NCBI GenBank assembly: GCA_944320725.1
Contig: CALUIM010000008.1
Location: 1 to 64,000, forward strand
Direction of reading: 5' to 3'
Length of the DNA stretch: 64,000 bases
DNA from: an uncultured Coriobacteriaceae bacterium
Lineage (GTDB): Bacteria; Actinomycetota; Coriobacteriia; Coriobacteriales; Coriobacteriaceae
Below, one piece after another: positions 1-64,000 of this stretch (within the stretch, counting starts at the first letter, position 1; every line of letters begins with the position of its first letter). A program made the position numbers and the translations under genes. The notes beneath the pieces were generated by a model. It had not been told where the DNA came from. It saw only the letters and a list, made by a program, of their open reading frames with translations, and searched no databases.

Positions 1-2
1 AG

Positions 3-41
3 TCGTACCGCGTGAGGCACGCCCTCATGCAGGAGGGGTAG
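3..41 (+). CDS. C-terminal tail of an upstream gene (partial)
   Basis: The frame starting at base 3 reads SYRVRHALMQEG and stops at TAG 39-41. It is open to the window edge and has the same high-GC codon use as the genes to the right. It could be the end of an upstream mobile-element gene. Too little is present to name it, and a chance open frame is possible. Confidence 0.25.
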   Translation, partial: SYRVRHALMQEG

Positions 42-122
42 GCGCTCAGAACCCTCTGCTCAGATCGGCCGCGCGCACTGCTCAATTCCCGATGCACATT
101 CTGCTCAAAACTACTTGACTAA
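42..122. repeat. Short direct repeats CTGCTCA at 22-23 bp spacing
   Basis: CTGCTCA occurs at 56-62, 78-84 and 101-107, and a related GCGCTCA sits at 42-48. The stretch is less GC-rich than the coding DNA around it and is closed by TAA at 120-122 in the frame of the next gene. The spacing of about two helical turns suggests a protein-binding site, but with 7-bp units the pattern could be chance. Confidence 0.35.
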
Positions 123-182
123 ACACACACGCGCGACCGCGCCGAGGCGCTCGCCCTCTACAGGCCCCTCTACGAGGAGGGC

Positions 183-581
183 GTGAGGGCCCCGGACATC
201 GCGCGGTCGCTCAGGGACTGGGAGGGCCTGCACCCCGCCAGGGAGGGGAAGGGGCGCTTCTACCCCGAGCTCGCGAGCTTCCTCGACCCGAACAACCCGG
301 AGGGCTACCGGGCCCTCGCCGCCAGGGCGAGGGCCGCCGCGGCGCGGGAGCGCGCAAAGCGGGTGAAGGAGCTCACGCGCGACGCCCGCCCCGAGGACGT
401 GTACGCCCGATACGCGCTCGACGGGCTCGACGCGAGGGCGTCCGAGCTCTACCAGGACCACCTCCGCTCGGAGGACCGACGGGGCGAGCTATGGGACCGC
501 TGGTTCGCGTACATGTTCCTCAAGCGGGACGTCGACGCCCGGGAGCACTGGCTCGAGGTCCGGGGCGCCGGCGAAAGGTAG
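183..581 (+). CDS. Hypothetical protein of the conjugative element (possibly 5'-truncated)
   Basis: This is a 132-residue, highly charged, helical soluble protein with no signal peptide or membrane segment. I do not recognise its family. GTG 183 is the first available start, but the frame is open and gene-like from base 123. Those upstream codons read RDRAEALALYRPLYEEGVRA, continuous in style with the annotated protein. The purine-rich GAGGAGG at 174-180 is too close to GTG 183 to be a good ribosome-binding site. The native gene may therefore have lost its 5' end at about base 120. It lies 45 bp before the PcfB-like gene and shares its orientation, so a role in conjugation is an inference from position only. 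Confidence 0.5.
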   Translation: MRAPDIARSLRDWEGLHPAREGKGRFYPELASFLDPNNPEGYRALAARARAAAARERAKRVKELTRDARPEDVYARYALDGLDARASELYQDHLRSEDRRGELWDRWFAYMFLKRDVDAREHWLEVRGAGER

Positions 582-626
582 CCCCCACGGGGACGGCCGA
601 CAGGAGACGGAAGGGAGAGACCGGGA

Positions 627-1217
627 ATGGCCGACGACTTCGGCGACGACGCTGGCGACAAGCTGCTGGAATGGAGCATACGTATCATGATCGAGCGGGG
701 GCGCCTGCACGCTCGGGAGAGCTCGGCGGGGCTCGCCCGCGCGCTGCGCGACGCCCAGGAGACGGTCGCGCCGGGCGGCGGCACCCCGCAGGGCGAGGAG
801 CGGAACGGGTGGGCGAAGCTCGACGTCCGCGACCTCGCGAGCGTCGAGGGGTGGGATGACGTGCGCAGCGCCATCGACGCCGAGCTCGACGCGCGCGGCA
901 TCGCGCACGAATGGTTCGAGGGCGGGCGCACCGGGGAGCGGCGCCTTCTGTTCCGCACGGGCGACGCGAGGGGGCTCGCGGACTCCCTCGGCAGCCTCGC
1001 CGAGAAGGTGGAGGCGGCCCATGAGCAGGCGGTCAGGGCTGTCGGGCGCGCCCGCGAGGCGGAGGAGGCGGAGAGGAGCGGAGGCGACCCCCGGACGGAC
1101 CGGAGCCTGCGGGACCGCGTGCGGACGGTCAGGCGCTACGCCGAGGCCCCCGAGAGGGCGGGCCGCGCCGGGCGGGAGCCGGAGCGCGCCGAGAGCCTCG
1201 AGAGGGGGCGGTCGTGA
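627..1217 (+). CDS. PcfB-like conjugation accessory protein (DUF3801)
   Basis: This 196-residue protein has the layout of the DUF3801/PcfB family. That family sits immediately upstream of the VirD4 coupling protein in Gram-positive conjugative elements and, in the pCF10 plasmid, helps dock the relaxosome to the channel. The N-terminal half carries the family-like core (KLLEWSIRIMIERGR, then DVRDLASVEGWDDV and IAHEWFEGG). The C-terminal third is an arginine- and glutamate-rich low-complexity tail. A GGGAG ribosome-binding site precedes ATG 627. The stop TGA overlaps the ATG of the VirD4 gene by one base, which points to translational coupling. The family call rests on pattern and position, not on a profile search. 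Confidence 0.72.
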   Translation: MADDFGDDAGDKLLEWSIRIMIERGRLHARESSAGLARALRDAQETVAPGGGTPQGEERNGWAKLDVRDLASVEGWDDVRSAIDAELDARGIAHEWFEGGRTGERRLLFRTGDARGLADSLGSLAEKVEAAHEQAVRAVGRAREAEEAERSGGDPRTDRSLRDRVRTVRRYAEAPERAGRAGREPERAESLERGRS

Positions 1218-3022
1218 TGAGGGCCACCTCACCGGCGGCGCTCGCCGCGGTGGCCGCCGCCTCCGCCCTCGCCTTCGCGGCGGGCGACTCCTACGCCGCC
1301 TGCCTCGCCTCGCTCGGGGGCGCCTGGACGGGAAACCTCGCCCCCGCCCTCGCGGCGCTGCCCGCCTACGTCGCCGCGCACGGCCCCGTCACGCCGGGCC
1401 GGGGGCCCCTCCTCGCCGGGGCGGTGTGCGCGGTCGCCGTGTGGCTCGCCTGGAGCCGGGCGGTGCTCTCCGCCGGCAACTTCCGCCAGGGCGAGGAGCA
1501 CGGCAGCGCCCGGTGGCTCCCGCCGGCCGAGGCGGCGAGGAGGTTCTCGGACACGAGGGACCCGGACAACAACATCATCCTCACGCGCCGCGTCGGGCTC
1601 GCCGTCGACCAGTCGCGCCTCAAGAGGGAGTGGAGGCGCGCCAAGAACGTCCTCGTCATAGGGGGCACCGGCAGCGGCAAGACGTTCTCGTACGTGATGC
1701 CCAACGCGCTGCAGGCAAACCAGGACTTCCTCATCACCGACACCAAGGGGACGCTCTCCAGGGACCTCGGGGGCATGTTCGCCGCCCACGGCTACGAGGT
1801 CGTGGTGTTCTCGACCAAGGACCCATCGCGGTCCGCCCGCTACAACACGCTCGCCTACCTCAGGACCCCCGTGGACGTCATCGAGTGGGTGCGGGCGTTC
1901 ATCTCCGTAACCAACGGCGAGGACGCGAAGGCGGAGGAGGCGTTCTGGACCAACACGACGGTGCTCCTGCTCCTCTCGCAGGTGAGCTACCTCGTGTTCC
2001 ACTGCCCCGAGGAGGACCGCAACCTCAACGGGCTCGTCACGCTGCTCAGCCTCGCGCAGGCGAGCGAGGAGGACGAGTCGTTCGCGAGCCCCTACGAGCT
2101 GCTCATGCGCGAGGTCGCCGACGGGACCATGCTCGTTGAGAGGGAGGCCCCCGCCGCGCCCGCGCGCAGGGGGCGCCGCGACTTCAAGGGGCGGGCGGCG
2201 CGCTCGTTCGAGTGGGTGAGCGTGGCCGAGCCCAAGGCGCCCGAGGACGACATCGCGCTGCTCAGCTGGACCCTCCTCAAGGCCGCAGCCGGCAAGACCC
2301 TGAAGTCGGTCATCATCTCCGCGAACTCCCGTCTCCAGTCGATGATGGTCCCCGAGATGCGCGAGCTCACCATGCGCGACGAGGTCGGCCTCGACCGCTT
2401 CGGGGAGGCCGGGCGCAAGCGCGTCCTGTTCGCCGAGACCGACGACACGACCGACGCGTTCAGCTTCCTCATGTCGATGATGGTCTGGCAGACGATCCAC
2501 GTCTGCACGGCCAAGGCGGACCGCGAGCACGGCGGCGAGCTCCCCCGCCCGCTGCACCTGATGTGCGACGAGTTCTACAACCTGGGGCGCCTCAGCCAGA
2601 TGGACCACGTCATCACCACCGTCCGCTCGCGCAACATCTCGATGTCGATCATGCTCCAGTCCGTCGCCCAGCTCGAGGCGCGCTACGGGGAGCAGGAGGC
2701 GCAGATCATCGTCGACAACTGCGACGTCGTCCTCTACCTCGGCGGCAAGTCGACCCAGACCAACAGGATGGTGAGCGAGATGGTCGGCAAGGAGACCGTC
2801 GACTCTGAGACCTGGAACGTCACGAGGGGCGCATCGGGCTCGACCACGAGGAACCGCGGGAGGCTGGAGCGCGACCTCATCCAGGCGAGCGAGGCGGGGC
2901 GGCTGCCCCGCGGGAAGGCCATCGTCCTGTTCAGCGGGTCCGACCCCGTCATAGACGACAAGTACGCGGCCGACAGGCACCCGCGCTGGGGCGAGGTCGC
3001 GCACGGCGGCGGCTCGAAATGA
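1217..3022 (+). CDS. virD4: VirD4/TraG type IV coupling protein (PcfC-like)
   Basis: This is the coupling ATPase that brings the relaxase-DNA complex to the conjugation channel at the inner membrane. It is 601 residues from ATG 1217; a GTG one codon upstream is also possible. Two N-terminal hydrophobic segments lie at about residues 5-25 and 65-85. The Walker A motif GGTGSGKT is near residues 149-156 and the Walker B-like HLMCDEFYNLG is near residue 450. The TraG/VirD4 signatures around ITDTKGTL and VTTVRSRNISM are also present. Length is normal for the family. The gene overlaps the PcfB-like gene and lies upstream of pilin, PrgI and VirB4 genes in the usual Tn1549-like order. Confidence 0.93.
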   Translation: MRATSPAALAAVAAASALAFAAGDSYAACLASLGGAWTGNLAPALAALPAYVAAHGPVTPGRGPLLAGAVCAVAVWLAWSRAVLSAGNFRQGEEHGSARWLPPAEAARRFSDTRDPDNNIILTRRVGLAVDQSRLKREWRRAKNVLVIGGTGSGKTFSYVMPNALQANQDFLITDTKGTLSRDLGGMFAAHGYEVVVFSTKDPSRSARYNTLAYLRTPVDVIEWVRAFISVTNGEDAKAEEAFWTNTTVLLLLSQVSYLVFHCPEEDRNLNGLVTLLSLAQASEEDESFASPYELLMREVADGTMLVEREAPAAPARRGRRDFKGRAARSFEWVSVAEPKAPEDDIALLSWTLLKAAAGKTLKSVIISANSRLQSMMVPEMRELTMRDEVGLDRFGEAGRKRVLFAETDDTTDAFSFLMSMMVWQTIHVCTAKADREHGGELPRPLHLMCDEFYNLGRLSQMDHVITTVRSRNISMSIMLQSVAQLEARYGEQEAQIIVDNCDVVLYLGGKSTQTNRMVSEMVGKETVDSETWNVTRGASGSTTRNRGRLERDLIQASEAGRLPRGKAIVLFSGSDPVIDDKYAADRHPRWGEVAHGGGSK

Positions 3023-3104
3023 CCGCGCGCCGGCGACCCCTTGTCAGGAGGGGACCCGCCGCCACCGGGGCGGCGGGCCCCGCGAAGGGCAAGGGGGTAA
3101 GCCA

Positions 3105-3326
3105 ATGCTCGCAAACATCATCAGCCTCGTCAGCGGCTGCGTGACCTTCCTCGGCGGCTTCGTCGTCGTGTGGGGCGCGGTAAGCCTCGGCATCGCCATC
3201 CGCTCGGAGACCGGCGGCGGGGGCGCGCAGCTGGCGAGCGCCATCGCGACCATCGCCGGCGGCGCGATCATCATCGCCGCCGCGGTCTACTTCGGCCAGC
3301 TCGACACGAGCTGGATGCCGAGCTGA
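3105..3326 (+). CDS. Maff2/VirB2-like small membrane protein (pilin candidate)
   Basis: This 73-residue protein has two hydrophobic helices (about residues 5-30 and 43-63) separated by a glycine-rich loop. That layout is typical of VirB2 and Maff2-type subunits, which are found right after VirD4 in Gram-positive conjugative elements. A GGGGG ribosome-binding site lies about 8 bp before ATG 3105. It stands between virD4 and prgI in the same orientation with 10 bp to the next gene. The pilin role is inferred from size, topology and position; sequence similarity is too weak to assert a family by eye. Confidence 0.65.
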   Translation: MLANIISLVSGCVTFLGGFVVVWGAVSLGIAIRSETGGGGAQLASAIATIAGGAIIIAAAVYFGQLDTSWMPS

Positions 3327-3336
3327 GGGGGCCGGC

Positions 3337-3780
3337 ATGCAGCACACCTACGTCCACAAGGACATCGGGGAGTACGAGGAGAAGGTCGTCGGGAAGCTCT
3401 CGGCGCGCATGGTCGCCTGCATCGCCGCGGGCGTCGCCGCGTCCCTCGCCTCGGCGGCGGCCTGCCACCTCTGCCTGGGGATCCCCGTGGCGGACGCGAG
3501 CCTGCCCGTCATGGCCTCGTCGATGCCGTTCTGGCTGCTCGGGTTCTGGAGGCCCAGGGGGATGCGCCCCGAGCGCTTCGTCCCGCTCGCGCTCCGGCAC
3601 CTGGCCGCGGACGGGGCCCTCGTCTACCGGTCCCCCTCGCAGGAGGCCCCCGGCCCTGCCGCCGCGGCCGCGAGGCCGTCGGTGGCCCGGAGGAAGTTCA
3701 GGAAGCTCATGAGAAAGGTCGGTGAGGACTATGCGCCCACCCTTCAGGCGGGAGAAGCCCAAGCACTACAGGCCCGCTGA
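3337..3780 (+). CDS. PrgI family conjugation membrane protein
   Basis: PrgI-type proteins are small inner-membrane components of Gram-positive type IV secretion, analogous to VirB3, and are always coupled to the VirB4 ATPase. This 147-residue protein begins with the family-like YVHKDIGEYEEKVVGKLSARM. It then has two hydrophobic segments (about 28-48 and 57-70) and the RPERFVPLALRHLAADGALVY block expected after the second helix. Its 3' end overlaps the start of virB4 by 59 bp, a strong coupling signal. The C-terminal 40 residues are low-complexity and basic. Confidence 0.85.
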   Translation: MQHTYVHKDIGEYEEKVVGKLSARMVACIAAGVAASLASAAACHLCLGIPVADASLPVMASSMPFWLLGFWRPRGMRPERFVPLALRHLAADGALVYRSPSQEAPGPAAAAARPSVARRKFRKLMRKVGEDYAPTLQAGEAQALQAR

Positions 3781-6142
3781 GGAGAAGAAGCGGGAGCGGA
3801 GGAGGCGCAGGGCGAGGACCGCGGACGCCGTGTCCTACCTCGCGCTCTTCCGCGACGGAGTCGCGATGAACGACCTCGGCAGGTACAGCAGGACCTACCG
3901 CTTCGGCGACATCAGCTACCAGTCGGCGAGCGACGAGGCCCAGGCGGCGGTGTGCAAGCGCATGCGCATGCTCTACAACGGCCTCACGCCCGAGGTCTCC
4001 ATGCAGACGACCCTCGTCACGCGCCCCATCCACGAGTCCGAGATCGGCAACCGCACCTTCTTCGAGGTCCGCGACGACCCGACCGGGCCACTGGCCGAGG
4101 AGTACAACGACGTCCTCAACGCGAAGATGCGCGAGGGCGTCTCCAACCTCGTGCGCGAGCGCTACATAACCTTCGCCGTGGACGCCCCGGACGCGGGGCA
4201 CGCCGTCCCCGCGCTCGCCCGGATGCGCTCGATGGCCTCCGGCGTGCTCACGGGGATCAGGAGCGACCTCTCCCCGCTCGACGGCGCCGAGCGCGCGGGG
4301 CTCCTGCGCTCGATGCTCAGGCCCGCCGAGCCCCCGCTCCCCGTCGACTGGTCGGAGGTCGCGGCGCACCGGGGCACCACGACGAAGGACCTCGTGGCCC
4401 CGAACCTCATCGACTTCAAGCCGCAGGGCTCCGCCTCGGCCTTCACCATGGACGGCACGTGGTTCCAGGTGCTCGCGTTCCGCCGGTTCGAGAGCAACCT
4501 GTCGGACCGTTGCCTCGCCGACATGGTCGACCTTCCGATCCCCCTCGTCATCTCGACCCACGTGCGCGCGCTCGAGCAGAACAAGGCCATCGGCTTCGTC
4601 AAGCAGCGCCTCAACTGGATCGACAAGGAGGTCGTGGAGGACCAGATGAGCGCCGTCAAGAGGGGCTACGACTACACCCTGCTCCCCGCCGAGCTGCGCT
4701 ACACGCGCGACGAGGCGCAGGACATGTTCGAGCGCCTCAAGGACGACAGCCAGCGCCTGTTCCGCTACTGCGGCGTGGCGATGACCTACGCGCCGTCCCG
4801 CGAGGAGCTCGAGGACCGGGTCGGGCGCCTCGTCTCGACCGCCCAGGCCAACGGGATCGAGCTCGCGCCGCTGCACTACCGGCAGCGCGAGGGCCTGAAC
4901 TCCGCCCTGCCGCTGGGGACGAGCGAGGTCGACGTGGAGCGCTACATGCTCACCGACGAGATGGCCATCCAGAGCCCGTTCGCCACCCTCGAGCTCAACG
5001 AGGAGGGCGGCGGCTACTACGGCCAGAACCGCCACTCGCTCAACCTCGTCATCGCCAACCGCAAGAGGCTCGCGAGCCCCATGGGGTTCGTCGGCGGCAA
5101 GCCCGGAAGCGGCAAGAGCTTCCAGACCAAGCGCGAGATCACGAACACCAGGCTCGCGTACCCGGAAGACGAGATCATCATCCTCGACCCCGCCCAGGAG
5201 TTCGGCCCCATCACCGAGGCCTGCGGCGGGCGCCACGTCCGCCTCTCCCCCGACTCGGGCAACCACCTCAACCCCATGGGGATGGCGGACGTCTCCCACC
5301 AGGCGGAGCAGCTCCAGGCGGCGTCGAAGACCGAGGCGCTCATCGCGCTGTGCGGCGCCTCCATGGCCGACGGCGACGAGCGCCAGACGGACGCCGAGCG
5401 CTCCATCGTGAGCCGCTGCTTCGGCGCCGCCCTCGCCCGCGCCCGCGCGGAGGGGCGCGAGCTGCTCATCGGCGACGTCCACGACGAGCTCGTGCGCCAG
5501 CCGGAGCCCGAGGCCCGCTTCGTGGCGCTGCGGCTGGAGCGCTACGTCGAGGGCGCCCTCTCGATCTTCAACCACCCCAGCAACGTCGAGTTCGACGCCC
5601 CCATGACGTGCTTCAGCTTCCGCGACCTGCCCGACAGCATGCTCGCGTTCGCCATGGTCGCCGCCCTCGAGTTCATCCGCAACCGCATGTACCGCAACTT
5701 CGAGCGTGGCGTGACGACCTGGCTCTACGTGGACGAGGTCCAGGGCCTCTTCGGCCACCCCGCCACCATCGGGTACCTCTCGCGGCTGTGGGCGGAGGGG
5801 CGCAAGTTCGGGCTCATCGCGACGGGGATCACGCAGAACGCCACCTACCTGCTCGACAACCCGCAGGGGCGCACCCTGATCCTCAACAGCGACTTCCTCA
5901 TGCTGTTCAAGCAGTCGCTCACCGACGGGGAGAAGTGGCGGGAGCTGCTCAACCTGTCCGAGCAGGAGCTCGGCTACATCGACGACAGCGTCAAGCCGGG
6001 CGAGGGGCTGCTCATCGCAGGCGCCGCGCGCGTGCCCATCGTCGACGACTGGCCGCACGGCAGGCTCTACGACCTCTGGAACACGAAGGCGGACGAGATC
6101 GCCGCCATCAAGCGCGCGGGTGCCGAAGATGGACGGCCGTAG
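3722..6142 (+). CDS. virB4: VirB4/TraE-family conjugation ATPase
   Basis: This is the cytoplasmic ATPase that powers assembly of the conjugation channel. From GTG 3722 it is 806 residues; ATG 3731 is an equally plausible start, and both overlap prgI. The N-terminal 30 residues are basic. The VirB4 CagE-type region fills about residues 50-400. Walker A reads GGKPGSGKS near residue 457 and Walker B reads WLYVDEVQG near residue 670. A TGITQN motif follows, as in this ATPase family. Length and motif order are normal and no damage is seen. The stop overlaps the start of the cell-wall hydrolase gene. Confidence 0.93.
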   Translation: MRTMRPPFRREKPKHYRPAEEKKRERRRRRARTADAVSYLALFRDGVAMNDLGRYSRTYRFGDISYQSASDEAQAAVCKRMRMLYNGLTPEVSMQTTLVTRPIHESEIGNRTFFEVRDDPTGPLAEEYNDVLNAKMREGVSNLVRERYITFAVDAPDAGHAVPALARMRSMASGVLTGIRSDLSPLDGAERAGLLRSMLRPAEPPLPVDWSEVAAHRGTTTKDLVAPNLIDFKPQGSASAFTMDGTWFQVLAFRRFESNLSDRCLADMVDLPIPLVISTHVRALEQNKAIGFVKQRLNWIDKEVVEDQMSAVKRGYDYTLLPAELRYTRDEAQDMFERLKDDSQRLFRYCGVAMTYAPSREELEDRVGRLVSTAQANGIELAPLHYRQREGLNSALPLGTSEVDVERYMLTDEMAIQSPFATLELNEEGGGYYGQNRHSLNLVIANRKRLASPMGFVGGKPGSGKSFQTKREITNTRLAYPEDEIIILDPAQEFGPITEACGGRHVRLSPDSGNHLNPMGMADVSHQAEQLQAASKTEALIALCGASMADGDERQTDAERSIVSRCFGAALARARAEGRELLIGDVHDELVRQPEPEARFVALRLERYVEGALSIFNHPSNVEFDAPMTCFSFRDLPDSMLAFAMVAALEFIRNRMYRNFERGVTTWLYVDEVQGLFGHPATIGYLSRLWAEGRKFGLIATGITQNATYLLDNPQGRTLILNSDFLMLFKQSLTDGEKWRELLNLSEQELGYIDDSVKPGEGLLIAGAARVPIVDDWPHGRLYDLWNTKADEIAAIKRAGAEDGRP

Positions 6143-7829
6143 CGCGGGGCGCCGCAAGGCGGGCTTCAGCTCCACCGAGGAGTTCGACGCCGGGCGGGAC
6201 ACGTTCGAGTCCGCAGGGGGCGGGACGTTCGGCATGAGGCGGGGCGCGAGGGCGGCGGCCTCCCCCCAGCCGCGCCGCGCCCTCCCGCGCCTCGCGGGGC
6301 CGGCCGCGGACGCCGCCGTGGAGGAGCTGGACGACTCGGACGAGCTCGAGGGCGTCTCCGGGCCCTACCGCGCCGCCCGCGCGGCGGCGGGCGCCCGCTC
6401 GCGCCGGGCGACCCCGAGGAAGGGGGACGCGAGCCGCCCGGAGCGCGAGGACGCGCCGCGGGAGCACGGTCGACGGCCGGCGGCGACGCCCGGGGCGCGG
6501 AGGGGCGGCTCGGCGCGCGCCCGGGAGGAGGCCCCCGGAGCCCCCGCCCATGCGCCCGGGGAGGGCCCGACGGGGACGGCGTCCACCCGACGCCGCTCGG
6601 GGAGCCGGGGCGCGGCCGCCCCGCACCCGCGCGCGACCGCCCGGGGACGGGGGAAGAAGGCCGGCAGCCCGGCGCGAAGGGGGCGCGGGAAGGGAGGCCG
6701 GCCGGTCATGCGCTCGGCCCAGCGGCGCCGCAACTGGGCGGCGTCACGGTCCGCCGCCACCCGGCTCGGGAGGTCGGCGGCATCCTCGGCGGCGAGGGGG
6801 AAGGCGGCCGGCGCCGTGGCGGCGGCCCTCTCCTCCATCGCCGCGCCCCTCGCGGGCGCGCTCGCCGGAGCCCTCGCCGCGGTGCTCGCCGTGGTCATGC
6901 TCTCGAGCCTCGTCGGGGCGCTCTTCGGCTTCTGGACGAACGAGGCCCCCAAGGCGTCCCTCGAGGGCCTGCCGCCCTACGTCACCTACGAGATGGTCGA
7001 GGCCGCCCTCGAGTGCCAGGAGGAGTACGGGCACCCGGCGGGGTGCACCATCGCCCAGATCATCTGCGAGTCGGGCGTCGGGGACCACCTCTCGGGCCTC
7101 GCCGAGCGGGACAACAACCTGTTCGGCATCAAGTGGTCGCCGAGCTTCGCGGGGTGCCCCGAGGTGACGGGGAAGTCGAGCTGGCAGACCGGCGAGGAGT
7201 ACGGCGGGCAGCACGTGACCGTGACCGCCGACTTCACGAGCTTCGCGTCGCCGCGCGACTGCGTCGTCTTCCGCAGCAGGGTCCTGCTCCAGAGCCCGCG
7301 CTACCGGGACAACGCGCTCATCAGGGAGGCGATCGAGGAGAAGGACTCGGACCTCATGGCCGAGGGCCTCAAGGACGCCGGGTACGCCACCAGCTCCGAC
7401 TACGTCGAGACGCTCAAGGACATCATGGCGACCTACGGCCTCTACCGCTTCGACGGAATGAGCCTCGAGGACTGGGAGAGCGGCGGCGGGGCGGGCGACG
7501 CGATCGTGCAGGCGGCGTACAGCCAGCTCGGCGTCCCCTACGTGTGGGGAGGCTCGACCCCCGGGGTCGGGCTCGACTGCAGCGGCCTCACGCAGTACTG
7601 CTACCGCCAGGCGGGCATCCAGATCAGCCACTACACCGAGGACCAGCGAAGGGAGCTCACCGCCCTCCCCCTCTCGCAGGCGCGCCCCGGGGACATCCTC
7701 TACCGCCCCGGGCACGTCACCATCTACATAGGCGGCGACCGCTACATCCACGAGCCCAAGCCGGGGGACGTCTGCAAGATGTCGACCGGGATCAGCTCGT
7801 TCACCTGCGCGCTCAGGCACACCGGATAG
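6129..7829 (+). CDS. Membrane-anchored glucosaminidase plus NlpC/P60 cell-wall hydrolase
   Basis: A VirB1/CwlT-like enzyme that opens peptidoglycan for the conjugation channel. ATG 6129 gives 566 residues; GTG 6120 is an alternative, and both lie inside the end of virB4. Residues 1 to about 225 are a disordered, arginine- and alanine-rich cytoplasmic stretch. One membrane helix follows (about 230-265). A glucosaminidase-like domain starts near residue 285 (YEMVEAALECQEEYG, then AERDNNLFGIKW). An NlpC/P60 domain fills the last 110 residues, with the catalytic cysteine in GLDCSGL and the histidine in GHVTIYIGG. The two-enzyme design is known in Tn916-type elements. The unusually long basic N-terminus is odd. 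Confidence 0.88.
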   Translation: MDGRSAGRRKAGFSSTEEFDAGRDTFESAGGGTFGMRRGARAAASPQPRRALPRLAGPAADAAVEELDDSDELEGVSGPYRAARAAAGARSRRATPRKGDASRPEREDAPREHGRRPAATPGARRGGSARAREEAPGAPAHAPGEGPTGTASTRRRSGSRGAAAPHPRATARGRGKKAGSPARRGRGKGGRPVMRSAQRRRNWAASRSAATRLGRSAASSAARGKAAGAVAAALSSIAAPLAGALAGALAAVLAVVMLSSLVGALFGFWTNEAPKASLEGLPPYVTYEMVEAALECQEEYGHPAGCTIAQIICESGVGDHLSGLAERDNNLFGIKWSPSFAGCPEVTGKSSWQTGEEYGGQHVTVTADFTSFASPRDCVVFRSRVLLQSPRYRDNALIREAIEEKDSDLMAEGLKDAGYATSSDYVETLKDIMATYGLYRFDGMSLEDWESGGGAGDAIVQAAYSQLGVPYVWGGSTPGVGLDCSGLTQYCYRQAGIQISHYTEDQRRELTALPLSQARPGDILYRPGHVTIYIGGDRYIHEPKPGDVCKMSTGISSFTCALRHTG

Positions 7830-7843
7830 AAGGGAGACAAAAG

Positions 7844-8569
7844 ATGAGGAAGAACGGCAAGAGGAGCAAGGTCATCGCCGTCGCCGCGGCAGGGGCGCTC
7901 GCCATCCTGCTCGCGTCGACCCTCGTGCGCTGCGCCGCGGCGGGCCCCGCGGGAGCGGGCCAGGGCGCGGGAGGGTCGGCGCCCGAGCAGGCGCAGCAGC
8001 AGGCGGGCCCCGCCGAGGCCGCGGCGTCGACGCTCGAGGCGGCGGCGGGCACGTCGTGGGTCGCGGAGGACGGCAGCGGCGCCACCCTCCAGGTCACCGA
8101 CCGATCGCTGGTCGAGAGCACGGGGGACGGCACGGTGAGCGCGCTCGCCTACTCCGCGGCCGACGAGGCCGAGGCCGACGGGCAGGCGATCGTCACGCTG
8201 ACCCTCGAGGACGGCTCGGCAGCGACCCTCATCGTGACGCTCGAGGACGGGGAGCCCGCGGCCGTGGCGTCCGACGCCTTCTCGGCCGCGCCGAGCTACG
8301 TGGCGAGCGAGGGCGGGGGCGGCCCCTTCGAGGTCACCGGGCTCGACGAACGCTACCTCGAGCTCGTGGGCGGCGACGAGGGCGCGCTCAGGGCCGCGAT
8401 CGGGGCCTACGCCGCCCGGCGCAGTGCGCAGGCGTCCAGCGCCTCCTTCGACGGCGAGGTCTTCCTCGACCTCGCGAGCGGCATGGTCTCGGCGACCTTC
8501 CACCTCGACGACAACGCCTCGACGATCGTCACCGTCCAGTGGGCCGACGGCGCGTTCACGGTTCTCTAG
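7844..8569 (+). CDS. Secreted or lipid-anchored protein of the conjugative element
   Basis: This 241-residue protein starts at ATG 7844 behind an AAGGGAG ribosome-binding site. A basic N-terminus precedes a hydrophobic stretch (about residues 10-26) ending at LVRCAAAG, which may act as a weak lipobox or a normal signal peptidase site. An alanine- and glutamine-rich linker covers about 30-65. The rest is a beta-rich acidic domain with repeated blocks such as VTLTLEDGSAATLIVTLEDG. I do not recognise the family. By position between the hydrolase and the VirB6-like gene it could be a wall-side channel component or the counterpart of DUF4366-type proteins of related elements; this is inference. 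Confidence 0.7.
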   Translation: MRKNGKRSKVIAVAAAGALAILLASTLVRCAAAGPAGAGQGAGGSAPEQAQQQAGPAEAAASTLEAAAGTSWVAEDGSGATLQVTDRSLVESTGDGTVSALAYSAADEAEADGQAIVTLTLEDGSAATLIVTLEDGEPAAVASDAFSAAPSYVASEGGGGPFEVTGLDERYLELVGGDEGALRAAIGAYAARRSAQASSASFDGEVFLDLASGMVSATFHLDDNASTIVTVQWADGAFTVL

Positions 8570-8579
8570 GAGGCCCGCC

Positions 8580-9605
8580 ATGACGAAACGGAACCCGGCG
8601 CCGGGGACGGCGCCCGCACGCCGGCGCACGGCCAGGCTCCCCCTCGCGGCGGCAGCGGCCTCGTTCGCGGTGGTCCTCGCGGCGCTGCTCTTCCCGCAGC
8701 CCGCCTACGCCGGCATCGCCGAGGACATCAATGCCTGGCTCTGCGAGCAGCTCCGCGGCATCTGCAACTGGATCTTCTCGGGGCAGGTGCAGGTGCTCGC
8801 CTCCATCGGCTACGACGGCATCCTCTCCGAGGGGTTCGACCAGATGCTGGGGAACGCCGGTGGGATCAGCATGTACGACATCGCCTACGGCGCGTGGGAG
8901 AACGCCATCCTGCCCATAGGCTGCGGGATCCTGTCGTTCGTGTTCACCGCGCAGCTCATAAAGATCAGCCAGCGCATGGAGGGCAGCCAGTCCATGCCGG
9001 CGGTCAGGGAGGTCGTGCTCCTGCTGGTGTTCTTCGCGGTGTTCCTATTCCTCATACAGCACAGCTTCGAGCTCTGCCAGGCGGTGTACGAGGTGACGCG
9101 CCTTGCCATAGAGCGGATCATCGCCCTTTTCGGCGCGGGGTCCCAGCTCGACCTGAGCGAGGTGAGCCTCGTCACCCAGGAGGACGACGTGCCCTCGCTG
9201 GTCGCGATGATGCTCGTCGCCGTGGTGAGCTGGCTCGTGGTGATCGTCGCCTACGTGGTCGCCCTGGTCGTCAGCTGGGCGCGCTGCGTGCAGATCTACG
9301 TCTACGCCTGCTTCGCCCCCATACCCCTGAGCCTGCTCGCGCTCGACGAGACGAGGCAGCTCGGGATCGGGTTCCTCAGGAACTTCGCCGGGGTCTGCAT
9401 CGCGGGCGTCGTGATCCTCGTCGTGCTGGTGAGCTTCCCCATCGTCCTGTCGGGCCTCAACGCGGTGTCCGCCGGCACCGGCACGCCCGTCGACTCGGTG
9501 GTGGGCGGGCTCTCCTACGCGCTGCAGTACCTCGCGATGTGCGTCCTGCTCATCCTGAGCCTCGTCAAGAGCGGCGCCTGGGCGCGCGACGTCATGGGCG
9601 GCTGA
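8580..9605 (+). CDS. VirB6/TrbL-like polytopic conjugation protein
   Basis: This 341-residue membrane protein has an N-terminal signal-like helix ending at PAYA (about residue 44). Further hydrophobic helices lie near 113-130, 144-162, 205-245, 255-275, 282-305 and 318-335. The block WARCVQIYVYACFAPIPLSLLA is typical of the VirB6/TrbL type of channel protein of Gram-positive elements. A stretch of periplasmic-type amphipathic sequence follows the signal helix. An AGGAG ribosome-binding site precedes ATG 8580, and the gene starts 10 bp after the previous stop. In Tn1549-like elements this gene usually lies before virB4; here it comes after the hydrolase. Confidence 0.75.
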   Translation: MTKRNPAPGTAPARRRTARLPLAAAAASFAVVLAALLFPQPAYAGIAEDINAWLCEQLRGICNWIFSGQVQVLASIGYDGILSEGFDQMLGNAGGISMYDIAYGAWENAILPIGCGILSFVFTAQLIKISQRMEGSQSMPAVREVVLLLVFFAVFLFLIQHSFELCQAVYEVTRLAIERIIALFGAGSQLDLSEVSLVTQEDDVPSLVAMMLVAVVSWLVVIVAYVVALVVSWARCVQIYVYACFAPIPLSLLALDETRQLGIGFLRNFAGVCIAGVVILVVLVSFPIVLSGLNAVSAGTGTPVDSVVGGLSYALQYLAMCVLLILSLVKSGAWARDVMGG

Positions 9606-9633
9606 CCAGAGCGCCCAACCCACTCGAAACCGT

Positions 9634-9670
9634 AGGGCCCGTCCCCACCTCACAGGTGGAGGCGGGCCCT
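9634..9670. terminator. GC-rich hairpin after the VirB6-like gene
   Basis: AGGGCCCGTCCCCACCT and a near-perfect complement flank a CAC loop, with two mismatches. No T-run follows on either strand. It may be a Rho-assisted terminator or an RNA-stabilising stem that separates the channel genes from the next gene. Confidence 0.5.
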
Positions 9671-9755
9671 CCCCATGTGGGCGCGGCGCGGGAAGGGGGC
9701 GAGAGCGGCGCCGCGGAGCGCGGCCCGCAAGGCAGAGAGAAGAGAGGAGAAGCAG

Positions 9756-10247
9756 ATGGGATCAGAAGGAGGAGGGAAGGTCTACCTGTCCTTCCACAAG
9801 AGCTTCGTGAGGGAGGGCGTCCCCTACGTCGACCGGGCGACCGGCGAGGAGAGGACGCTCAACTCCGTGGCCCTGCCGTCGGACACGGTGATCGACGGCA
9901 GGCCCGTCGGGGGCTTCAGGTTCAGCCCCCTGTTCGTCGACCGGAGCAGGTTCGACGAGGACCAGCGCGTCGTGCCGCTGCTCGCCGACCGCGAGGTCAG
10001 GCTCACCCGCGTCGCCCGCGACGCCGAGGGCAACGTGGTGCTCGGGAACGACGGGGAGCCGGTGCGCGAGGAGCTCCGCGTAAGGCCGCAGCAGATAAAG
10101 GACGCCCTGACGGAGGCCCGGCGCGCATGGGCGCAGCAGCACGCCCAGGGGCGCAGCCTCAGGGAGCGCGCGGGCGCCGCGCGCGACGGGGCCGACTCGC
10201 TCGGGCGCGGGGGCGCGCGGCAGGCCTCGCGCGACGTGCCCAACTAG
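9756..10247 (+). CDS. Conserved-looking hypothetical protein of the conjugative element
   Basis: This 163-residue soluble protein starts at ATG 9756 behind AGGAGAAGC. An ordered core (about residues 7-115) reads VYLSFHKSFVREGVPYVDR, then RPVGGFRFSPLFVDRSRF and VPLLADREVRLTRVARD. A helical RPQQIKDALTEARRAWAQQ block and a low-complexity arginine-rich tail follow. I have the impression of a family common in Coriobacteria and Clostridia elements but cannot name it. It stands alone between a hairpin and the giant surface protein. No catalytic motif or membrane segment is visible. A single-stranded DNA or relaxosome role would be a guess. Confidence 0.6.
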   Translation: MGSEGGGKVYLSFHKSFVREGVPYVDRATGEERTLNSVALPSDTVIDGRPVGGFRFSPLFVDRSRFDEDQRVVPLLADREVRLTRVARDAEGNVVLGNDGEPVREELRVRPQQIKDALTEARRAWAQQHAQGRSLRERAGAARDGADSLGRGGARQASRDVPN

Positions 10248-10260
10248 ATCGGAGGGAAGC

Positions 10261-13200
10261 ATGAACGACAAGACACGGGCGCACGCGCCCGAGAAGATCC
10301 TGCGGTGCGCGCTCGCGCTCCTGCTGGCGGCGGCCACGCTGCTCGCCGGGGCGGCCCCCGCGCTCGCGCAGGCCGGGGAGCCGGCGTACGAGTCCGGCAG
10401 GGGCGTCACGTTCGCCGAGAGGCTCGGGTTCGACCCCGAGGCCTTCGTCGCCAACCTCGAGGCGCACAAGGACCGGTACCTGGGGACGCCCTACACCATG
10501 GACGACCGCGAGGCCGGACCCGGCGCCGGCATGGACTGCTCGACGTTCGTGAGCTACGCGCTCATCAACGAGGCCGGCGTCGCCGACTCGACGCTGCGCC
10601 ACGGCATGCAGCCGCGCCACGCCGACGAGAACTGCCTGCCCAACACCGAGACCCTCTACACCTGGGCGTTCGCGAACTGCGACGTCCGGGTGTTCAGCAG
10701 CAAGGAGGACCTGCTCGCGAGCAGGCCCGCCAAGGGCGACATCCTGTTCGTGTGGGAGAAGTCCTCCGGCGACGTGCCCCTGGGCGGCGCGGCAAGCCAC
10801 GTGGGCATCTACTGGGGCGAGGGCAACGGCGAGGACCTGATGTTCCACGCCACCCCGCCCGCCTGCACGATCGGCCCCATCAAGGGCAAGGTCGTCGGCG
10901 AACTCTACTACGCCTCGGTCACCGTATCCCACGGCTTCGACCTGACGGTGGACAAGAGCGCCGGCGACGCCATAGCGCTGGACACCGAGGGCAACGGCGC
11001 CTACGCCGCGAGCCTCGAGGGCGCGCGGTACGGCGTGTACGCCGACGAGGCCTGCACCGTGGAGGTTGCGGCCATCACCGTGTCCGCGAGCGGCTCGGGC
11101 TTCACCGGCACGGCCGAGGGGCTCGACCCCGGCACCTACTGGGTAAAGGAGACGAGGGCGCCCGAGGGCTACGCGCTCGACCCGACCGTCCAGCGCGTCG
11201 AGCTCGACGGCGACAAGTCCGTCTCGTCCGCCGAGGACAAGCAGTACTTCCCCATCGGCTTCTCCGTCGTCAAGCTCGCCCGCGACGGCCAGGCCGCCCC
11301 CGAGGGCGACGCCACCTTCGAGGGGGCCAAGTTCCGCATCGACTACCCCAACGGCAAGTCCGGCATCTACCGCACGGGCCCCGACGGCAGGGTTTCGATG
11401 AGGGTCGATGACGGCTGCTTCGTGGAGGGCGACCCGCTGGACGTCGTTGACGGCTCGTACGTGCTGCAGCTCGGCACGTACGCCGTCACGGAGGTCGAGG
11501 CCCCGCAGGGCTGCGTGATCCCCGAGGACGCCACGCAGACCATCGAGGTGACGGCGAACGACCAGCTCTCCCCCACGAGCACGCAGGCGACGTTCTCCAA
11601 CGCGTTCGAGGGCTCCCTGGGCTACGTCCAGACCCCGGCGCTCGGCGGCGTCGCGGTCGCCAAGGGCGACGCGCTGCTCTTCGACGAGGGCGGCACCGGC
11701 GGCGACGGCTCCTACCACAACTACGCGCAGGGCGACGCCTCCCTCGCGGGCGCCGAGTTCACCGTCTACAACGCGAGCGCCGGGCGCGTCTGCGTCGACC
11801 TGGACGCCGACGGGACCATCGGGGACGGCGAGTCGATCGCCCCCGGGGACCCCGTCGTCACCATCGCGACCGAGTACGACGCGGACCTCGACGCCTACGT
11901 GGCGAGGACGGCCGACAGGCTGCTCCCGTACGGCACCTACCTCGTGCGCGAGACCAAGGCGCCCGAGGGCTACACCCCGGAGGGCGCGGTCGAGAAGCAG
12001 TTCCAGGTGCGCGGGGACGGCGAGGTGAGCGAGTTCCTCCTCGAGGAGGGCGAGCTCAACGAGGTGGCCGCGGGCGGCGTCCGGGTCGTCAAGGCCGACG
12101 CCGAGCTCGGCGCGTCCGAGGCGATCGGCGGGAACGGCCACACCACCGACGGGGCGGGCACCACGCTCGCCGGCATCGAGCTCACCATCACGAACGCCAG
12201 CGAGCACGGCGTCATGGTGGGCGGCGAGTGGTTCCACGCCGGCGACGAGGTCATGACCATCGAGACCGCCTGGGACGAGGAGGCGGGCGCCTACGCCGCG
12301 CAGACTGCCCCCGACGCGCTGCCGTACGGCACCTACACCATCCAGGAGACCGCGACCAACGATTCTTACCTGCTCACCGACGGCGAGCCCAGGACCTTCG
12401 AGGTCCGCGAGGACGGCGCCGTCGTCACGGCGGACGCCGAGGGCGGCGCCCTCGAGTTCCGCGACCAGGTCGTACGCAACGACCTCAAGCTCTCCAAGAA
12501 GGCCGACGACACCAACGGGAGCCTGCAGGTGCCCTTCGCCATCACCAACGCGGCGACCGGCGAGACCCACGTGCTCGTGACCGACCGCAACGGCCAGGCA
12601 TCGACCGAGGCGGGCTGGAACAAGCACACCGAGAGCACCAACGGCAACGACGGCCTGCTCGAGGCCGAGGCCATCACGTCCGACATGATGGACCCCGAGG
12701 CGGGGATCTGGTTCGGGCTCGGCGAGGACGGATCTGCCGCCCCCGCCGACGACAAGCTCGGCGCCCTGCCCTTCGGCGAGTACACGCTCGAGGAGCTCCC
12801 CTGCGAGGCGAACGAGGGATACGAGCTCGTCACCAAGACCTTCTGGGTGGAGCGCGACTCAGGCGTCGCCGAGGAGGTCTGGATGACGCTCGACGACCAG
12901 GAGGGCCCGAAGATCGGCACAACGGCCTCCGACGCCTCCGACGGCGACCAGGTCGCCCAGGCAACCGAGAAGGCGACGGTCGCCGACACCGTCCACTACG
13001 AGAACCTCGAGTTCGGCGGCACCTACACCCTCACGGGCACCCTCATGGTGAAGTCCACCGGCGAGCCGCTGCTCGACGCCGAGGGCAGCCCCGTGACCGT
13101 CACCAAGGAGTTCACGGCCGAGAACACCAACGGCTCGGTTGACGTCGAGTTCACCTTCGACGCGAGCCTGCTCGCGGGCGAGGACGTCGTGGCGTTCGAG

Positions 13201-14196
13201 AGCCTGGCGAAGGACGGCGTCGAGGTGGCAGTCCATGCGGACATCGAGGACTCCGGCCAGACCGTGCGCTTCGTCGGCATCGGCACCGCCGCGAGCGACG
13301 CGGCCGACGGCGACAAGCTCGTGACGGGCCCCGAGGTCGTCGTCGCCGACGAGGTCTCCTTCGAGGGACTGACGCCCGGCGAGGGCTACGCGCTCGAAGC
13401 GACGCTCATGGACGCAGAGACCGGCGAGCCCGTCAAGGGCGCCGACGGCAACCCCGTGACCGCGACGGCGGAGTTCGCGCCCGAGGCCCCCGAGGGCGCC
13501 CAGGCGGTCGAGCTCTCCCTCGACTCCGCCGGCCTCGGCGGACACCGCCTCGTCGTGTTCGAGAGGCTGCTCGACGCGCAAGGCACCGTCCTCGCCGTTC
13601 ACGAGGACATCGAAGACGAGGGCCAGTCCGTCACGGTGGTCAAGATCGGGACCACGCTCGTCGATTCCGCCGACGACGACCACACGGTCGAGAACGGGAC
13701 GGTGAGGCTCGTCGACACGGTCGAGTACAAGGGGCTCGTCGCGGGCGAGGCATACACCGCGCACGGCACCGTCATGGACAAGGCGACCGGCATGCCGCTT
13801 GAGGACGCGGAGGGCAACCCCGTGACCGCGACGGCGGAGTTCACGCCCGAGGCGTCGGAGGGCACCGTCGAGGTGGCCTTCGAGTTTGACACCTCCAAGA
13901 TCGAGGAGGGTGCCGCGCTCGTGGCCTTCGAGGAGGTGCTCGACGCGAGCGGCGACGTGGTAGCCGTTCACCAGGACATCGATGACGAGGGCCAGACGGT
14001 CGTCGTGGACAACCCCGAGACCTCCGAAACCCCGGAGTCGCCCTATGCGAAGACGGGCGCGGACGCCCCTGGCTGGGTGAGCCCGATCGCCGCGGGCGCC
14101 GTGGCGCTGGCGGCGGTGGCCGCGGCTGCCGGTGCCTCCTACGCGATCCGCTCCCGCTCGAAGGCGGGCCGCGGCGACGACGAGGAGGCCGAGTAG
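10261..14196 (+). CDS. Giant surface protein: NlpC/P60-like domain, SpaA repeats, three VaFE repeats, sortase anchor
   Basis: This 1311-residue wall protein has a signal peptide ending near ALAQA (residue 37). Residues 60-215 form a papain-like NlpC/P60 domain with cysteine 93 in GMDCSTFVSY and histidine 180 in ASHVGIYWG. Five SpaA/Cna-B-type beta domains follow (about 220-315, 330-430, 460-590, 605-725, 740-870), several ending in a TYWVKETRAPEGY-type sheath. Three VaFE/thioester-pilin repeats (about 888-1010, 1010-1135, 1135-1260) carry IGTT/IGTA starts and VAFE or VVFE motifs. The tail SPYAKTGADAP, a hydrophobic helix and a charged end form a sorting signal; the motif differs from LPXTG. 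The class B sortase gene lies 70 bp downstream. It is probably a contact adhesin for mating or host attachment. Confidence 0.88.
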   Translation: MNDKTRAHAPEKILRCALALLLAAATLLAGAAPALAQAGEPAYESGRGVTFAERLGFDPEAFVANLEAHKDRYLGTPYTMDDREAGPGAGMDCSTFVSYALINEAGVADSTLRHGMQPRHADENCLPNTETLYTWAFANCDVRVFSSKEDLLASRPAKGDILFVWEKSSGDVPLGGAASHVGIYWGEGNGEDLMFHATPPACTIGPIKGKVVGELYYASVTVSHGFDLTVDKSAGDAIALDTEGNGAYAASLEGARYGVYADEACTVEVAAITVSASGSGFTGTAEGLDPGTYWVKETRAPEGYALDPTVQRVELDGDKSVSSAEDKQYFPIGFSVVKLARDGQAAPEGDATFEGAKFRIDYPNGKSGIYRTGPDGRVSMRVDDGCFVEGDPLDVVDGSYVLQLGTYAVTEVEAPQGCVIPEDATQTIEVTANDQLSPTSTQATFSNAFEGSLGYVQTPALGGVAVAKGDALLFDEGGTGGDGSYHNYAQGDASLAGAEFTVYNASAGRVCVDLDADGTIGDGESIAPGDPVVTIATEYDADLDAYVARTADRLLPYGTYLVRETKAPEGYTPEGAVEKQFQVRGDGEVSEFLLEEGELNEVAAGGVRVVKADAELGASEAIGGNGHTTDGAGTTLAGIELTITNASEHGVMVGGEWFHAGDEVMTIETAWDEEAGAYAAQTAPDALPYGTYTIQETATNDSYLLTDGEPRTFEVREDGAVVTADAEGGALEFRDQVVRNDLKLSKKADDTNGSLQVPFAITNAATGETHVLVTDRNGQASTEAGWNKHTESTNGNDGLLEAEAITSDMMDPEAGIWFGLGEDGSAAPADDKLGALPFGEYTLEELPCEANEGYELVTKTFWVERDSGVAEEVWMTLDDQEGPKIGTTASDASDGDQVAQATEKATVADTVHYENLEFGGTYTLTGTLMVKSTGEPLLDAEGSPVTVTKEFTAENTNGSVDVEFTFDASLLAGEDVVAFESLAKDGVEVAVHADIEDSGQTVRFVGIGTAASDAADGDKLVTGPEVVVADEVSFEGLTPGEGYALEATLMDAETGEPVKGADGNPVTATAEFAPEAPEGAQAVELSLDSAGLGGHRLVVFERLLDAQGTVLAVHEDIEDEGQSVTVVKIGTTLVDSADDDHTVENGTVRLVDTVEYKGLVAGEAYTAHGTVMDKATGMPLEDAEGNPVTATAEFTPEASEGTVEVAFEFDTSKIEEGAALVAFEEVLDASGDVVAVHQDIDDEGQTVVVDNPETSETPESPYAKTGADAPGWVSPIAAGAVALAAVAAAAGASYAIRSRSKAGRGDDEEAE

Positions 14197-14266
14197 CGGC
14201 GGACGGCCGTAGGACGCGCCCCTCCCGGCCCGCAGCCTGGAGGGGCGCACGGAACGGGGAGGAGAG

Positions 14267-14971
14267 ATGAGAAGGATGACCGCGCTGTCGATCGCCTGCT
14301 TCGCCGTGGCGGCGGCGATCGCGGCGTTCCTCGTCGCCATGTCCACGAGGGAGACGATTCCCTACGAGGTGGCCGAGGTTCCCCTCGTGGCCGAGGAATC
14401 GGCCGCGGAGGACGGAGGTACGGACCCCGTCGACTGGGACGCGCTGCCGGACTCCGTCGTCGCGTGGGTCCGCGTCCCAGGGACTACCGTCGACTACCCC
14501 ATCGTCCAGGGCGACGCCTCGGACCCGGACTTCTACCTGACCCACGACGCGAACGGCAACCGCTCGGCATGGGGCGCCCCCTACATCGACGCCGGCTGCG
14601 CCAAGGGCGTGCTCAACCCCTTGGTCATCGTTTATGGCCATCATATGTCAGACGGCACCATGTTCGGACCGCTGGAACAGTACGCCGACCGGTCGTTCGC
14701 CGAGGAGCACCGCACGATCCTCGTCTACACGCGGGAGCGGGACGTCGAGCTCGAGGTCTTCGCCACAGACGTCGTGGACGCGGACAGGGAGGGCGTGCGC
14801 ACCAGGTTCGGGGACGCAGCCGACCTGCGGGCCTACCTCGACGAGAGGCTCGGCAGATGCGAGGTCGTGCTCGAGCGCCCCGAGGGCGTCGAGCGGGCCT
14901 GGGCGTTCGCGACGTGCAGCTACCAGACCGCCAACTCAAGGACGGTCGTGCTAGCGAGGGAGGTGGGGTAG
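14267..14971 (+). CDS. srtB: Class B sortase
   Basis: A transpeptidase that attaches surface proteins to the wall, most likely the giant protein encoded just upstream. It is 234 residues with an N-terminal membrane helix (about 6-25). The catalytic residues are visible as His125 or His126 in VYGHHMSDG, Cys217 in ATCSYQ and Arg225 in NSRTVVLA. The insertion between the histidine and cysteine strands is of the length seen in class B enzymes. GGGGAGGAG precedes ATG 14267. Pairing with one dedicated substrate is common in conjugative elements. The preferred sorting motif cannot be read from the enzyme. Confidence 0.93.
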   Translation: MRRMTALSIACFAVAAAIAAFLVAMSTRETIPYEVAEVPLVAEESAAEDGGTDPVDWDALPDSVVAWVRVPGTTVDYPIVQGDASDPDFYLTHDANGNRSAWGAPYIDAGCAKGVLNPLVIVYGHHMSDGTMFGPLEQYADRSFAEEHRTILVYTRERDVELEVFATDVVDADREGVRTRFGDAADLRAYLDERLGRCEVVLERPEGVERAWAFATCSYQTANSRTVVLAREVG

Positions 14972-15073
14972 ATGGCCAGCGCTGCGCTGTTCTGCATCGG
15001 CATGCTCATGGGCGCCTGCACCGTCACGGCATACGCATGCTGCCGCGTAGGCTCCATGCACGAGGACGACTGA
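14972..15073 (+). CDS. 33-residue membrane peptide (DUF3789-like)
   Basis: ATG 14972 follows the sortase stop directly (TAGATG) and an AGGGAGG ribosome-binding site lies inside the sortase end. The peptide has one hydrophobic helix (residues 4-22), two adjacent cysteines and the acidic end MHEDD. Very short single-helix proteins with an acidic tail (DUF3789 type) are common in Gram-positive conjugative elements. Spacing and composition support translation, but the length leaves room for chance. Confidence 0.5.
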   Translation: MASAALFCIGMLMGACTVTAYACCRVGSMHEDD

Positions 15074-15098
15074 CGGAGAGGCGGGCGGAGAGAAAGCG

Positions 15099-15139
15099 AG
15101 GGGCGGGGCCGCGTACGGAAACGCGCAGCCCCGCCCCTT
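15099..15139. terminator. Strong GC-rich hairpin between convergent genes
   Basis: AGGGGCGGGGCCGCG and its nearly exact complement flank a short loop between the sortase operon and the convergent sigma-like gene. The arms can form on either strand, so it may end transcription from both sides. No long T-run follows. Confidence 0.6.
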
Positions 15140-15156
15140 CCCGTTTCCCGGACTAA

Positions 15157-15993
15157 TTAATACCCAAGCTCCTTGAGGCATCTTCTCACGAGGGGGAGCA
15201 GCTTCTTCATCGCATAGGTGGCCGTCGAGTTGGCGCAGCCGAGTTCGCTTGCGACCTCCTTAAACTCCCGTCCTTCGAAGAAGTGCTGGCGGAAGATGTA
15301 GGCGTCCCGCTCGCTCGCGCCCGCGAGCACGCTCTCGATCGCGTCCACCAGGTCGAGGTAGGCGTAGCCGCCCTCCTCGCCCCCGGACGCAGGCCCGCTG
15401 CCGTCGGGGGCGGCGAGTCGCCGCGCCGCGGAGCCGCCCGCCTCGGCGGCCGCCGCGATGGACTCGAGGTCGGTGAGGCCGTCGCGGATGACGCGGCGGG
15501 AGCCCTCGCGCCTGGCATCGATCCTCCCCCGCAGATACTCCGCCCACCACTCCAGACGGAAGCGGAACGACCCCTCCCCGAGCTCGTCGGGCCAGACGAC
15601 GAGCTTGCGCACCACGCCGTCGGCGTCGCGGACCGTCCCCGACGCCGCGCGCCGGAGCATCTCATGCTTAACATCTTTCAGAGCGCCCCTGACCTCGATG
15701 ACGGGATGTCCGGCGGCGCGCTCGGAGCGGTCCCTGCAAACGGCGCCGTCGCCGTTCGCGAACTCCATGACGATTGGATACTCGTCGACGAGGTCAAGGG
15801 GAATCAGCGTGCGCCGCACGCCCTCGAGGCGGACGGCGTGCGTCTCGTACACGACGGTCACTCCGCCGTCGGCGTGCTCGTAGACCTCCCGGACCTCCTC
15901 CTTAGAGCGCTCCGCCCTCCTCGAGGCGGAGTTGCGCGCCCCCTCGAGCGACTTCTCGTGCGGGTAGCGCCCGTCTTTGCGTTCATTCATCAT
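15157..15993 (-). CDS. Sigma-70 region 4-like DNA-binding regulator
   Basis: ATG 15993 gives 278 residues; the frame stays open further upstream. Residues 1-190 form a mixed domain I do not recognise, starting with KDGRYPHEKSLEGARNS and containing VTVVYETHAVRLEG. The last 65 residues read SERDAYIFRQHFFEGREFKE and VASELGCANSTATYAMKKLL. This is a helix-turn-helix of the sigma region 4 type, as in the small sigma factors of Tn916 and Tn1549-like elements. A region 2 core-binding domain is not obvious, so it may be a regulator with a sigma-like reader. It faces the conjugation operon across a shared hairpin and is divergent from the next gene. Confidence 0.65.
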   Translation of the reverse strand: MMNERKDGRYPHEKSLEGARNSASRRAERSKEEVREVYEHADGGVTVVYETHAVRLEGVRRTLIPLDLVDEYPIVMEFANGDGAVCRDRSERAAGHPVIEVRGALKDVKHEMLRRAASGTVRDADGVVRKLVVWPDELGEGSFRFRLEWWAEYLRGRIDARREGSRRVIRDGLTDLESIAAAAEAGGSAARRLAAPDGSGPASGGEEGGYAYLDLVDAIESVLAGASERDAYIFRQHFFEGREFKEVASELGCANSTATYAMKKLLPLVRRCLKELGY

Positions 15994-16501
15994 TGCACCT
16001 GAGCTTCCTTCAAGCCCAGGCGGGGCGGCCCCATCTCCCGAGACGGCAGGCGCGCGCGGCGCGTTATCCCGGACCCCTAGCCTGGCGGTGGTGGACGCAA
16101 CGGCCGCAAGCGGCCGACGGGGCCTCCCCTGCGGAGGCCGCACGCACCTGCCTTGGCTAGATCCCGGGCTCTCGAGCGCTCGAGCGCTAGCTTCTGTTCC
16201 AAAGCTCTACGGACCCATCTTCGGCTCCCTTCGACGACCGCCGCCACCGCACCCCGACATCGAGCGAACTCGGTCCGGACGGACCCCGTTTCGCTGCTAG
16301 AATCGAGACAGCGGGCGAATCCAAAACACCTCCGAGACAGGAACCTCCAGCTGCGGCACCCTCCGGGCGCCCCAGCCCATCCCGCCCCGGGGACTGAGGG
16401 AATCATAGTTGCGGCAGCTCGTCTGCGCAGTTCAGCGACGGTATCAAAAGGAGAGGCGCTTCGGTTTCAAATCGGTTCACGGTCAGAGGGGAGGTCACCC
16501 G
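15994..16501. other. Divergent intergenic region with palindromes
   Basis: About 508 bp separate the sigma-like gene from the orphan gene. No convincing gene is seen. It contains CGGCCGCAAGCGGCCG (16099-16114), a perfect palindrome CTCGAGCGCTCGAG (about 16171-16184) and GTCCGGACGGAC near 16273. These are candidate operators for one or both divergent genes. Confidence 0.45.
16295..16303 (+). promoter_or_regulatory. Extended -10 promoter candidate for the orphan gene
   Basis: TGCTAGAAT has the TGn-TAnnnT extended -10 form, the same string as upstream of leuS in this window. No good -35 box is seen. The start of the orphan gene lies about 200 bp downstream. Confidence 0.4.
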
Positions 16502-18136
16502 GTGAAAAGGAAGACAGAGGGGCTGTGCGACACGGCCCGGCTGCTGAGGGACCTCCTCAGAGCGTGCTTCGGCACCATCATGGTCGAACCCGAGAGATGG
16601 AACATCGTGAGCGCTGCCACGCCGTCAAGGGGAGCGCTGCACTACGCGATCATGTCCGGAAAGGCTGTCTTCACGGAAAGCGTCATCGAGTCGGTCGGCG
16701 TGCTGTTCAACGCAGCGCTCCAGACGGGAGCGGACACCTCCACGCACGACCCGAGCCTCGTGGCAAGGAAGCTTACCAACTTCCTGAAAGAGAAGGACTG
16801 GGGAGACTACGGCGAGCTGGCCGAGGGGGCCGGCAACGCCCGGCTGATCCAGGTAAGAAGGAAGGCGCTCGCCTCCATGGTCGAGGCGATCGCAGCGCAG
16901 CTCTACCAGAAGGCCGACATCGAGGCAGAGGACGAGATGGGGATCAGGGAGACGCTCCGACGGATCGCGTCGCAGGCGCGCAGGGACATGAAGGCGATGG
17001 AGGACCCCGAGGCCGGCCTCCTCAGTACCGAGGCGCTCCCCGCCTCGGTGGAAATCCTGATAAGGCAGATCGACTTCCCCGAGGAGGACGGCTTCCTGAG
17101 CGCGACGGACGAGCAGAACATGTGGATAGCGCTCTGCGAGCTCTACTGCAGCGGCGTCAAGGTCGACACGATAATCCGGGCCGCGCTCGAGCAGGGTGCC
17201 GTCGCCCGCTACGGCGCCCAGTCGGAAGCGGCGATGACCTACTACATGGCGAAGTTCGACCTCAAGCGCGGCAACGTCAGGCAGAGCAACGAGGACCTGG
17301 GGCGGCTGAACCTGACGCTCAGGGAGAACAAGTCGAAGATAGACGGCGCCTGCGTGGCCCGCATGAACGCCCTCGCGGACATACGGACGCTCACCAACAA
17401 CGCCGAGCCCTCCGCTGACCACGCCACGCGCTTCGAGCGCGCCATCGGGTCGCTCCAGGACCTGAGCTACGCCGGCGACGATTACAAGGCGTACGAGACG
17501 GCGTCCGCCATCGGGGCGGAGATCACCAACGCGCTCGCGAAGGGCCCGGTCGAGGACCGCCGCGCCGTTGCCAGCTTCAATGGGCTCGTCACGCAGCACG
17601 AGGCGATCGTCCGAGATAACCCAGAAAAGCTCGGGAACCAGGCAGTGGTCGCAGTCTCCCTCAAGTGGTTCATAGAGCTGTCAAGGCTGACGAGGGAGCC
17701 CGTCGGGGAGCGGGACACCCAGAAGCTGTTCGCGATAGCCCTCGACGGGCTGCTCGAGGCCCGGAAGCGGAAGAACTCCCTGTTCCACGTCCAGTGCGTC
17801 GTGGTCATCGCCATCTGTGCGCTGTGCGAGGAGGACGAGGACCTCTTCATCTCCCTGGGCTTCATAGCCGCGAAGCTGAAGAGGGCCTTCGAGATCAAGG
17901 AGACCCAGGAGGGGATCTGGCAGCTGACTGCCATCATGAACAAGATGGCTCCGGGGTCATCGAAGAGGCTGCTCGCCGACCCCGGCGTCCAGATGGAGCT
18001 CATGAAGAGCAGGCGCTCGCCGATCATCAACTGGACGATGCACCTCGACGAGATGTACCGGCACGAGATGATCCCCGGGAAGAGGGCCTATAGGGTAAAG
18101 ATCGAGGAGGAGGTTTTGAAGCTCGAGGTACTTTGA
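16502..18136 (+). CDS. Orphan 544-residue helical protein of unknown function
   Basis: GTG 16502 is preceded by GGGGAGG at a good distance, and the frame is also open upstream to 16409. The 544-residue product is soluble, almost entirely helical and rich in charged residues. Residues 230-400 (LCELYCSGVKVDTIIRAALE, then LKRGNVRQSNEDLGRLNLTL) resemble a helical-repeat scaffold. No enzyme motif, membrane segment or signal is visible, and I do not recognise a family. Base composition is lower in GC than the conjugation genes and closer to the core genome. It is monocistronic and lies between the sigma-like regulator and an IS200 element, so it is probable cargo of the mobile region. Confidence 0.65.
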   Translation: MKRKTEGLCDTARLLRDLLRACFGTIMVEPERWNIVSAATPSRGALHYAIMSGKAVFTESVIESVGVLFNAALQTGADTSTHDPSLVARKLTNFLKEKDWGDYGELAEGAGNARLIQVRRKALASMVEAIAAQLYQKADIEAEDEMGIRETLRRIASQARRDMKAMEDPEAGLLSTEALPASVEILIRQIDFPEEDGFLSATDEQNMWIALCELYCSGVKVDTIIRAALEQGAVARYGAQSEAAMTYYMAKFDLKRGNVRQSNEDLGRLNLTLRENKSKIDGACVARMNALADIRTLTNNAEPSADHATRFERAIGSLQDLSYAGDDYKAYETASAIGAEITNALAKGPVEDRRAVASFNGLVTQHEAIVRDNPEKLGNQAVVAVSLKWFIELSRLTREPVGERDTQKLFAIALDGLLEARKRKNSLFHVQCVVVIAICALCEEDEDLFISLGFIAAKLKRAFEIKETQEGIWQLTAIMNKMAPGSSKRLLADPGVQMELMKSRRSPIINWTMHLDEMYRHEMIPGKRAYRVKIEEEVLKLEVL

Positions 18137-18166
18137 TTTCGATTTGCATGCAGAAGCTAGATCATG

Positions 18167-18298
18167 ACCACCCGCAAAGCGGGTGGTGTGCTCTTAGGGT
18201 ATAACCCTAGGACTGCCGGGCCAGCGCCTAAAGGAGCTGGCCCGAACTTCGTTCAGGCCGCATTGCTGCTTGACCCGTGGCACGCCGGTCAAACCGGC
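18167..18298 (-). other. Structured right end of the IS: chain of hairpins
   Basis: Between the tnpA stop and the element end lie five consecutive stems: 18284-18298, 18244-18254, 18218-18243 (8 bp), 18195-18209 (6 bp) and 18167-18187 (9 bp). The stretch reads as a structured RNA on the minus strand. In IS605 elements the equivalent place holds the guide RNA of TnpB, but no tnpB is present here. Confidence 0.5.
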
Positions 18299-18756
18299 TA
18301 CCTCCGCGCGAACGGGTCCTCGTACTCCTTGACGCTCAGCTTGTCCAGGGCGACGTCGGCCTTCTCCTGCTCCCGGATGTACTTCGCGATCGTGGCCTCG
18401 TTCAGGCCGACGGTGGACACGTAGTAGCCCTCCGCCCAGAACTTCCTGTTGCCGAACTTGTGCTTCATGTTCGCGTGCTTGTCGAATATCATGAGCGAGC
18501 TCTTGCCCTTCAGGTACCCCATCACACTCGACACGCTGTACTTCGGCGGTATCGCGAGCAGCATGTGCACGTGGTCGGGCATCAGGTGCCCCTCTATGAT
18601 CTCTATCCCCTTGTACTGGCAGAGCCTCCTGAGGATCTCCCCTATGTCCCTCCTCAGTTGGTTATATATGACTTTGCGCCTATACTTCGGCGTGAACACG
18701 ATGTGGTACTTGCAGAGCCACTTCGTGTGCGAGAGGCTGTAGGCCTTCTGGGCCAT
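18298..18756 (-). CDS. tnpA: IS200/IS605 transposase TnpA (Y1 HUH)
   Basis: This single-strand transposase cuts and joins at hairpin ends through one tyrosine. It is 152 residues from ATG 18756 (MAQKAYSLSHTKWLCKYHIV). The metal-binding HUH motif is HVHML near residue 66 (GHLMPDHVHMLLAIPPKY). The catalytic tyrosine is in ATIAKYIREQEKAD near residue 128. The YHIVFTPKYRRK start is typical of the IS200 group. Length is normal and the frame is intact, so the copy may be active. The gene points away from the LE hairpin, as expected. Confidence 0.93.
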   Translation of the reverse strand: MAQKAYSLSHTKWLCKYHIVFTPKYRRKVIYNQLRRDIGEILRRLCQYKGIEIIEGHLMPDHVHMLLAIPPKYSVSSVMGYLKGKSSLMIFDKHANMKHKFGNRKFWAEGYYVSTVGLNEATIAKYIREQEKADVALDKLSVKEYEDPFARR

Positions 18757-19071
18757 GGCCAGCCACCCCCTTCTGTTCCGGAATCCCGGCGGCCTGAACA
18801 ATCGCCAATATCCGGCGAGGGGGTGGTTTTGTAAAGCCGGGTTGTCGTCCACCCGCATAGCGGGTGGTGTTCGGTGCCCCGCGCTGCGCGCGGCGCACAG
18901 GCTAAAGCCATTCACAAGAGAGGGGCCGGGCATCACTCTTCGATGCCCGGCCCCTCCACAGCGCCATCGCAGCTGCTGCTAATTATATTTCCCGGCGTAA
19001 ATCAAATGAACTCATCGTGAGACCGCCCGCACTGCAGAGCTCCGCATCATGCATAAAAGCACCTACGGGCT
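18757..19071. other. IS left end and flank, no gene
   Basis: This 315-bp stretch holds the IS left end up to about 18872, the 18920-18956 hairpin and about 115 bp of AT-richer flank up to the end of the next gene. I see no gene in it. The composition change near 18975 (AATTATATTTCCC) marks the shift from the GC-rich element to the glycan region. Confidence 0.5.
18920..18956. terminator. Perfect 15-bp stem hairpin
   Basis: GAGGGGCCGGGCATC and its exact complement flank the loop ACTCTTC. No T-run follows. It resembles the other GC stems of the mobile region and may be the original terminator of the orphan gene, now separated from it by the IS insertion. Confidence 0.55.
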
Positions 19072-19626
19072 TCACAGTGGGTCAAGCTGCGAGATGAGCT
19101 CCTCGCCTTTAGAGACACCTCTCTGCAAAAGCGACAGCCTCTCACCACTGGACAAATCTGCGCTCGCTTCGTACTGAAGAATGGCATCGTTAACCGCAAC
19201 ATAGGCGCGACGATAGGCGTCAGCCAAAACAGAGAATCGAAACATCGCCCCTGAAACCCCGAAAATCAGAGAGACCGCCGTATATATCACCACTCTGCCG
19301 GTAATCTCGACGGGCGAAACCAAATTTGCGTACGCCATATCAACCAGAACCATAAGGGAGAAGATTAGTGACGCACCCTGGGTCACTCTGTGCCATCCGG
19401 CGAATATAAGAGACCCACGACACCAGTCCCTCTTCAGATAATACGCTTGCTGGACCAACGGCTCCCGACTAGAGCAGTCATCATCCTTAAACCGAGACCG
19501 TGCGTTCAGGTTGAACCAGACGATGTAGAACACCAGTGTCCCCACAACGAGGAAACCACATACAAACAGAATGCCCGCGCTGCTCACAAAGCCTGCTGCC
19601 TCGGTCAAATCTAGCATTGGTCCCAA
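19072..19626 (-). CDS. Small membrane protein of unknown function
   Basis: A 184-residue protein with an N-terminal helix (about 13-38), then two close helices (about 82-103 and 110-130). A cytoplasmic helical tail of about 55 residues follows, containing YRRAYVAVNDAILQYEAS. A perfect GGAGGTGAT ribosome-binding site lies at 19627-19635. TTG 19626 is slightly close to it and ATG 19617 slightly far, so the start is undecided. The two-helix plus helical-tail layout recalls SLATT-type pore proteins of defence loci, but sequence support is weak. It lies downstream of the HD gene, 114 bp away, in the same orientation. Confidence 0.55.
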   Translation of the reverse strand: MGPMLDLTEAAGFVSSAGILFVCGFLVVGTLVFYIVWFNLNARSRFKDDDCSSREPLVQQAYYLKRDWCRGSLIFAGWHRVTQGASLIFSLMVLVDMAYANLVSPVEITGRVVIYTAVSLIFGVSGAMFRFSVLADAYRRAYVAVNDAILQYEASADLSSGERLSLLQRGVSKGEELISQLDPL

Positions 19627-19739
19627 ATCACCTCCTTGACTCGCCTGTCAGTTTCTGTATCGCCGTTCGATCGTCCGCAACCCCTGTGCTCGCATCAACT
19701 CAATCAGCATGGTGCGCGCAGCAAATCACTAGCCTAAGT

Positions 19740-20528
19740 TCATGCGCTGAAAACGCGGACGATCCTACCCCACTTGCTCCGAGTATCTGGGCTCGTGAAC
19801 GAGGGCACAAGCCCGAAAGGCCTCCTCAAGAGGTCGTCGAGATACCCCAGGCGTTCGAGAGCCGACCGTGCAGACGGGTTCACGATCTCGAACGCGAGGC
19901 AGACGACGCCCAGAAGGCCGTCGAGGTTGGCCTGGCGGTCCTCAGGCCCCAGGCAGCGCCTTTCTCCGAACCCCGCCATGGCGGCATCGGAGATGGACCC
20001 TTGGCGAAACTCGTCCGGCGTCAGCCCCAGGACCGATTGGCAGTCAGAAGCCGAAAACACGCGGACGATGTCAACCTTGTCGGCGTCCCGGACTATCTCG
20101 CAGAACTCGCGCGTCCTTGCGCCGAGTCCGTCGGGCAGCCTCAGACCGCTGTGCAACTCGACGGCGCTCATGACGATGCCGCTCCACTCCGCGTCATCGC
20201 AGAAGTCGGCCACCCGCGCACCCTCGACACCCTCGAGGACCTCCACGCCGAGCTCCGCGTGCCCCACCGATTCGGCGTCGCGGAACGTGCTCCAGCGCTT
20301 CAGCTGCTCAAAACGCCCGATGTCGTGGAGCAGGCCGCACAGCCAGGCGAGGTCAGCGTCGCCCCCGTGCAACCCCTCGGAGCGGGCGATCTCGTCGCAC
20401 AGCTCGGCGACCCTGTACATGTGCTCCAGCTTCAACGCGACCTTCGGGTCGGATGCGTCGAACCGGGAGACGTAGCCCTCGAAGACCCGGAGCGCCAATT
20501 CCCTGGAGAACCCGCCGGTCCCCGTCAT
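19740..20528 (-). CDS. HD-domain phosphohydrolase
   Basis: A 262-residue metal-dependent hydrolase of the HD superfamily. The metal ligands are visible as H in KLEHMYRVAE, the HD pair in CGLLHDIGRFEQ, a later H in VELHSGLRLP and D in IVRDADKVDIVRVF. This set is typical of single-domain HD enzymes that act on nucleotides or phosphate esters. The substrate cannot be read. ATG 20528 is chosen; an in-frame GTG at 20558 is also possible. It lies 41 bp after the FucNAc epimerase gene and is probably co-transcribed with the glycan operon. No glycan role is known for the family. Confidence 0.82.
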   Translation of the reverse strand: MTGTGGFSRELALRVFEGYVSRFDASDPKVALKLEHMYRVAELCDEIARSEGLHGGDADLAWLCGLLHDIGRFEQLKRWSTFRDAESVGHAELGVEVLEGVEGARVADFCDDAEWSGIVMSAVELHSGLRLPDGLGARTREFCEIVRDADKVDIVRVFSASDCQSVLGLTPDEFRQGSISDAAMAGFGERRCLGPEDRQANLDGLLGVVCLAFEIVNPSARSALERLGYLDDLLRRPFGLVPSFTSPDTRSKWGRIVRVFSA

Positions 20529-20568
20529 CGCACCGCCCGCGCAACGCATGTCCAGCACCCGGGCCCGC

Positions 20569-21756
20569 CTAGAGCCCGGGCTTCCTCCACACCATCTTGT
20601 CCACCACGCCGGTGTAGGACTGGATGATCTTGACCACCTTCGTGGACACGGACTCGGTGGCGTAGTCGGGCACCGGAGCCTCGGGCCACGAGCCCTCTGA
20701 GTCCAGCGCCACGGCGGTGCGCACCGCGTTGATCAGCCCCCTCTCGTCTATGCCCGCCAGCACGAAGCAGCCGCGCTCCATGGCCTCGGGGCGCTCGGTG
20801 GAGGTCCTTATGCAGACCGCCGGGAAGGGAGCGCCGATGGAGGCGAAGAAGCTCGACTCCTCGGGGAGGGTGCCGGAGTCGGACACCACGCAGAATGCGC
20901 GCGACTGGAGTTTGTTGTAGTCGTGGAAGCCCATCGGCTCGTGCGTGCGCACGAGGGGGTGCAGTTTGAACCCGGTCCCCTCCAGGCGCTTGCGGCTCCT
21001 GGGGTGGCAGCTGTAGAGGATCGGCTTGCCGTACTCCTCGGCCAAGGCGTTGACCGCGCCGAACAGGCTCTCGAAGTTGACCTCCGTGTCGATGTTCTCC
21101 TCGCGGTGGGCGGACAGGAGGAAGTAGCCGCGCTCCTCCAGGCCCTCGCGCTCCAGCACGTCCGAGGCGTCGATGGAGGCGAGGTTCGCGGAGAGCACCT
21201 CCGCCATGGGGCTTCCCGTGACGAAGGTGCGCTCCGGGGCGCAGCCCGTGAGCACGAGCCAGCGGCGGGCGTGCTCGGAGTAGGCCAGGTTCACGTCGGA
21301 GATGACGTCGACGATGCGGCGGTTGGTCTCCTCGGGCAGGCACTCGTCCTTGCAGCGGTTCCCCGCCTCCATGTGGAAGATGGGGATGTGGAGCCTCTTG
21401 GCCGGGATGGCGGAGAGGCAGGAGTTGGTGTCGCCGAGGACGAGCAGGGCGTCGGGCTTCGTCGCGACCATCAGCTTGTAGCTGCGGTCGACGATGTTGC
21501 CTATGCTCTCGCCGAGGTCGGCACCCGCGCAGTTGAGGTAGACATCGGGGTCGTCGAGCTGGAAGTCCCGGAAGAAGATGCCGTTGAGCGTGTAGTCGTA
21601 GTTCTGGCCGGTGTGCGCGAGCATGCAGTCGAAGTGCCTGCGGCACTTCTTTATCACCTCGGAGAGACGGATGACCTCGGGGCGGGTGCCCACGATTATC
21701 AGGAGCTTGAGGCGGCCGTCACCTTTGAACGAGACGCCGGAGAAGTCGGTTGCCAC
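20569..21756 (-). CDS. fnlC: UDP-N-acetylglucosamine 2-epimerase family, FnlC/CapG type
   Basis: Last enzyme of UDP-L-FucNAc synthesis: C2 epimerisation of the L-talose-configured (PneNAc) intermediate. The 395-residue WecB-fold protein shows LLIIVGTRPEVIRLSEVIKK at the N-terminus, HTGQNYDYTLNG, LGDTNSCLSAI, FHMEAGNRCKDECLPEETNR and SDSGTLPEESSFF. The CKDECLPEE stretch instead of the usual FDxRVPEE suggests the FnlC/CapG branch rather than plain UDP-GlcNAc epimerase. Co-occurrence with FnlB and FnlA supports it. The gene starts one base after the fnlB stop and is complete. Confidence 0.85.
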   Translation of the reverse strand: MATDFSGVSFKGDGRLKLLIIVGTRPEVIRLSEVIKKCRRHFDCMLAHTGQNYDYTLNGIFFRDFQLDDPDVYLNCAGADLGESIGNIVDRSYKLMVATKPDALLVLGDTNSCLSAIPAKRLHIPIFHMEAGNRCKDECLPEETNRRIVDVISDVNLAYSEHARRWLVLTGCAPERTFVTGSPMAEVLSANLASIDASDVLEREGLEERGYFLLSAHREENIDTEVNFESLFGAVNALAEEYGKPILYSCHPRSRKRLEGTGFKLHPLVRTHEPMGFHDYNKLQSRAFCVVSDSGTLPEESSFFASIGAPFPAVCIRTSTERPEAMERGCFVLAGIDERGLINAVRTAVALDSEGSWPEAPVPDYATESVSTKVVKIIQSYTGVVDKMVWRKPGL

Positions 21757-21757
21757 G

Positions 21758-22981
21758 CTACACCTCCTCGTAGTACGTGTCGGGATTGCTCGGGTCGAAG
21801 GGCTCGTTTGCCCACATGACGGTGACGAGGTCGTCGGTTTCCGAGAGGTTGGTGATCGAGTGCGTCATGCCCGGGGCAATCTCGACCACGGTCGGCTCCG
21901 CCCCGGAGACGCGGTACTCGTCCACGGGGTACGGATTGCCGTCCCCGTCCAGACCGATGCGGCGCAGGCGGATGAGCGCCTCCCCGGAGACGACCAAAAA
22001 CCTCTCCCACTTGGTGTGGTGCCAGTGGTTGCCCTTGGTCACGCCAGGTTTGGAGACGTTCACGGACACCTGGCCCCTGTCGGGCGTGCGCAGGAACTCC
22101 GTGAAGGAACCCCTCTCATCCCGGTTGGCCCCGAGCGGGTACGCGAGGGAGCCGGCCTCGTAGTAGCTCTCGAATGTGCTCCACAGCTTCTTGGAGAACG
22201 AGCCCTCGGAGAGGTCGAGCAACGACAGGTCGTCTCTGCTCGTTTTGAAGGACCTCAGCAGCCCGACGATCTCGCCGAGGGTCGACCTGTCGGTGGTCGG
22301 CACGTAGCAGTATCGCCCCTCCGGGTCGGGCACGGGAGAAAGACCGTCGTAGCCGCAGCGGTGCTCCTCACCCAGCAGCGCGGAGAGCATCTCCCCAACC
22401 AGGTCGTCGATGTAGAGCAGCTCCAGCTCCACCGACGGGTCGGAGACCTCGTAGGGACGGCCGTTGGCTATCGCGTCGCAGAAGGTGGCCACGGCCGAGT
22501 TGTACCGGGGACGACACCACTTGCCGTAGAGGTTCGGAAAGCGGTAGACGAGCACGCGCGCGCCGGTGCGCTCGGAGTACTCGAAGAGCAGTTCCTCGCC
22601 CGCGCGCTTGGACTCGCCGTAAGGTGAGCCCTCGTAGCGGCCCACGAGCGAGGCCTGCGCCGAGCTCGCGAGCATGACGGGACAGCGGTTACCGTGGTGC
22701 TCCAGAAGCGAGAGCAACTCCTCTCCAAAGACGTGGTTGCCGCGCATGAAGTCGGCAGGGTCCTTTGGGCGGTTCACCCCCGCCAGGTTGAACACGAAGT
22801 CGGCCTCCGCGCAATAGAGCGAAAGTTCCTCCCTTGACCCATCTCTGTCATACTCGTAGACGGTGAGGGGCAGTAGGGTTTGGTATCGCCCCCTGTGATC
22901 CTTTCCGTCGCGTATCGCCTTCAGGCTTTCGCAGAGATTACGCCCAACGAAGCCCTTAGAGCCGGTTACTAGCACTTTCAT
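21758..22981 (-). CDS. fnlB: UDP-2-acetamido-2,6-dideoxy-hexulose reductase, FnlB/CapF type
   Basis: Second step of UDP-L-FucNAc synthesis. The 407-residue protein joins two domains. An N-terminal short-chain dehydrogenase spans residues 1 to about 260, with VTGSKGFVGRNL for nucleotide binding and YGESK as catalytic motif. A C-terminal cupin follows from about 290, with metal-binding GNHWHHTKWERF. This reductase-cupin fusion is diagnostic for CapF of Staphylococcus aureus. The gene overlaps the end of the flippase gene by 4 bp and precedes fnlC by one base. Confidence 0.9.
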   Translation of the reverse strand: MKVLVTGSKGFVGRNLCESLKAIRDGKDHRGRYQTLLPLTVYEYDRDGSREELSLYCAEADFVFNLAGVNRPKDPADFMRGNHVFGEELLSLLEHHGNRCPVMLASSAQASLVGRYEGSPYGESKRAGEELLFEYSERTGARVLVYRFPNLYGKWCRPRYNSAVATFCDAIANGRPYEVSDPSVELELLYIDDLVGEMLSALLGEEHRCGYDGLSPVPDPEGRYCYVPTTDRSTLGEIVGLLRSFKTSRDDLSLLDLSEGSFSKKLWSTFESYYEAGSLAYPLGANRDERGSFTEFLRTPDRGQVSVNVSKPGVTKGNHWHHTKWERFLVVSGEALIRLRRIGLDGDGNPYPVDEYRVSGAEPTVVEIAPGMTHSITNLSETDDLVTVMWANEPFDPSNPDTYYEEV

Positions 22982-24390
22982 CTATCGACTTTTCCTTTCA
23001 CTGTGCTTGAAATGTGGCGAAGTATTATGCGTAAGTCATCTCTGAAAACCATGGCCGTAATCGCCAAACTAAGCACAAACGCCAATACGGTAATCGGCGG
23101 CGAGGAGAAGAAAGCCGCCGAGGAGCCTGCGATCCAGACCACTGACAAGATGCACGCACCAGGGCTGATGCTAAAGCCCACTTTCCTCCTGAGAATCACC
23201 GCTCTGATAAGCAGGTTCACGAGAAACCCGGCAAGCACAGACACGTTGACGCCGTTTGCACCTAGCAGCGAGATGGCTGCCGGCGCGCATGCGACAGCGA
23301 CCATGCCTGCGGCGACGGTTGACGTCCCGACGGTTCTCGTCTCTTTGATTGCGTAGAAGATGTTCCCGACAAACGCGGAATACCCGCTCACGAGCGCAAC
23401 GACGAGGGAAAGGGGCACGACGTTGAGGGCGTCTCCGTACTCGCCGAGGACGAATAGGGGGAATACGAGCTTCACCAGCGGAAGGAGCAGGGCGAGCGCT
23501 GCAACCAGAAACAGCAGGTACTTCCTGCACGCCGCGGTGAAGAACGCGCCATCCGCACCCCTGCTGCTTGCAGAGAAAGACAGGTCTTGCCACGCATACG
23601 TGAAGCACGTGGTCGCAAGCACTATGATCTGACCGAACTTGTTGCCCACCGAGAAAACGCCGCTCGCAGCATCGCCGCACATATAGTTGAATACCAAGCG
23701 CGAAGCGCTTGAGAGCAGCCAATACGAAGCCGTGTTCAGGCACAGGGGCGCAGCGAACCGCAGCAGCTCCCTCATGAGGGTTCCGTCCGCTTTACAGTCT
23801 CTCACCAGCGAGCCGAGACGAATCGACCGCCCAAGGTAGACGCACTGCGCAACGGCCCCCATCACGAAGCTGATATAGAGCGCGGAGTAGTCAACATTGA
23901 GCACGAGTATGAGCATGAGGTTCGCTGCAACAACCACGACGCTGCTCAGAATCCCCGAGATAGTAAATTCCTTGTTCTTTCCGTATCCGCGAGCAACGAA
24001 CCCGAAGTACGAGGACGCCGCGGACGCGATGCCGTAAGACACGACCCAGGCAGGATGTCCCAAAGAGAGTGCCGAGCACACCGCACAACCAAGCACCACG
24101 AAAAGCGCCGTTGCTCCGCACATGAGCACTAGACCCGACTTCACGACGGATGCGCGACCCGCATCGTCGGATCTGTCGTACATGTAGCGCATCACGGCTG
24201 ACCAGAGCTCGAAGTATGCAATCGAACTCGCAATGGTGATTATCGTCAGCGAGATGTCATACTCACCGTAGTCGGCGGCAGGAATCTGCGACGTGTACAG
24301 GGGCAGCATGACGATGCCGAGAGTACGCGACAGGCCCGTCCCCACCAGAAACAGCAGCGAGTTCTTGATGAATCTTCCTTTACTGCTCAT
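22978..24390 (-). CDS. wzx: Wzx-like polysaccharide flippase
   Basis: This 470-residue protein has about 12-14 hydrophobic helices of the MATE/MOP polysaccharide transporter fold. It starts KGRFIKNSLLFLVGTGLSRT, the usual opening of this family, and contains PLYTSQIPAADYGEYDISLT. It would move the lipid-linked repeat unit across the membrane to the polymerase side. With the Wzy-like gene in the same operon, this defines a Wzx/Wzy-type assembly route. It overlaps both neighbours by 4 bp. Confidence 0.9.
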   Translation of the reverse strand: MSSKGRFIKNSLLFLVGTGLSRTLGIVMLPLYTSQIPAADYGEYDISLTIITIASSIAYFELWSAVMRYMYDRSDDAGRASVVKSGLVLMCGATALFVVLGCAVCSALSLGHPAWVVSYGIASAASSYFGFVARGYGKNKEFTISGILSSVVVVAANLMLILVLNVDYSALYISFVMGAVAQCVYLGRSIRLGSLVRDCKADGTLMRELLRFAAPLCLNTASYWLLSSASRLVFNYMCGDAASGVFSVGNKFGQIIVLATTCFTYAWQDLSFSASSRGADGAFFTAACRKYLLFLVAALALLLPLVKLVFPLFVLGEYGDALNVVPLSLVVALVSGYSAFVGNIFYAIKETRTVGTSTVAAGMVAVACAPAAISLLGANGVNVSVLAGFLVNLLIRAVILRRKVGFSISPGACILSVVWIAGSSAAFFSSPPITVLAFVLSLAITAMVFRDDLRIILRHISSTVKGKVDR

Positions 24391-25604
24391 TTCAGCATCC
24401 TCCGAATTCGAGCGAGAACAGGGAGACGGGAATAGATTCTGCGAGAGATAGACAGCCGGTAGAACTTCCTTGCAACGTAGGAGAATCCTCTTGATTTGAG
24501 TGCTGCGTACACTTCCTTTCTAGCAGGAGGCAGCTCCTTGCCTCGAACGAGACCCGCGTTGTGCTCGATTGCCGTTTGCACATCTTGCTGGGAGACCTTG
24601 AAGCTCTCCTTTACCGAATCCCACAACCGATCGCCAGCCCGTGTGTTTGTCAGGACCATGGAGACTCCGTTTTTCGCGTCGAAGGATGGGTCTACTTCCT
24701 CAATGCCCCAGAAGCTGCCGAGTGTGATGTCGGAGACGCGTTCGGCCGATGCGTAGCGACAGTCATAGCAGGGCATGTCGAAGCAGTCGCATTTCCCGAA
24801 CGCATGGTGGTACGGAACCTCGCGGTAGTCGTCTATGGTTACAGACGACACTTCACCCGATGGCCTCTCGAACTCCACGACCGTCGTGTGGGAGAAACCG
24901 TTCTTCCTCTTGTCCCTGAACCTGAAATCAACGATTCGGCCTTTTAGCTTCCGCTCCAAATCCGATATCTGTTCGGCGAAGAAACCCGGGCTTGGGACGC
25001 CATAACAGGGAAAATCAACCGTCAGGAGATTCTCAGGCGAACCGCCGAGATACGACTTCGCTGCCGCAACCTGGCAGGGCAGACCAGAGAAGAGCACCTG
25101 CCTGCCGGACGCTAGCGAGCGGCCTATACCTGCGTAGACATCCTCCCCGATTAGGCTCTGGACGTATTTCGACCCAGACATGCGCCGGACCATCTCCAAG
25201 TTGTCCGTTAGTGCGTGCACAGCCCTCATCTCCTCGTCCCATACGACACCGCAGACGAGGCCGCCATGCCTGATGACGCTCGAGGCGAGCGCACGGAACG
25301 CACCCCCGCTCGTGGACTCGAGCAGCTCCCCGACATCAACCGACTGAGCGGCGAAAGCGCTCTCGAGGGCAGACCTTTCGCACGTCTGCACGAGGTGACA
25401 GGCTCCTGCGCAGGCACCGCAGCCCGTGCACCTCGAAGCGTCGAGCTTGGGGCGATAGAATCCCTCATCGTTCGGCCCCTGCATGATTGCCGAATTTGGA
25501 CAGGCCGCCACACAGGCGAGGCAGCCCGTGCACTCTTTCTCGACCCGCTTGGCGCAGCACCCGTCATCGGCCTGCCCCCGTTTTTCCGAAACGACCGCGC
25601 ACAT
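24387..25604 (-). CDS. F420 dehydrogenase beta-like iron-sulfur protein 1
   Basis: The 405-residue protein has two 4Fe-4S motifs near the N-terminus (CTGCLACVAACP at about 25-36 and CTGCGACAGACH at about 58-69). The FrhB/F420 hydrogenase-dehydrogenase beta domain follows, with SSTSGGAF-like and LFSGLPCQVAAAKSYL blocks. Proteins of this family are frequent in capsule and exopolysaccharide clusters, often next to pyruvyl transferases, but their reaction is not established. They likely transfer electrons from ferredoxin or a flavin to a sugar or lipid-linked intermediate. It overlaps the flippase gene and lies 6 bp after its paralogue. Confidence 0.85.
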   Translation of the reverse strand: MCAVVSEKRGQADDGCCAKRVEKECTGCLACVAACPNSAIMQGPNDEGFYRPKLDASRCTGCGACAGACHLVQTCERSALESAFAAQSVDVGELLESTSGGAFRALASSVIRHGGLVCGVVWDEEMRAVHALTDNLEMVRRMSGSKYVQSLIGEDVYAGIGRSLASGRQVLFSGLPCQVAAAKSYLGGSPENLLTVDFPCYGVPSPGFFAEQISDLERKLKGRIVDFRFRDKRKNGFSHTTVVEFERPSGEVSSVTIDDYREVPYHHAFGKCDCFDMPCYDCRYASAERVSDITLGSFWGIEEVDPSFDAKNGVSMVLTNTRAGDRLWDSVKESFKVSQQDVQTAIEHNAGLVRGKELPPARKEVYAALKSRGFSYVARKFYRLSISRRIYSRLPVLARIRRMLK

Positions 25605-25610
25605 CAGCGA

Positions 25611-26777
25611 TCAGTCCCCGAGCCCCGCGGAGGGCGGCACGGAGTGCCCCCCCCCTGCATTCCTAAGCCGATTCATCCGCGCCATCCTCGCATGCTCCTT
25701 CTCGAAGTAGTCGCCGCACACCGCTTCCACGCCCGCATCTGCCAGCACGGAGAAGAACTCCTCCCTTTTCGACACGGCGTATCCGTGTCGATACACCGAC
25801 ATATCGAATCCCTTGACCGGGACCTCGGTGACCGCGCCTCCCAAAGAAGCAAGCGCAGCTTCCCCCTTCCGCGTATTGGCGAGAACCAGTGACGTACCCA
25901 GGTCGTCATCGTTCTCCTCGTCTATCAGCCAGTAGTCTGCCAGCGTCACATCCGACAAGTGGCGCCTGTAAAGATCGCAGTCATAGCAAGACCTGCGCAG
26001 GGAATAGTTGTGCAAGAAGAAGAAGTACTGGCAATTGTCCAGCGACGCCTCCTCCTCGACGGCTCCATCCGCGTAGTACCAGCGCATATGCTGCTCGCGC
26101 CAACCGTGCTCCTTCTCGCGGAACGTAACGTCCGTGACAGGAACCCCGCGCCTCGATTCTTTGAGACGCACGTAATCCGAGAACATGCCAGGGGACGGAA
26201 CCCCATGGCAGAAGAAATCGACGGCAAGAAGGTTATCGCGCATGTCTCCTAGGTACAGGGATAAACCTGCTATTTGGCACGGAGTTCCGCAGAACAGGAC
26301 TCGTCTGCCGAACTTGAGCGCTGCCTCAACATCTCGATAGCAGCTGCGAGCATCGCTCTGTGCATACTTCGAACGCAGGATGCGCGCCAGGTCCACTTCC
26401 TCCGACGACCTGTGAACCACGCTTCGCGTCGCAGCGTCATAGACGGCGCCGAATACGACTCCTCCCTGCTTCTGAACGGTGTCCGCAAGGAGGCCGAAGA
26501 CGCCGCCGGAGGATCCAGCGGCCCTTGCGACAGGGTCGGAGGCATAGCACCCTGCGACCTGAATCGGTTCGTTTTCGTTAGGTTCATTGTCTACTTGACA
26601 GCACTTGATACACACACTGCAGGCGATGCACTTCTCATTATCGATCGCAGGCTGGTCAAATCCCTCGGCATCGCGATCCATCATGAGAGCGCCCGTCGGA
26701 CAAGCAATGGCACAAGCGCCACAACCCGTACAGAGATATTCGATCCCCTCTATGTCTTTGACCGTTGCTTTTGCCAT
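25611..26777 (-). CDS. F420 dehydrogenase beta-like iron-sulfur protein 2
   Basis: From ATG 26777, behind AGGAG, the protein has 388 residues; longer in-frame starts would overlap the pyruvyl transferase gene. Two 4Fe-4S motifs are visible: CTGCGACAIACP (about 16-27) and CIACSVCIKCCQ (about 43-54). The FrhB-type domain then shows AAGSSGGVFGLLAD, SKYAQSDARSCY and VLFCGTPCQIAGLSLYLG. It is clearly a diverged paralogue of the adjacent gene, so the locus needs either two partners or two steps. The substrate is unknown. Confidence 0.85.
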   Translation of the reverse strand: MAKATVKDIEGIEYLCTGCGACAIACPTGALMMDRDAEGFDQPAIDNEKCIACSVCIKCCQVDNEPNENEPIQVAGCYASDPVARAAGSSGGVFGLLADTVQKQGGVVFGAVYDAATRSVVHRSSEEVDLARILRSKYAQSDARSCYRDVEAALKFGRRVLFCGTPCQIAGLSLYLGDMRDNLLAVDFFCHGVPSPGMFSDYVRLKESRRGVPVTDVTFREKEHGWREQHMRWYYADGAVEEEASLDNCQYFFFLHNYSLRRSCYDCDLYRRHLSDVTLADYWLIDEENDDDLGTSLVLANTRKGEAALASLGGAVTEVPVKGFDMSVYRHGYAVSKREEFFSVLADAGVEAVCGDYFEKEHARMARMNRLRNAGGGHSVPPSAGLGD

Positions 26778-26781
26778 ACTC

Positions 26782-27933
26782 CTATTCACCAATCCCAGCA
26801 AGTGCGCGATCGAGGAAGTCCATGCTGAAGGAGCGCCAATCATTGAGTCTTTCGTGCACGTCATCAAAATCGAGATTGGCGTCAAGCGCAGACGCCCATT
26901 CCGACGGAGCCACTGTATATCTTGCCTCGAGGCCAAGGCGACGAAGAAGCCCTTCCATGCGCGAGTTCATGGATTTCGCCGAACCAGGGACATCGCGCGG
27001 GAACACAATACAGGGACGGCGGTAGATCACCGAGAACACCGTCGCGTGGAACGAGTCCGTACAGACCAGCTCGGCCCCGCGCATGATTGCGAGGAACTCC
27101 GAGGGGCCTATGTTCCAGCGCGTCTTGAACACGGGATCGACCGCAGCGGGAATGTTGACGACTTCGAGGCCGAGCTTCCTCGCGGTCTCCTTGATGAGCT
27201 TGTCGTACTCACTCCGCTCGCCGAATTTGTACACGGCGATATAGCGATCGGGCAGCCATTCCGGCTTCTTTGCGATGGCATCCCAATCGGAGGCGGTGAG
27301 CAATAAGGTCGGGTCGACCACGACGGGTGCTTCGATGCCTGCGTGCTCGGCGAGAAGCCGCGCGCCGCTATCCTCCCTTACCGACACGAAATCGATGTGG
27401 CCCACGTATTCGGAGAGGTTTTGTTTGCAAGCTTCGGGAATGATTGAGACCCCGAAGCTTGGAGCATAGGCAATCGTTCTGGCTTTACCAGAGGCGAACT
27501 GCAAGAAGTAGCCTGGATCGTTTTTGCCGCCATGCACTCGGGGGTTCCATACTTGGTCGCTTCCGCAGACAAAGGCGTTATAGCGACCCACTTGCTCCTG
27601 CAGCGTGCTGTAGTCAACGCGTGCGGGTGACAGTGAAAGATGATCTTTAAGAAACTCCTTGAATAGACATTCTCTAGTCATACGCTTTCTTTTTGTCGCG
27701 ACAACCGCCAAGCTCTTCGTCAGCGAGTCACCTGATAGAAAAACCCCTTTGAATCTTGCGGCATATCCGGCCTTCACACCCAAGGCGGGCTCTTTCTCGC
27801 CCTGATATCGTATATCCTCTGCCTGAAAGCCGCGCTGCTGTAAATAAAATTGCAATGCGTACGCTTGCAGAACAGCACCATAATTGTCGCTAAAAGACGG
27901 TGTTGATGTGAGTATTCCGATTTTTGCCGACAT
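26782..27933 (-). CDS. Polysaccharide pyruvyl transferase family protein
   Basis: The 383-residue protein carries the family opening GILTSTPSFSDNYGAVLQAYALQFYLQQ, with FVCGSDQVWNPR and a later VCTDSFHATVFSVIY block. These are the hallmarks of the CsaB/WcaK pyruvyl transferase family, which puts ketal pyruvate on a sugar from phosphoenolpyruvate. In glycan loci this adds a negative charge to the repeat unit. It lies 4 bp before the iron-sulfur gene and directly abuts fnlA. The acceptor sugar is not deducible. Confidence 0.87.
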   Translation of the reverse strand: MSAKIGILTSTPSFSDNYGAVLQAYALQFYLQQRGFQAEDIRYQGEKEPALGVKAGYAARFKGVFLSGDSLTKSLAVVATKRKRMTRECLFKEFLKDHLSLSPARVDYSTLQEQVGRYNAFVCGSDQVWNPRVHGGKNDPGYFLQFASGKARTIAYAPSFGVSIIPEACKQNLSEYVGHIDFVSVREDSGARLLAEHAGIEAPVVVDPTLLLTASDWDAIAKKPEWLPDRYIAVYKFGERSEYDKLIKETARKLGLEVVNIPAAVDPVFKTRWNIGPSEFLAIMRGAELVCTDSFHATVFSVIYRRPCIVFPRDVPGSAKSMNSRMEGLLRRLGLEARYTVAPSEWASALDANLDFDDVHERLNDWRSFSMDFLDRALAGIGE

Positions 27934-28989
27934 CTACTGAATCGCCTCGCTCTCTCGCCCCTCCAAAGCCAGCTGGACGTACTCGGCGGTCTTGATCTTC
28001 TCCACCGTCCCTGCCACGTCGAGTCTGCGCGTGTTGTGGCTCGTGTAGGAGTCGTCAGCCTGGGTCTGAACCGAGCCCACCGTGAAGCGGTCGTAGTTGA
28101 GGTCGCGGGAGTCGCAGGCCACGCGGAAATACTCGCCCATGTCCTCGGCGCGAAGCATCTCCTCGCGGGTCATCAGCGTCTCGAAGAGCTTCTCTCCGTG
28201 GCGGGTGCCAATTACCCTCGTCCCGGTCTTGCCGAACAGTTCCTGCACCGCCTCGGCCAGGTCGCCGATGGTGGCGGCCGGCGCCTTCTGGATGAAGAGG
28301 TCGCCGGGGTTCGCGTGCTCGAAGGCGAAGCGCACGAGCTCCACGGCCTCATCGAGGTTCATGAGGAAGCGGGTCATGGAGGGATCGGTGACCGTCACGG
28401 GCTCCCCCGCCTTTATCTGCTTGATGAAGAGCGGGATAACCGAACCCCTGCTGCACATGACGTTGCCGTAGCGCGTGCAGCAGATGGTGGTGCGTCCGGC
28501 GCCGTTCCTCGCGTTGGCGTAGATAACGGACTCCATGAGGGCCTTGGACTTGCCCATGGCGTTGATGGGGTAGGCGGCCTTGTCGGTCGAGAGGCACACC
28601 ACGCGCTCCACGCCCTCCTCTATCGCGGCGTGCAGCACGTTGTCGGTGCCGATGACGTTGGTGCGCACGGCCTCCATGGGGAAGAACTCGCAGGAGGGGA
28701 CCTGTTTGAGAGCGGCGGCGTGGAAGATGAAGTCGACGCCGCGCATGGCATCGCGAACGCTCTGGGCGTTGCGGACGTCGCCGATGAAGAAACGCACCTT
28801 GCCTGCGTGCTCAGGGTAGCGCTCCTGCAGGCGGTGGCGCATGTCGTCCTGCTTCTTCTCGTCGCGCGAGAATACGCGGATCTCGCCGATGTCACTTGTC
28901 AGAAAGTGCTTCAGCACGGTGTTGCCGAAGCTGCCCGTGCCACCGGTGATCATGAGGGTCTTACCGTTAAAAGGGGTGCTAGCGCCCAT
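27934..28989 (-). CDS. fnlA: UDP-GlcNAc 4,6-dehydratase/5-epimerase, FnlA/CapE type
   Basis: First enzyme of UDP-L-FucNAc synthesis. The 351-residue extended short-chain dehydrogenase shows LMITGGTGSFGNTVLKHFL, the FSRDEKKQDDMR block of the inverting dehydratases, and STDKAAYPINAMGKSK around the catalytic lysine and methionine or tyrosine site. This matches FnlA/CapE rather than PseB. The gene overlaps the end of the preceding glycosyltransferase gene by 11 bp. Its two pathway partners lie five genes downstream. Confidence 0.88.
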   Translation of the reverse strand: MGASTPFNGKTLMITGGTGSFGNTVLKHFLTSDIGEIRVFSRDEKKQDDMRHRLQERYPEHAGKVRFFIGDVRNAQSVRDAMRGVDFIFHAAALKQVPSCEFFPMEAVRTNVIGTDNVLHAAIEEGVERVVCLSTDKAAYPINAMGKSKALMESVIYANARNGAGRTTICCTRYGNVMCSRGSVIPLFIKQIKAGEPVTVTDPSMTRFLMNLDEAVELVRFAFEHANPGDLFIQKAPAATIGDLAEAVQELFGKTGTRVIGTRHGEKLFETLMTREEMLRAEDMGEYFRVACDSRDLNYDRFTVGSVQTQADDSYTSHNTRRLDVAGTVEKIKTAEYVQLALEGRESEAIQ

Positions 28990-30202
28990 CTTCTCCTCCT
29001 ATGGTCTCTACTAAAACGCAAAACGCCGATGGCGTGTTGTTCCAGAATCTGGTTTTGAGCTCGTCATACGAGATCGGCTCATGGTCGGCATCGAGATATC
29101 CGACTAGCCGCGCAGCTGCCATCGCAGGATCACCGCGCTCGTCGAGCATCAATGCATCCCCGTACCGCTCGAGATAGGGAAGGCTCGGTTCGGAATCGAT
29201 GGGGTAGGTCGCTATGATCGGCTTTCGAAAGGCCATGTACTCAAATATTTTCGACGGGGTCATATTGGCGAGTCGGTTCCCCAGCGTAAGAAGATAATCA
29301 GCCGATGATAGCAAGCGAGAAACCTCTTCGTGAGGCACCCTGCCCCTCATCTCGATCCGACCGTCTTTCGTGCATGCTTCAATCAGAGTGCGGTTGGTTT
29401 CGTCGCCCACAAACAATACGCGAAGCGATTCGTCGGGAATGAAACTGAGCACATCGATGAAGAACTTAGGAGAGCGTATTCCCCCGGGAAGCGTCCCAGC
29501 GTACACGATGGTCTTCGCCTTGCTTGGTCCGACGTTCGGTCGCAATTCAAGCGCCTCATTGATATCGAGAAGCGGCAGATCAAGAAAGCGCAGCTTGTCA
29601 AACCAGGGCTCGTCGCAGCAATGCTCCTCGTGGAAGCGTCTTGACGATTCCATCGCTACAACAGCGTCCGCGTTCTCAAGAAGCTGCCGGTTCCAGCGTT
29701 TTCCGCGCTGCTTGATCTCCTCGGCATTAAGAAAACGCGGCCCATGACCGCCGGTGAAGCTGTCTAGATACCATGCTATGAAGCGTAGCCTCGGGTTGTC
29801 CTTCTTCGCTTCATGAGAAGCGATAATGGCGTCAAGCTGTGTATAGGCCCCTATAACCACGTCAGCATCGAGGGAGGCGGCTACAACCGCCCTGGACACG
29901 CGCTTTGAGTATCGCTTCGAAATCAACGGCCACGAGCGCAGTGCACGAAGCATGCCCACTCGATTGACCGCAATCGCAATCTTTGTCGCCAAGCGATTGC
30001 CTTCAAAGCGCGCAAGCAAGTAGTCTATGCTCCTCGGCCTAATTCGAACGTAATCCACGAACGGTAAGCTGACGGAATCATCAATCTCGCGGTTGCAAAC
30101 CCACGTGACTTCGTGTCCTCGCCTCATCAATTCATCTATAACCGCTCTCGCGCACAGGCCATTTGCCGAAAAGCTTTGTAGGACAGCGACTACGATTTTC
30201 AT
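28979..30202 (-). CDS. Glycosyltransferase, GT-B fold (GT4-like)
   Basis: The 407-residue protein has a GT-B layout. The N-terminal half contains AVLQSFSANGLCARAVIDEL and the C-terminal half contains IVYAGTLPGGIRSPKFFIDV, VLFVGDETNRTL and the nucleotide-sugar site NMTPSKIFEYMAFRKPIIAT. The last block includes the EX7E-like signature of GT4 enzymes. It is soluble and would act at the inner face of the membrane on the lipid-linked sugar. Donor and acceptor are unknown. It overlaps the polymerase gene by 4 bp upstream. Confidence 0.85.
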   Translation of the reverse strand: MKIVVAVLQSFSANGLCARAVIDELMRRGHEVTWVCNREIDDSVSLPFVDYVRIRPRSIDYLLARFEGNRLATKIAIAVNRVGMLRALRSWPLISKRYSKRVSRAVVAASLDADVVIGAYTQLDAIIASHEAKKDNPRLRFIAWYLDSFTGGHGPRFLNAEEIKQRGKRWNRQLLENADAVVAMESSRRFHEEHCCDEPWFDKLRFLDLPLLDINEALELRPNVGPSKAKTIVYAGTLPGGIRSPKFFIDVLSFIPDESLRVLFVGDETNRTLIEACTKDGRIEMRGRVPHEEVSRLLSSADYLLTLGNRLANMTPSKIFEYMAFRKPIIATYPIDSEPSLPYLERYGDALMLDERGDPAMAAARLVGYLDADHEPISYDELKTRFWNNTPSAFCVLVETIGGEDGR

Positions 30203-31467
30203 GATTTCTCGCCCCCCTCACACCTGATTCGCTGCGTGTTCTCAACACGGAGCACGCCCTCAAGCAAGATGAGGAGGAAGGCAAACCTGTAGGAGAAGAG
30301 TATGGATTCGTACGCCATCACGACTGCAAGCAATACACATAGGGTCCTCGACACATGCCCATGACAGCGTAAAAAAAGTCGGGACATGAAGAGTGCGAGG
30401 AAGAGGAACCCGATGACCCCCGAGCAATTCAACGTCTGGAGCCATGATGCGCAGTAGTTCAACCCATCGGAATCGAACCCTGTCTCCAAGCCGTAGTACC
30501 CGAGATACGATCCCAGATTGTTTAGCCCCACGCCAACAATCTGATGGTACGGATCCATCAGCGAATAGCTTATGAAGCCCCTGAATACTCGATTGTCAAT
30601 CGACCCGCCGTCTATAAACCTGGAGACAGCAGACTCCATCCACTCGATACTATTGAATGGAAGGTAGACAACCGCGACCAACAATACGAGAGATATGACG
30701 AGATAGTCAGTTGCCGTTTTCTTCCTAAAGCATACAAAAGCAGCAGTGACGACAATCGTTGCGATGATGCCAGAATTGGCTGAGCTAAGAACATAAGTCA
30801 GGATCAAAAGCCCAAAGCGAATAGGGGATTTGCTCTCCTCGTCCATGGCAAACAGCGCTAGCGCTGGAATGGTGAAGAGCGCGTAATAGCTTGGCTCCAG
30901 AAAGAAGGAGGATGGTCTGAAATACCACTGATATCTGTCGGTCCAGTTCTCGAAGGATCTTTCAGGGGGAAAGACTAGGCTGTCGTCTAAAACAATGGGA
31001 AGATACCCTCCGAAAGCAAAGTGGTAGGCATACTGAGCTAGCAAATAGACAGCCGCAACAGTTACGACGACAAGATAGATGGACTTTACCCACGACCAGG
31101 AAAATCTCTTTCTTGCTATGAGAATCAGAACGCCATAGAACACCAACCTGGATACCGACGTAACGAATTCGCCCATGGAGAAGTATGGGAAGGCAAAACC
31201 CCCGACAACACTCAATGCGATTGAAACGCAGTAAAACCAAAACAGATAGCGGTCGAGATGAGAGCCCAGTTCCTTCCTGTCCGAAATCAGATAGCAGACA
31301 ATGAAGGGTATGAGGACGAGCTCGCCCAGGGAAATGACTTGGCCTATACCCGCATACTGCTGAAGAACAGGGAGGAGGATTACGAATATGCAAAAGCATC
31401 GGTCGACAATGCTCGGAACAGATACTCTGGAGAGGAGCGCATAACGTCTGACGGCCAGGTTCTCCAT
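30199..31467 (-). CDS. wzy: Wzy-like O-antigen polymerase
   Basis: A 422-residue polytopic protein with about 10-12 membrane helices and one long extracytoplasmic loop (about residues 155-195, including DSLVFPPERSFENWTDRYQW). This is the pattern of Wzy and O-antigen ligase-type polymerases, which are recognised by topology more than by sequence. Base composition is lower in GC than flanking genes, as is common for wzy. Its place among glycosyltransferases and a Wzx flippase supports the call. Confidence 0.8.
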   Translation of the reverse strand: MENLAVRRYALLSRVSVPSIVDRCFCIFVILLPVLQQYAGIGQVISLGELVLIPFIVCYLISDRKELGSHLDRYLFWFYCVSIALSVVGGFAFPYFSMGEFVTSVSRLVFYGVLILIARKRFSWSWVKSIYLVVVTVAAVYLLAQYAYHFAFGGYLPIVLDDSLVFPPERSFENWTDRYQWYFRPSSFFLEPSYYALFTIPALALFAMDEESKSPIRFGLLILTYVLSSANSGIIATIVVTAAFVCFRKKTATDYLVISLVLLVAVVYLPFNSIEWMESAVSRFIDGGSIDNRVFRGFISYSLMDPYHQIVGVGLNNLGSYLGYYGLETGFDSDGLNYCASWLQTLNCSGVIGFLFLALFMSRLFLRCHGHVSRTLCVLLAVVMAYESILFSYRFAFLLILLEGVLRVENTQRIRCEGGEKS

Positions 31468-31469
31468 AG

Positions 31470-32558
31470 CTAAACCCTCTCAAAAAAGGAGAGGATGGCC
31501 TCATCCGCTCTTTCGTTGTCTGCAAGAACCGACGCAAGCTCATCTGCGCAAGAAGCAGAAAACTCTACAAGGTCAATCCCGGTGAAGTAATTCGCGATAG
31601 CGTCTGCCAGGAACTCCGATTCGTAATCCACCGCTAGGCCAAGGCCCTTGGCCTCAATCTCGTCCCCCATAATCGAACCCTTAGTGCAGATTTGCGGCAG
31701 TCGGAACTGTAGAGCGTCATAGTATTTGTTGCCCATCGCCCCAACGGTCACGAAATCGTTCTCGTAGACGTTGTGAACGATATCCGTCTCCGAAGCAAAC
31801 CTCGCCCGCTCGTCGGGATAATAGGGACCGTGGAAGAAGACGTTGCCGTACCCGCATTGCGCCACATGCCTCTTCAGCCGTATCGCGACCTCTTCCTCGC
31901 GGCCGTTGTAGTGGAGCTCGAACCGCGAATCTCCGCCCAGAGCATCGATCATGGCCCTATTGGCGCGCTCGTGGCGAATCATGCCCCAGTAACGCACGCG
32001 AATAGGAGTGTCGGAACAACGATAGGCACCCTCTCCTCGATGCTCATAAGGGGTTTTGAGGAGATTGTGCTTGAGATACACGCCGCCCGCATTGCGCAGG
32101 TACTTCAGATAGGAAGGAGAGCTAGCAAGAACAAGGCCTGCGTTCTGCGAAAGTTTGAGGATGAGCCTCCTGTAGAACCCGAAGTTCTCATGGCTCACAT
32201 CCCGGTAGTCCAATACATACTTGTCCTGGTAGCGGCCGCTCAGCTGGTCGAGAATCGTTATCCCCGGAGTCGAGTGCAGGACGACGATACGGTCGTACCC
32301 CTCCGATTCGATCACGCCAAGCGCAAATTTCCGGAACCTGGCAAAATGGGGCAGCTTCTTCTGAATCGGGTCGGCGTCCTCAATGTGATCCTCGAAGACG
32401 AACGACCTGCTCACGCCCTCCGGCACAGGGGCGTCCTCTTTGCCGTTGCGGTTCCAGCTGATCAGGTGAAGCTCGTGTTTTCTGCCAAGCAGGGAGACGT
32501 AGTCGTACATATAGGGCATGTGCGCGATGCGGACGAATCCGAGCAGCAGCACCTTCAT
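31470..32558 (-). CDS. Glycosyltransferase, GT4-like
   Basis: A 362-residue protein opening MKVLLLGFVRIAHMPYMYDY. It contains a Rossmann-type IVVLHSTPGITILDQLSG and YVLDYRDVSHENFGFYRR segment and a C-terminal GNVFFHGPYYPDER plus GNKYYDALQFRLPQICTKGS region. This matches GT-B enzymes of polysaccharide loci. The motif set is diverged and the donor cannot be read. It lies 2 bp after the stop of its polymerase neighbour in the operon order and overlaps the next upstream glycosyltransferase by 4 bp. Confidence 0.78.
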   Translation of the reverse strand: MKVLLLGFVRIAHMPYMYDYVSLLGRKHELHLISWNRNGKEDAPVPEGVSRSFVFEDHIEDADPIQKKLPHFARFRKFALGVIESEGYDRIVVLHSTPGITILDQLSGRYQDKYVLDYRDVSHENFGFYRRLILKLSQNAGLVLASSPSYLKYLRNAGGVYLKHNLLKTPYEHRGEGAYRCSDTPIRVRYWGMIRHERANRAMIDALGGDSRFELHYNGREEEVAIRLKRHVAQCGYGNVFFHGPYYPDERARFASETDIVHNVYENDFVTVGAMGNKYYDALQFRLPQICTKGSIMGDEIEAKGLGLAVDYESEFLADAIANYFTGIDLVEFSASCADELASVLADNERADEAILSFFERV

Positions 32559-33769
32559 CGGGAGCCACCCCCGTCAGCGATATCGGCAAGAACGTCCGCC
32601 ATCTTCTTCACGCACACGGTACGTGACAGGTTCTTCCTCGCATATGCGCGGCCATGGCTGCGGAGGTGTTCGAGCCGACTCGAATCCCCGTGCAGCTCCT
32701 TAATGGCAGAGGCAAGCTCCCCGGCGTTGTCAATCTCGACGCATATCCCCAAGTCGTCGCGTTCCACCATCGCTGCATACAGGGAGTCCTTCTCAACTGA
32801 GCTCACTATCGCCTTGCCGCATGCGAGCAGAATGGGCATCTTCGAGGGCGTGCCCGTGTAGATGACCTCCCGCCGCAGTGGGATGAGGCATATGTCGCCA
32901 GCGGAGTACACATCTGGAACCATATCGACAGGCTGAAGAGGATAGAACTCCACGTTGGAGAGACCTTGCTCCCTCACCGCCTCGACGAACTGCTCTTTTA
33001 CGCATCCGTCACCGACGATCTGGATTACGATATCGGACTCGTCCCTCAGCAGCTTGGCGACCTCGAGCATGGTCCTCCAGTTAAATTGGAGCCCGATGCT
33101 GCCCGCGAATTGCACGTAGAACTTGTCCCGGGGTATGCCGAACTTCTCGACAAACCGGTTGCTCTCCCATTCGATATCATATTCGCGCCGATCGTCATAC
33201 CAAGGAGGCACAACTCGCAGCTTCTTGCGCGGACAGCCGGCTTTCGCGCACGCCTCGACCATATCCTCGGAGAGCACCACCACTGCGGAGGACATGCGGT
33301 AAACCAGCCGCGAGAGCAGATCCATGCCCGTATAGACCAGTTTGTTGATGTTCAGGCTTTTCGTCTGCCCCGGCCATACGTCGTAGACGTTGTAGAGCAC
33401 GGGCTTTCGAACGAATAGCTTGAGGAGCACTTCTTGGAAGAATACCGTCGGGCACGACTGGAGAAACACCGCGTCGCAATCCCGATGCTTCCTTGCGTAG
33501 GGGATCATCTGAAATGCATATTTCGCTTCGTCAAGGTATCGTTTGACGAAATTGCTCTTGTCTATGACCTTCCGTGGCAGCGTGTCGGACGTGAAGCCCT
33601 CCCTGCCGACAAGCGTCTCGGGCAGCGTATCGTACTCATGTTTTCGTTCGCTCTGGATGAGATGAACGCTATGGCCCAGCTTCAGGAACCCATCGATGAG
33701 CTGCTCCGCCATCTGATTGTTCGGACTGGCGGTATCAAAGCCGTCCATCGTGATGTAGAGAATATTCAT
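32555..33769 (-). CDS. WbuB-like glycosyltransferase (candidate L-FucNAc transferase)
   Basis: From ATG 33769 the product has 404 residues; the open frame extends upstream but would overlap the sugar transferase gene. It opens MNILYITMDGFDTASPNNQM and contains YNVYDVWPGQTKSLNINK, VQFAGSIGLQFNWRTMLE and GTPSKMPILLACGKAIVSS. These blocks are typical of the GT4 WbuB/CapM group, several members of which transfer L-FucNAc. Together with the FnlABC genes in the same operon, a FucNAc transferase role is likely but inferred. It is second in the operon, right after the initiating transferase. Confidence 0.85.
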   Translation of the reverse strand: MNILYITMDGFDTASPNNQMAEQLIDGFLKLGHSVHLIQSERKHEYDTLPETLVGREGFTSDTLPRKVIDKSNFVKRYLDEAKYAFQMIPYARKHRDCDAVFLQSCPTVFFQEVLLKLFVRKPVLYNVYDVWPGQTKSLNINKLVYTGMDLLSRLVYRMSSAVVVLSEDMVEACAKAGCPRKKLRVVPPWYDDRREYDIEWESNRFVEKFGIPRDKFYVQFAGSIGLQFNWRTMLEVAKLLRDESDIVIQIVGDGCVKEQFVEAVREQGLSNVEFYPLQPVDMVPDVYSAGDICLIPLRREVIYTGTPSKMPILLACGKAIVSSVEKDSLYAAMVERDDLGICVEIDNAGELASAIKELHGDSSRLEHLRSHGRAYARKNLSRTVCVKKMADVLADIADGGGSR

Positions 33770-33786
33770 TCGGACATCCTTTTCTG

Positions 33787-34569
33787 CTACCGGCCGGTTC
33801 TCTTCTTGCCAAACATGACTCCAAAAGTCCCGATGAAACATCTGAGGTCCATTGCGAACCCCGCGCTCCTTGCGTACTCGAGCTCGATTCGCTGGCGTTC
33901 CCCGCTCTCGAACGTGGCATCGTTCCTCCGCGTCGCCTGCCAAAGGCCTGTAATTCCCGCAGGAACGGAAAGCACGGTTCCCGCCTCATCCCCGAACCAC
34001 TCAATCTCCTCACTCGAAACGGCACGCGGGCCGATGACGCTCATGTCGCCCTTGAGCACGTTCAGGAAGTTCGGCATCTCGTCGAGACTCAGCCGACGCA
34101 GCTTCCGTCCGAGAGGCGTTATGCGCGGGTCGTCGTCGACCTTGCGCTCGCGGTGCCACTGCGCGAGCTGCTCCGCGTCCAGGTACTTCTCGACGTCGTC
34201 GGAATCGGCCACCATGGTGCGGAACTTGTAGATGCGGAAGGTCCGCCCCAGACGGCCGATGCGGGTCTGGGAGTAGATTGGCGAGCCCTTCGTATCCGCA
34301 ACGATCGCCAAAGAGAGGACCAGACCGGGTATAAAGCCGACGACGATCACGCAGGCGCTGAACACGAGGTCGAACAGCCTCTTCGCGAAGCGGTACAGCG
34401 GCGGCCTACGGTCGAGACTCCTGCACTGCTCGGCGAATGCGTCCGTCCCTAGTTTTGGCGTCCCCCTTCGACACTCCACGCCCGCCTCACCGAGAGATAC
34501 CTCCACCGGGAAGAGAGCATCGGATCCCGCCGCAGCCGTCGCTGCTCTGTCCGTAAGGTTGTTTGCCAT
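33787..34569 (-). CDS. Initiating sugar-phosphate transferase (PglC/WbaP-type)
   Basis: This enzyme places the first sugar phosphate on undecaprenyl phosphate. It has 260 residues: a variable N-terminus of about 65 residues and one re-entrant membrane helix (about 75-100, LFDLVFSACVIVVGFIPGLV). The catalytic core follows with GSPIYSQTRIGRLGRTFRIY, KFRTMVADSDD, DDPRITPLGRKLRRLSLDE and MPNFLNVLKGDMSVIGPR. It is full length for the PglC-like short form. It is the first gene of the glycan operon. Its ATG touches the stop of the broken comEC frame (TAAATG). Confidence 0.92.
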   Translation of the reverse strand: MANNLTDRAATAAAGSDALFPVEVSLGEAGVECRRGTPKLGTDAFAEQCRSLDRRPPLYRFAKRLFDLVFSACVIVVGFIPGLVLSLAIVADTKGSPIYSQTRIGRLGRTFRIYKFRTMVADSDDVEKYLDAEQLAQWHRERKVDDDPRITPLGRKLRRLSLDEMPNFLNVLKGDMSVIGPRAVSSEEIEWFGDEAGTVLSVPAGITGLWQATRRNDATFESGERQRIELEYARSAGFAMDLRCFIGTFGVMFGKKRTGR

Positions 34570-36144
34570 TTACGCCACCGTCCCAACGGCCGCGAAAGGA
34601 GCCCGCGCGAAGGCACAGAGATGCCGTCCCGAGGTGCCCTCCGGGCCCCCGAAAACGGCAAAAGACAAGAATTGGAAGCTGGTATAATGGTGGCGTGCAC
34701 CCAAGGAAGTTCCCGGGCGACGCTCGCATTTTTGCAGGTCAAGTGAGGAATTTTCTGGATGCGATAAGGATTTGGTCGGCTCCCCGTCGCCCGGTGTCCC
34801 TATTATTACCGGAGCCATGGGCACCATGCACACGTATGCCACCGGTGGAATCAATGCCAGCGCAACACCCACCACCCCAACCACCAGCAAGGCTGTCATC
34901 AAGGGTCCTAATACGAGGTTGGCGAGCGGTGCGACCAGCGAGAGCTCGCCAAAGATGGGCATGGTGATGGGAAGCGTTGCCCATTGCGCGCAGAGGGTGA
35001 GCGCAAGCGCCTGCGCCACCGCCGGCGGCATGTGCAATGATTGCAAGACATAGTCGAGATACGACGCGAACAGCACGATGAAGCACACGCTCGCAGCAGA
35101 AAGCTGAAATCCCAGGTCGAAGACCACCCCGGCATCGCACATGATGAGCACGATAACCGTGATAGAAAGCGCGGACACCGCATGCGACCTACGTCCAAAC
35201 AGCCCCACACCCATCGCAATGCATACCATGACGAGCGAACGCATCGCAGAGGCGGAGCCGCCGGTGAGCACGGCATAAAGGGCCATCGCTATCGCGAGGA
35301 CAGCGCACCGCACCATACGAGGAGCCCGAATGGCGTCGAGCAAACCCGCCAAGAGCGCGGATACGAGCGCAAGATGGCTGCCCGACACCGCCACGAGATG
35401 ACTCGTACCGGTTGCCGCAAACAAATCGGCATACCGTCCCGCATTCAGCTCGGTTGTTCTTCCCAACACGATACCCGCGGTAAGCGCCCGCGCCTCGCGC
35501 GATGCCGGCTCGATGAGCTCCAGGATATGCGATCGTACGCTTGTGAGCGGATCGGCTTGGAGCTCGCGTGAGATCACCCGCACAACCGAGACCTCCGCGA
35601 CGCATCCTTCCATAAACAACGAGCGCGACCAGGTATCGTCTTGTGCAAGCGGAGTCGCCCTCCCCACCACGCGGTAGCGATACCGCGGGTCCAGAGCCGT
35701 ATCTGATGAGAGCTGCACGAGCGCCACATCGTGCCCGGCATCATCACACACCACAGCGCGGGTGCGCACGCCGTACGCCGAAACAGACGGATCGCCCTGG
35801 GGTTGCACGGTATATGCGCTTACGGGCCGCTCGAAAAAAGATGACGTATCCGCCGCTCGCTGAACAAGTGCCATAGATGCAGCACCTGATCCGAGCACCA
35901 GGCCAAGCGCAACCGGCAGCAAAGCCCGAACCCAAGCACCATGTCCCGTAACCACCCGCACCACGACCCCGATGAGGCCTGTCGCCACAAGTGCAGCCGT
36001 GCCGGCGATAGGCAATGAGGGACGCGGGCGCCATCCAAGCTCAAGGACCAGCATTGCCGCTGTCAGCACCGTGAGCGCGCACCAGGTACTCGAGGGCACG
36101 AGTGGACGCGGTGGAAACTCAGCTGTTGCGTGTCGCCTCCTCAT
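34570..36144 (-). pseudogene. comEC: Truncated comEC (DNA uptake channel), 3' part replaced
   Basis: ComEC forms the DNA-uptake channel. The 524-residue frame is normal up to about residue 447. It has N-terminal membrane helices, the DUF4131 region and much of the competence domain (TGTSHLVAVSGSHLALVSAL, then LYAVLTGGSASAMRSLVMVC). After YVCMVPMAPV, near base 34803, it changes to unrelated polar sequence, with no further helices and no metallo-beta-lactamase domain. ComEC proteins are usually 700-800 residues. The downstream gene expected after comEC (holA) is also absent and the glycan operon starts instead. The 5' end overlaps comEA in the normal way. I treat it as a broken gene at a rearrangement boundary. 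Confidence 0.85.
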
Positions 36145-36827
36145 ATGCGTATCGAACTTTTGAGCTTCTCGAATTTCTTTTCGCCGATGCCCGAGACGCG
36201 CATGATATCTTCGATCGAGGTGAACGGACCACCCTGCTCCCGCTCGTCGATAATCGCCCGGGCCGTTGAGGGCCCTACCCCGGGCAACTCATCGAGCTCA
36301 TCAAGCCCGGCCGTATTGATGTTCACCAGCGCACTTGCTGCGGCATCGCCATCGCCCCCGCCGGTATCAGCTGCATCTGGCGCCATCTCACCCACACGGG
36401 GAACATGCACCTTCTCTCCGTCGAGAAGCTTCGCAGCTCGGTTGATTGACGAAAGATCGGCATCAGCGGTTTGACCACCTGCCGCCTCGATGGCATCGAT
36501 CACGCGCGCATCAGAATCAAGCTCGACCACTCCGGGGCTTGCTACCGCGCCCGTGACGTCAACCTTGATGGCTTCCTCTTCGGCATCCGCCTGAAGCGCT
36601 GACACCGTATCCGAATCTTCAGCTGCGCGCTCTGCCCCTGCCTCTGAGCCCTCCTGCGAGCCAGCATGCGTCTGCACGACGAGCGGATCGCGCTGGGCCG
36701 TCGATATCCCCAGCACCACCACAACGAGCACAACAACGACTGCCACAAGAGCTGCAACAGGGCGCGATCCAACCGCCTGAACAATGTGCTCGTAGTGCCG
36801 ATCTTGTTCCAGTTGCGCCATACACAA
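36141..36827 (-). CDS. comEA: ComEA-like DNA-binding competence protein
   Basis: ComEA binds incoming DNA outside the membrane. The product is 228 residues from GTG 36827; ATG 36821 is an alternative. There is one N-terminal membrane helix (about residues 30-48, AALVAVVVVLVVVVLGIS), an acidic linker, a SLBB-like stretch (KVDVTGAVASPGVVELDSDA) and two helix-hairpin-helix motifs at the end (LDELPGVGPSTARAIIDERE, IEDIMRVSGIGEKKFEKLKS). All parts are intact. Its ribosome-binding site lies in the arm of a strong hairpin. It overlaps comEC by 4 bp, so the gene pair is a normal competence operon apart from the truncation of comEC. Confidence 0.92.
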   Translation of the reverse strand: MCMAQLEQDRHYEHIVQAVGSRPVAALVAVVVVLVVVVLGISTAQRDPLVVQTHAGSQEGSEAGAERAAEDSDTVSALQADAEEEAIKVDVTGAVASPGVVELDSDARVIDAIEAAGGQTADADLSSINRAAKLLDGEKVHVPRVGEMAPDAADTGGGDGDAAASALVNINTAGLDELDELPGVGPSTARAIIDEREQGGPFTSIEDIMRVSGIGEKKFEKLKSSIRI

Positions 36828-36828
36828 T

Positions 36829-36866
36829 CACCCCTTGTTCGCATCGTCTCATGCAAACAAGGGGTG
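36829..36866 (-). promoter_or_regulatory. Strong hairpin sequestering the comEA ribosome-binding site
   Basis: CACCCCTTGTTCGCAT and ATGCAAACAAGGGGTG form a 16-bp stem with one mismatch and a 6-base loop. On the minus strand the 3' arm contains the AAGGGG ribosome-binding site just before comEA. No T-run follows, so it may control translation rather than terminate, although a terminator for thiI is possible. Confidence 0.6.
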
Positions 36867-36897
36867 CAACGCGTCAAATCAAATTTCTGAAACGCGG

Positions 36898-36926
36898 TCT
36901 AACAAGCATCTAACAGCTGGCTAACA
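36898..36926. promoter_or_regulatory. Three CTAACA repeats at 11-bp spacing
   Basis: CTAACA starts at 36899, 36910 and 36921, exactly one 11-bp step apart. Direct repeats with this period are typical binding sites of PhoB/OmpR-family response regulators. The site overlaps the thiI stop and lies about 75-100 bp upstream of comEA. Confidence 0.4.
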
Positions 36927-38174
36927 ACGCACCTCATCGCCTGGGAGAGCAGGAGCAAGTGCATCGTAGTGCCGCTCACGCCAACGACGTGGCGCCCTGT
37001 ATGAAGCGCTCTCGAAGTCGCGGTACTCAACAGCCTGAACGAGCTGATCGATCATCGCATCGTGTTCGAAGGCGCTCCATGCCTCATGCACATCGTCGAG
37101 CTTGGCATGCGTCTCCGGGCGGCGCGGCATAAACAGGGTGCAGCAATCAGGCGCATCTTGGCACGAGATCTCATACGTCCCGATGCTTTGCGCACGTTCG
37201 ATGATCTCGATCTTGTCCGACCCAATGAGCGGACGAAAGACCGGGATATCCACGACTTCGTTCACCGCCATAATGTTCTCGAGCGTCTGCGAGGCTACCT
37301 GCCCCAGCGACTCGCCCGTCACAATCGCCTTCGCGCCCTCGATGCGCGCGATGCGCTCGGCCACCGCGTACATAACGCGACGATACATGATGACGCGCAG
37401 CGAACTCGGGCAATCGAGCGAAATCTGCCGCTGTGCATCACCGAAGGGCACCACGTAGAGCCGTCCAATCTGGATAGCAGGAGCAAGCTGCTCGATGATG
37501 TCCTGACAGAGAAACTCGCTCGTATCAGACGTCTGAGGGCGACCGGAAAAATGAACCGGTACGCACACCGCGCCGCGCCGCGCAAGCTGCCAGGTTGCAA
37601 CCGGCGAATCGATGCCGGACGAAAGCAAGGTAACCACCTTGCCAGCGCTTCCCACAGGAAGCCCGCCCACGCCGCGCACCGACCGCGCGTAGACGTAGAC
37701 ACTCCCCTGGACCACATGCACATAGACCGTTGCATCAGGATCGTGCATGCGAACGATCTTATCGGGAAATGCCTCGCAAAGCACCTCGCCCACCTGACGA
37801 TTCAAGTCGAGCGAGGAGAGCTCGTAATCGGTGTTCGAACGACGCGCATGCACCTTGAAGGTGGTAAACGATTCCACCTCACCAAGCGCCCGCACCGCGG
37901 CCTCACAGTACTCATGTGGATCGCGATTGGTGTGGTACGCAAGGGATACGCGGGCCACACCCGGCACGCGTCGCAGCACATCAAGCGCACGCTCCGCCTC
38001 GCCAGGCACGGAAAACGAGATGAGAATATGACCCGAAATGCGCACGCAGGCCGCAACGGAAAAGGCGGCAAGCGCCGCCTTACAAGCATCGATGAGTATG
38101 CGCTCGAAGCGAGATCTATTGCGCCCTTTAAGGCCCACTTCGTGATAGTGGACCAAACAGACTCTACTCGCCAT
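36921..38174 (-). CDS. thiI: tRNA 4-thiouridine synthetase ThiI
   Basis: ThiI adenylates U8 of tRNA and inserts sulfur; it can also feed thiazole synthesis. The 417-residue protein has an N-terminal ferredoxin-like and THUMP region (residues 1-165) and the PP-loop LLSSGIDSPVATWQLARRG near residue 183. The VTGESLGQVASQTLENIMAV block and the DCCTLFMPRRPETHAKL region follow. There is no C-terminal rhodanese domain, as is usual outside Proteobacteria. It lies 1 bp after rpoZ in operon order. Confidence 0.93.
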   Translation of the reverse strand: MASRVCLVHYHEVGLKGRNRSRFERILIDACKAALAAFSVAACVRISGHILISFSVPGEAERALDVLRRVPGVARVSLAYHTNRDPHEYCEAAVRALGEVESFTTFKVHARRSNTDYELSSLDLNRQVGEVLCEAFPDKIVRMHDPDATVYVHVVQGSVYVYARSVRGVGGLPVGSAGKVVTLLSSGIDSPVATWQLARRGAVCVPVHFSGRPQTSDTSEFLCQDIIEQLAPAIQIGRLYVVPFGDAQRQISLDCPSSLRVIMYRRVMYAVAERIARIEGAKAIVTGESLGQVASQTLENIMAVNEVVDIPVFRPLIGSDKIEIIERAQSIGTYEISCQDAPDCCTLFMPRRPETHAKLDDVHEAWSAFEHDAMIDQLVQAVEYRDFESASYRAPRRWRERHYDALAPALPGDEVRC

Positions 38175-38175
38175 G

Positions 38176-38457
38176 CTACAGCTCAGCTACCTTGTGCCCC
38201 AATGCGGTCTCAAACCGATCGTGGTCATAGGAGATGTCACCGTCGACGATCTCCTCCATGGCCATCGAGATGCTGTCCTTACCCGAAAGAGCAATCGTGA
38301 TGTCGTCGACATCCTGGACAGCGAGCACGCGGCTGTGCTGGCCGCGGAGCATGCTGTTGATATCGCAGGCGCGCTTTGATGCGAGCGCAGCCAGCAGGAA
38401 CCGGTTGTTATCGGTCTTCTTAAGAAGGTCGTCGATAGGCGGCTTGACTACGGACAT
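38176..38457 (-). CDS. rpoZ: RNA polymerase omega subunit
   Basis: A 93-residue protein with the RpoZ core. PPIDDLLKKTDNNRFLLAALASKRACDINSM covers conserved region 1-2, followed by a helical DDITIALSGKDSISMAMEEI block. Omega binds the beta-prime subunit and helps polymerase assembly. The position after gmk is the usual arrangement (gmk-rpoZ). Length is normal for actinobacterial omega. Confidence 0.92.
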   Translation of the reverse strand: MSVVKPPIDDLLKKTDNNRFLLAALASKRACDINSMLRGQHSRVLAVQDVDDITIALSGKDSISMAMEEIVDGDISYDHDRFETALGHKVAEL

Positions 38458-38460
38458 GCC

Positions 38461-39030
38461 TCAGTTCCTTTCATAGGCATCTATGATGCGCAATAAGCCC
38501 GAACAGGCGGTTTCCAGATCATCGTTCACGAGAACCTCGTCGTAGCGCTCGGCCAAGGCAAGCTCGCCTCGAGCATTCTCGAGCCGAAGCGCAATCGATT
38601 CCGGCGTCTCGGTGCCGCGGCCAACAAGACGCTGCTCGAGCTCCTCGAGCGACGGCGGCTTGATGAAAATCAGCACCGAATCGGGAAACTTCTCTTTCAC
38701 CTGGAGCGCGCCCTGGACGTCGATCTCCAAAATGAGCGATGATCCCTTATCGAAGTTGCGTCGCACCTCGCTAACGAGCGTGCCATAGCAGTTGCCGTGA
38801 ACATGCGCCCACTCAACGAACTCATTGGCATCGACGCGACGCTTGAATTCATCCGGTGAGAGAAAGAAATAGCTCACGCCATCGATCTCACCCTCACGTG
38901 GCTTCCTCGTAGTAGCGGAAACCGCCAAGCCCAGAGACGGATGCCTCTTGCGCGCAAGCGCTACAAGAGTTCCCTTCCCTGCGCCTGACGGCCCGGAAAC
39001 TACAAAGAGCTTTGGCTCGATGCGCGACAC
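38461..39030 (-). CDS. gmk: Guanylate kinase
   Basis: Phosphorylates GMP to GDP. The 189-residue protein shows P-loop VVSGPSGAGKGTLVAL, the GMP-binding SATTRKPREGEIDGVSYFF and EFVEWAHVHGNCYGT stretches, and the ILEIDVQGALQVKEK block. Complete and of normal length. It overlaps the mihF stop by one base and precedes rpoZ by 3 bp, forming the mihF-gmk-rpoZ-thiI run. Confidence 0.96.
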   Translation of the reverse strand: MSRIEPKLFVVSGPSGAGKGTLVALARKRHPSLGLAVSATTRKPREGEIDGVSYFFLSPDEFKRRVDANEFVEWAHVHGNCYGTLVSEVRRNFDKGSSLILEIDVQGALQVKEKFPDSVLIFIKPPSLEELEQRLVGRGTETPESIALRLENARGELALAERYDEVLVNDDLETACSGLLRIIDAYERN

Positions 39031-39338
39031 TATTTGGTGAGCGCCTCGAGAAGCTGCTCGCGCTGACGGACACCGAGGCCCTGAACGCGACGCGTAGCGG
39101 AGATGCCCAGCTCGTCCATGATCTTGGCAGCCTTAGCCTTGCCATAGCCGGGGAGCGACTCGATGAGGGTGGAAACCTTCATGCGAGAGGCGATGGGATC
39201 ATCGGAGTTGAGGACGGACTCGAGGGAAACCTCGCCCTTCTTGATCTTCTCGCGAAGCTCGGCACGGGCGTGACGGGCGGCAGCGGCCTTCTCGAGAGCG
39301 GCCTTGCGCTGCTCATCAGTGAGCTGAGGAAGCGCCAT
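39030..39338 (-). CDS. mihF: Actinobacterial-type integration host factor MihF
   Basis: A 102-residue DNA-bending protein of the actinobacterial IHF type, unrelated to the HU-like IHF. ATG 39338 has a GGAGG site; a longer frame exists but lacks a better start. The helical N-terminus (DEQRKAALEKAAAARHARAE) precedes the helix-two-turn-helix DNA-binding region VSTLIESLPGYGKAKAAKIM and ISATRRVQGLGVRQREQLLE. Location right before gmk is the classic order in Actinobacteria. In mycobacteria it is essential for chromosome organisation and phage L5 integration. Confidence 0.92.
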   Translation of the reverse strand: MALPQLTDEQRKAALEKAAAARHARAELREKIKKGEVSLESVLNSDDPIASRMKVSTLIESLPGYGKAKAAKIMDELGISATRRVQGLGVRQREQLLEALTK

Positions 39339-39373
39339 TAGAACCTCCAAATACTAGGTCTTACATACACGGT

Positions 39374-39402
39374 TGTATAAAAAGCGCGATTGACCTTGGA
39401 AA
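39374..39402 (-). promoter_or_regulatory. Promoter candidate for mihF-gmk-rpoZ
   Basis: TTTCCA (39402-39397) and TATACA (39379-39374) are 17 bp apart on the minus strand, with transcription predicted to start about 28 bases before the GGAGG site of mihF. An alternative TTGAAC-N17-TAAGGT lies further upstream (39461-39433). Confidence 0.4.
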
Positions 39403-39463
39403 ATGTAGGTAACCGCATATAACCGGATAATTACCTTAGTCGAAGTGCGGGCAAAGTTCAAGC

Positions 39464-39484
39464 AAAATACCTGCTGATAGCAGG
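39464..39484 (-). terminator. Intrinsic terminator of the pyrimidine operon
   Basis: CCTGCT-ATC-AGCAGG on the minus strand is followed by TATTTT. It lies about 70 bp after the pyrF stop and before the mihF promoter region. A perfect palindrome CGTTCGCGAACG (39509-39520) lies between pyrF and this stem. Confidence 0.6.
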
Positions 39485-39551
39485 ACCAATCCGCCGAACT
39501 CCATAGAACGTTCGCGAACGGTAGCTCAAAACCCGCAGGTCATGTGAGCCT

Positions 39552-40274
39552 CTACGCGTCGCGCACAAGCTCCTCGACGATCGCCTCGAACGCCGCCACA
39601 GGGTCATTTGCGCCGGTAATAGGCCTGCCGATCACCAGATGGCTCGCACCGGCGCGGATGGCGGCGGCCGGTGTGGCAACACGACTCTGGTCTCCCAGCG
39701 CGGCACCCGCGGGACGTACGCCCGGCGTCACAATAAGCGCCTCCTCACCTAAGAGTTGACGCATAGCCGCCGCTTCCTGTGGTGAGCAGACAATACCGTC
39801 TGCGCCATGGGAGCACGCGAGCTCAGCGAGCAGCGCCGCCTCGGAGGCGACATCGCGCTCGACACCGATACTCGCAAGCGCCTGCTGGTCCATGCTCGTG
39901 AGCACGGTGACGGCGATCACGCGCGCACGATCACCCTCGGTAAGCGCCACCGACGACACGCCTTCGAGTGCCGCAGCGGCCATGGGGCCCGCGCCCAATC
40001 CATGAATCGTGATGAGATCGGCACCAGTACGCGCAGCAGACGCAGCGGCACCACGAACCTGATGCGGGATGTCGTGCAGCTTAAGATCGAGAAACACCTT
40101 GAAGCCGCGCTCTTTAAAGGCAGAGACGATAGCGGGTCCCTCGGCATAGAACAGCGTCATGCCGATCTTGACCCATGTCGCCTTGCCGGCAAGAGCGTCG
40201 GCGAGCTCGAGGGCGCGCGGCGCATCGCAATCAAGCGCGACCATAATCCTCGAAGCGGCATCTTGCGCTAGCAT
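39552..40274 (-). CDS. pyrF: Orotidine 5'-phosphate decarboxylase
   Basis: Last step of UMP synthesis. From ATG 40274 the product has 240 residues. Motifs are IMVALDCDAPRALELADALA, WVKIGMTLFYAEGP and the catalytic FLDLKLHDIPHQV. VTPGVRPAG and SHLVIGRPITGANDP form the phosphate site. The start overlaps the pyrD stop, which argues against the longer upstream frame. Complete. Confidence 0.95.
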   Translation of the reverse strand: MLAQDAASRIMVALDCDAPRALELADALAGKATWVKIGMTLFYAEGPAIVSAFKERGFKVFLDLKLHDIPHQVRGAAASAARTGADLITIHGLGAGPMAAAALEGVSSVALTEGDRARVIAVTVLTSMDQQALASIGVERDVASEAALLAELACSHGADGIVCSPQEAAAMRQLLGEEALIVTPGVRPAGAALGDQSRVATPAAAIRAGASHLVIGRPITGANDPVAAFEAIVEELVRDA

Positions 40275-41191
40275 TCGAACGCTCCAATCAGCTCGCTGAT
40301 ATGCGATACACCCTGAGATGCGGCCCATGCCTCGAGCTCATCGAGAATGCGGGACGCAGCGTCGGGCTCGGCGAAGCTCGCCATGCCAACGGAGACGACT
40401 GAAGCACCCGCCAGGATGAACTCAGCTGCGTCCTCGCCAGTCATGACACCACCAACGCCGCAGACCGGAATATCGACCGCCTGGCATACCTCCCACACCA
40501 TGCGTACAGCAATGGGATGCAGCAACGGGCCGGAAAGACCGCCGGTAGGCTTCGAAAGCTTGGAGCGGCGCGTATGGACGTCGATCGCCATGCCCGGGAT
40601 GGAATTGATGACCGTAAGACCGTCGGCGCCTTCTGCCTCGAGGGCCCGCGCGATCTCGGGCAGGCGAACCGGTGCCATCTTAACGAGCAGCGGACGTTTG
40701 GTAATCGGACGACATGCGCGCATGACCTCAGCCGCGCCCTCGGGCGTCGAGCCGCACGCCGCACCACCGGCAGCGATATTGGGACAGCTTACATTGAGCT
40801 CGAACGCGCTCGCCCACGGGCAAAGCTCCTCAAAGAGCTCAAGTGCAGCAACGTACTCCTCGGTGGAGTGCCCTGCTACCTGACAGATAACCGCCGTTCC
40901 CTTGGACGCGAGGTCGGCGAGATACTCCCCCGATTCCTCGACCATGCCGCGCACACCAGGGTTCTGCAGGCCCACCGAGTTCATCATGCCGCCACGGACC
41001 TCGGTCATACGGGGCTTGGGGTTACCAGGCCACGGCTCGGCGGCAGAACCCTTCGTGGTGATGGCACCGAGACGTGACACATCGAAGAAATTCTGGAACT
41101 GCCAGCCAAATCCAAACGTGCCGGAAGCGGTATTGATGGGGTTCTTAAGCTTCATGCCGGCGAAATCGACGGCCATATCGACAGTACTCAC
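40268..41191 (-). CDS. pyrD: Dihydroorotate dehydrogenase B, catalytic subunit
   Basis: Oxidises dihydroorotate to orotate. GTG 41191 behind AGGAGG gives 307 residues and overlaps the pyrK stop (GTGA). Motifs are MKLKNPINTASGTFGFGWQF, GAITTKGSAAEPWPGNP and FELNVSCPNIAAGG with the catalytic cysteine. Others are PLLVKMAPV and ADGLTVINSIPGMAIDV. The cysteine and the adjacent pyrK gene mark the class 1B, NAD-linked form. Confidence 0.95.
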   Translation of the reverse strand: MSTVDMAVDFAGMKLKNPINTASGTFGFGWQFQNFFDVSRLGAITTKGSAAEPWPGNPKPRMTEVRGGMMNSVGLQNPGVRGMVEESGEYLADLASKGTAVICQVAGHSTEEYVAALELFEELCPWASAFELNVSCPNIAAGGAACGSTPEGAAEVMRACRPITKRPLLVKMAPVRLPEIARALEAEGADGLTVINSIPGMAIDVHTRRSKLSKPTGGLSGPLLHPIAVRMVWEVCQAVDIPVCGVGGVMTGEDAAEFILAGASVVSVGMASFAEPDAASRILDELEAWAASQGVSHISELIGAFEC

Positions 41192-41985
41192 CAGACGACC
41201 TCCTGAGCATCGAAGACCGGGCCACACATGCAGGCGCCCTTCATACCGTGAACCGTCTCGACCGCGCACGTGGCGCATGCGCCGAAGCCGCAGCTCATCA
41301 TGCGCTCAACCGAAGCCTCGCACGAGGCTGCAGCTTCCTCGGCAAGCGCGGCGATCTTTGCCATCATGGGCTCGGGACCGCACGTGGCTACGTAGTCATA
41401 ATGGCGATCGGCGTCGCGCAGAAGCTGCTCGGCGGGAACGGTGCAGAATCCGTAGTGGCCGAGCGAACCGTCGTCGGTAGCAAGCAAAACAGCACCGGCG
41501 CCCGCATCTTTGAACGCATCGGCGCCAACGAGCGCAGAGGCAGTGGCAGCGCCGATACACACATCGAACGGAATGCCCGCCGCACCAAGCTGACGAGCAA
41601 GGCAGAGCACCGGCGGCACGCCAATCCCGCCCGCAACGAGCAGGGCGCGCGTGCACCCTTCGGGTACGGTCCAACCATGGCCACCAGGGCCAAGCACGGT
41701 GCTCGTGGCACCCGGCTGCATCTGAGCAAGGCGCTCGGTGCCCTCACCCACGACGGCATACCAGATATCGATGGTGCCCTCATCGGGATCTGCCGCGGCA
41801 AATGAGAGCGGGATACGCAGCAGGCTCATCGCGTTGCCAGGAACAGCGAGATTGAGGAACTGGCCGGGCTCGAGACGACGCGCAAGCTCGGGCGCGGCGA
41901 TGCGCAGGGCATAGATGTCCTGCGCGATGGGCTCGTTGGTCACAACGGTGAAGTCATGAATACGAGCGGGAGAAGGCGTTGGCAT
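41188..41985 (-). CDS. pyrK: Dihydroorotate dehydrogenase B, electron-transfer subunit
   Basis: Passes electrons from PyrD to NAD through FAD and a 2Fe-2S cluster. ATG 41985 behind GGGAG gives 265 residues. The FAD site LNLAVPGNAMSLLRIPLSFA, the NAD site ALLVAGGIGVPPVLCLARQL and a C-terminal 2Fe-2S ligand set (MMSCGFGACATCAVETVHGM, then CMCGPVF) are all present. Length is normal. Confidence 0.94.
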   Translation of the reverse strand: MPTPSPARIHDFTVVTNEPIAQDIYALRIAAPELARRLEPGQFLNLAVPGNAMSLLRIPLSFAAADPDEGTIDIWYAVVGEGTERLAQMQPGATSTVLGPGGHGWTVPEGCTRALLVAGGIGVPPVLCLARQLGAAGIPFDVCIGAATASALVGADAFKDAGAGAVLLATDDGSLGHYGFCTVPAEQLLRDADRHYDYVATCGPEPMMAKIAALAEEAAASCEASVERMMSCGFGACATCAVETVHGMKGACMCGPVFDAQEVVW

Positions 41986-42007
41986 ATGGCTCCCTTCAAA
42001 ACGATGA

Positions 42008-42037
42008 TGCACGGCCCACGCAGACGCGGGCCGTGCA
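42008..42037. terminator. Perfect 10-bp stem between pyrC and pyrK
   Basis: TGCACGGCCC and GGGCCGTGCA flank a 10-base loop. On the minus strand TCATCGTTTTG follows. It may be a partial terminator, or it may set the pyrK ribosome-binding site that comes about 15 bases later. Confidence 0.5.
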
Positions 42038-42072
42038 CTCAGCATACCATGACAGGCTAAGGCATCTACGCG

Positions 42073-43362
42073 TTACAGCACGACACCGTCACGCAGGGTC
42101 TGCTTGCCGCCCACGAAGACATCGGTCGCGCGGCCGGTTACCGCGCACCCGTCGAAGCCGCAGTTATCGGCCTTGGACTCATACCCGTCCTCGCCAACGG
42201 TCCAGCTGCACGCCGGATTGAACACGGTGAGGTCGGCAAGGGAGCCAGCAACAACACCCACGGGCTCAAGCCCGAGGATGCGGCGCGGGTTGATGCTCAT
42301 GAGCTCGACCATGCGACCGTAATCGATGGTGCCCTTAGCAACGAGGTTGGTGAGCACAAGCGCCAGCGACGCCTCGATACCGGTCATGCCGAAGGGCGCA
42401 AGCTCGAACTCGCGGGACTTCTCCCACGCGGCATGCGGGGCATGATCGGTCACAATCGCATCGACCGTGCCGTCGACGACGCCCGCGATAACGGCCTCGG
42501 CATCGGCGGCCGTGCGCAGCGGCGGGTTAACCTTGAGACGCGTATCGTAGGTACCGGTGATGGCATCCTCGGTGAGGAACATATGATGCGGCGTTGCCTC
42601 GCAGGTAACCGGCAGGCCCTCGGCCTTGGCAGCACGCACCAGCTCGACGCCACGCGCCGTGGAGATGTGCTGGATGTGCAGCTTGGCACCGGTGAGACGA
42701 GCAAGCGCGATATCGCGCGCGATCTGAATTTCCTCGCCCTCGGCAGGCCAACCAAGCAGGCCCAAGCGGGTGGAGCACACGCCCTCATTCACCTGGCCCT
42801 CGCCCACAAGGTCCTCGTCTTGGGCGTGGCTCATGAAGGTCTTGTTGAACATCTTGCCGTAGTCCATGCAGCGGCGCATCATGCCTGCGCCCTGGACACC
42901 GCGACCATCATCGGTGAAGGCAACAGCACCATGTGCCACCATGTCACCCATCTCGGAAAGAATCTCGCCCTTGAGGCCCTTCGAGCAGGCACCAGCCGGG
43001 AAGACGCGGCAGTGGCCCTCGCGCGCGGCGACGGACTTGACGTACTCGACCACCGTGCCGTTATCGGTCACCGGGTCGGTGTTGGGCATGGAGCAAACAC
43101 CGGTCATACCGCCCTTGGCAGCTGCACGGGTCTCGCTCTCGATCGTGCCCTTGTGCTCGTAGCCGGGCTCACGAAGATGCACGTGCATATCAACGAGACC
43201 AGGGACGAGATACTTGCCAGACAGCTCGATGACCTCGCAGGCATCGGCGGAGAGGTTCTCCCCTACCTCGACGATGCGCTCGCCATCAACCTTGACATCC
43301 ATGATGCCGTCGAGACCGTTGGCGGGATCGACGACGTGGGCACCCTTAAGCAGAAAGGCCAT
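42073..43362 (-). CDS. pyrC: Dihydroorotase
   Basis: Closes carbamoyl aspartate to dihydroorotate. ATG 43362 behind GGAGG gives 429 residues, within the usual 425-430 for the class I enzyme. The metal site DMHVHLREPGYEHKGTIESE, the CSMPNTDPVTDN block, SHAQDEDLV, and the late VTDHAPHAAWEKSREFELAP are all visible. It overlaps the pyrB stop by 17 bp. Confidence 0.95.
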   Translation of the reverse strand: MAFLLKGAHVVDPANGLDGIMDVKVDGERIVEVGENLSADACEVIELSGKYLVPGLVDMHVHLREPGYEHKGTIESETRAAAKGGMTGVCSMPNTDPVTDNGTVVEYVKSVAAREGHCRVFPAGACSKGLKGEILSEMGDMVAHGAVAFTDDGRGVQGAGMMRRCMDYGKMFNKTFMSHAQDEDLVGEGQVNEGVCSTRLGLLGWPAEGEEIQIARDIALARLTGAKLHIQHISTARGVELVRAAKAEGLPVTCEATPHHMFLTEDAITGTYDTRLKVNPPLRTAADAEAVIAGVVDGTVDAIVTDHAPHAAWEKSREFELAPFGMTGIEASLALVLTNLVAKGTIDYGRMVELMSINPRRILGLEPVGVVAGSLADLTVFNPACSWTVGEDGYESKADNCGFDGCAVTGRATDVFVGGKQTLRDGVVL

Positions 43363-44290
43363 TATCAGCACCTCCAAGAAGCAGATACAAAGCAGCCATG
43401 CGGACGCAGATGCCCGCATACACCTGGTCGAGAATCACGGAGCGCTCCGGATGATCGGCCATGTAGGAATCGAACTCGACACCGCGGTTGATGGGGCCCG
43501 GATGGCACACGATCGCATCGGGCTTCATGAGCTTCTCGCGGTTCTTGGTGAGGCCGAACAGCTGATGGTACTCGCGCAGGCTCGGGAAGGGCGCACCCTC
43601 CAGACGCTCGCGCTGAATGCGCAGCATGTAAACCACATCGAGCTCGGGGAGCACGTCATCGAGCGAGTAGCTCACGTGATCGGCCCCGAGCACCTCGGGC
43701 GCCGCGGGAATGAGCGTACCGGGCGCCACGACCGTGACCTCAGCACCCATGATCTTAAGCGCCGGGATGAGCGAGCCGCAAACGCGCGAGTGCGCGATGT
43801 CGCCCACGATGCCCACCTTGAGGCCCTCGAAGTTCTGCTTGCGCTCCCAGATGGAATACAGGTCGAGCAGCGCCTGGGTGGGATGGCCATGCTTGCCGTC
43901 GCCGGCGTCGATGACATGCGCCGGACTATGCTGCGTGATGATGTAGGGAGCGCCGGCGTGCTTATCGCGAACGATGATCATGTCGATCTTGTACGCGTTG
44001 AGCGTCATGACGGTGTCGATGAGGCTCTCGCCCTTCACCGTGGAGGTCGAGGAGCCACCGAAGTTGAGGCTATCGGCAGAAAGGCGCTTCTCGGCAAGCT
44101 CGAAGGAAGAGCGGGTGCGCGTCGAGGGCTCGTTGAACATGTTCACGATGGTCTTGCCCTTGAGCGTGGGAACCTTCTTGATGGCGCGCTCGTTGACCGA
44201 CGAGAACGCCTTGGCGGTCTCGAGGATGGTCATGATATCGGTATCGGAATACTCCGAGATATCGATGAGGTGCTTGTGGTTGAACGACAT
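43346..44290 (-). CDS. pyrB: Aspartate carbamoyltransferase catalytic subunit
   Basis: Commits carbamoyl phosphate to pyrimidines. The 314-residue protein shows the carbamoyl-phosphate site MFNEPSTRTRSSFELAEKRL, NFGGSSTSTVKGESLIDTVM, ITQHSPAHVIDAGDGKHGHP and a VYMLRIQRERLEG aspartate-site segment. No pyrI regulatory subunit is present, as expected when PyrR controls the operon. It follows pyrR by 3 bp. Confidence 0.96.
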   Translation of the reverse strand: MSFNHKHLIDISEYSDTDIMTILETAKAFSSVNERAIKKVPTLKGKTIVNMFNEPSTRTRSSFELAEKRLSADSLNFGGSSTSTVKGESLIDTVMTLNAYKIDMIIVRDKHAGAPYIITQHSPAHVIDAGDGKHGHPTQALLDLYSIWERKQNFEGLKVGIVGDIAHSRVCGSLIPALKIMGAEVTVVAPGTLIPAAPEVLGADHVSYSLDDVLPELDVVYMLRIQRERLEGAPFPSLREYHQLFGLTKNREKLMKPDAIVCHPGPINRGVEFDSYMADHPERSVILDQVYAGICVRMAALYLLLGGADNGLSA

Positions 44291-44293
44291 GGA

Positions 44294-44887
<594 letters not shown>

Positions 44888-44914
44888 TCATGCCCGCCGG
44901 GACGTCGCTCCGGC

Positions 44915-44952
44915 AAAAAAATAGATGCCCAACCGCAGCGCGGCAAGACATC
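44915..44952 (-). promoter_or_regulatory. Attenuator candidate in the pyr leader
   Basis: On the minus strand a GC stem region (about 44952-44924, inner stem CCGC-GCT-GCGG) is followed by TATTTTTTT at 44922-44915, then by about 40 bases to pyrR. A second possible fold lies upstream, around CGCGATCTCGCGAG (44975-44962). This fits a PyrR-controlled terminator and antiterminator pair; the exact PyrR binding loop is not certain. Confidence 0.55.
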
Positions 44953-45024
44953 GGCAAGAGGCTCGCGAGATCGCGATATATAGCGTCCTTGCGGTATCTC
45001 GTACGCGCTTAAAGGTCACGTTTG

Positions 45025-45030
45025 ATTATA
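45025..45030 (-). promoter_or_regulatory. -10 box of the pyrimidine operon
   Basis: A perfect TATAAT on the minus strand lies about 150 bases before pyrR and upstream of the attenuator stem. The matching -35 box is weak. Confidence 0.45.
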
Positions 45031-45090
45031 CACATTGACGCATTGTTCTATACGGCTGAGATTGCCACGCATCAAGCGCACACAAGGGCG

Positions 45091-45840
45091 CTAGGCGAAC
45101 TGGTGCTTGTATGCCTCGCAGACCTCCGCCACCGGGCCGTCCATGCGCAAATCGCCCTTCTCGATCCAAATGGCACGATTGCAGATGCGCTCGACCTGCT
45201 CGATCGAATGGCTCACAAACAGCACCGTAACCTTGCCAGAATCGATGAAGTGCTGGATGCGTTCCTCGCACTTGTTCTGGAAGAAGACGTCGCCCACCGA
45301 AAGCGTCTCGTCGACGATCAAAACATCCGGCTCGGTAACGGTGGCGATGGCGAACGCGATACGCGCCACCATGCCCGAGGAATAGTTCTTGAGCGGCATA
45401 TCCATGAAGTCAGCGAGCTCGGCGAAGTCGATGATCTCCTGAAGATGCTCGTTGATGAAGTCCTTGGAGTAGCCCAGCAAGGAGCCGTTAAGATAGATGT
45501 TCTCGCGCGCGGTAAGCTCGGGATCGAATCCAGCGCCAAGCTCGATGAGCGGGGCGATGTTGCCACGAACCACGATCTCGCCTTCCGAGGGCTCGAGCAC
45601 GCCAGCGATGCATTTGAGCATCGTCGACTTACCGGAGCCATTCGTGCCCACCAGGCCCACGACCTCGCCCGGACGAATCTTGAACGAGACGTGCTTGAGC
45701 GCCTTGAACTCCTTGAAGAACAGCTCATGACGCATGATCTTGATGAAGTACTCCTTCAAGTTGTTGAGCTGCTCGCTCGCGATGTTGAAGATCATCGAGA
45801 CGTCGTTGACCTCGACTGCGAACTCGGATTCATGTGCCAT
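45091..45840 (-). CDS. ABC polysaccharide exporter, ATP-binding subunit (TagH/Wzt-like)
   Basis: Drives export of a wall or surface polysaccharide with the permease encoded just upstream. The 249-residue protein has Walker A VGTNGSGKSTMLKCIAG, the signature YSSGMVARIAF, Walker B VLIVDETLSVGD and a switch histidine in VLFVSHSIEQ. There is no C-terminal carbohydrate-binding extension, so it is of the TagH/short type. The pair lies outside the Wzx/Wzy glycan locus, so the strain probably makes a second exported polymer, such as a teichoic acid-like or rhamnan polymer. Confidence 0.9.
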   Translation of the reverse strand: MAHESEFAVEVNDVSMIFNIASEQLNNLKEYFIKIMRHELFFKEFKALKHVSFKIRPGEVVGLVGTNGSGKSTMLKCIAGVLEPSEGEIVVRGNIAPLIELGAGFDPELTARENIYLNGSLLGYSKDFINEHLQEIIDFAELADFMDMPLKNYSSGMVARIAFAIATVTEPDVLIVDETLSVGDVFFQNKCEERIQHFIDSGKVTVLFVSHSIEQVERICNRAIWIEKGDLRMDGPVAEVCEAYKHQFA

Positions 45841-45870
45841 GGGAATCGTTTCCTGTTCTTTGGTACGAAC

Positions 45871-46692
45871 TTAGATGTAGAGAATGAACTTGTGCTCGGT
45901 CTTATGGAAGACGATGAGGCCGAACACCAGGGCCACAAGTGCCCAGGCAACAGCCAGAATGAGCACCGTTGTCGTGGGTGTCGACTGGTATACGATGGCG
46001 CAACGCATCATCTCGAGGAAGTTATACATGGGGTTGGCCTTAACCACCCAGATGACGATCTGCGGCGCATTGGAGTTCGTGAGCAGCGACAGATCCCAGA
46101 AAATCGGCGTGAGATAGGTCCACGCCGTAAGCGCGACGCTCCAGAGATGAATCATGTCGCGGAAAAAGACCGCCAGCGCGCCAATGAGCAGGCTGATACC
46201 GATGCAGAAGACCATGAGCAACAGCAGCGCCGGAATCATCCAAACCAAATGCCACGTGGGCGCAACGCGGAAGAACAGCATGACAACGACGACGGCAATG
46301 AGCGAGAAGCCGAAGTTCACCATTGCGGAGAACACCTTCTGCACCGGGAACACCCAGCGATCCACCTTGACCTTCTTGAGCAGGGGCGCCGCCGAGATGA
46401 TCGACGTAAGACCGCCGTTGGTCGCTTCGCTCATAAGCGAGAACGTGATGTTACCTACGATGAGGTACAGCGGGTAATTCTCGACATTGGAGCCGCGCAG
46501 AAAGTACGAGAACACGAAGCTCATGATCATCATCATGAGCAACGGATTGAGCACGCTCCAAATAACGCCCAGCACCGAACGACGGTAGCGAAGCTTGAAA
46601 TCCTTGGTTACAAGCTGCTGAAGGATATAGCCGTCTTTTTGAAGGCCTGTTTTAGCGTGAGATGCCGATGTGGCTAACGTTGCGTTTGGCAC
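45871..46692 (-). CDS. ABC polysaccharide exporter, permease subunit (TagG/Wzm-like)
   Basis: The 273-residue ABC-2 type permease has about six helices. The characteristic LVTKDFKLRYRRSVLGVIWS start shows the LKxRY motif of this family, followed by SVLNPLLMMMIMSFVFSYFL. The end is the KTEHKFILYI type. GTG 46692 follows AGGAG at a good distance. It is transcribed with the ATP-binding subunit 30 bp downstream. Confidence 0.9.
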   Translation of the reverse strand: MPNATLATSASHAKTGLQKDGYILQQLVTKDFKLRYRRSVLGVIWSVLNPLLMMMIMSFVFSYFLRGSNVENYPLYLIVGNITFSLMSEATNGGLTSIISAAPLLKKVKVDRWVFPVQKVFSAMVNFGFSLIAVVVVMLFFRVAPTWHLVWMIPALLLLMVFCIGISLLIGALAVFFRDMIHLWSVALTAWTYLTPIFWDLSLLTNSNAPQIVIWVVKANPMYNFLEMMRCAIVYQSTPTTTVLILAVAWALVALVFGLIVFHKTEHKFILYI

Positions 46693-46740
46693 AGAAGCTC
46701 CTCATGAGGTTGCTGTTGTTCGCCGATAGGAACGTGGGAC

Positions 46741-46749
46741 ATTCTATCA
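46741..46749 (-). promoter_or_regulatory. Extended -10 promoter of the exporter genes
   Basis: TGATAGAAT on the minus strand (46749-46741) has the TGn-TAnnnT form and lies about 50 bp before the permease GTG. No clear -35 box. Confidence 0.45.
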
Positions 46750-46773
46750 CAGCAAATTTTTTCACATTTCTCC

Positions 46774-46801
46774 TTGCGCATCGTCACGAGTTTTGTATAC
46801 T
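46774..46801 (+). promoter_or_regulatory. tRNA-Asn promoter
   Basis: TTGCGC (46774-46779) and TATACT (46796-46801) are separated by 16 bp and lie 28 bp before the tRNA. Confidence 0.6.
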
Positions 46802-46829
46802 AATTTCTGTTGCTTGCGAGCACCTACAT

Positions 46830-46904
46830 TCCTCGGTAGCTCAATGGTAGAGCACGCGGCTGTTAACCGCGCTGTTGTAGGTTCGAGTCCTACCCGGGGA
46901 GCCA
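46830..46904 (+). tRNA. tRNA-Asn (anticodon GTT)
   Basis: The acceptor arms TCCTCGG and CCGGGGA pair with one G-T wobble. The D-arm stem pairs, the anticodon stem carries loop CTGTTAA with GTT at 46862-46864, and the T-arm GTAGGTTCGAGTCCTAC is canonical. The CCA end (46902-46904) is encoded. It is the only plus-strand gene of the core region. tRNA 3' ends are common integration sites, but no integrase or repeated end is seen here. Confidence 0.97.
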
Positions 46905-46914
46905 GATTTTACCA

Positions 46915-46936
46915 CCCGCCTCTCGGCGGGTTTTTT
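46915..46936 (+). terminator. Intrinsic terminator of tRNA-Asn
   Basis: CCCGCC-TCT-CGGCGGG followed by TTTTTT, ten bases after the CCA end. Confidence 0.85.
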
Positions 46937-47016
46937 CTTATCTCGACCTACGAGACGCCTCTGCGCAACACACCTATCCGCGGCACGTCGCACCGAACAC
47001 AGCGCGTGTATACGAC

Positions 47017-47059
47017 ATTGACCGCTCAGCGCCGACATGCGGGCTGCTGAGCGGTCAAT
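47017..47059. terminator. Perfect 14-bp inverted repeat after rpoD
   Basis: ATTGACCGCTCAGC and GCTGAGCGGTCAAT flank a 15-base loop, about 50 bp after the rpoD stop. There is no T-run, but the stem is strong and probably ends the rpoD transcript or protects its 3' end. Confidence 0.6.
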
Positions 47060-47107
47060 GAAGCTACAACACAGTTGATGAATGCACGAAGGCAACGTGC
47101 CGAACTA

Positions 47108-48445
47108 TTAGCTCTCGACGTAATCCTTGAGCTTGCTCGAGCGCGACGGATGACGCAGCTTTGCCAGCGTCTTCGACTCGATCTGACGGATGCGCTCGCG
47201 CGTGACGCCAAACTCGCGACCAACTTCCTCGAGCGTGCGCGGATGGCCATCAACAAGACCAAAGCGCAGCTCAATTACCTTACGCTCGCGATCGGCCAGC
47301 GAGTCCAGCACCTGCGACAGCTGCTCTTTGAGCATCGAGAAGCTCGCTGCATCCGGCGGAACAACAGCCTGGGAGTCCTCGATGAAATCGCCCAGCTGGG
47401 AATCCTCTTCCTCACCGATAGGCGTCTCAAGCGAGACCGGCTCCTGGCTGATCTTCTGGATCTCGCGCACGCGATCGGCACTCATATCCATCTCGGCACC
47501 GATCTCCTCGGGAGTCGGGTCGCGGCCAAGATCTTGCAGGAGCTGACGCTGCACGCGGACGAGCTTGTTGATCGTCTCGACCATGTGGACGGGAATGCGG
47601 ATGGTGCGCGCCTGGTCGGCAATGGCGCGCGTAATGGCCTGGCGAATCCACCAGGTGGCATACGTGGAGAACTTAAAGCCCTTCTCGTAGTCGAACTTCT
47701 CGACCGCACGAATGAGACCGAGGTTGCCTTCCTGGATGAGGTCCAAGAAGAGCATGCCGCGACCAACATAGCGCTTGGCGATGGAGACCACGAGACGCAG
47801 GTTCGCGGAGATGAGCGCCTGCTTCGCCTCAAGACCAACCTGCTCGACCCGCATCAGGCGGCGCATCTCGGCGCGCGTAAGCGTCATGTCGCCGCGCTCG
47901 GCAGCTTCGAGCTTGTCAGTTGCCTCAAGACCAGCCTCGATCTTCATCGCAAGATCGACCTCGTCGGAAGCGGTCAGGAGGTCGACCTTGCCGATCTCCT
48001 TGAGATACATGCGTACCGGGTCGCCGGTCAGCATAACGGTCGAGGCGTCGATGCCGCGCATCCGTGACCGCGAACGTGACGTGCGCACACGGGACTTCTT
48101 CTTGGGACGCGCCGACGCCATCTCGGCATCGGCGTTCTTGGCGATTTTGATGTCGTGATCTTCCGAGCTCTCGTCGTCAAGATCATCGCTCAGATCATCG
48201 TCGACCACGATGTCGCCGGCGTCGCCATCTTCGGACTGCGAGATAACCTCGACGCCCTGGTCGCGAAGCGCCTGATAAATCGAGCCAAGCTGCGTATCGG
48301 AAACCTCGACATCCTTGAGCACGATCTGAATCTCGTCTTCGGTTACCGAGCCAGACTTGGTACCGCGATTAACGAGCTTCTCGATATAGGTGTCGAGTTC
48401 AAGTGCATGCTTCTCCGTCTTTTTTGGCACAGAGTCTCCCTTCAC
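47108..48445 (-). CDS. rpoD: Primary sigma factor RpoD/SigA
   Basis: The housekeeping sigma factor, 445 residues. Region 1.1-like start ([20 protein letters not shown]), an acidic spacer, then region 1.2 ([20 protein letters not shown]). Region 2 follows ([60 protein letters not shown]). Regions 3 and 4 end with the [20 protein letters not shown] helix-turn-helix. It is complete and follows dnaG by about 100 bp, the common dnaG-rpoD arrangement. Confidence 0.97.
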
Positions 48446-48547
48446 TGCCCACAGGACTCACCACTTTAACACATCTCTCTATACCCACCGCTGAGGTACA
48501 CAAGCACACCAAAATCGTCGAAACACATCTGTGACAGCATGGCGCGC

Positions 48548-50530
48548 CTATGAACTCGATGTATCTGTTGCAAACGGATCGGCGACCCCTTCGACGCTCC
48601 GCTCAAGTTCACGACGGCGTGCCGCAAGCTGCGTCGCCTCGATGGCAAGTGCGCGGCGCTCGTCGGCTCCAAGCGCACGATTGCTGCGGAGCTGCGCCTG
48701 CACGGCACGCATACGACGGCGAACGGTAAGCAGCTCAAGCGTATCGAGCAAGAAGCGGATGTTCACCTCGGTGGGATGCGCACTCGTGCTCGAGATGGTA
48801 CCTGCGCTTACCAGCTGCGCCGCCTCCGGACACACCGCGCGGGCTGCCGCCATCGCCTCGGCGGGAGACGTCCCCTCGGGCGTGGCAAGCACCGCCCATG
48901 CAATCGATTCATGGCGCGGATCGACCCAGTCAATCTCGACAATGCGATCGGCAAAGGGTCTGAATTGATCGGGATGGCCCGTGAGCAGCGTCAGCAACTC
49001 ACGCTCGCTCGCCACCGAGCGGCGCTCAAGGTCGGTGAGCACCACAGGCATCGAGCCAGCGCTATCCCCAGCAGGTATGCCCTCCCCTTCCGGTGCAACA
49101 GGAACGGCGCCGTACGCCTCGAGCGGCACCTCGTCGATATCCGCTGGCGCGGAAGATGGAGCGGGCACGGCTTCAGCACGATCCCGGCGACTCTGTCCAG
49201 CCTGGCTGCGCGCACGCTCACGCCGCTCGCGCAGTACCTCCTCATCTTGGACAACGCGAAACACGCGCGCCGCCGATGCACGGACACTCTCCACATCCAA
49301 TCCCAGCCGGTCGGCAATCTCGACGTAGTACGTGTCGATCATGTAGCTGGCACGCAAGGGATAGATGAGCCGGCAGGCATCCTCTAGCGCTTTGGTTCTA
49401 CCGCCCGGCGTCGAGGTGTCGCTCCGCGCTTCGAGCTTGGCAAACACGAAATCCATGAGCGGAATGGCCGAGGCAAGCAGCTCCTTCAGCGCATCGCCAC
49501 CATGAGCCGCAAGAAACTCAGCGGGGTCGTTGCCATCGGGCAGCACGACGCACCGAAGATCCATCGCATCGTTCTCGATGAACTGAATCGCACGTTCCGC
49601 AGCCTTCTGACCGGCGGCATCGCCATCAAAGAGATAGATGATGCGCTTCGCGAAGCGTGTGAGCGTTTTGACGTGCTGCTCGGTAAGCGCCGTACCCAGC
49701 GTGGCGACCACATTGGAAATCCCCGCCTCATAGCAGGCGATGGCATCGGTGTAGCCCTCGACCACCACCGCGGCCCCCTCGGCAACGATATGCTCCTTTG
49801 CCCAGTTGAAGCCATAAAGGTTGCGCTTCTTATGGAACACGGAGGTCTCAGCGGTGTTGAGGTACTTGGGCTGCCCTGAGTCCATCACGCGTCCGCCGAA
49901 CGCGATGCAGCGGCCCAGCTCATCGAAAATGGGGAACATGACGCGATCGAAGAAACGGTCGGCAAGGTTGCCGCGATCGCGACGAATCGCCACGTTAGCC
50001 TCAATCATCTCCTGCGGCGTGAACCCCGCCTGCGAGAGATGGGCCACCAGCGCACCCCGTCCCGGTGCGAACCCCAACTTATAACGCCGGCATACCGCGC
50101 CGCCCATGCCGCGTGCGGCAAAGTAGGCGCGCGGACGATCGTCTTTACCGCGCATGAGCATGGTGTGGTAGAAATCTGTCGTCGCCTCGCAGACGTCGAT
50201 GATGCGCGAGCGAGACGCGCCGCGCGGACGACCGCCGCGCTCCTCCACGATCTCGATACCGGCGCGATCGGCAAGATACCGTATGGCCTCGGGAAACGTG
50301 AGGTTCTCGCGCTTCATGATGTACGTGAAGCAATCACCGCCCTCACCGCAGCCAAAGCAATGCCAAACCTGCGTTGAGGGGATGATGTGAAACGAGGGCG
50401 TCTTCTCGCCATGGAAGGGGCAGCAGCCCCAAAACTCCTGACCGCGCGGCTTGAGCTGGACCGTCTCCTGCACCAGCTGCACTAGATCGGTCGCGGCGCG
50501 AACCCGATCTTTATCCTCATCGGAAATCAT
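48548..50530 (-). CDS. dnaG: DNA primase
   Basis: Makes RNA primers at the replication fork. ATG 50530 overlaps the ribF stop (ATGA) and gives 660 residues. The zinc finger CCPFHGEKTPSFH plus WHCFGCGEGGDCF lies at about 35-70. The TOPRIM core (VVVEGYTDAIACYEAGISNV, IYLFDGDAAGQKAAERA) is at about 255-330. The helicase-binding C-terminus is present. Complete. Confidence 0.96.
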   Translation of the reverse strand: MISDEDKDRVRAATDLVQLVQETVQLKPRGQEFWGCCPFHGEKTPSFHIIPSTQVWHCFGCGEGGDCFTYIMKRENLTFPEAIRYLADRAGIEIVEERGGRPRGASRSRIIDVCEATTDFYHTMLMRGKDDRPRAYFAARGMGGAVCRRYKLGFAPGRGALVAHLSQAGFTPQEMIEANVAIRRDRGNLADRFFDRVMFPIFDELGRCIAFGGRVMDSGQPKYLNTAETSVFHKKRNLYGFNWAKEHIVAEGAAVVVEGYTDAIACYEAGISNVVATLGTALTEQHVKTLTRFAKRIIYLFDGDAAGQKAAERAIQFIENDAMDLRCVVLPDGNDPAEFLAAHGGDALKELLASAIPLMDFVFAKLEARSDTSTPGGRTKALEDACRLIYPLRASYMIDTYYVEIADRLGLDVESVRASAARVFRVVQDEEVLRERRERARSQAGQSRRDRAEAVPAPSSAPADIDEVPLEAYGAVPVAPEGEGIPAGDSAGSMPVVLTDLERRSVASERELLTLLTGHPDQFRPFADRIVEIDWVDPRHESIAWAVLATPEGTSPAEAMAAARAVCPEAAQLVSAGTISSTSAHPTEVNIRFLLDTLELLTVRRRMRAVQAQLRSNRALGADERRALAIEATQLAARRRELERSVEGVADPFATDTSSS

Positions 50531-51528
50531 GAAACGCGCACCCCCTCGCAACCATACTGCTCCCGCACATGCGCGATGTCGCGCTGAACGGTGGCAATGA
50601 GATCTTGCACATCGTCGAACTTAAACGACGGACGCAAGCGTTCCTCAAAAACGAGATCGATGCGATCGCCGTAGATGTCGCCGGTAAACCCGATGAGGTT
50701 CGCCTCGAGCGCGGCCGATCCCAGGCGGTCTTCAAACGTTGGAGGCAGTCCGACGTTGATCGCCGCCGGCCAGACCGTCCCCTCGACGCAGGCAAACCCT
50801 GCGTACACCCCAGCCGCAGGAAGCTGCAAGGACGTGTCGAACGAAACGTTTGCCGTTGGGAACCCGAGCGCACTTCCCTGGCCGCGACCCGTGGTGATGC
50901 GCCCGCGAACCAGATACCGCCGACCGAGCTCTGCTGCAGCCTGCTCCAAGGCACCGGCATCGATAAGCGATCTGATGCGGGTTGCCGACACCGGCGCATC
51001 GCCATCGAGCACGAGGTCGTGACCGTACACGTTGATCCCGCGCTCGATGCCCCAGGCGCTCATGACCGCCACATCTGAGGCGCCGCGGGCACCGAGACGA
51101 AAATCGCTGCCCACATGAATGGCACGGATGGTGCACACCGGCTGCAGAACATCGCAAAAGAACTGCTCGTGATCGAGCGCAGCAAGCTCACGCGTAAACG
51201 GCACGACGATAACGCCATCGACACCGCTCGCCGCGAGGGCACGCAGGCGATCCGCGACGCTCATGAGATGGCGCGCCGGATGCGGCGAGACGACGACATC
51301 TGGGTCGGGGTCGAAGGTCACCGCATACGCATGCGCGCGACGAGCGCGTGCATCAGCCTGAGTTCGCTGCAAAAGCTCAAGGTGGCCGCGATGGACGCCG
51401 TCGAAGGCGCCGATAGCGATCACGGCGTTACCGAGCTCAAGCGAATCCGTTCGACCAAGGTGCCATACCGGTGCCTGCACACCGGACACCAGAAGATCGC
51501 GGCGCAGCTCGTCGACAGACGGCATCAT
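50527..51528 (-). CDS. ribF: Bifunctional riboflavin kinase and FAD synthetase
   Basis: Makes FMN and FAD from riboflavin. The 333-residue protein has the adenylyltransferase half (VIAIGAFDGVHRGHLELLQR, near residue 35) and the kinase half (GRITTGRGQGSALGFPTANV, then VYAGFACVEGTVWPAAINVG). It is linked by 4-bp overlaps to truB upstream and dnaG downstream. Confidence 0.95.
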   Translation of the reverse strand: MMPSVDELRRDLLVSGVQAPVWHLGRTDSLELGNAVIAIGAFDGVHRGHLELLQRTQADARARRAHAYAVTFDPDPDVVVSPHPARHLMSVADRLRALAASGVDGVIVVPFTRELAALDHEQFFCDVLQPVCTIRAIHVGSDFRLGARGASDVAVMSAWGIERGINVYGHDLVLDGDAPVSATRIRSLIDAGALEQAAAELGRRYLVRGRITTGRGQGSALGFPTANVSFDTSLQLPAAGVYAGFACVEGTVWPAAINVGLPPTFEDRLGSAALEANLIGFTGDIYGDRIDLVFEERLRPSFKFDDVQDLIATVQRDIAHVREQYGCEGVRVS

Positions 51529-52463
51529 AGGCGAACACCTTCGATCCCCTGCGGGAACACATCAGAGAGTACGATACGGCCACCTTGAAGCGTACCGATG
51601 GCACGCAGCTGGCCCTCGATCACAACCCCAATGCGCACCCCGCGCGCCGGCTGTGATACATCCATCGCATCCGCAATGGCGAGACGCTTGCCACAGAGGA
51701 CATCCGCAAGTGCGGAGCTATGAAACGCAACCGGCGCCAGACCGAGCACCGCAACGGGGTCGAGCGCGCAGGCACGCGCGCGTTCGCAGTCGAGCGTATC
51801 GATTTCGGTGCACGCGGCGATGCCCACCGAACCCGAGGATGTGCGACGTAGTGCGCCGAGATGCGCCGCAGCATCGAGCATGCGGCCAAGATCGCGTGCG
51901 AGCGCACGGATATAGGTGCCTTTGCTCACCGTAAACGATACGGTCCATGAGACCGTATCGCCATCACAGACAATCGAGATGAGCTCAGCGGCACGGACCT
52001 CGATGTGACGAGCGGCAAGCTCAACCTCCTCACCGCGGCGCGCACGCGCATAGGAGCGCACCCCATCAACCGATATGGCAGAATACGCCGGTGGAATCTG
52101 GTCATGCTCCCCTACCATGCCGCTCAAAACGCTGCGCGCGAACGCCTCGTCGCGCACGGCATCCGGGGTGGCCACCACACGCGTAGGCTCGCCTTCCGCA
52201 TCATCGGTTGTGGTCTCGAAGCCAAAATCGATTTGGGCGAGATAGCTTTTTTCGTCGAGCGTAGCCATGCCAAGCAAACGAGTCGCCTGGCCGATGCCGA
52301 CCACCATTACGCCCGATGCAAGCGGGTCGAGCGTACCAGCATGGCCCACGCGGCGCTCGCCCACCGCACGGCGCACACGGGCAACCACGTCATGCGAGGT
52401 GCACCCAACCGGCTTATCGATGCCAATCAGGAGGTTGATATCGCTGGGACGACGCTTAGCCAT
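51525..52463 (-). CDS. truB: tRNA pseudouridine-55 synthase
   Basis: Modifies U55 in the T-loop of tRNA. The 312-residue protein shows INLLIGIDKPVGCTSHDVVA, the catalytic aspartate in RVGHAGTLDPLASGVMVVGI, and a PUA-like C-terminal domain. Complete. It follows nrnA by 9 bp. Confidence 0.95.
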   Translation of the reverse strand: MAKRRPSDINLLIGIDKPVGCTSHDVVARVRRAVGERRVGHAGTLDPLASGVMVVGIGQATRLLGMATLDEKSYLAQIDFGFETTTDDAEGEPTRVVATPDAVRDEAFARSVLSGMVGEHDQIPPAYSAISVDGVRSYARARRGEEVELAARHIEVRAAELISIVCDGDTVSWTVSFTVSKGTYIRALARDLGRMLDAAAHLGALRRTSSGSVGIAACTEIDTLDCERARACALDPVAVLGLAPVAFHSSALADVLCGKRLAIADAMDVSQPARGVRIGVVIEGQLRAIGTLQGGRIVLSDVFPQGIEGVRL

Positions 52464-52472
52464 ACGCGCCGC

Positions 52473-53513
52473 CTAGCGAGCAAGGTCGAGCTCGGAGACA
52501 TCGCCGCCCACGAGCTCAACGAGCAAGGGAACCGCGGCGAACATCGTATCCTCAATCGAGCCATGATAGGTAAATCCGGCAGCTGCAGCATGACCACCGC
52601 CACCGAATATCTGCGCGATGCCCGAGACATCGAGCTCGCCTTTGGAACGCAGATTACCGCGAACGCAGCCGCCCTCAACCTCTTTCAAGAACACGCACAC
52701 CTCGACACCCATGACCGAGCGCACCACGTCCACCAGGCCATCGCATTCATCCTGCGACACATGCAGGCTCGTCAGGTCGTCGAGCGTGGCATAACTATAG
52801 GCAACGCGACCATCGGCGACCGTCTTGATACGCGCCATGACCAACGACTCAAGCCTGAGGTATTCAAGACGCTGGCTCTGATAAACCTCGAGCGCGATGC
52901 GCGCCGGCTCGGCACCGCATGAGACAAGATGCGACGCGATGCAAAACGCAGCAGGATCGGCATTCTGGTACTGGAACCGACCGGTATCGGTCACGATGCC
53001 GGTCAGCAGCGCCGTAGCGATACCAGGATCGATGGCAACGTTGGATGCGATGAGGAACTCACCGATGAGCACCGCGGTCGCCGCGCAGCAGACACGGCGG
53101 ACCGAGACCTCGGCAAACTCCTCACGTGCCGGATGATGGTCGAAGGCAACGATGTGTCGTGCGCGGCGCGCAACATCGGCAGCATCGGCGAGGCGCTCGA
53201 GCACCGGGCAATCGACCGCAATGAAGAGATCAGGATCGCCCTCGTAGCGCGCGGCCGGCGTCAGCTCCTCAGAACCTTCGAGGAATCGATAGATGCGCGG
53301 GACGCACGCGTCATCGGCGAGCAGCAACACAACCTGCTTCTCGGGATGGCGGTCGCGAATGGCACGACCCAAGCCCAGACACGACCCGAGCGCATCGCCA
53401 TCGGGCGATGTATGGCCCGAGATGGCGATGGTGTCGGCAGCACGAATCAAATCGACGATGCGGCGAAACTCGCCCTTAAACTCACACGTTGATGAATCGG
53501 TATCCGTATGCAT
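52473..53513 (-). CDS. nrnA: DHH-family phosphoesterase NrnA
   Basis: Degrades short oligoribonucleotides and 3'-phosphoadenosine-5'-phosphate. The 346-residue DHH/DHHA1 protein carries ISGHTSPDGDALGSCLGLGR, the FIAVDCPVLERL aspartate, the DHHP motif in IVAFDHHPAREEFAEV, and the GGGGHAAAAGFTY motif of the DHHA1 domain. Between rbfA and truB it occupies the standard place in Gram-positive bacteria. Confidence 0.94.
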   Translation of the reverse strand: MHTDTDSSTCEFKGEFRRIVDLIRAADTIAISGHTSPDGDALGSCLGLGRAIRDRHPEKQVVLLLADDACVPRIYRFLEGSEELTPAARYEGDPDLFIAVDCPVLERLADAADVARRARHIVAFDHHPAREEFAEVSVRRVCCAATAVLIGEFLIASNVAIDPGIATALLTGIVTDTGRFQYQNADPAAFCIASHLVSCGAEPARIALEVYQSQRLEYLRLESLVMARIKTVADGRVAYSYATLDDLTSLHVSQDECDGLVDVVRSVMGVEVCVFLKEVEGGCVRGNLRSKGELDVSGIAQIFGGGGHAAAAGFTYHGSIEDTMFAAVPLLVELVGGDVSELDLAR

Positions 53514-53528
53514 CGCAAAACCTCCCGG

Positions 53529-53942
53529 CTATGCGCAGTCCTCGGGAGCAGATGTCTCAACCTGCTCGACGGGATACCCAAACTCGTCCTTCTCGACCGC
53601 AAGGGTCTCGGGCACATCGGCAAGCGCGCGCGCAATGCGCTGCGCCTCGTCAGTCGAGCGATCGATACGGAAATCGAGCTCGGGAACCTGTCGCCAATCG
53701 AGCGATTTGGCGAGCAGGCTCCTGATGCGACCCTTGGCCGAGCCGAGGGCCTCCATGACCTCATCGTAGCGCGCTTCGTTTGCAGCGACGAAGATGCGCG
53801 CAAACGAGCGGTCGATGGAGACCTCGGCGCCGGTCAGGGTAATCAAATCAAGGCGCGGATCGGAGATCTCGAAGAGCAGGATATACCCGAGCTTCTCGAT
53901 GAGCTGCTGGGAGAGCCTGCGCGTGGCGTTATTCTGCTTCAC
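53529..53942 (-). CDS. rbfA: Ribosome-binding factor A
   Basis: Cold-adaptation and 30S maturation factor with a KH-like fold. The 137-residue protein shows RLSQQLIEKLGYILLFEISD, PRLDLITLTGAEVSIDRSFA and the VPELDFRIDRSTDEAQRIAR block. It follows infB by 14 bp. Complete, with an acidic tail. Confidence 0.93.
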   Translation of the reverse strand: MKQNNATRRLSQQLIEKLGYILLFEISDPRLDLITLTGAEVSIDRSFARIFVAANEARYDEVMEALGSAKGRIRSLLAKSLDWRQVPELDFRIDRSTDEAQRIARALADVPETLAVEKDEFGYPVEQVETSAPEDCA

Positions 53943-53956
53943 AGCTCCTGCCTTTC

Positions 53957-56632
53957 CTACTCCGTACGGGCAACCTCGATGATCTTGTAGGCCTCAAGCA
54001 TATCGCCCACCTTGATGTCCTGGAACTTCTCGATGCCCAGACCGCACTCGTAACCGCTCTTGACGCTCTTGACGTCATCTTTGAAGCGACGCATGGAGCC
54101 GAAGACGCCGTCGAACACGACAACACCGTCGCGCACCACGCGCACCTTGTCTTCGCGGCTGATCTCGCCCTCGGTGACCATGCAGCCGGCGATGAGACCC
54201 GCCTTGGGCACGCGGAAGGTATCGCGTACCTCCGCGACGCCCGTCTGGACCTCCTCCTCGGTGGGGTTCAGCATGCCGATACGGGCGGCATCGATATCCT
54301 CGATCGCCTTGTAGATGATCGAGTAGGTCTTGATCTGAACGTTCTCGCGCTCCGCCATGTCGCGTGCCTTGGCCTGCGGACGCACACCAAAGCCAACGAT
54401 GATGGCGTTGGAGGCAGCGGCCAGGATGACGTCCGTCTCGGAGATGGCGCCCACTGCGGAGTGGATGATGTTGATGCGGACCTCGGACTGGTCCATCTTG
54501 CCCAGCGCGTCGGCGAGCGCCTCGATGGAGCCCTGGACGTCGGCCTTGACGACGAGGTTGAGCTCCTTGAGCTCGTTCTCGCTCATCTCGGAGAACAGCG
54601 TCTCGAGCGTGACGTGCTTGACCTTGGACTGCTCCTCGATACGGGCCTTGAGCGCGCGCTCATCGGCGAGCTTCTTCGCATCGCGCTCGTCCTCAAAGAC
54701 GCGGAACTCGTCGCCAGCGTTGGGTACCGAGTCGAGGCCCAGGATCTCGACGGCGTCGGAGGGACGCGCCTCGGCCTTGTGCTCGCCGTGCTGATCGAGC
54801 ATGGCGCGCACGCGACCATGGCTCATGCCCGCAACGATGGAATCGCCCACGTGCAGCGTACCGCGGTTCACGAGGACCGTTGCCACGGCACCACGGCCGC
54901 GATCGAGCTTGCCCTCGATGATGTAGCCAGAGGCGAAGGTGTCGGGGTTCGCCTTGAGCTCGAGCACGTCTGCCTGGAGCAGGATGGTCTCGAGCAGATC
55001 GTCGATACCCGTCTTGGTCTTGGCCGAGACGTTCACGAACATGTTCTGGCCACCCCACTCTTCGGGGATGACACCATGCTCGACGAGCTCCTGACGCACG
55101 CGGTCGGGATTCGCATCGGGCTTGTCGCACTTGTTCACCGCAACGACGATCGGCACGCCAGCAGCCTTGGAGTGGTTAATGGCCTCGATGGTCTGCGGCA
55201 TGACGCCGTCATCGGCGGCAACCACAAGCACGACGACGTCGGTGATCTTTGCACCACGTGCACGCATGGCGGTAAACGCCTCGTGGCCCGGGGTATCGAC
55301 AAACGTGATCTGACGACCGTTAATCATAACCTGCGAAGCACCGATGTGCTGGGTAATACCACCAGCCTCGTGCGCGGCGATACCGGTATGGCGAATCGCG
55401 TCGAGCAGGCTCGTCTTACCGTGGTCGACGTGACCCATGACGGTCACCACAGGCGGACGCGGCTTGAGGTCGGCCGGATCGTCGTAGAAGGTGAAGGAGT
55501 TCTCCTCCTCCGGGCTGATGATCCTGATCTGGCGACCGAGGTCGTCTGCAACGAGCTCGACGAGCTCGTTGGACATGGACTGCGTCATGGTGAGCGGGGT
55601 ACCCAGCAAGAACAGACGCTTGATAATGTCGTTCGCCGGCACGTCGAGCACCTCAGCGAGCTCGGCGACGGTCACGCCCTCGGAGACGCGCACGGCGTCA
55701 AGCTCCTCAACGGAAACACCCTGCGCCTTTGCCTCCTCGAGCTTCTTTTCCTGGCGTGCGGCCTCCGCCTCGCGCTCGCGCTTCTCTTTACGCTTCTTAC
55801 GGCGACCGGTGCTCTCGCGGCTTGCCTCCTCGACGGCGGCACGGGCCTCTTCGAGCACCTTCTCCCGGCTGTACTCCTCAGCCTCGCGTGCCATGCGGCT
55901 GTAGCGATCCTCTTCGGTGTGACCGCCACGACGACGCTTGCCCTTGCCACCCTTGTCGGGCGCAGGGAAATCAACGCCGGCAGGAACCGCGGGGGCCGCA
56001 GAGGTGCGGCGCGTACGGCTCTTAGGCGCATCCTCGCTGCGGGCGGCACCCTGAGAACCACGGCGCTCGCCGCCACGACGATGCGGCTTGTCGGTCGAAG
56101 AGGAACGATGTGCCTCCTCGGCCTCCTTCTTCTCTTTAAGCACAGCCTCCTGTGCGGCAATCTGATCGAGCAGCGAGCGGAAGCGCGAGCCCGAATCGCT
56201 TGCCGGAACGGCGCGACGCTTGGCCTCGAGCTCAGCCTCGCGCGCCTCGCGCTCGGCGCGCTCCTTGGCCTCGCGCTCGGCGGCAGCGGCAGCGGCGCGA
56301 GCGGTCTCCTCGGCAGCAAGCGCGGCCATAGAAAGGCGACGCTCCTCCTCGCGACGAGCCTCGGCAGCGAGACGCTGGGCCTCGGCCTCGCGGGCGCGGG
56401 CCACCTCCTCGGCGGCGGCTGCCTCCTCCTCGGCGCGACGCGCGGCCTCGATCTCTGCCTCACGCGCAGCGATTACCGGCGCGAGCTTCTTTTTCACCAT
56501 GGCGACGTATGCGTCCTCGAGGGCCGAGGAAGCCGACGACGCGGGAATTTTCATCTCCTGCAAGTGCCCAAGGAGTTCCTTGGACGTCATTCCAAACTGC
56601 TTGGCAAGGGTGGAAACACGAGTTTTCGCCAT
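53957..56632 (-). CDS. infB: Translation initiation factor IF-2
   Basis: Brings initiator tRNA to the 30S subunit. ATG 56632 gives 891 residues. The start [20 protein letters not shown] is the IF2-N domain. A long alanine-, glutamate- and arginine-rich coiled region fills about residues 60-320. The G domain follows with [36 protein letters not shown] and [10 protein letters not shown]. Domains II-IV complete the protein. Length is normal for actinobacterial IF-2. Confidence 0.97.
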
Positions 56633-56727
56633 TTGCCTAATCACCTACCTCTCGGGCGCCCCGGCGAGCGCCTCAAGTCACGACTGGGATCTGCGGGCGG
56701 GGTCGCGCAAGCGGAGCCCCGGCGCGC

Positions 56728-57984
56728 CTAGATCAGATCCTCCGCGGCATCGATGGCGTCCTGCTCATGAACACCGCAGAAGCGCGAACCGGGACGAGCC
56801 TGGTTGCGGCAGCGGATGCCGTTTTCGCTCACGTACTCACAGCGCATGGTATCGCCGGCGTCGATAAGATCATCGGCAGGCTGCGGACGCACAGGAATGT
56901 TCTTCAGGATGTCGGCAGCAAGCGTCTCGCTCTTGATATCGATATGCCAGCCGGTAAGACGTGCAGCCAAGCGGGCGTTCTGACCCTTCTGGCCAATGGC
57001 GAGCGAGAGCTGGTCGTCGGGCACGATGACGCCGGCATAGCCCTTCTCCTCGTCGATAAGCACGCGCGTCACCTTGGCCGGCGACAGCGCGTTGGCAACG
57101 TAGACCGCCGGATCCTCGTCCCAGAGAATCACGTCGACGCGCTCGCCACGCAGCTCGGATACGACCGTACGGACACGGCTGCCCTTGGGACCCACGCACG
57201 CGCCCACCGGATCCAGGCGATCATCGAGCGAATGAACCGCGACCTTGGAACGCTGGCCAGGCTCGCGGGCAATCGACTTCACCTCAACGGTGCCCTCGTA
57301 AATCTCGGGAACCTCGAGCTCGAAGAGGCGACGAATGAGCGCCGGATGCGTACGCGAGATCACGATCGGCGGACGAGAGTGCTCGCCGCGCACCGGCTGC
57401 AGGGTGGAATTGGGATCACGCACGTCGATGATGACGGCCTTGATACGCTGGTTGTGCATATAGCGCTCGCCGGCGGGACGCTCGTTGCGCTCGGTGGGGT
57501 TGCCATCTTCGTCAACATAGCGACGCTGGTCGAAGTGCGGGAGCTCGGCCTCGACGCCCTCGCGGATCTTCACGATCGTGAAGTCAGGCGTGGACTGCAG
57601 GACCGTGCCGGTGATGATGTCGCCGATACGGCTCGAGAACTCCTCATAGATCTGCTGACGGGCCGAGTTGCGCACGATGGCGTTGATCTCGGCCTTAGCA
57701 TGCTGGGCCGCCGTGCGCGACGTCCCCTTGGGCGTCACGTCGCGCTTCGTGAACTCGGTGTACTCGTCGGTCTCCTCGTCATAGGACTCCTCGACGGGAA
57801 CGAGCTCGTACACGTAGACCTTGCCCGTTGCGCGGTCAATGGTGACCTCGGCGCCGAACGGCAGATGCAACAGATCGGTATAGCTCTTAGCGAGCGACTG
57901 CTCGAGACGATCGAGCAGGTACAGCTGATCGATATGCTTCTCCTGGCACAGCTCCATCAACGCTTCCATCATCTGGGACGCCAT
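56728..57984 (-). CDS. nusA: Transcription factor NusA with a C-terminal cysteine-rich tail
   Basis: Controls pausing, termination and antitermination. The 418-residue protein has the N-terminal polymerase-binding domain (LLDRLEQSLAKSYTDLLHLP). An S1 domain (GDIITGTVLQSTPDFTIVKI) and two KH domains (VDPVGACVGPKGSRVRTVVS, then LSLAIGQKGQNARLAARLTG) follow. After residue 375 comes an added tail with CEYVSENGIRCRNQARPGSR followed by FCGVHEQD, a likely C-C-C-H metal site. No ylxR gene lies between nusA and infB, where it is often found. Confidence 0.95.
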   Translation of the reverse strand: MASQMMEALMELCQEKHIDQLYLLDRLEQSLAKSYTDLLHLPFGAEVTIDRATGKVYVYELVPVEESYDEETDEYTEFTKRDVTPKGTSRTAAQHAKAEINAIVRNSARQQIYEEFSSRIGDIITGTVLQSTPDFTIVKIREGVEAELPHFDQRRYVDEDGNPTERNERPAGERYMHNQRIKAVIIDVRDPNSTLQPVRGEHSRPPIVISRTHPALIRRLFELEVPEIYEGTVEVKSIAREPGQRSKVAVHSLDDRLDPVGACVGPKGSRVRTVVSELRGERVDVILWDEDPAVYVANALSPAKVTRVLIDEEKGYAGVIVPDDQLSLAIGQKGQNARLAARLTGWHIDIKSETLAADILKNIPVRPQPADDLIDAGDTMRCEYVSENGIRCRNQARPGSRFCGVHEQDAIDAAEDLI

Positions 57985-57985
57985 C

Positions 57986-58483
57986 TTACCTTTTCCCTTC
58001 CTTCAAGCCCTTGAAGCTGTAGTCGGGCTTCAAGGTGCACTTCTTAACAGCATCGTAGGCAATCTCGACCTGCTCGCCACCCTCAAGCTCGAGCGTGACC
58101 GAGGCGTCTCCGGCCGAGACGATAGCACCTTTGAACTTGCGGCGACCCTCGGTTGCCGTGGTCGTGAGCTCAATGTTCTCACCGGTAAAGCGCGAAAAGT
58201 CGCACGGGCGGCGCAGCGGGCGCGCCATGCCGGGCGTGGAGACCTCGAGCGTATAGGAACCCGCAACAGGGTCGATCTCCTCAACAAGATCGCTCACCCA
58301 GCCCGTGTGCTCGGCAACCTCGTCGAGCGTGAGCGAGCTCCCATCGGCGCCCTCGATGCGCACGCGCACACACGGAGCCTTGGTAGCACCTGTCATCTCA
58401 ACATCGACGATGTCGATGCCATGCTCGGCAGCATGCTGCTCCAGCACATCGATGATGCGCTGTTCGAGCTCAGTCTTGACCAT
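57986..58483 (-). CDS. rimP: Ribosome maturation factor RimP
   Basis: Needed for 30S assembly. ATG 58483 behind AGGAGG gives 165 residues. The core blocks are IIDVLEQHAAEHGIDIVDVE, DLVEEIDPVAGSYTLEVSTP and GMARPLRRPCDFSRFTGENI. The last two form the conserved RimP signature. It is first in the rimP-nusA-infB operon and stops 1 bp before nusA. Confidence 0.94.
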   Translation of the reverse strand: MVKTELEQRIIDVLEQHAAEHGIDIVDVEMTGATKAPCVRVRIEGADGSSLTLDEVAEHTGWVSDLVEEIDPVAGSYTLEVSTPGMARPLRRPCDFSRFTGENIELTTTATEGRRKFKGAIVSAGDASVTLELEGGEQVEIAYDAVKKCTLKPDYSFKGLKEGKR

Positions 58484-58498
58484 GCGGCACCTCCTCAA

Positions 58499-58526
58499 TA
58501 AAAAAGAAGCGGGGCCAAGACCCCAC
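58499..58526 (-). promoter_or_regulatory. Terminator-like stem just before rimP
   Basis: On the minus strand GTGGGGTCTTGGCCCCGC is followed by TTCTTTTTTA and then directly by the rimP ribosome-binding site. It lies downstream of the predicted promoter and upstream of the coding region, so it may attenuate the operon. Confidence 0.5.
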
Positions 58527-58554
58527 TCCTCATGGATACCGGTTCGATTACGTG

Positions 58555-58590
58555 GCTTAGCATAGCACATGCAGGTCAGATATGCTAAGC
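58555..58590 (-). promoter_or_regulatory. Inverted repeat over the predicted rimP operon promoter
   Basis: GCTTAGCATA (58555-58564) and TATGCTAAGC (58581-58590) are perfect 10-bp arms 16 bp apart. On the minus strand the downstream arm forms an extended -10 (TGCTATGCT) and the upstream arm lies at the -35 distance. This looks like an operator that spans the promoter. Confidence 0.5.
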
Positions 58591-58716
58591 ACGCTCAAAA
58601 TGAAGCAATCCAGGCGTGGTTTAGGCCACGCTGCTCCAAAAATTGCACACAAATGGATTCGGTAGACGGACCGACGTCGTGATATCGACCATGACATAGT
58701 CGCGTACTTTATAGCT

Positions 58717-59084
58717 GGTCATCTTCCTAAACCTATGGGCAGGCAACGCGTAGCAACCCGGCTGCGGTGGTCATGACAAGGGACCTATGGGTGGAAAGCG
58801 CGCAGCCAAGGCAGAGCGCTGGTCACGAGACGAGACCTATGGGCACGATGCTCATTGCAAACCTTCATTGATAGTCAAATCGAACGGCCTATGGGCGCGA
58901 ATTCAAGTTTTTCATGGCACCGAAGCGCGGTTAATAAGATTTCTTATCGAGCGACAACCCATACCCCTGAACATTTGACCAAGCGCACGGCAATCCCACG
59001 CACGGCACACCCATAGGTCTCAAGCGATGACCACCACGACCTATCCGCTACGCCTCATCAACCCATACGTCGACCCATTTGACC
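58717..59084. repeat. Seven-copy, 52-bp-phased motif array in two facing arms
   Basis: The motif GGTCA-N10-CCTATGGG (23 bp) occurs four times on the plus strand, starting at 58717, 58769, 58821 and 58873. Three copies on the minus strand occupy 58958-58980, 59010-59032 and 59062-59084. Every step within an arm is exactly 52 bp. Spacers of 29 bp between motifs are not conserved, and a T usually precedes GGTCA. The 62-bp centre (58896-58957) is AT-richer and holds the small palindrome ATAAG-ATT-TCTTAT. No gene is present; this array fills most of the 690-bp rimP-leuS gap. The function is unknown; a protein-binding array is the simplest reading. Confidence 0.9.
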
Positions 59085-59109
59085 AGCGGACGGCGAACGG
59101 TATAGAAAC

Positions 59110-59149
59110 ACGCTGCCTCCCTATGCCATATGGCATAGGGAGGCAGCGT
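59110..59149. terminator. Perfect 40-bp palindrome after leuS
   Basis: ACGCTGCCTCCCTATGCCAT and its exact reverse complement abut without a loop. It lies 25 bp after the leuS stop, with GTTTCTAT next on the minus strand. It probably serves as the leuS terminator. Confidence 0.75.
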
Positions 59150-59173
59150 ATTGCAGGATGAACGTTCAGTTCC

Positions 59174-61765
59174 CTACTTCACTACCAAGTTCACAAGACG
59201 CCCGGGAACGCAGATCGCCTTGACGACGGTCTTATCGCCAATCCATTTCGCAGCGGCCTGCTCTGCAGCAGCACGCATCTCGTCTTGTGTCGCCGTGGTA
59301 GAAACATCAACGCGGCAGCGCATCTTGCCAAGCACCTGCACGGCTATCTCAACCGTGTCGCTCTCCGCTTCAGATGCATCAAACGCAGGCCACGGCGCGG
59401 TATAGGCGTTGTCCGTATGGCCCAGCGCCTCGTGCCACAGCTCATCGGCCCAGAACGGGCAGATCGGAGCCATAAGCGAGACGATATCGGTCGCAACCAT
59501 CCAGGAAAGCGCCGCATCACGCGTATCGGGCGTAGCTTCAGTCGCGTTGAGATATGCACTCGCCGCGTTCACAAGCTCCATGATGGCCGAGATGGCCGTG
59601 TTGAACTGCTGGCGATCGAAGTCCTCGGTGCACTTGGTAATCGTGCGATGGCGCTCGCGATAGAGCTTCAACGCCTCGGCATCGAGCGCGCCCTTGTTGA
59701 GCGTCGCCGCAGCATCGCCGGCGTTGGCAAGCTGCCAAACGATACGCCACGCGCGGCGAATGAAGCGGTTCGCACCGGCAACGGCATCCTCGTCCCAGTC
59801 AAAATCTTTCTCGGGCGGCGCAATGAAGAGAATCGCGAGACGCATGGTATCGGCACCGTACGGTTCGATCACCGAGCTCGGCGGCACGACGTTGCCCTTC
59901 GACTTGGACATCGTCTCGCCGTTGGCATCCTTCACCATGCCCTGGCACAGCAAATTGGTGAACGGCTCATCCACATCGAGCATGCCCATGTCGCGGAGCG
60001 CCTTCGTGAAGAAGCGCGAGTAGAGCAAATGGAGAATGGCGTGCTCGATGCCGCCGATGTAGTTGTCGACCGGCATCCAGCGGTCCGCCGCCTCCCTGGA
60101 GAACGGAAGCTCGGCATTGTGCGGGTCGCAATAGCGCAGGTAGTACCAGCTGGAACACGTGAAGGTGTCCATGGTGTCGGTCTCGCGGCGCGCCGGACGG
60201 CCGCACACCGGGCAGGTGGTCTCGTAGAACTCGGCGCACTCGGCAAGCGTCTCGCCCGCGCCGAGATCGAGGTTATCGGGCAGCATGACCGGCAGCTGAT
60301 CCTCGGGCACCGGAACGATACCACAGTGCTCGCAGTGCACAACCGGAATGGGATTGCCCCAATAGCGCTGACGGCTGATGAGCCAGTCGCGCAGGCGGAA
60401 CTGCACGCTGCGACGACCGGTACCAGCAGCCTCCAGATCGGCGACGATCGCCGCCTCGCCCTCGGAATGCTTGCCGCCGCGCATGCCGGTGTACTTGCCC
60501 GACTGGACAAGCGTGCCCTCGGCAACGTGTGCGGAATCCCAATCCACGGTCTCGGCGTGATAGGTGTCGATCGACTCACCGGCCGCCTCGAGCTCGGCAC
60601 GTTCATCGTCCATGAGGATGATGGGCACGATAGGCAGATCGTACTTACGGGCAAACTCGAAGTCGCGCTGGTCGCCGCAGGGTACGGCCATGACGGCGCC
60701 CGTACCATAATCGGAGACGATGTAGTCAGCAACCCACACCGGCACCTTCTGGCCGGAAACGGGATTCACTACATAGCGCCCGGTGAAGGCACCGTGCTTC
60801 TCGAGCGTACCCTGGGCGCGCTCCACGGCGGAAATCTTCTCGGCGCCCTCGATGACCGCGCGCACATCGCGCTCGTACTCGGTACCCGCGACAAGGTCAA
60901 TCAGACCCTTGTATTCAGGGGCGAGCAAGAAGAAGGTGCAGCCGAACAGCGTGTCGGCGCGCGTGGTGAAGACGGTAATCTTGCCCTCGTCGCCAGGGAT
61001 AGGCTCACCCTCGGCGTCACAGAGCGTGAAGTCAACCTCGGCGCCCTCGGAGCGACCGATCCAGTTGGCCTGCATCTGCTTCACGCGCTCGGGCCAGCCG
61101 GGCAGCTTCTCGAGATCGTCGAGCAGCTCCTGGGCGTAATCGGTGATCTTGAAGTACCACTGCTCAAGCTCGCGCTTCTCGGGAACCGAGCCGCAGCGCC
61201 AGCAATGGCCCTCGGTCACCTGCTCGTTGGCAAGGACCGTGTTGCAGCCGGGGCACCAGTTAACCGGGCTCTTTTTGCGATACACGAGCCCGCGCTCCAT
61301 CATCTTAAGGAAGATCCACTGGCCCCAGCGATAGTACTCGGGATCGCAGGTCTTCTGCAGACGATCCATATCGTAGGAAAAGCCCATACGGCGCATCGTG
61401 GCGAGCGCCTGATCCATGTTCTTATACGTCCACTCGCCCGCCTGCGTATGGTGCTTGATGGCGGCGTTCTCGGCGGGCAAACCGAACGCGTCGAACCCGA
61501 TGGGGTGCAGCACGTCGTATCCGCGCATGCGCGCCTGGCGTGCCATGGCGTCGCCGATGGTGTAGTTGCGCGCGTGACCCATGTGCAGGTCGCCCGAGGG
61601 GTACGGGAACATCTCGAGCACGTACTTCTTGGGCTTCGAGGAATCCTCATCCACGGCGAAGAGGTTCTCCTTGTCCCACGCCTCCATCCATTTGGCTTCA
61701 ATGGCCTGGGCATCATAGGCAGGAATTCCCCCGCGGGTTTGCGTTTCGCTGCAGTGGTCGCACAT
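59174..61765 (-). CDS. leuS: Leucyl-tRNA synthetase
   Basis: Charges tRNA-Leu. The 863-residue class I synthetase has the HIGH variant [12 protein letters not shown] (near residue 60) and zinc-type cysteines ([12 protein letters not shown], then CWRCG). The CP1 editing domain contains [15 protein letters not shown] second metal-like site is [20 protein letters not shown]. The KMSKS variant [12 protein letters not shown] lies near residue 620. The anticodon-binding and C-terminal domains are complete. It is monocistronic between an extended -10 promoter and a palindrome. Confidence 0.97.
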
Positions 61766-61803
61766 ACGAGCGCTCCTTGTACTCAGATACGGTAACGCTC
61801 GAA

Positions 61804-61812
61804 ATTCTAGCA
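61804..61812 (-). promoter_or_regulatory. Extended -10 promoter of leuS
   Basis: TGCTAGAAT on the minus strand lies about 40 bp before the leuS ATG, which has an AAGGAG site. Confidence 0.5.
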
Positions 61813-61842
61813 GGTTTTGCTAAGCGCGGCGAGCACGACGCC

Positions 61843-62922
61843 TTACGAAACGTACGCGGAACCGCGTGCCTGCTCAACCGAGCGAATCGTCTCGGAGTTC
61901 GCGATCTCGGTGTCGTTTAAGATGCCAGACTGCGCATCGAACTCAGAGGGATCGTACTGGCGCGTGTACCACTCCTTGCTATCGAAGTAGCTCTGCAGCT
62001 CCTCGTTGGAAAAACCGCGTCCATGACGGGCAAAGATCTCGTTGCGTGCGATATACAGCTCGTAGTCGCTCAAGTCCTCAAGCTCGGATGCGCTATAGAG
62101 GTGCGTGGCGCTGTCGGGCAAAATGTAGTCGCCATCCGCCTCGGCAGCACTTTCGGGCACATCAAAGCGGATATGCGCGCTGCCGGAGCAACCGCTTGCA
62201 GGATCAAGCTCAATCTTCAGCGTATGCGAGGTGCCCGCATCGAACGGCGTGGTGTACGCGAGCGTGCATCCATCGGCAGAGACAACGAATGACGAGGCCA
62301 CGACGCTGGCGTCATCGCCCGAGGCGTTCTCTTCGGTCAGCGTAAAATCGTCCTTCGAGATCTCGGAAAGTTCGTCGGAGGCAGCGCCCTCGATACTCAT
62401 GCTCAACTCAAGCTCAGGGAAGTTTTCCGTCGAGATGGAATGCACCGTGATGGTAACCGCCTTGGCGTCCTCGGTATCATCGGTCTTACCTGCAAGCTCC
62501 TCTGCCGCCGTGGTCTCGTCTTCAACCGGCTCGACGGAGGCAGACGGACGGCTGAGAACGAGCGTCCAGATGGCAAACGCGGCAACCACGATGACCGCGA
62601 TCGCGCACACAACGCCGGCGATGATTTTGCCCTTCTTGCCATAACGATCGGGCTGGGGCTGCTCATATCCGGAAGCGGGCGCGGCCTGTGGGGGAACCGC
62701 CGCATCAACCGCCGGATTGGGCGCGGTATCGGATGCCGGCTGTGCCGCCACGCGCGTGGCACCCATGTCGACCGGCGTATCAAGTCCCGTTCCGCCCGGC
62801 TCGGCAACAACGTTTGTATCATGCGGCGCATGAGCCACGACGGGCTTGGAAACCCGGGCACCGCAATTGGGGCAGAACTGCGTATCGTTCGGCAGCTCGG
62901 TACCGCATTTCGTGCAAAACAT
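61843..62922 (-). CDS. Zinc-ribbon membrane protein with YARHG domain
   Basis: ATG 62922 gives 359 residues. Residues 1-25 form a zinc ribbon (MFCTKCGTELPNDTQFCPNC). A proline- and alanine-rich linker precedes one membrane helix (about 103-125, IIAGVVCAIAVIVVAAFAIW). The outer part is beta-rich, then ends with a YARHG domain (LSDYELYIARNEIFARHGRG, then YFDSKEWY). YARHG domains occur outside the cell and may bind wall material. It is preceded 5 bp upstream by the amidase gene, so a common envelope role is likely. Its precise job is unknown. Confidence 0.85.
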   Translation of the reverse strand: MFCTKCGTELPNDTQFCPNCGARVSKPVVAHAPHDTNVVAEPGGTGLDTPVDMGATRVAAQPASDTAPNPAVDAAVPPQAAPASGYEQPQPDRYGKKGKIIAGVVCAIAVIVVAAFAIWTLVLSRPSASVEPVEDETTAAEELAGKTDDTEDAKAVTITVHSISTENFPELELSMSIEGAASDELSEISKDDFTLTEENASGDDASVVASSFVVSADGCTLAYTTPFDAGTSHTLKIELDPASGCSGSAHIRFDVPESAAEADGDYILPDSATHLYSASELEDLSDYELYIARNEIFARHGRGFSNEELQSYFDSKEWYTRQYDPSEFDAQSGILNDTEIANSETIRSVEQARGSAYVS

Positions 62923-62927
62923 CCCCG

Positions 62928-63782
62928 TCACTCCCCTACGCCGTCGTGGGTACGACTCGATTGATAGTTCTTCAAATATACCGCGAACTCGGGCGAGGTG
63001 TCCGAGTTTCCGCTGCGCCATGCTTTATGGTCGATAATCTCGCTCTCAAACCCATAGTGCGCATCGATGAGCGCAATCAGGCGATCGAGTGCCTCGAGCT
63101 GCGCCTCGGGGTAGCCTCCCTGGCCACCCACATGAACGAGCTCGATGCCAACCGAATAGGAATTCATGCCGTAGTCACGCGCCCACGACCCGATGGGCGT
63201 GGTGCCAACCTTATCGTCGCGCGACTCATCGGTGGTGCCAAAAAACTCGTTATGTCCGGTGTCCCCGAAGCCCACATGGTGCGCGATCTTGTCGAGCGGC
63301 ACACACTGGACCACCGAGCCGTCCTGTGCAATCACGAAATGCGCCGCGATACCGCGGTTATTGTTGTCCCAAAACTCGACGATCGACGAAGCGGAACCCA
63401 GGCTCTCGGTATCATGCAGCACGATATAGCGCTGATGCTCCGACCCCTTCTCCCCGTGGACAAACTCATCGCGATAGTCCTCGACGATACCGAGCTGGGA
63501 GCGCAAGCGGGCTTCCTGTGAGCTATCCCATGCGCGTTGCGCAGCCTGCATCGGTGTGGCGAGCAGCGTATCAAGCGCGGCAATAGCACCTGCGTCTATG
63601 GCGTCATGCGGCCCGCTGGCTTGCGACAACGAACCCGCCGCGCTTCCTTCGGCAGCTACCGATCCACCGCCGCGCAACGACCCGGAACCTCCTACAGACG
63701 CCGCCGGCGTGCAGCCACCCACAACGATGCCTGCAACAAGACAGACACCAAGAAGCGTCGTCATACGGCGTAAACGTTTCAT
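62928..63782 (-). CDS. Lipoprotein N-acetylmuramoyl-L-alanine amidase
   Basis: ATG 63782 behind GGGGGA gives 284 residues. The signal ends in lipobox VVGGC (cysteine near residue 24). A serine- and glycine-rich linker leads to an Amidase_2 domain (about 120-270) with zinc ligands H in YIVLHDTESLG and H in KIAHHVGFGDTG. VGIELVHVGG and a final IIDHKAWRSGNSDTSPEF block follow. The order fits the AmiD/PGRP fold. It cuts the peptide from peptidoglycan at the outer face of the membrane. Confidence 0.9.
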   Translation of the reverse strand: MKRLRRMTTLLGVCLVAGIVVGGCTPAASVGGSGSLRGGGSVAAEGSAAGSLSQASGPHDAIDAGAIAALDTLLATPMQAAQRAWDSSQEARLRSQLGIVEDYRDEFVHGEKGSEHQRYIVLHDTESLGSASSIVEFWDNNNRGIAAHFVIAQDGSVVQCVPLDKIAHHVGFGDTGHNEFFGTTDESRDDKVGTTPIGSWARDYGMNSYSVGIELVHVGGQGGYPEAQLEALDRLIALIDAHYGFESEIIDHKAWRSGNSDTSPEFAVYLKNYQSSRTHDGVGE

Positions 63783-63862
63783 CGCGCGCAATCCCCCTTG
63801 CTCGGTTGAGGCTATTGTACCGAAGCGGCACATGTTCAACGCCCCCGTGACGAGACGGCAAA

Positions 63863-63894
63863 CGGCACCCGCGCGCCGAAGCGTACGGGTGCCG
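63863..63894. terminator. 9-bp GC stem
   Basis: CGGCACCCG and CGGGTGCCG flank a 14-base loop about 40 bp after the stop of the leftward gene at the window edge. Probable terminator of that gene. Confidence 0.5.
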
Positions 63895-63934
63895 CGTCAT
63901 CCAATCCTCAGGTATACACCGAGACAACGCTATG

Positions 63935-64000
63935 CTACTGGTAGCTCACCATCTGGTGGCTGCGATCCTTGACCACGACGTCGTGCGCGCCGCCCTCGAC
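63935..64000 (-). CDS. C-terminal end of a leftward gene (partial)
   Basis: The last 21 codons read VEGGAHDVVVKDRSHQMVSYQ before TAG 63935-63937. The frame is open to the edge and a GC stem follows. The protein cannot be named from this part. Confidence 0.6.
   Translation of the reverse strand, partial: VEGGAHDVVVKDRSHQMVSYQ

Follow-up and report, generated by a model that had tools for sequence, protein, structure and literature searches.

Between leuS and rimP, the 64,000-nucleotide stretch of DNA analysed here (the window) carries one of 18 facing arrays, 85 units in all, found in a 2.07 Mb genome (G000) of which 99.1% was read; the array, first annotated as a single element, is thus not unique. 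Motif and spacing are under purifying selection in place while the sequence of the spacers is free, and the centre between the two arms changes its length only by whole helical turns. The unit motif has shifted between two genera and the arrays have followed it, so that the specificity of the unit is switchable, by our inference that of one protein. We read the arrays as a selected platform on double-stranded DNA to which a putative protein of switchable specificity would bind. Apart from parS, matS, BIMEs and Ter sites, few sequence-defined architectural elements of bacterial chromosomes are known, and the phasing described below is so strict that it can be taken as a structural constraint on a bound complex. 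A described element of such form was not found in the open-access literature.

Architecture of the arrays

All seven motif copies that the first-pass annotation had placed in two facing arms were recovered (forward strand, 58717, 58769, 58821 and 58873; reverse strand, 58958, 59010 and 59062). Their steps are 52 bp, the centre spans 62 bp (58896–58957), and the variants AGTCA at 58873, GGTATGGG at 58958 and CGTATGGG at 59062 are likewise as described (Table 1). When the window was shuffled 200 times, no pair of sites lay 52 bp apart, and sites with up to two mismatches averaged 1.7 per 64 kb. The copies of the proposed 23-bp motif are real, but the unit is longer: its consensus from all genome copies is TGGTCACGA-N3-GRGAC-N-TATGGGT(G), and a weak CGTAGCA box precedes GGTCA by 20 bp. 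The 29-bp spacers, described as unrelated, do contain this one weak box. An AT-rich, strained centre had also been suggested; AT-richness holds for the window copy (44% GC in the centre versus 57% in the arms) but not for arrays C2_13k, C8_149k and C12_63k, whose centres have 60–62% GC. The perfect 40-bp palindrome adjoining leuS lies outside the array and is probably a terminator hairpin; a version with compensatory changes is present in the sister species G001.

Table 1. Sites, boxes and neighbouring genes of the array in the leuS–rimP gap, in window positions.
Feature	Position	Strand	Remarks
rimP, downstream neighbour	57986..58483	-	234 bp from array
Left-arm site 1	58716..58739	+	type TGGTCA-N10-CCTATGGG
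Third box CGTAGCA	58749..58755	+	at +32 of left-arm site 1 = -20 of left-arm site 2
Left-arm site 2	58768..58791	+	PWM score 44
Left-arm site 3	58820..58843	+	
Left-arm site 4	58872..58895	+	weak (AGTCA); under the profile-scan cut-off
Centre, 62 bp	58896..58957		44% GC
Right-arm site 1	58958..58981	-	GGTATGGG variant
Right-arm site 2	59010..59033	-	
Third box CGTAGCG	59046..59052	-	at +32 of right-arm site 3
Right-arm site 3	59062..59085	-	CGTATGGG variant
Perfect 40-bp palindrome adjoining leuS	59110..59149		outside array
leuS, upstream neighbour	59174..61765	-	stop codon to array 90 bp

Ten arrays, the symmetric window copy among them, are large (three or four sites in each arm, six or seven in total), and eight are small (one or two in each arm, two or three in total). 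A profile scan of 99.1% of the genome found no isolated strong sites outside arrays; the few off-lattice weak matches scored 10–11, and listed array sites at least 18.9. In every one of the eight small arrays (e.g., C13:34080-34271 and C9:129696-129948), TATRCA stands exactly at +36 of one arm, and seven have a second TATRCA at -44/-45, outside the other arm, whereas none was found near the sites of the ten large arrays. This asymmetry makes the small form polarised, and the small arrays are probably a second class of element with a second protein. Free spacer positions are 29–31% identical, both within and between arrays; the spacers share nothing between loci, which argues against recent copying. 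A mobile repeat, proposed in case one 368-bp block should recur in many places, is rejected because the spacers differ from locus to locus as random sequences do.

Helical phase and a second specificity

Within the arms, 46 of 49 steps measure 52 bp and 3 measure 51 bp. The innermost facing sites lie at distances of 65, 75, 85, 117, 138, 139, 169, 179, 180, 190 and 201 bp, and a scan of periods between 8 and 14 bp gave 10.45 bp as the best period of the centre lengths (R = 0.97; 0 of 20,000 random sets were as good). Since 10.45 bp is the helical repeat of B-DNA, the units of both arms hold one fixed rotational relation. The window array, with a site-to-site gap of 85 across the centre (33 modulo 52), shares the helical phase of the other arrays.

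Many arrays of like architecture are present in two species of genus g2 (G009 and G014), where the unit is TGGTCAAWT-N-...-CTGGG(C/T)A; the reversed-pattern control for TGGTCAAWT...CTGGGCA gave no match. Their centre lengths (75–77, 118, 128–129, 139 and 179, some taken by eye from match coordinates) are independently fitted best by 10.45 bp (R = 0.94), in the same phase as those of G000 (0.25 versus 0.20 turn). The idea that protein units line up on one face of the helix is supported by this phase, which neither clade loses on passing from one arm to the other, and by the spacing, kept while spacers drift. Where surroundings are comparable, the g2 arrays stand at loci that differ from those of G000. 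In G018, in the remainder of the 67 genomes from the family and in 398 from the class, TGGTCA-box patterns gave only stray chance matches, and other genomes may hold array versions with an altered TGGTCA box. Array systems can therefore arise, move and vanish inside one bacterial family.

Two g2 sites deserve separate mention. At C26:18623 of G014 (L022), a site taken for an orphan proved to be half of a small array of the G000 type, in a stretch 84–88% identical to G000, and the orphan reading was rejected. One arm at C25:9335-9651 of G009 seemingly includes a step of 63 bp (52 + 11), so that here too the difference is one full turn of the helix.

Conservation, loss and a possible mobile origin

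G000 and most of the relatives compared are largely draft assemblies, and the sister species G001 is a MAG (BRZ_MF__bin44, Coriobacteriaceae). Twelve arrays occupy orthologous places in the two genomes. Across these, identity is 97.8% at the 15 strongest motif positions, 72.7% in spacers and 72.0% in flanks (motif versus spacers, Fisher p = 1e-58), and indels number 0 in 2030 bp of arms, 2 in 1515 of centres and 29 in 2856 bp of flanks. A motif and spacing held fixed locus by locus, with free spacers, are the signature of duplex-DNA binding at a fixed geometry, and they rule out decaying copies of a transposon as the principal explanation.

At least five arrays have been lost in G001: all five that were checked, including the window copy, are missing. 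Their places show deletions with ragged edges, and some loci still have sites in decay (remnants judged by eye). As the window copy is deleted there, this one copy is dispensable. The leuS–rimP gap of other genus members is short or has a different sequence, and most species of the genus lack arrays altogether, so the function cannot be universal. By the yardstick of the first-pass annotation, absence or loss of phase in close relatives would make the array incidental; the window copy is indeed gone there, but at other loci the arrays are conserved and keep their phase.

The inward arms, with several sites each in unequal numbers, resemble Tn7-type ends, and the g2 array positions examined differ from those of G000, which points to gains at new places. 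The arms could accordingly be transposase sites in the paired ends of mobile elements or in non-autonomous copies (Tn7/Mu/IS21-like or MITE), or in relics kept by the host. We consider such an origin unlikely, given the strong selection in place on motif and spacing at 12 loci, the lack of likeness between spacers of different loci, and losses in G001 that are ragged, with decayed sites, instead of clean empty sites with target duplications. Near-identical copies, a feature of MITEs and transposon ends, are likewise missing, as are clean empty sites. Tn7-like ends have several TnsB sites per end, in inverted arms of unequal numbers; these sites are about 20 bp, irregularly spaced, and bound a cargo, whereas the arrays have exact five-turn spacing, no cargo and selection in place. 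Searches of phage, plasmid and viral collections returned only single matches, none beyond chance, and a phage or plasmid origin was rejected. The Mu-type C-terminal domain PF09299 had no match in nine genomes of the genus, and control genomes likewise had none.

Genomic placement and neighbouring genes

By rough in-house gene calls, which underlie these gap and distance figures, 0 of the 18 arrays fall in divergent gaps; such gaps make up 29% of those longer than 250 bp, and the outcome has a chance probability of about 0.2%. Arrays occur only in tandem or convergent gaps, six of them between convergent genes; in tandem gaps, 205–234 bp separate the end of a large array from the next start codon, and 66–163 bp separate the array from the previous gene. 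The neighbours (leuS, rimP, valS, clpX, tyrS, rplX, galE, fba, kup, mnmA, argC and FeFe hydrogenase, among others) have no theme in common across the 18 arrays.

The regular distance to the next start codon in tandem gaps, and the array 212 bp upstream of a gene for NA37, would suit operator arrays that control transcription of a neighbour as upstream silencers or enhancers. This is rather doubtful, since six arrays stand between convergent genes, the neighbours are as varied as valS, tyrS, leuS, rplX, kup, galE, fba and FeFe hydrogenase, and divergent gaps, the usual place for a regulator, are avoided. That the window array specifically regulates the rimP operon, an early suggestion, is not supported: like arrays stand beside 18 unrelated gene pairs, including convergent ones without a promoter on either side, and G001 has lost the window copy.

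The NA37 gene (nucleoid-associated 37-kD protein, L052:4624-5628) lies 212 bp downstream of a large array (C12:149439), and is 99.4% identical between G000 and G001. We treat it as a lead only, as it is 1 of 36 flanking genes and was noticed after the fact. All five genus members checked have a break between rplX and rplE in their S10/spc ribosomal operon (L047:5274-5597, L108); as a sign of recombination at arrays this break was rejected because it also occurs in array-less members.

With contigs ordered on a complete relative, which gives a rough map, the arrays are spread over the chromosome. None was found on the dnaA (ori) contig (150 kb) or on the contig with a dif-like site (65 kb; C4:62830), array-free regions that a general organiser would not predict. 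Three perfect parS sites lie at C5:26733-26830, close to parB and dnaA, on an array-free contig; with ParB and parS present, the notion that arrays replace a missing ParABS system was rejected.

Centromere- or partition-like sites, dispersed over the chromosome and bound by a ParR/ParB-type adaptor, are improbable. In parC of the plasmids pSK41 and R1, clusters of direct repeats flank a core and an oligomeric adaptor extends along the DNA, and the direct-repeat arms around the array centres resemble this geometry. Each plasmid, however, has one parC, adjacent to parMR and built of repeats of some 10–20 bp, whereas the arrays occupy 18 chromosomal sites with housekeeping neighbours and no parMR beside them. 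Specificity in the ParR–parC pair of ParMRC plasmids diversifies between relatives (PMC9426499), a trait that the arrays share. Against a partition role stand the ordinary ParB with its parS sites near dnaA, and arrays that are chromosome-wide yet absent from the ori contig.

An element acting as RNA (structured transcript, terminator or leader), for which perfect hairpins in many centres with compensatory changes between species would speak, is scarcely credible and was rejected: the arrays at 12 loci have no Rfam match at gathering score, the shortest centres lack a hairpin, and the constraint is of the wrong kind, as only duplex DNA gives a reason for steps to stay at 52 bp and lengths to grow by 10.45 bp while the spacer sequence is free. 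The lack of an Rfam match also agrees with the original judgement that the window array is no CRISPR, terminator or promoter. CRISPR loci have identical direct repeats in one orientation, unique spacers of equal length and cas genes, whereas each array has opposed arms and its units are degenerate, and no cas genes were present among the flanking proteins scanned. Perfect hairpins without T-runs were seen in many array centres and 3' regions.

Proposed function and relation to known systems

We give about even credence to the arrays being the binding platform of a lineage-specific protein, whose facing rows fold or bridge DNA at boundary or organising points. The putative protein would bind each TGGTCA...TATGGG(T) unit through two strong boxes and one weak one, covering about 45 bp. 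Adjacent units, five turns (52 bp) apart, would set it on one helix face, and the two facing rows could assemble symmetrically into a complex by which the centre is folded, wrapped or looped, the length of the centre being free to change by whole turns only. From the arrangement, which calls for a protein, or several copies of it, facing its mirror image across the centre, we infer a single cooperative protein that wraps or bridges DNA. About 18 such complexes between transcription units would most likely, at a guess, serve as DNA-bridging or topological boundary points for organisation or insulation.

Position between transcription units, indifference to the genes beside them and dispensability of a single copy lead us to prefer an organising or insulating role over an operator one. 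The boundary or organising role is our guess, and on the same footing chromosome organisation seems the best of the options first listed; for a recombination or replication site, also among them, there is no evidence. A screen of basic proteins gave no clear candidate for the cognate protein. With a confidence just short of even, we propose a new class of bacterial chromosomal boundary or anchor: each chromosome would have about 18–30 facing arrays in helical phase, in a large symmetric and a small polarised form, bound by an architectural protein that is specific to the lineage and evolves fast. The natural specificity switch between two genera offers a direct handle on the protein and on the question of loop anchor or supercoil barrier.

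BIME/REP elements, MITEs and transposon ends, partition centromeres, iterons, CRISPR and Rfam families each depart from the arrays in at least one tested defining feature; a comparison with Lrp/HU-type wrapping arrays turns on a protein that binds phased sites and wraps DNA. Plasmid iterons (RepA/RepE) are direct repeats integral helical turns apart, with a step of about 20–22 bp, in one orientation, at one origin per replicon beside the rep gene; the arrays are dispersed over 18 places, with the dnaA contig free of them, and have whole-turn steps alone in common with iterons. The parS and matS sites are dispersed and serve chromosome-organising proteins (ParB and MatP); they are single short palindromes, not phased arrays, and in G000 parS is separate.

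BIME/REP elements lie in intergenic regions, 3' of genes. Their units are palindromes of 20–40 bp, usually in more than 100 copies. They are dispersed between genes, have oppositely oriented units, are bound by nucleoid proteins, persist for long and differ in sequence between species (PMC2817692, PMC8049555). The arrays are like those of enterobacteria and pseudomonads in their opposed units and intergenic placement, with 0 of 18 in divergent gaps, and unlike them in that the units are not palindromic and lie on a rigid lattice of 52 bp, that a genome has about 18 elements, and that no sequence outside the motif is shared.
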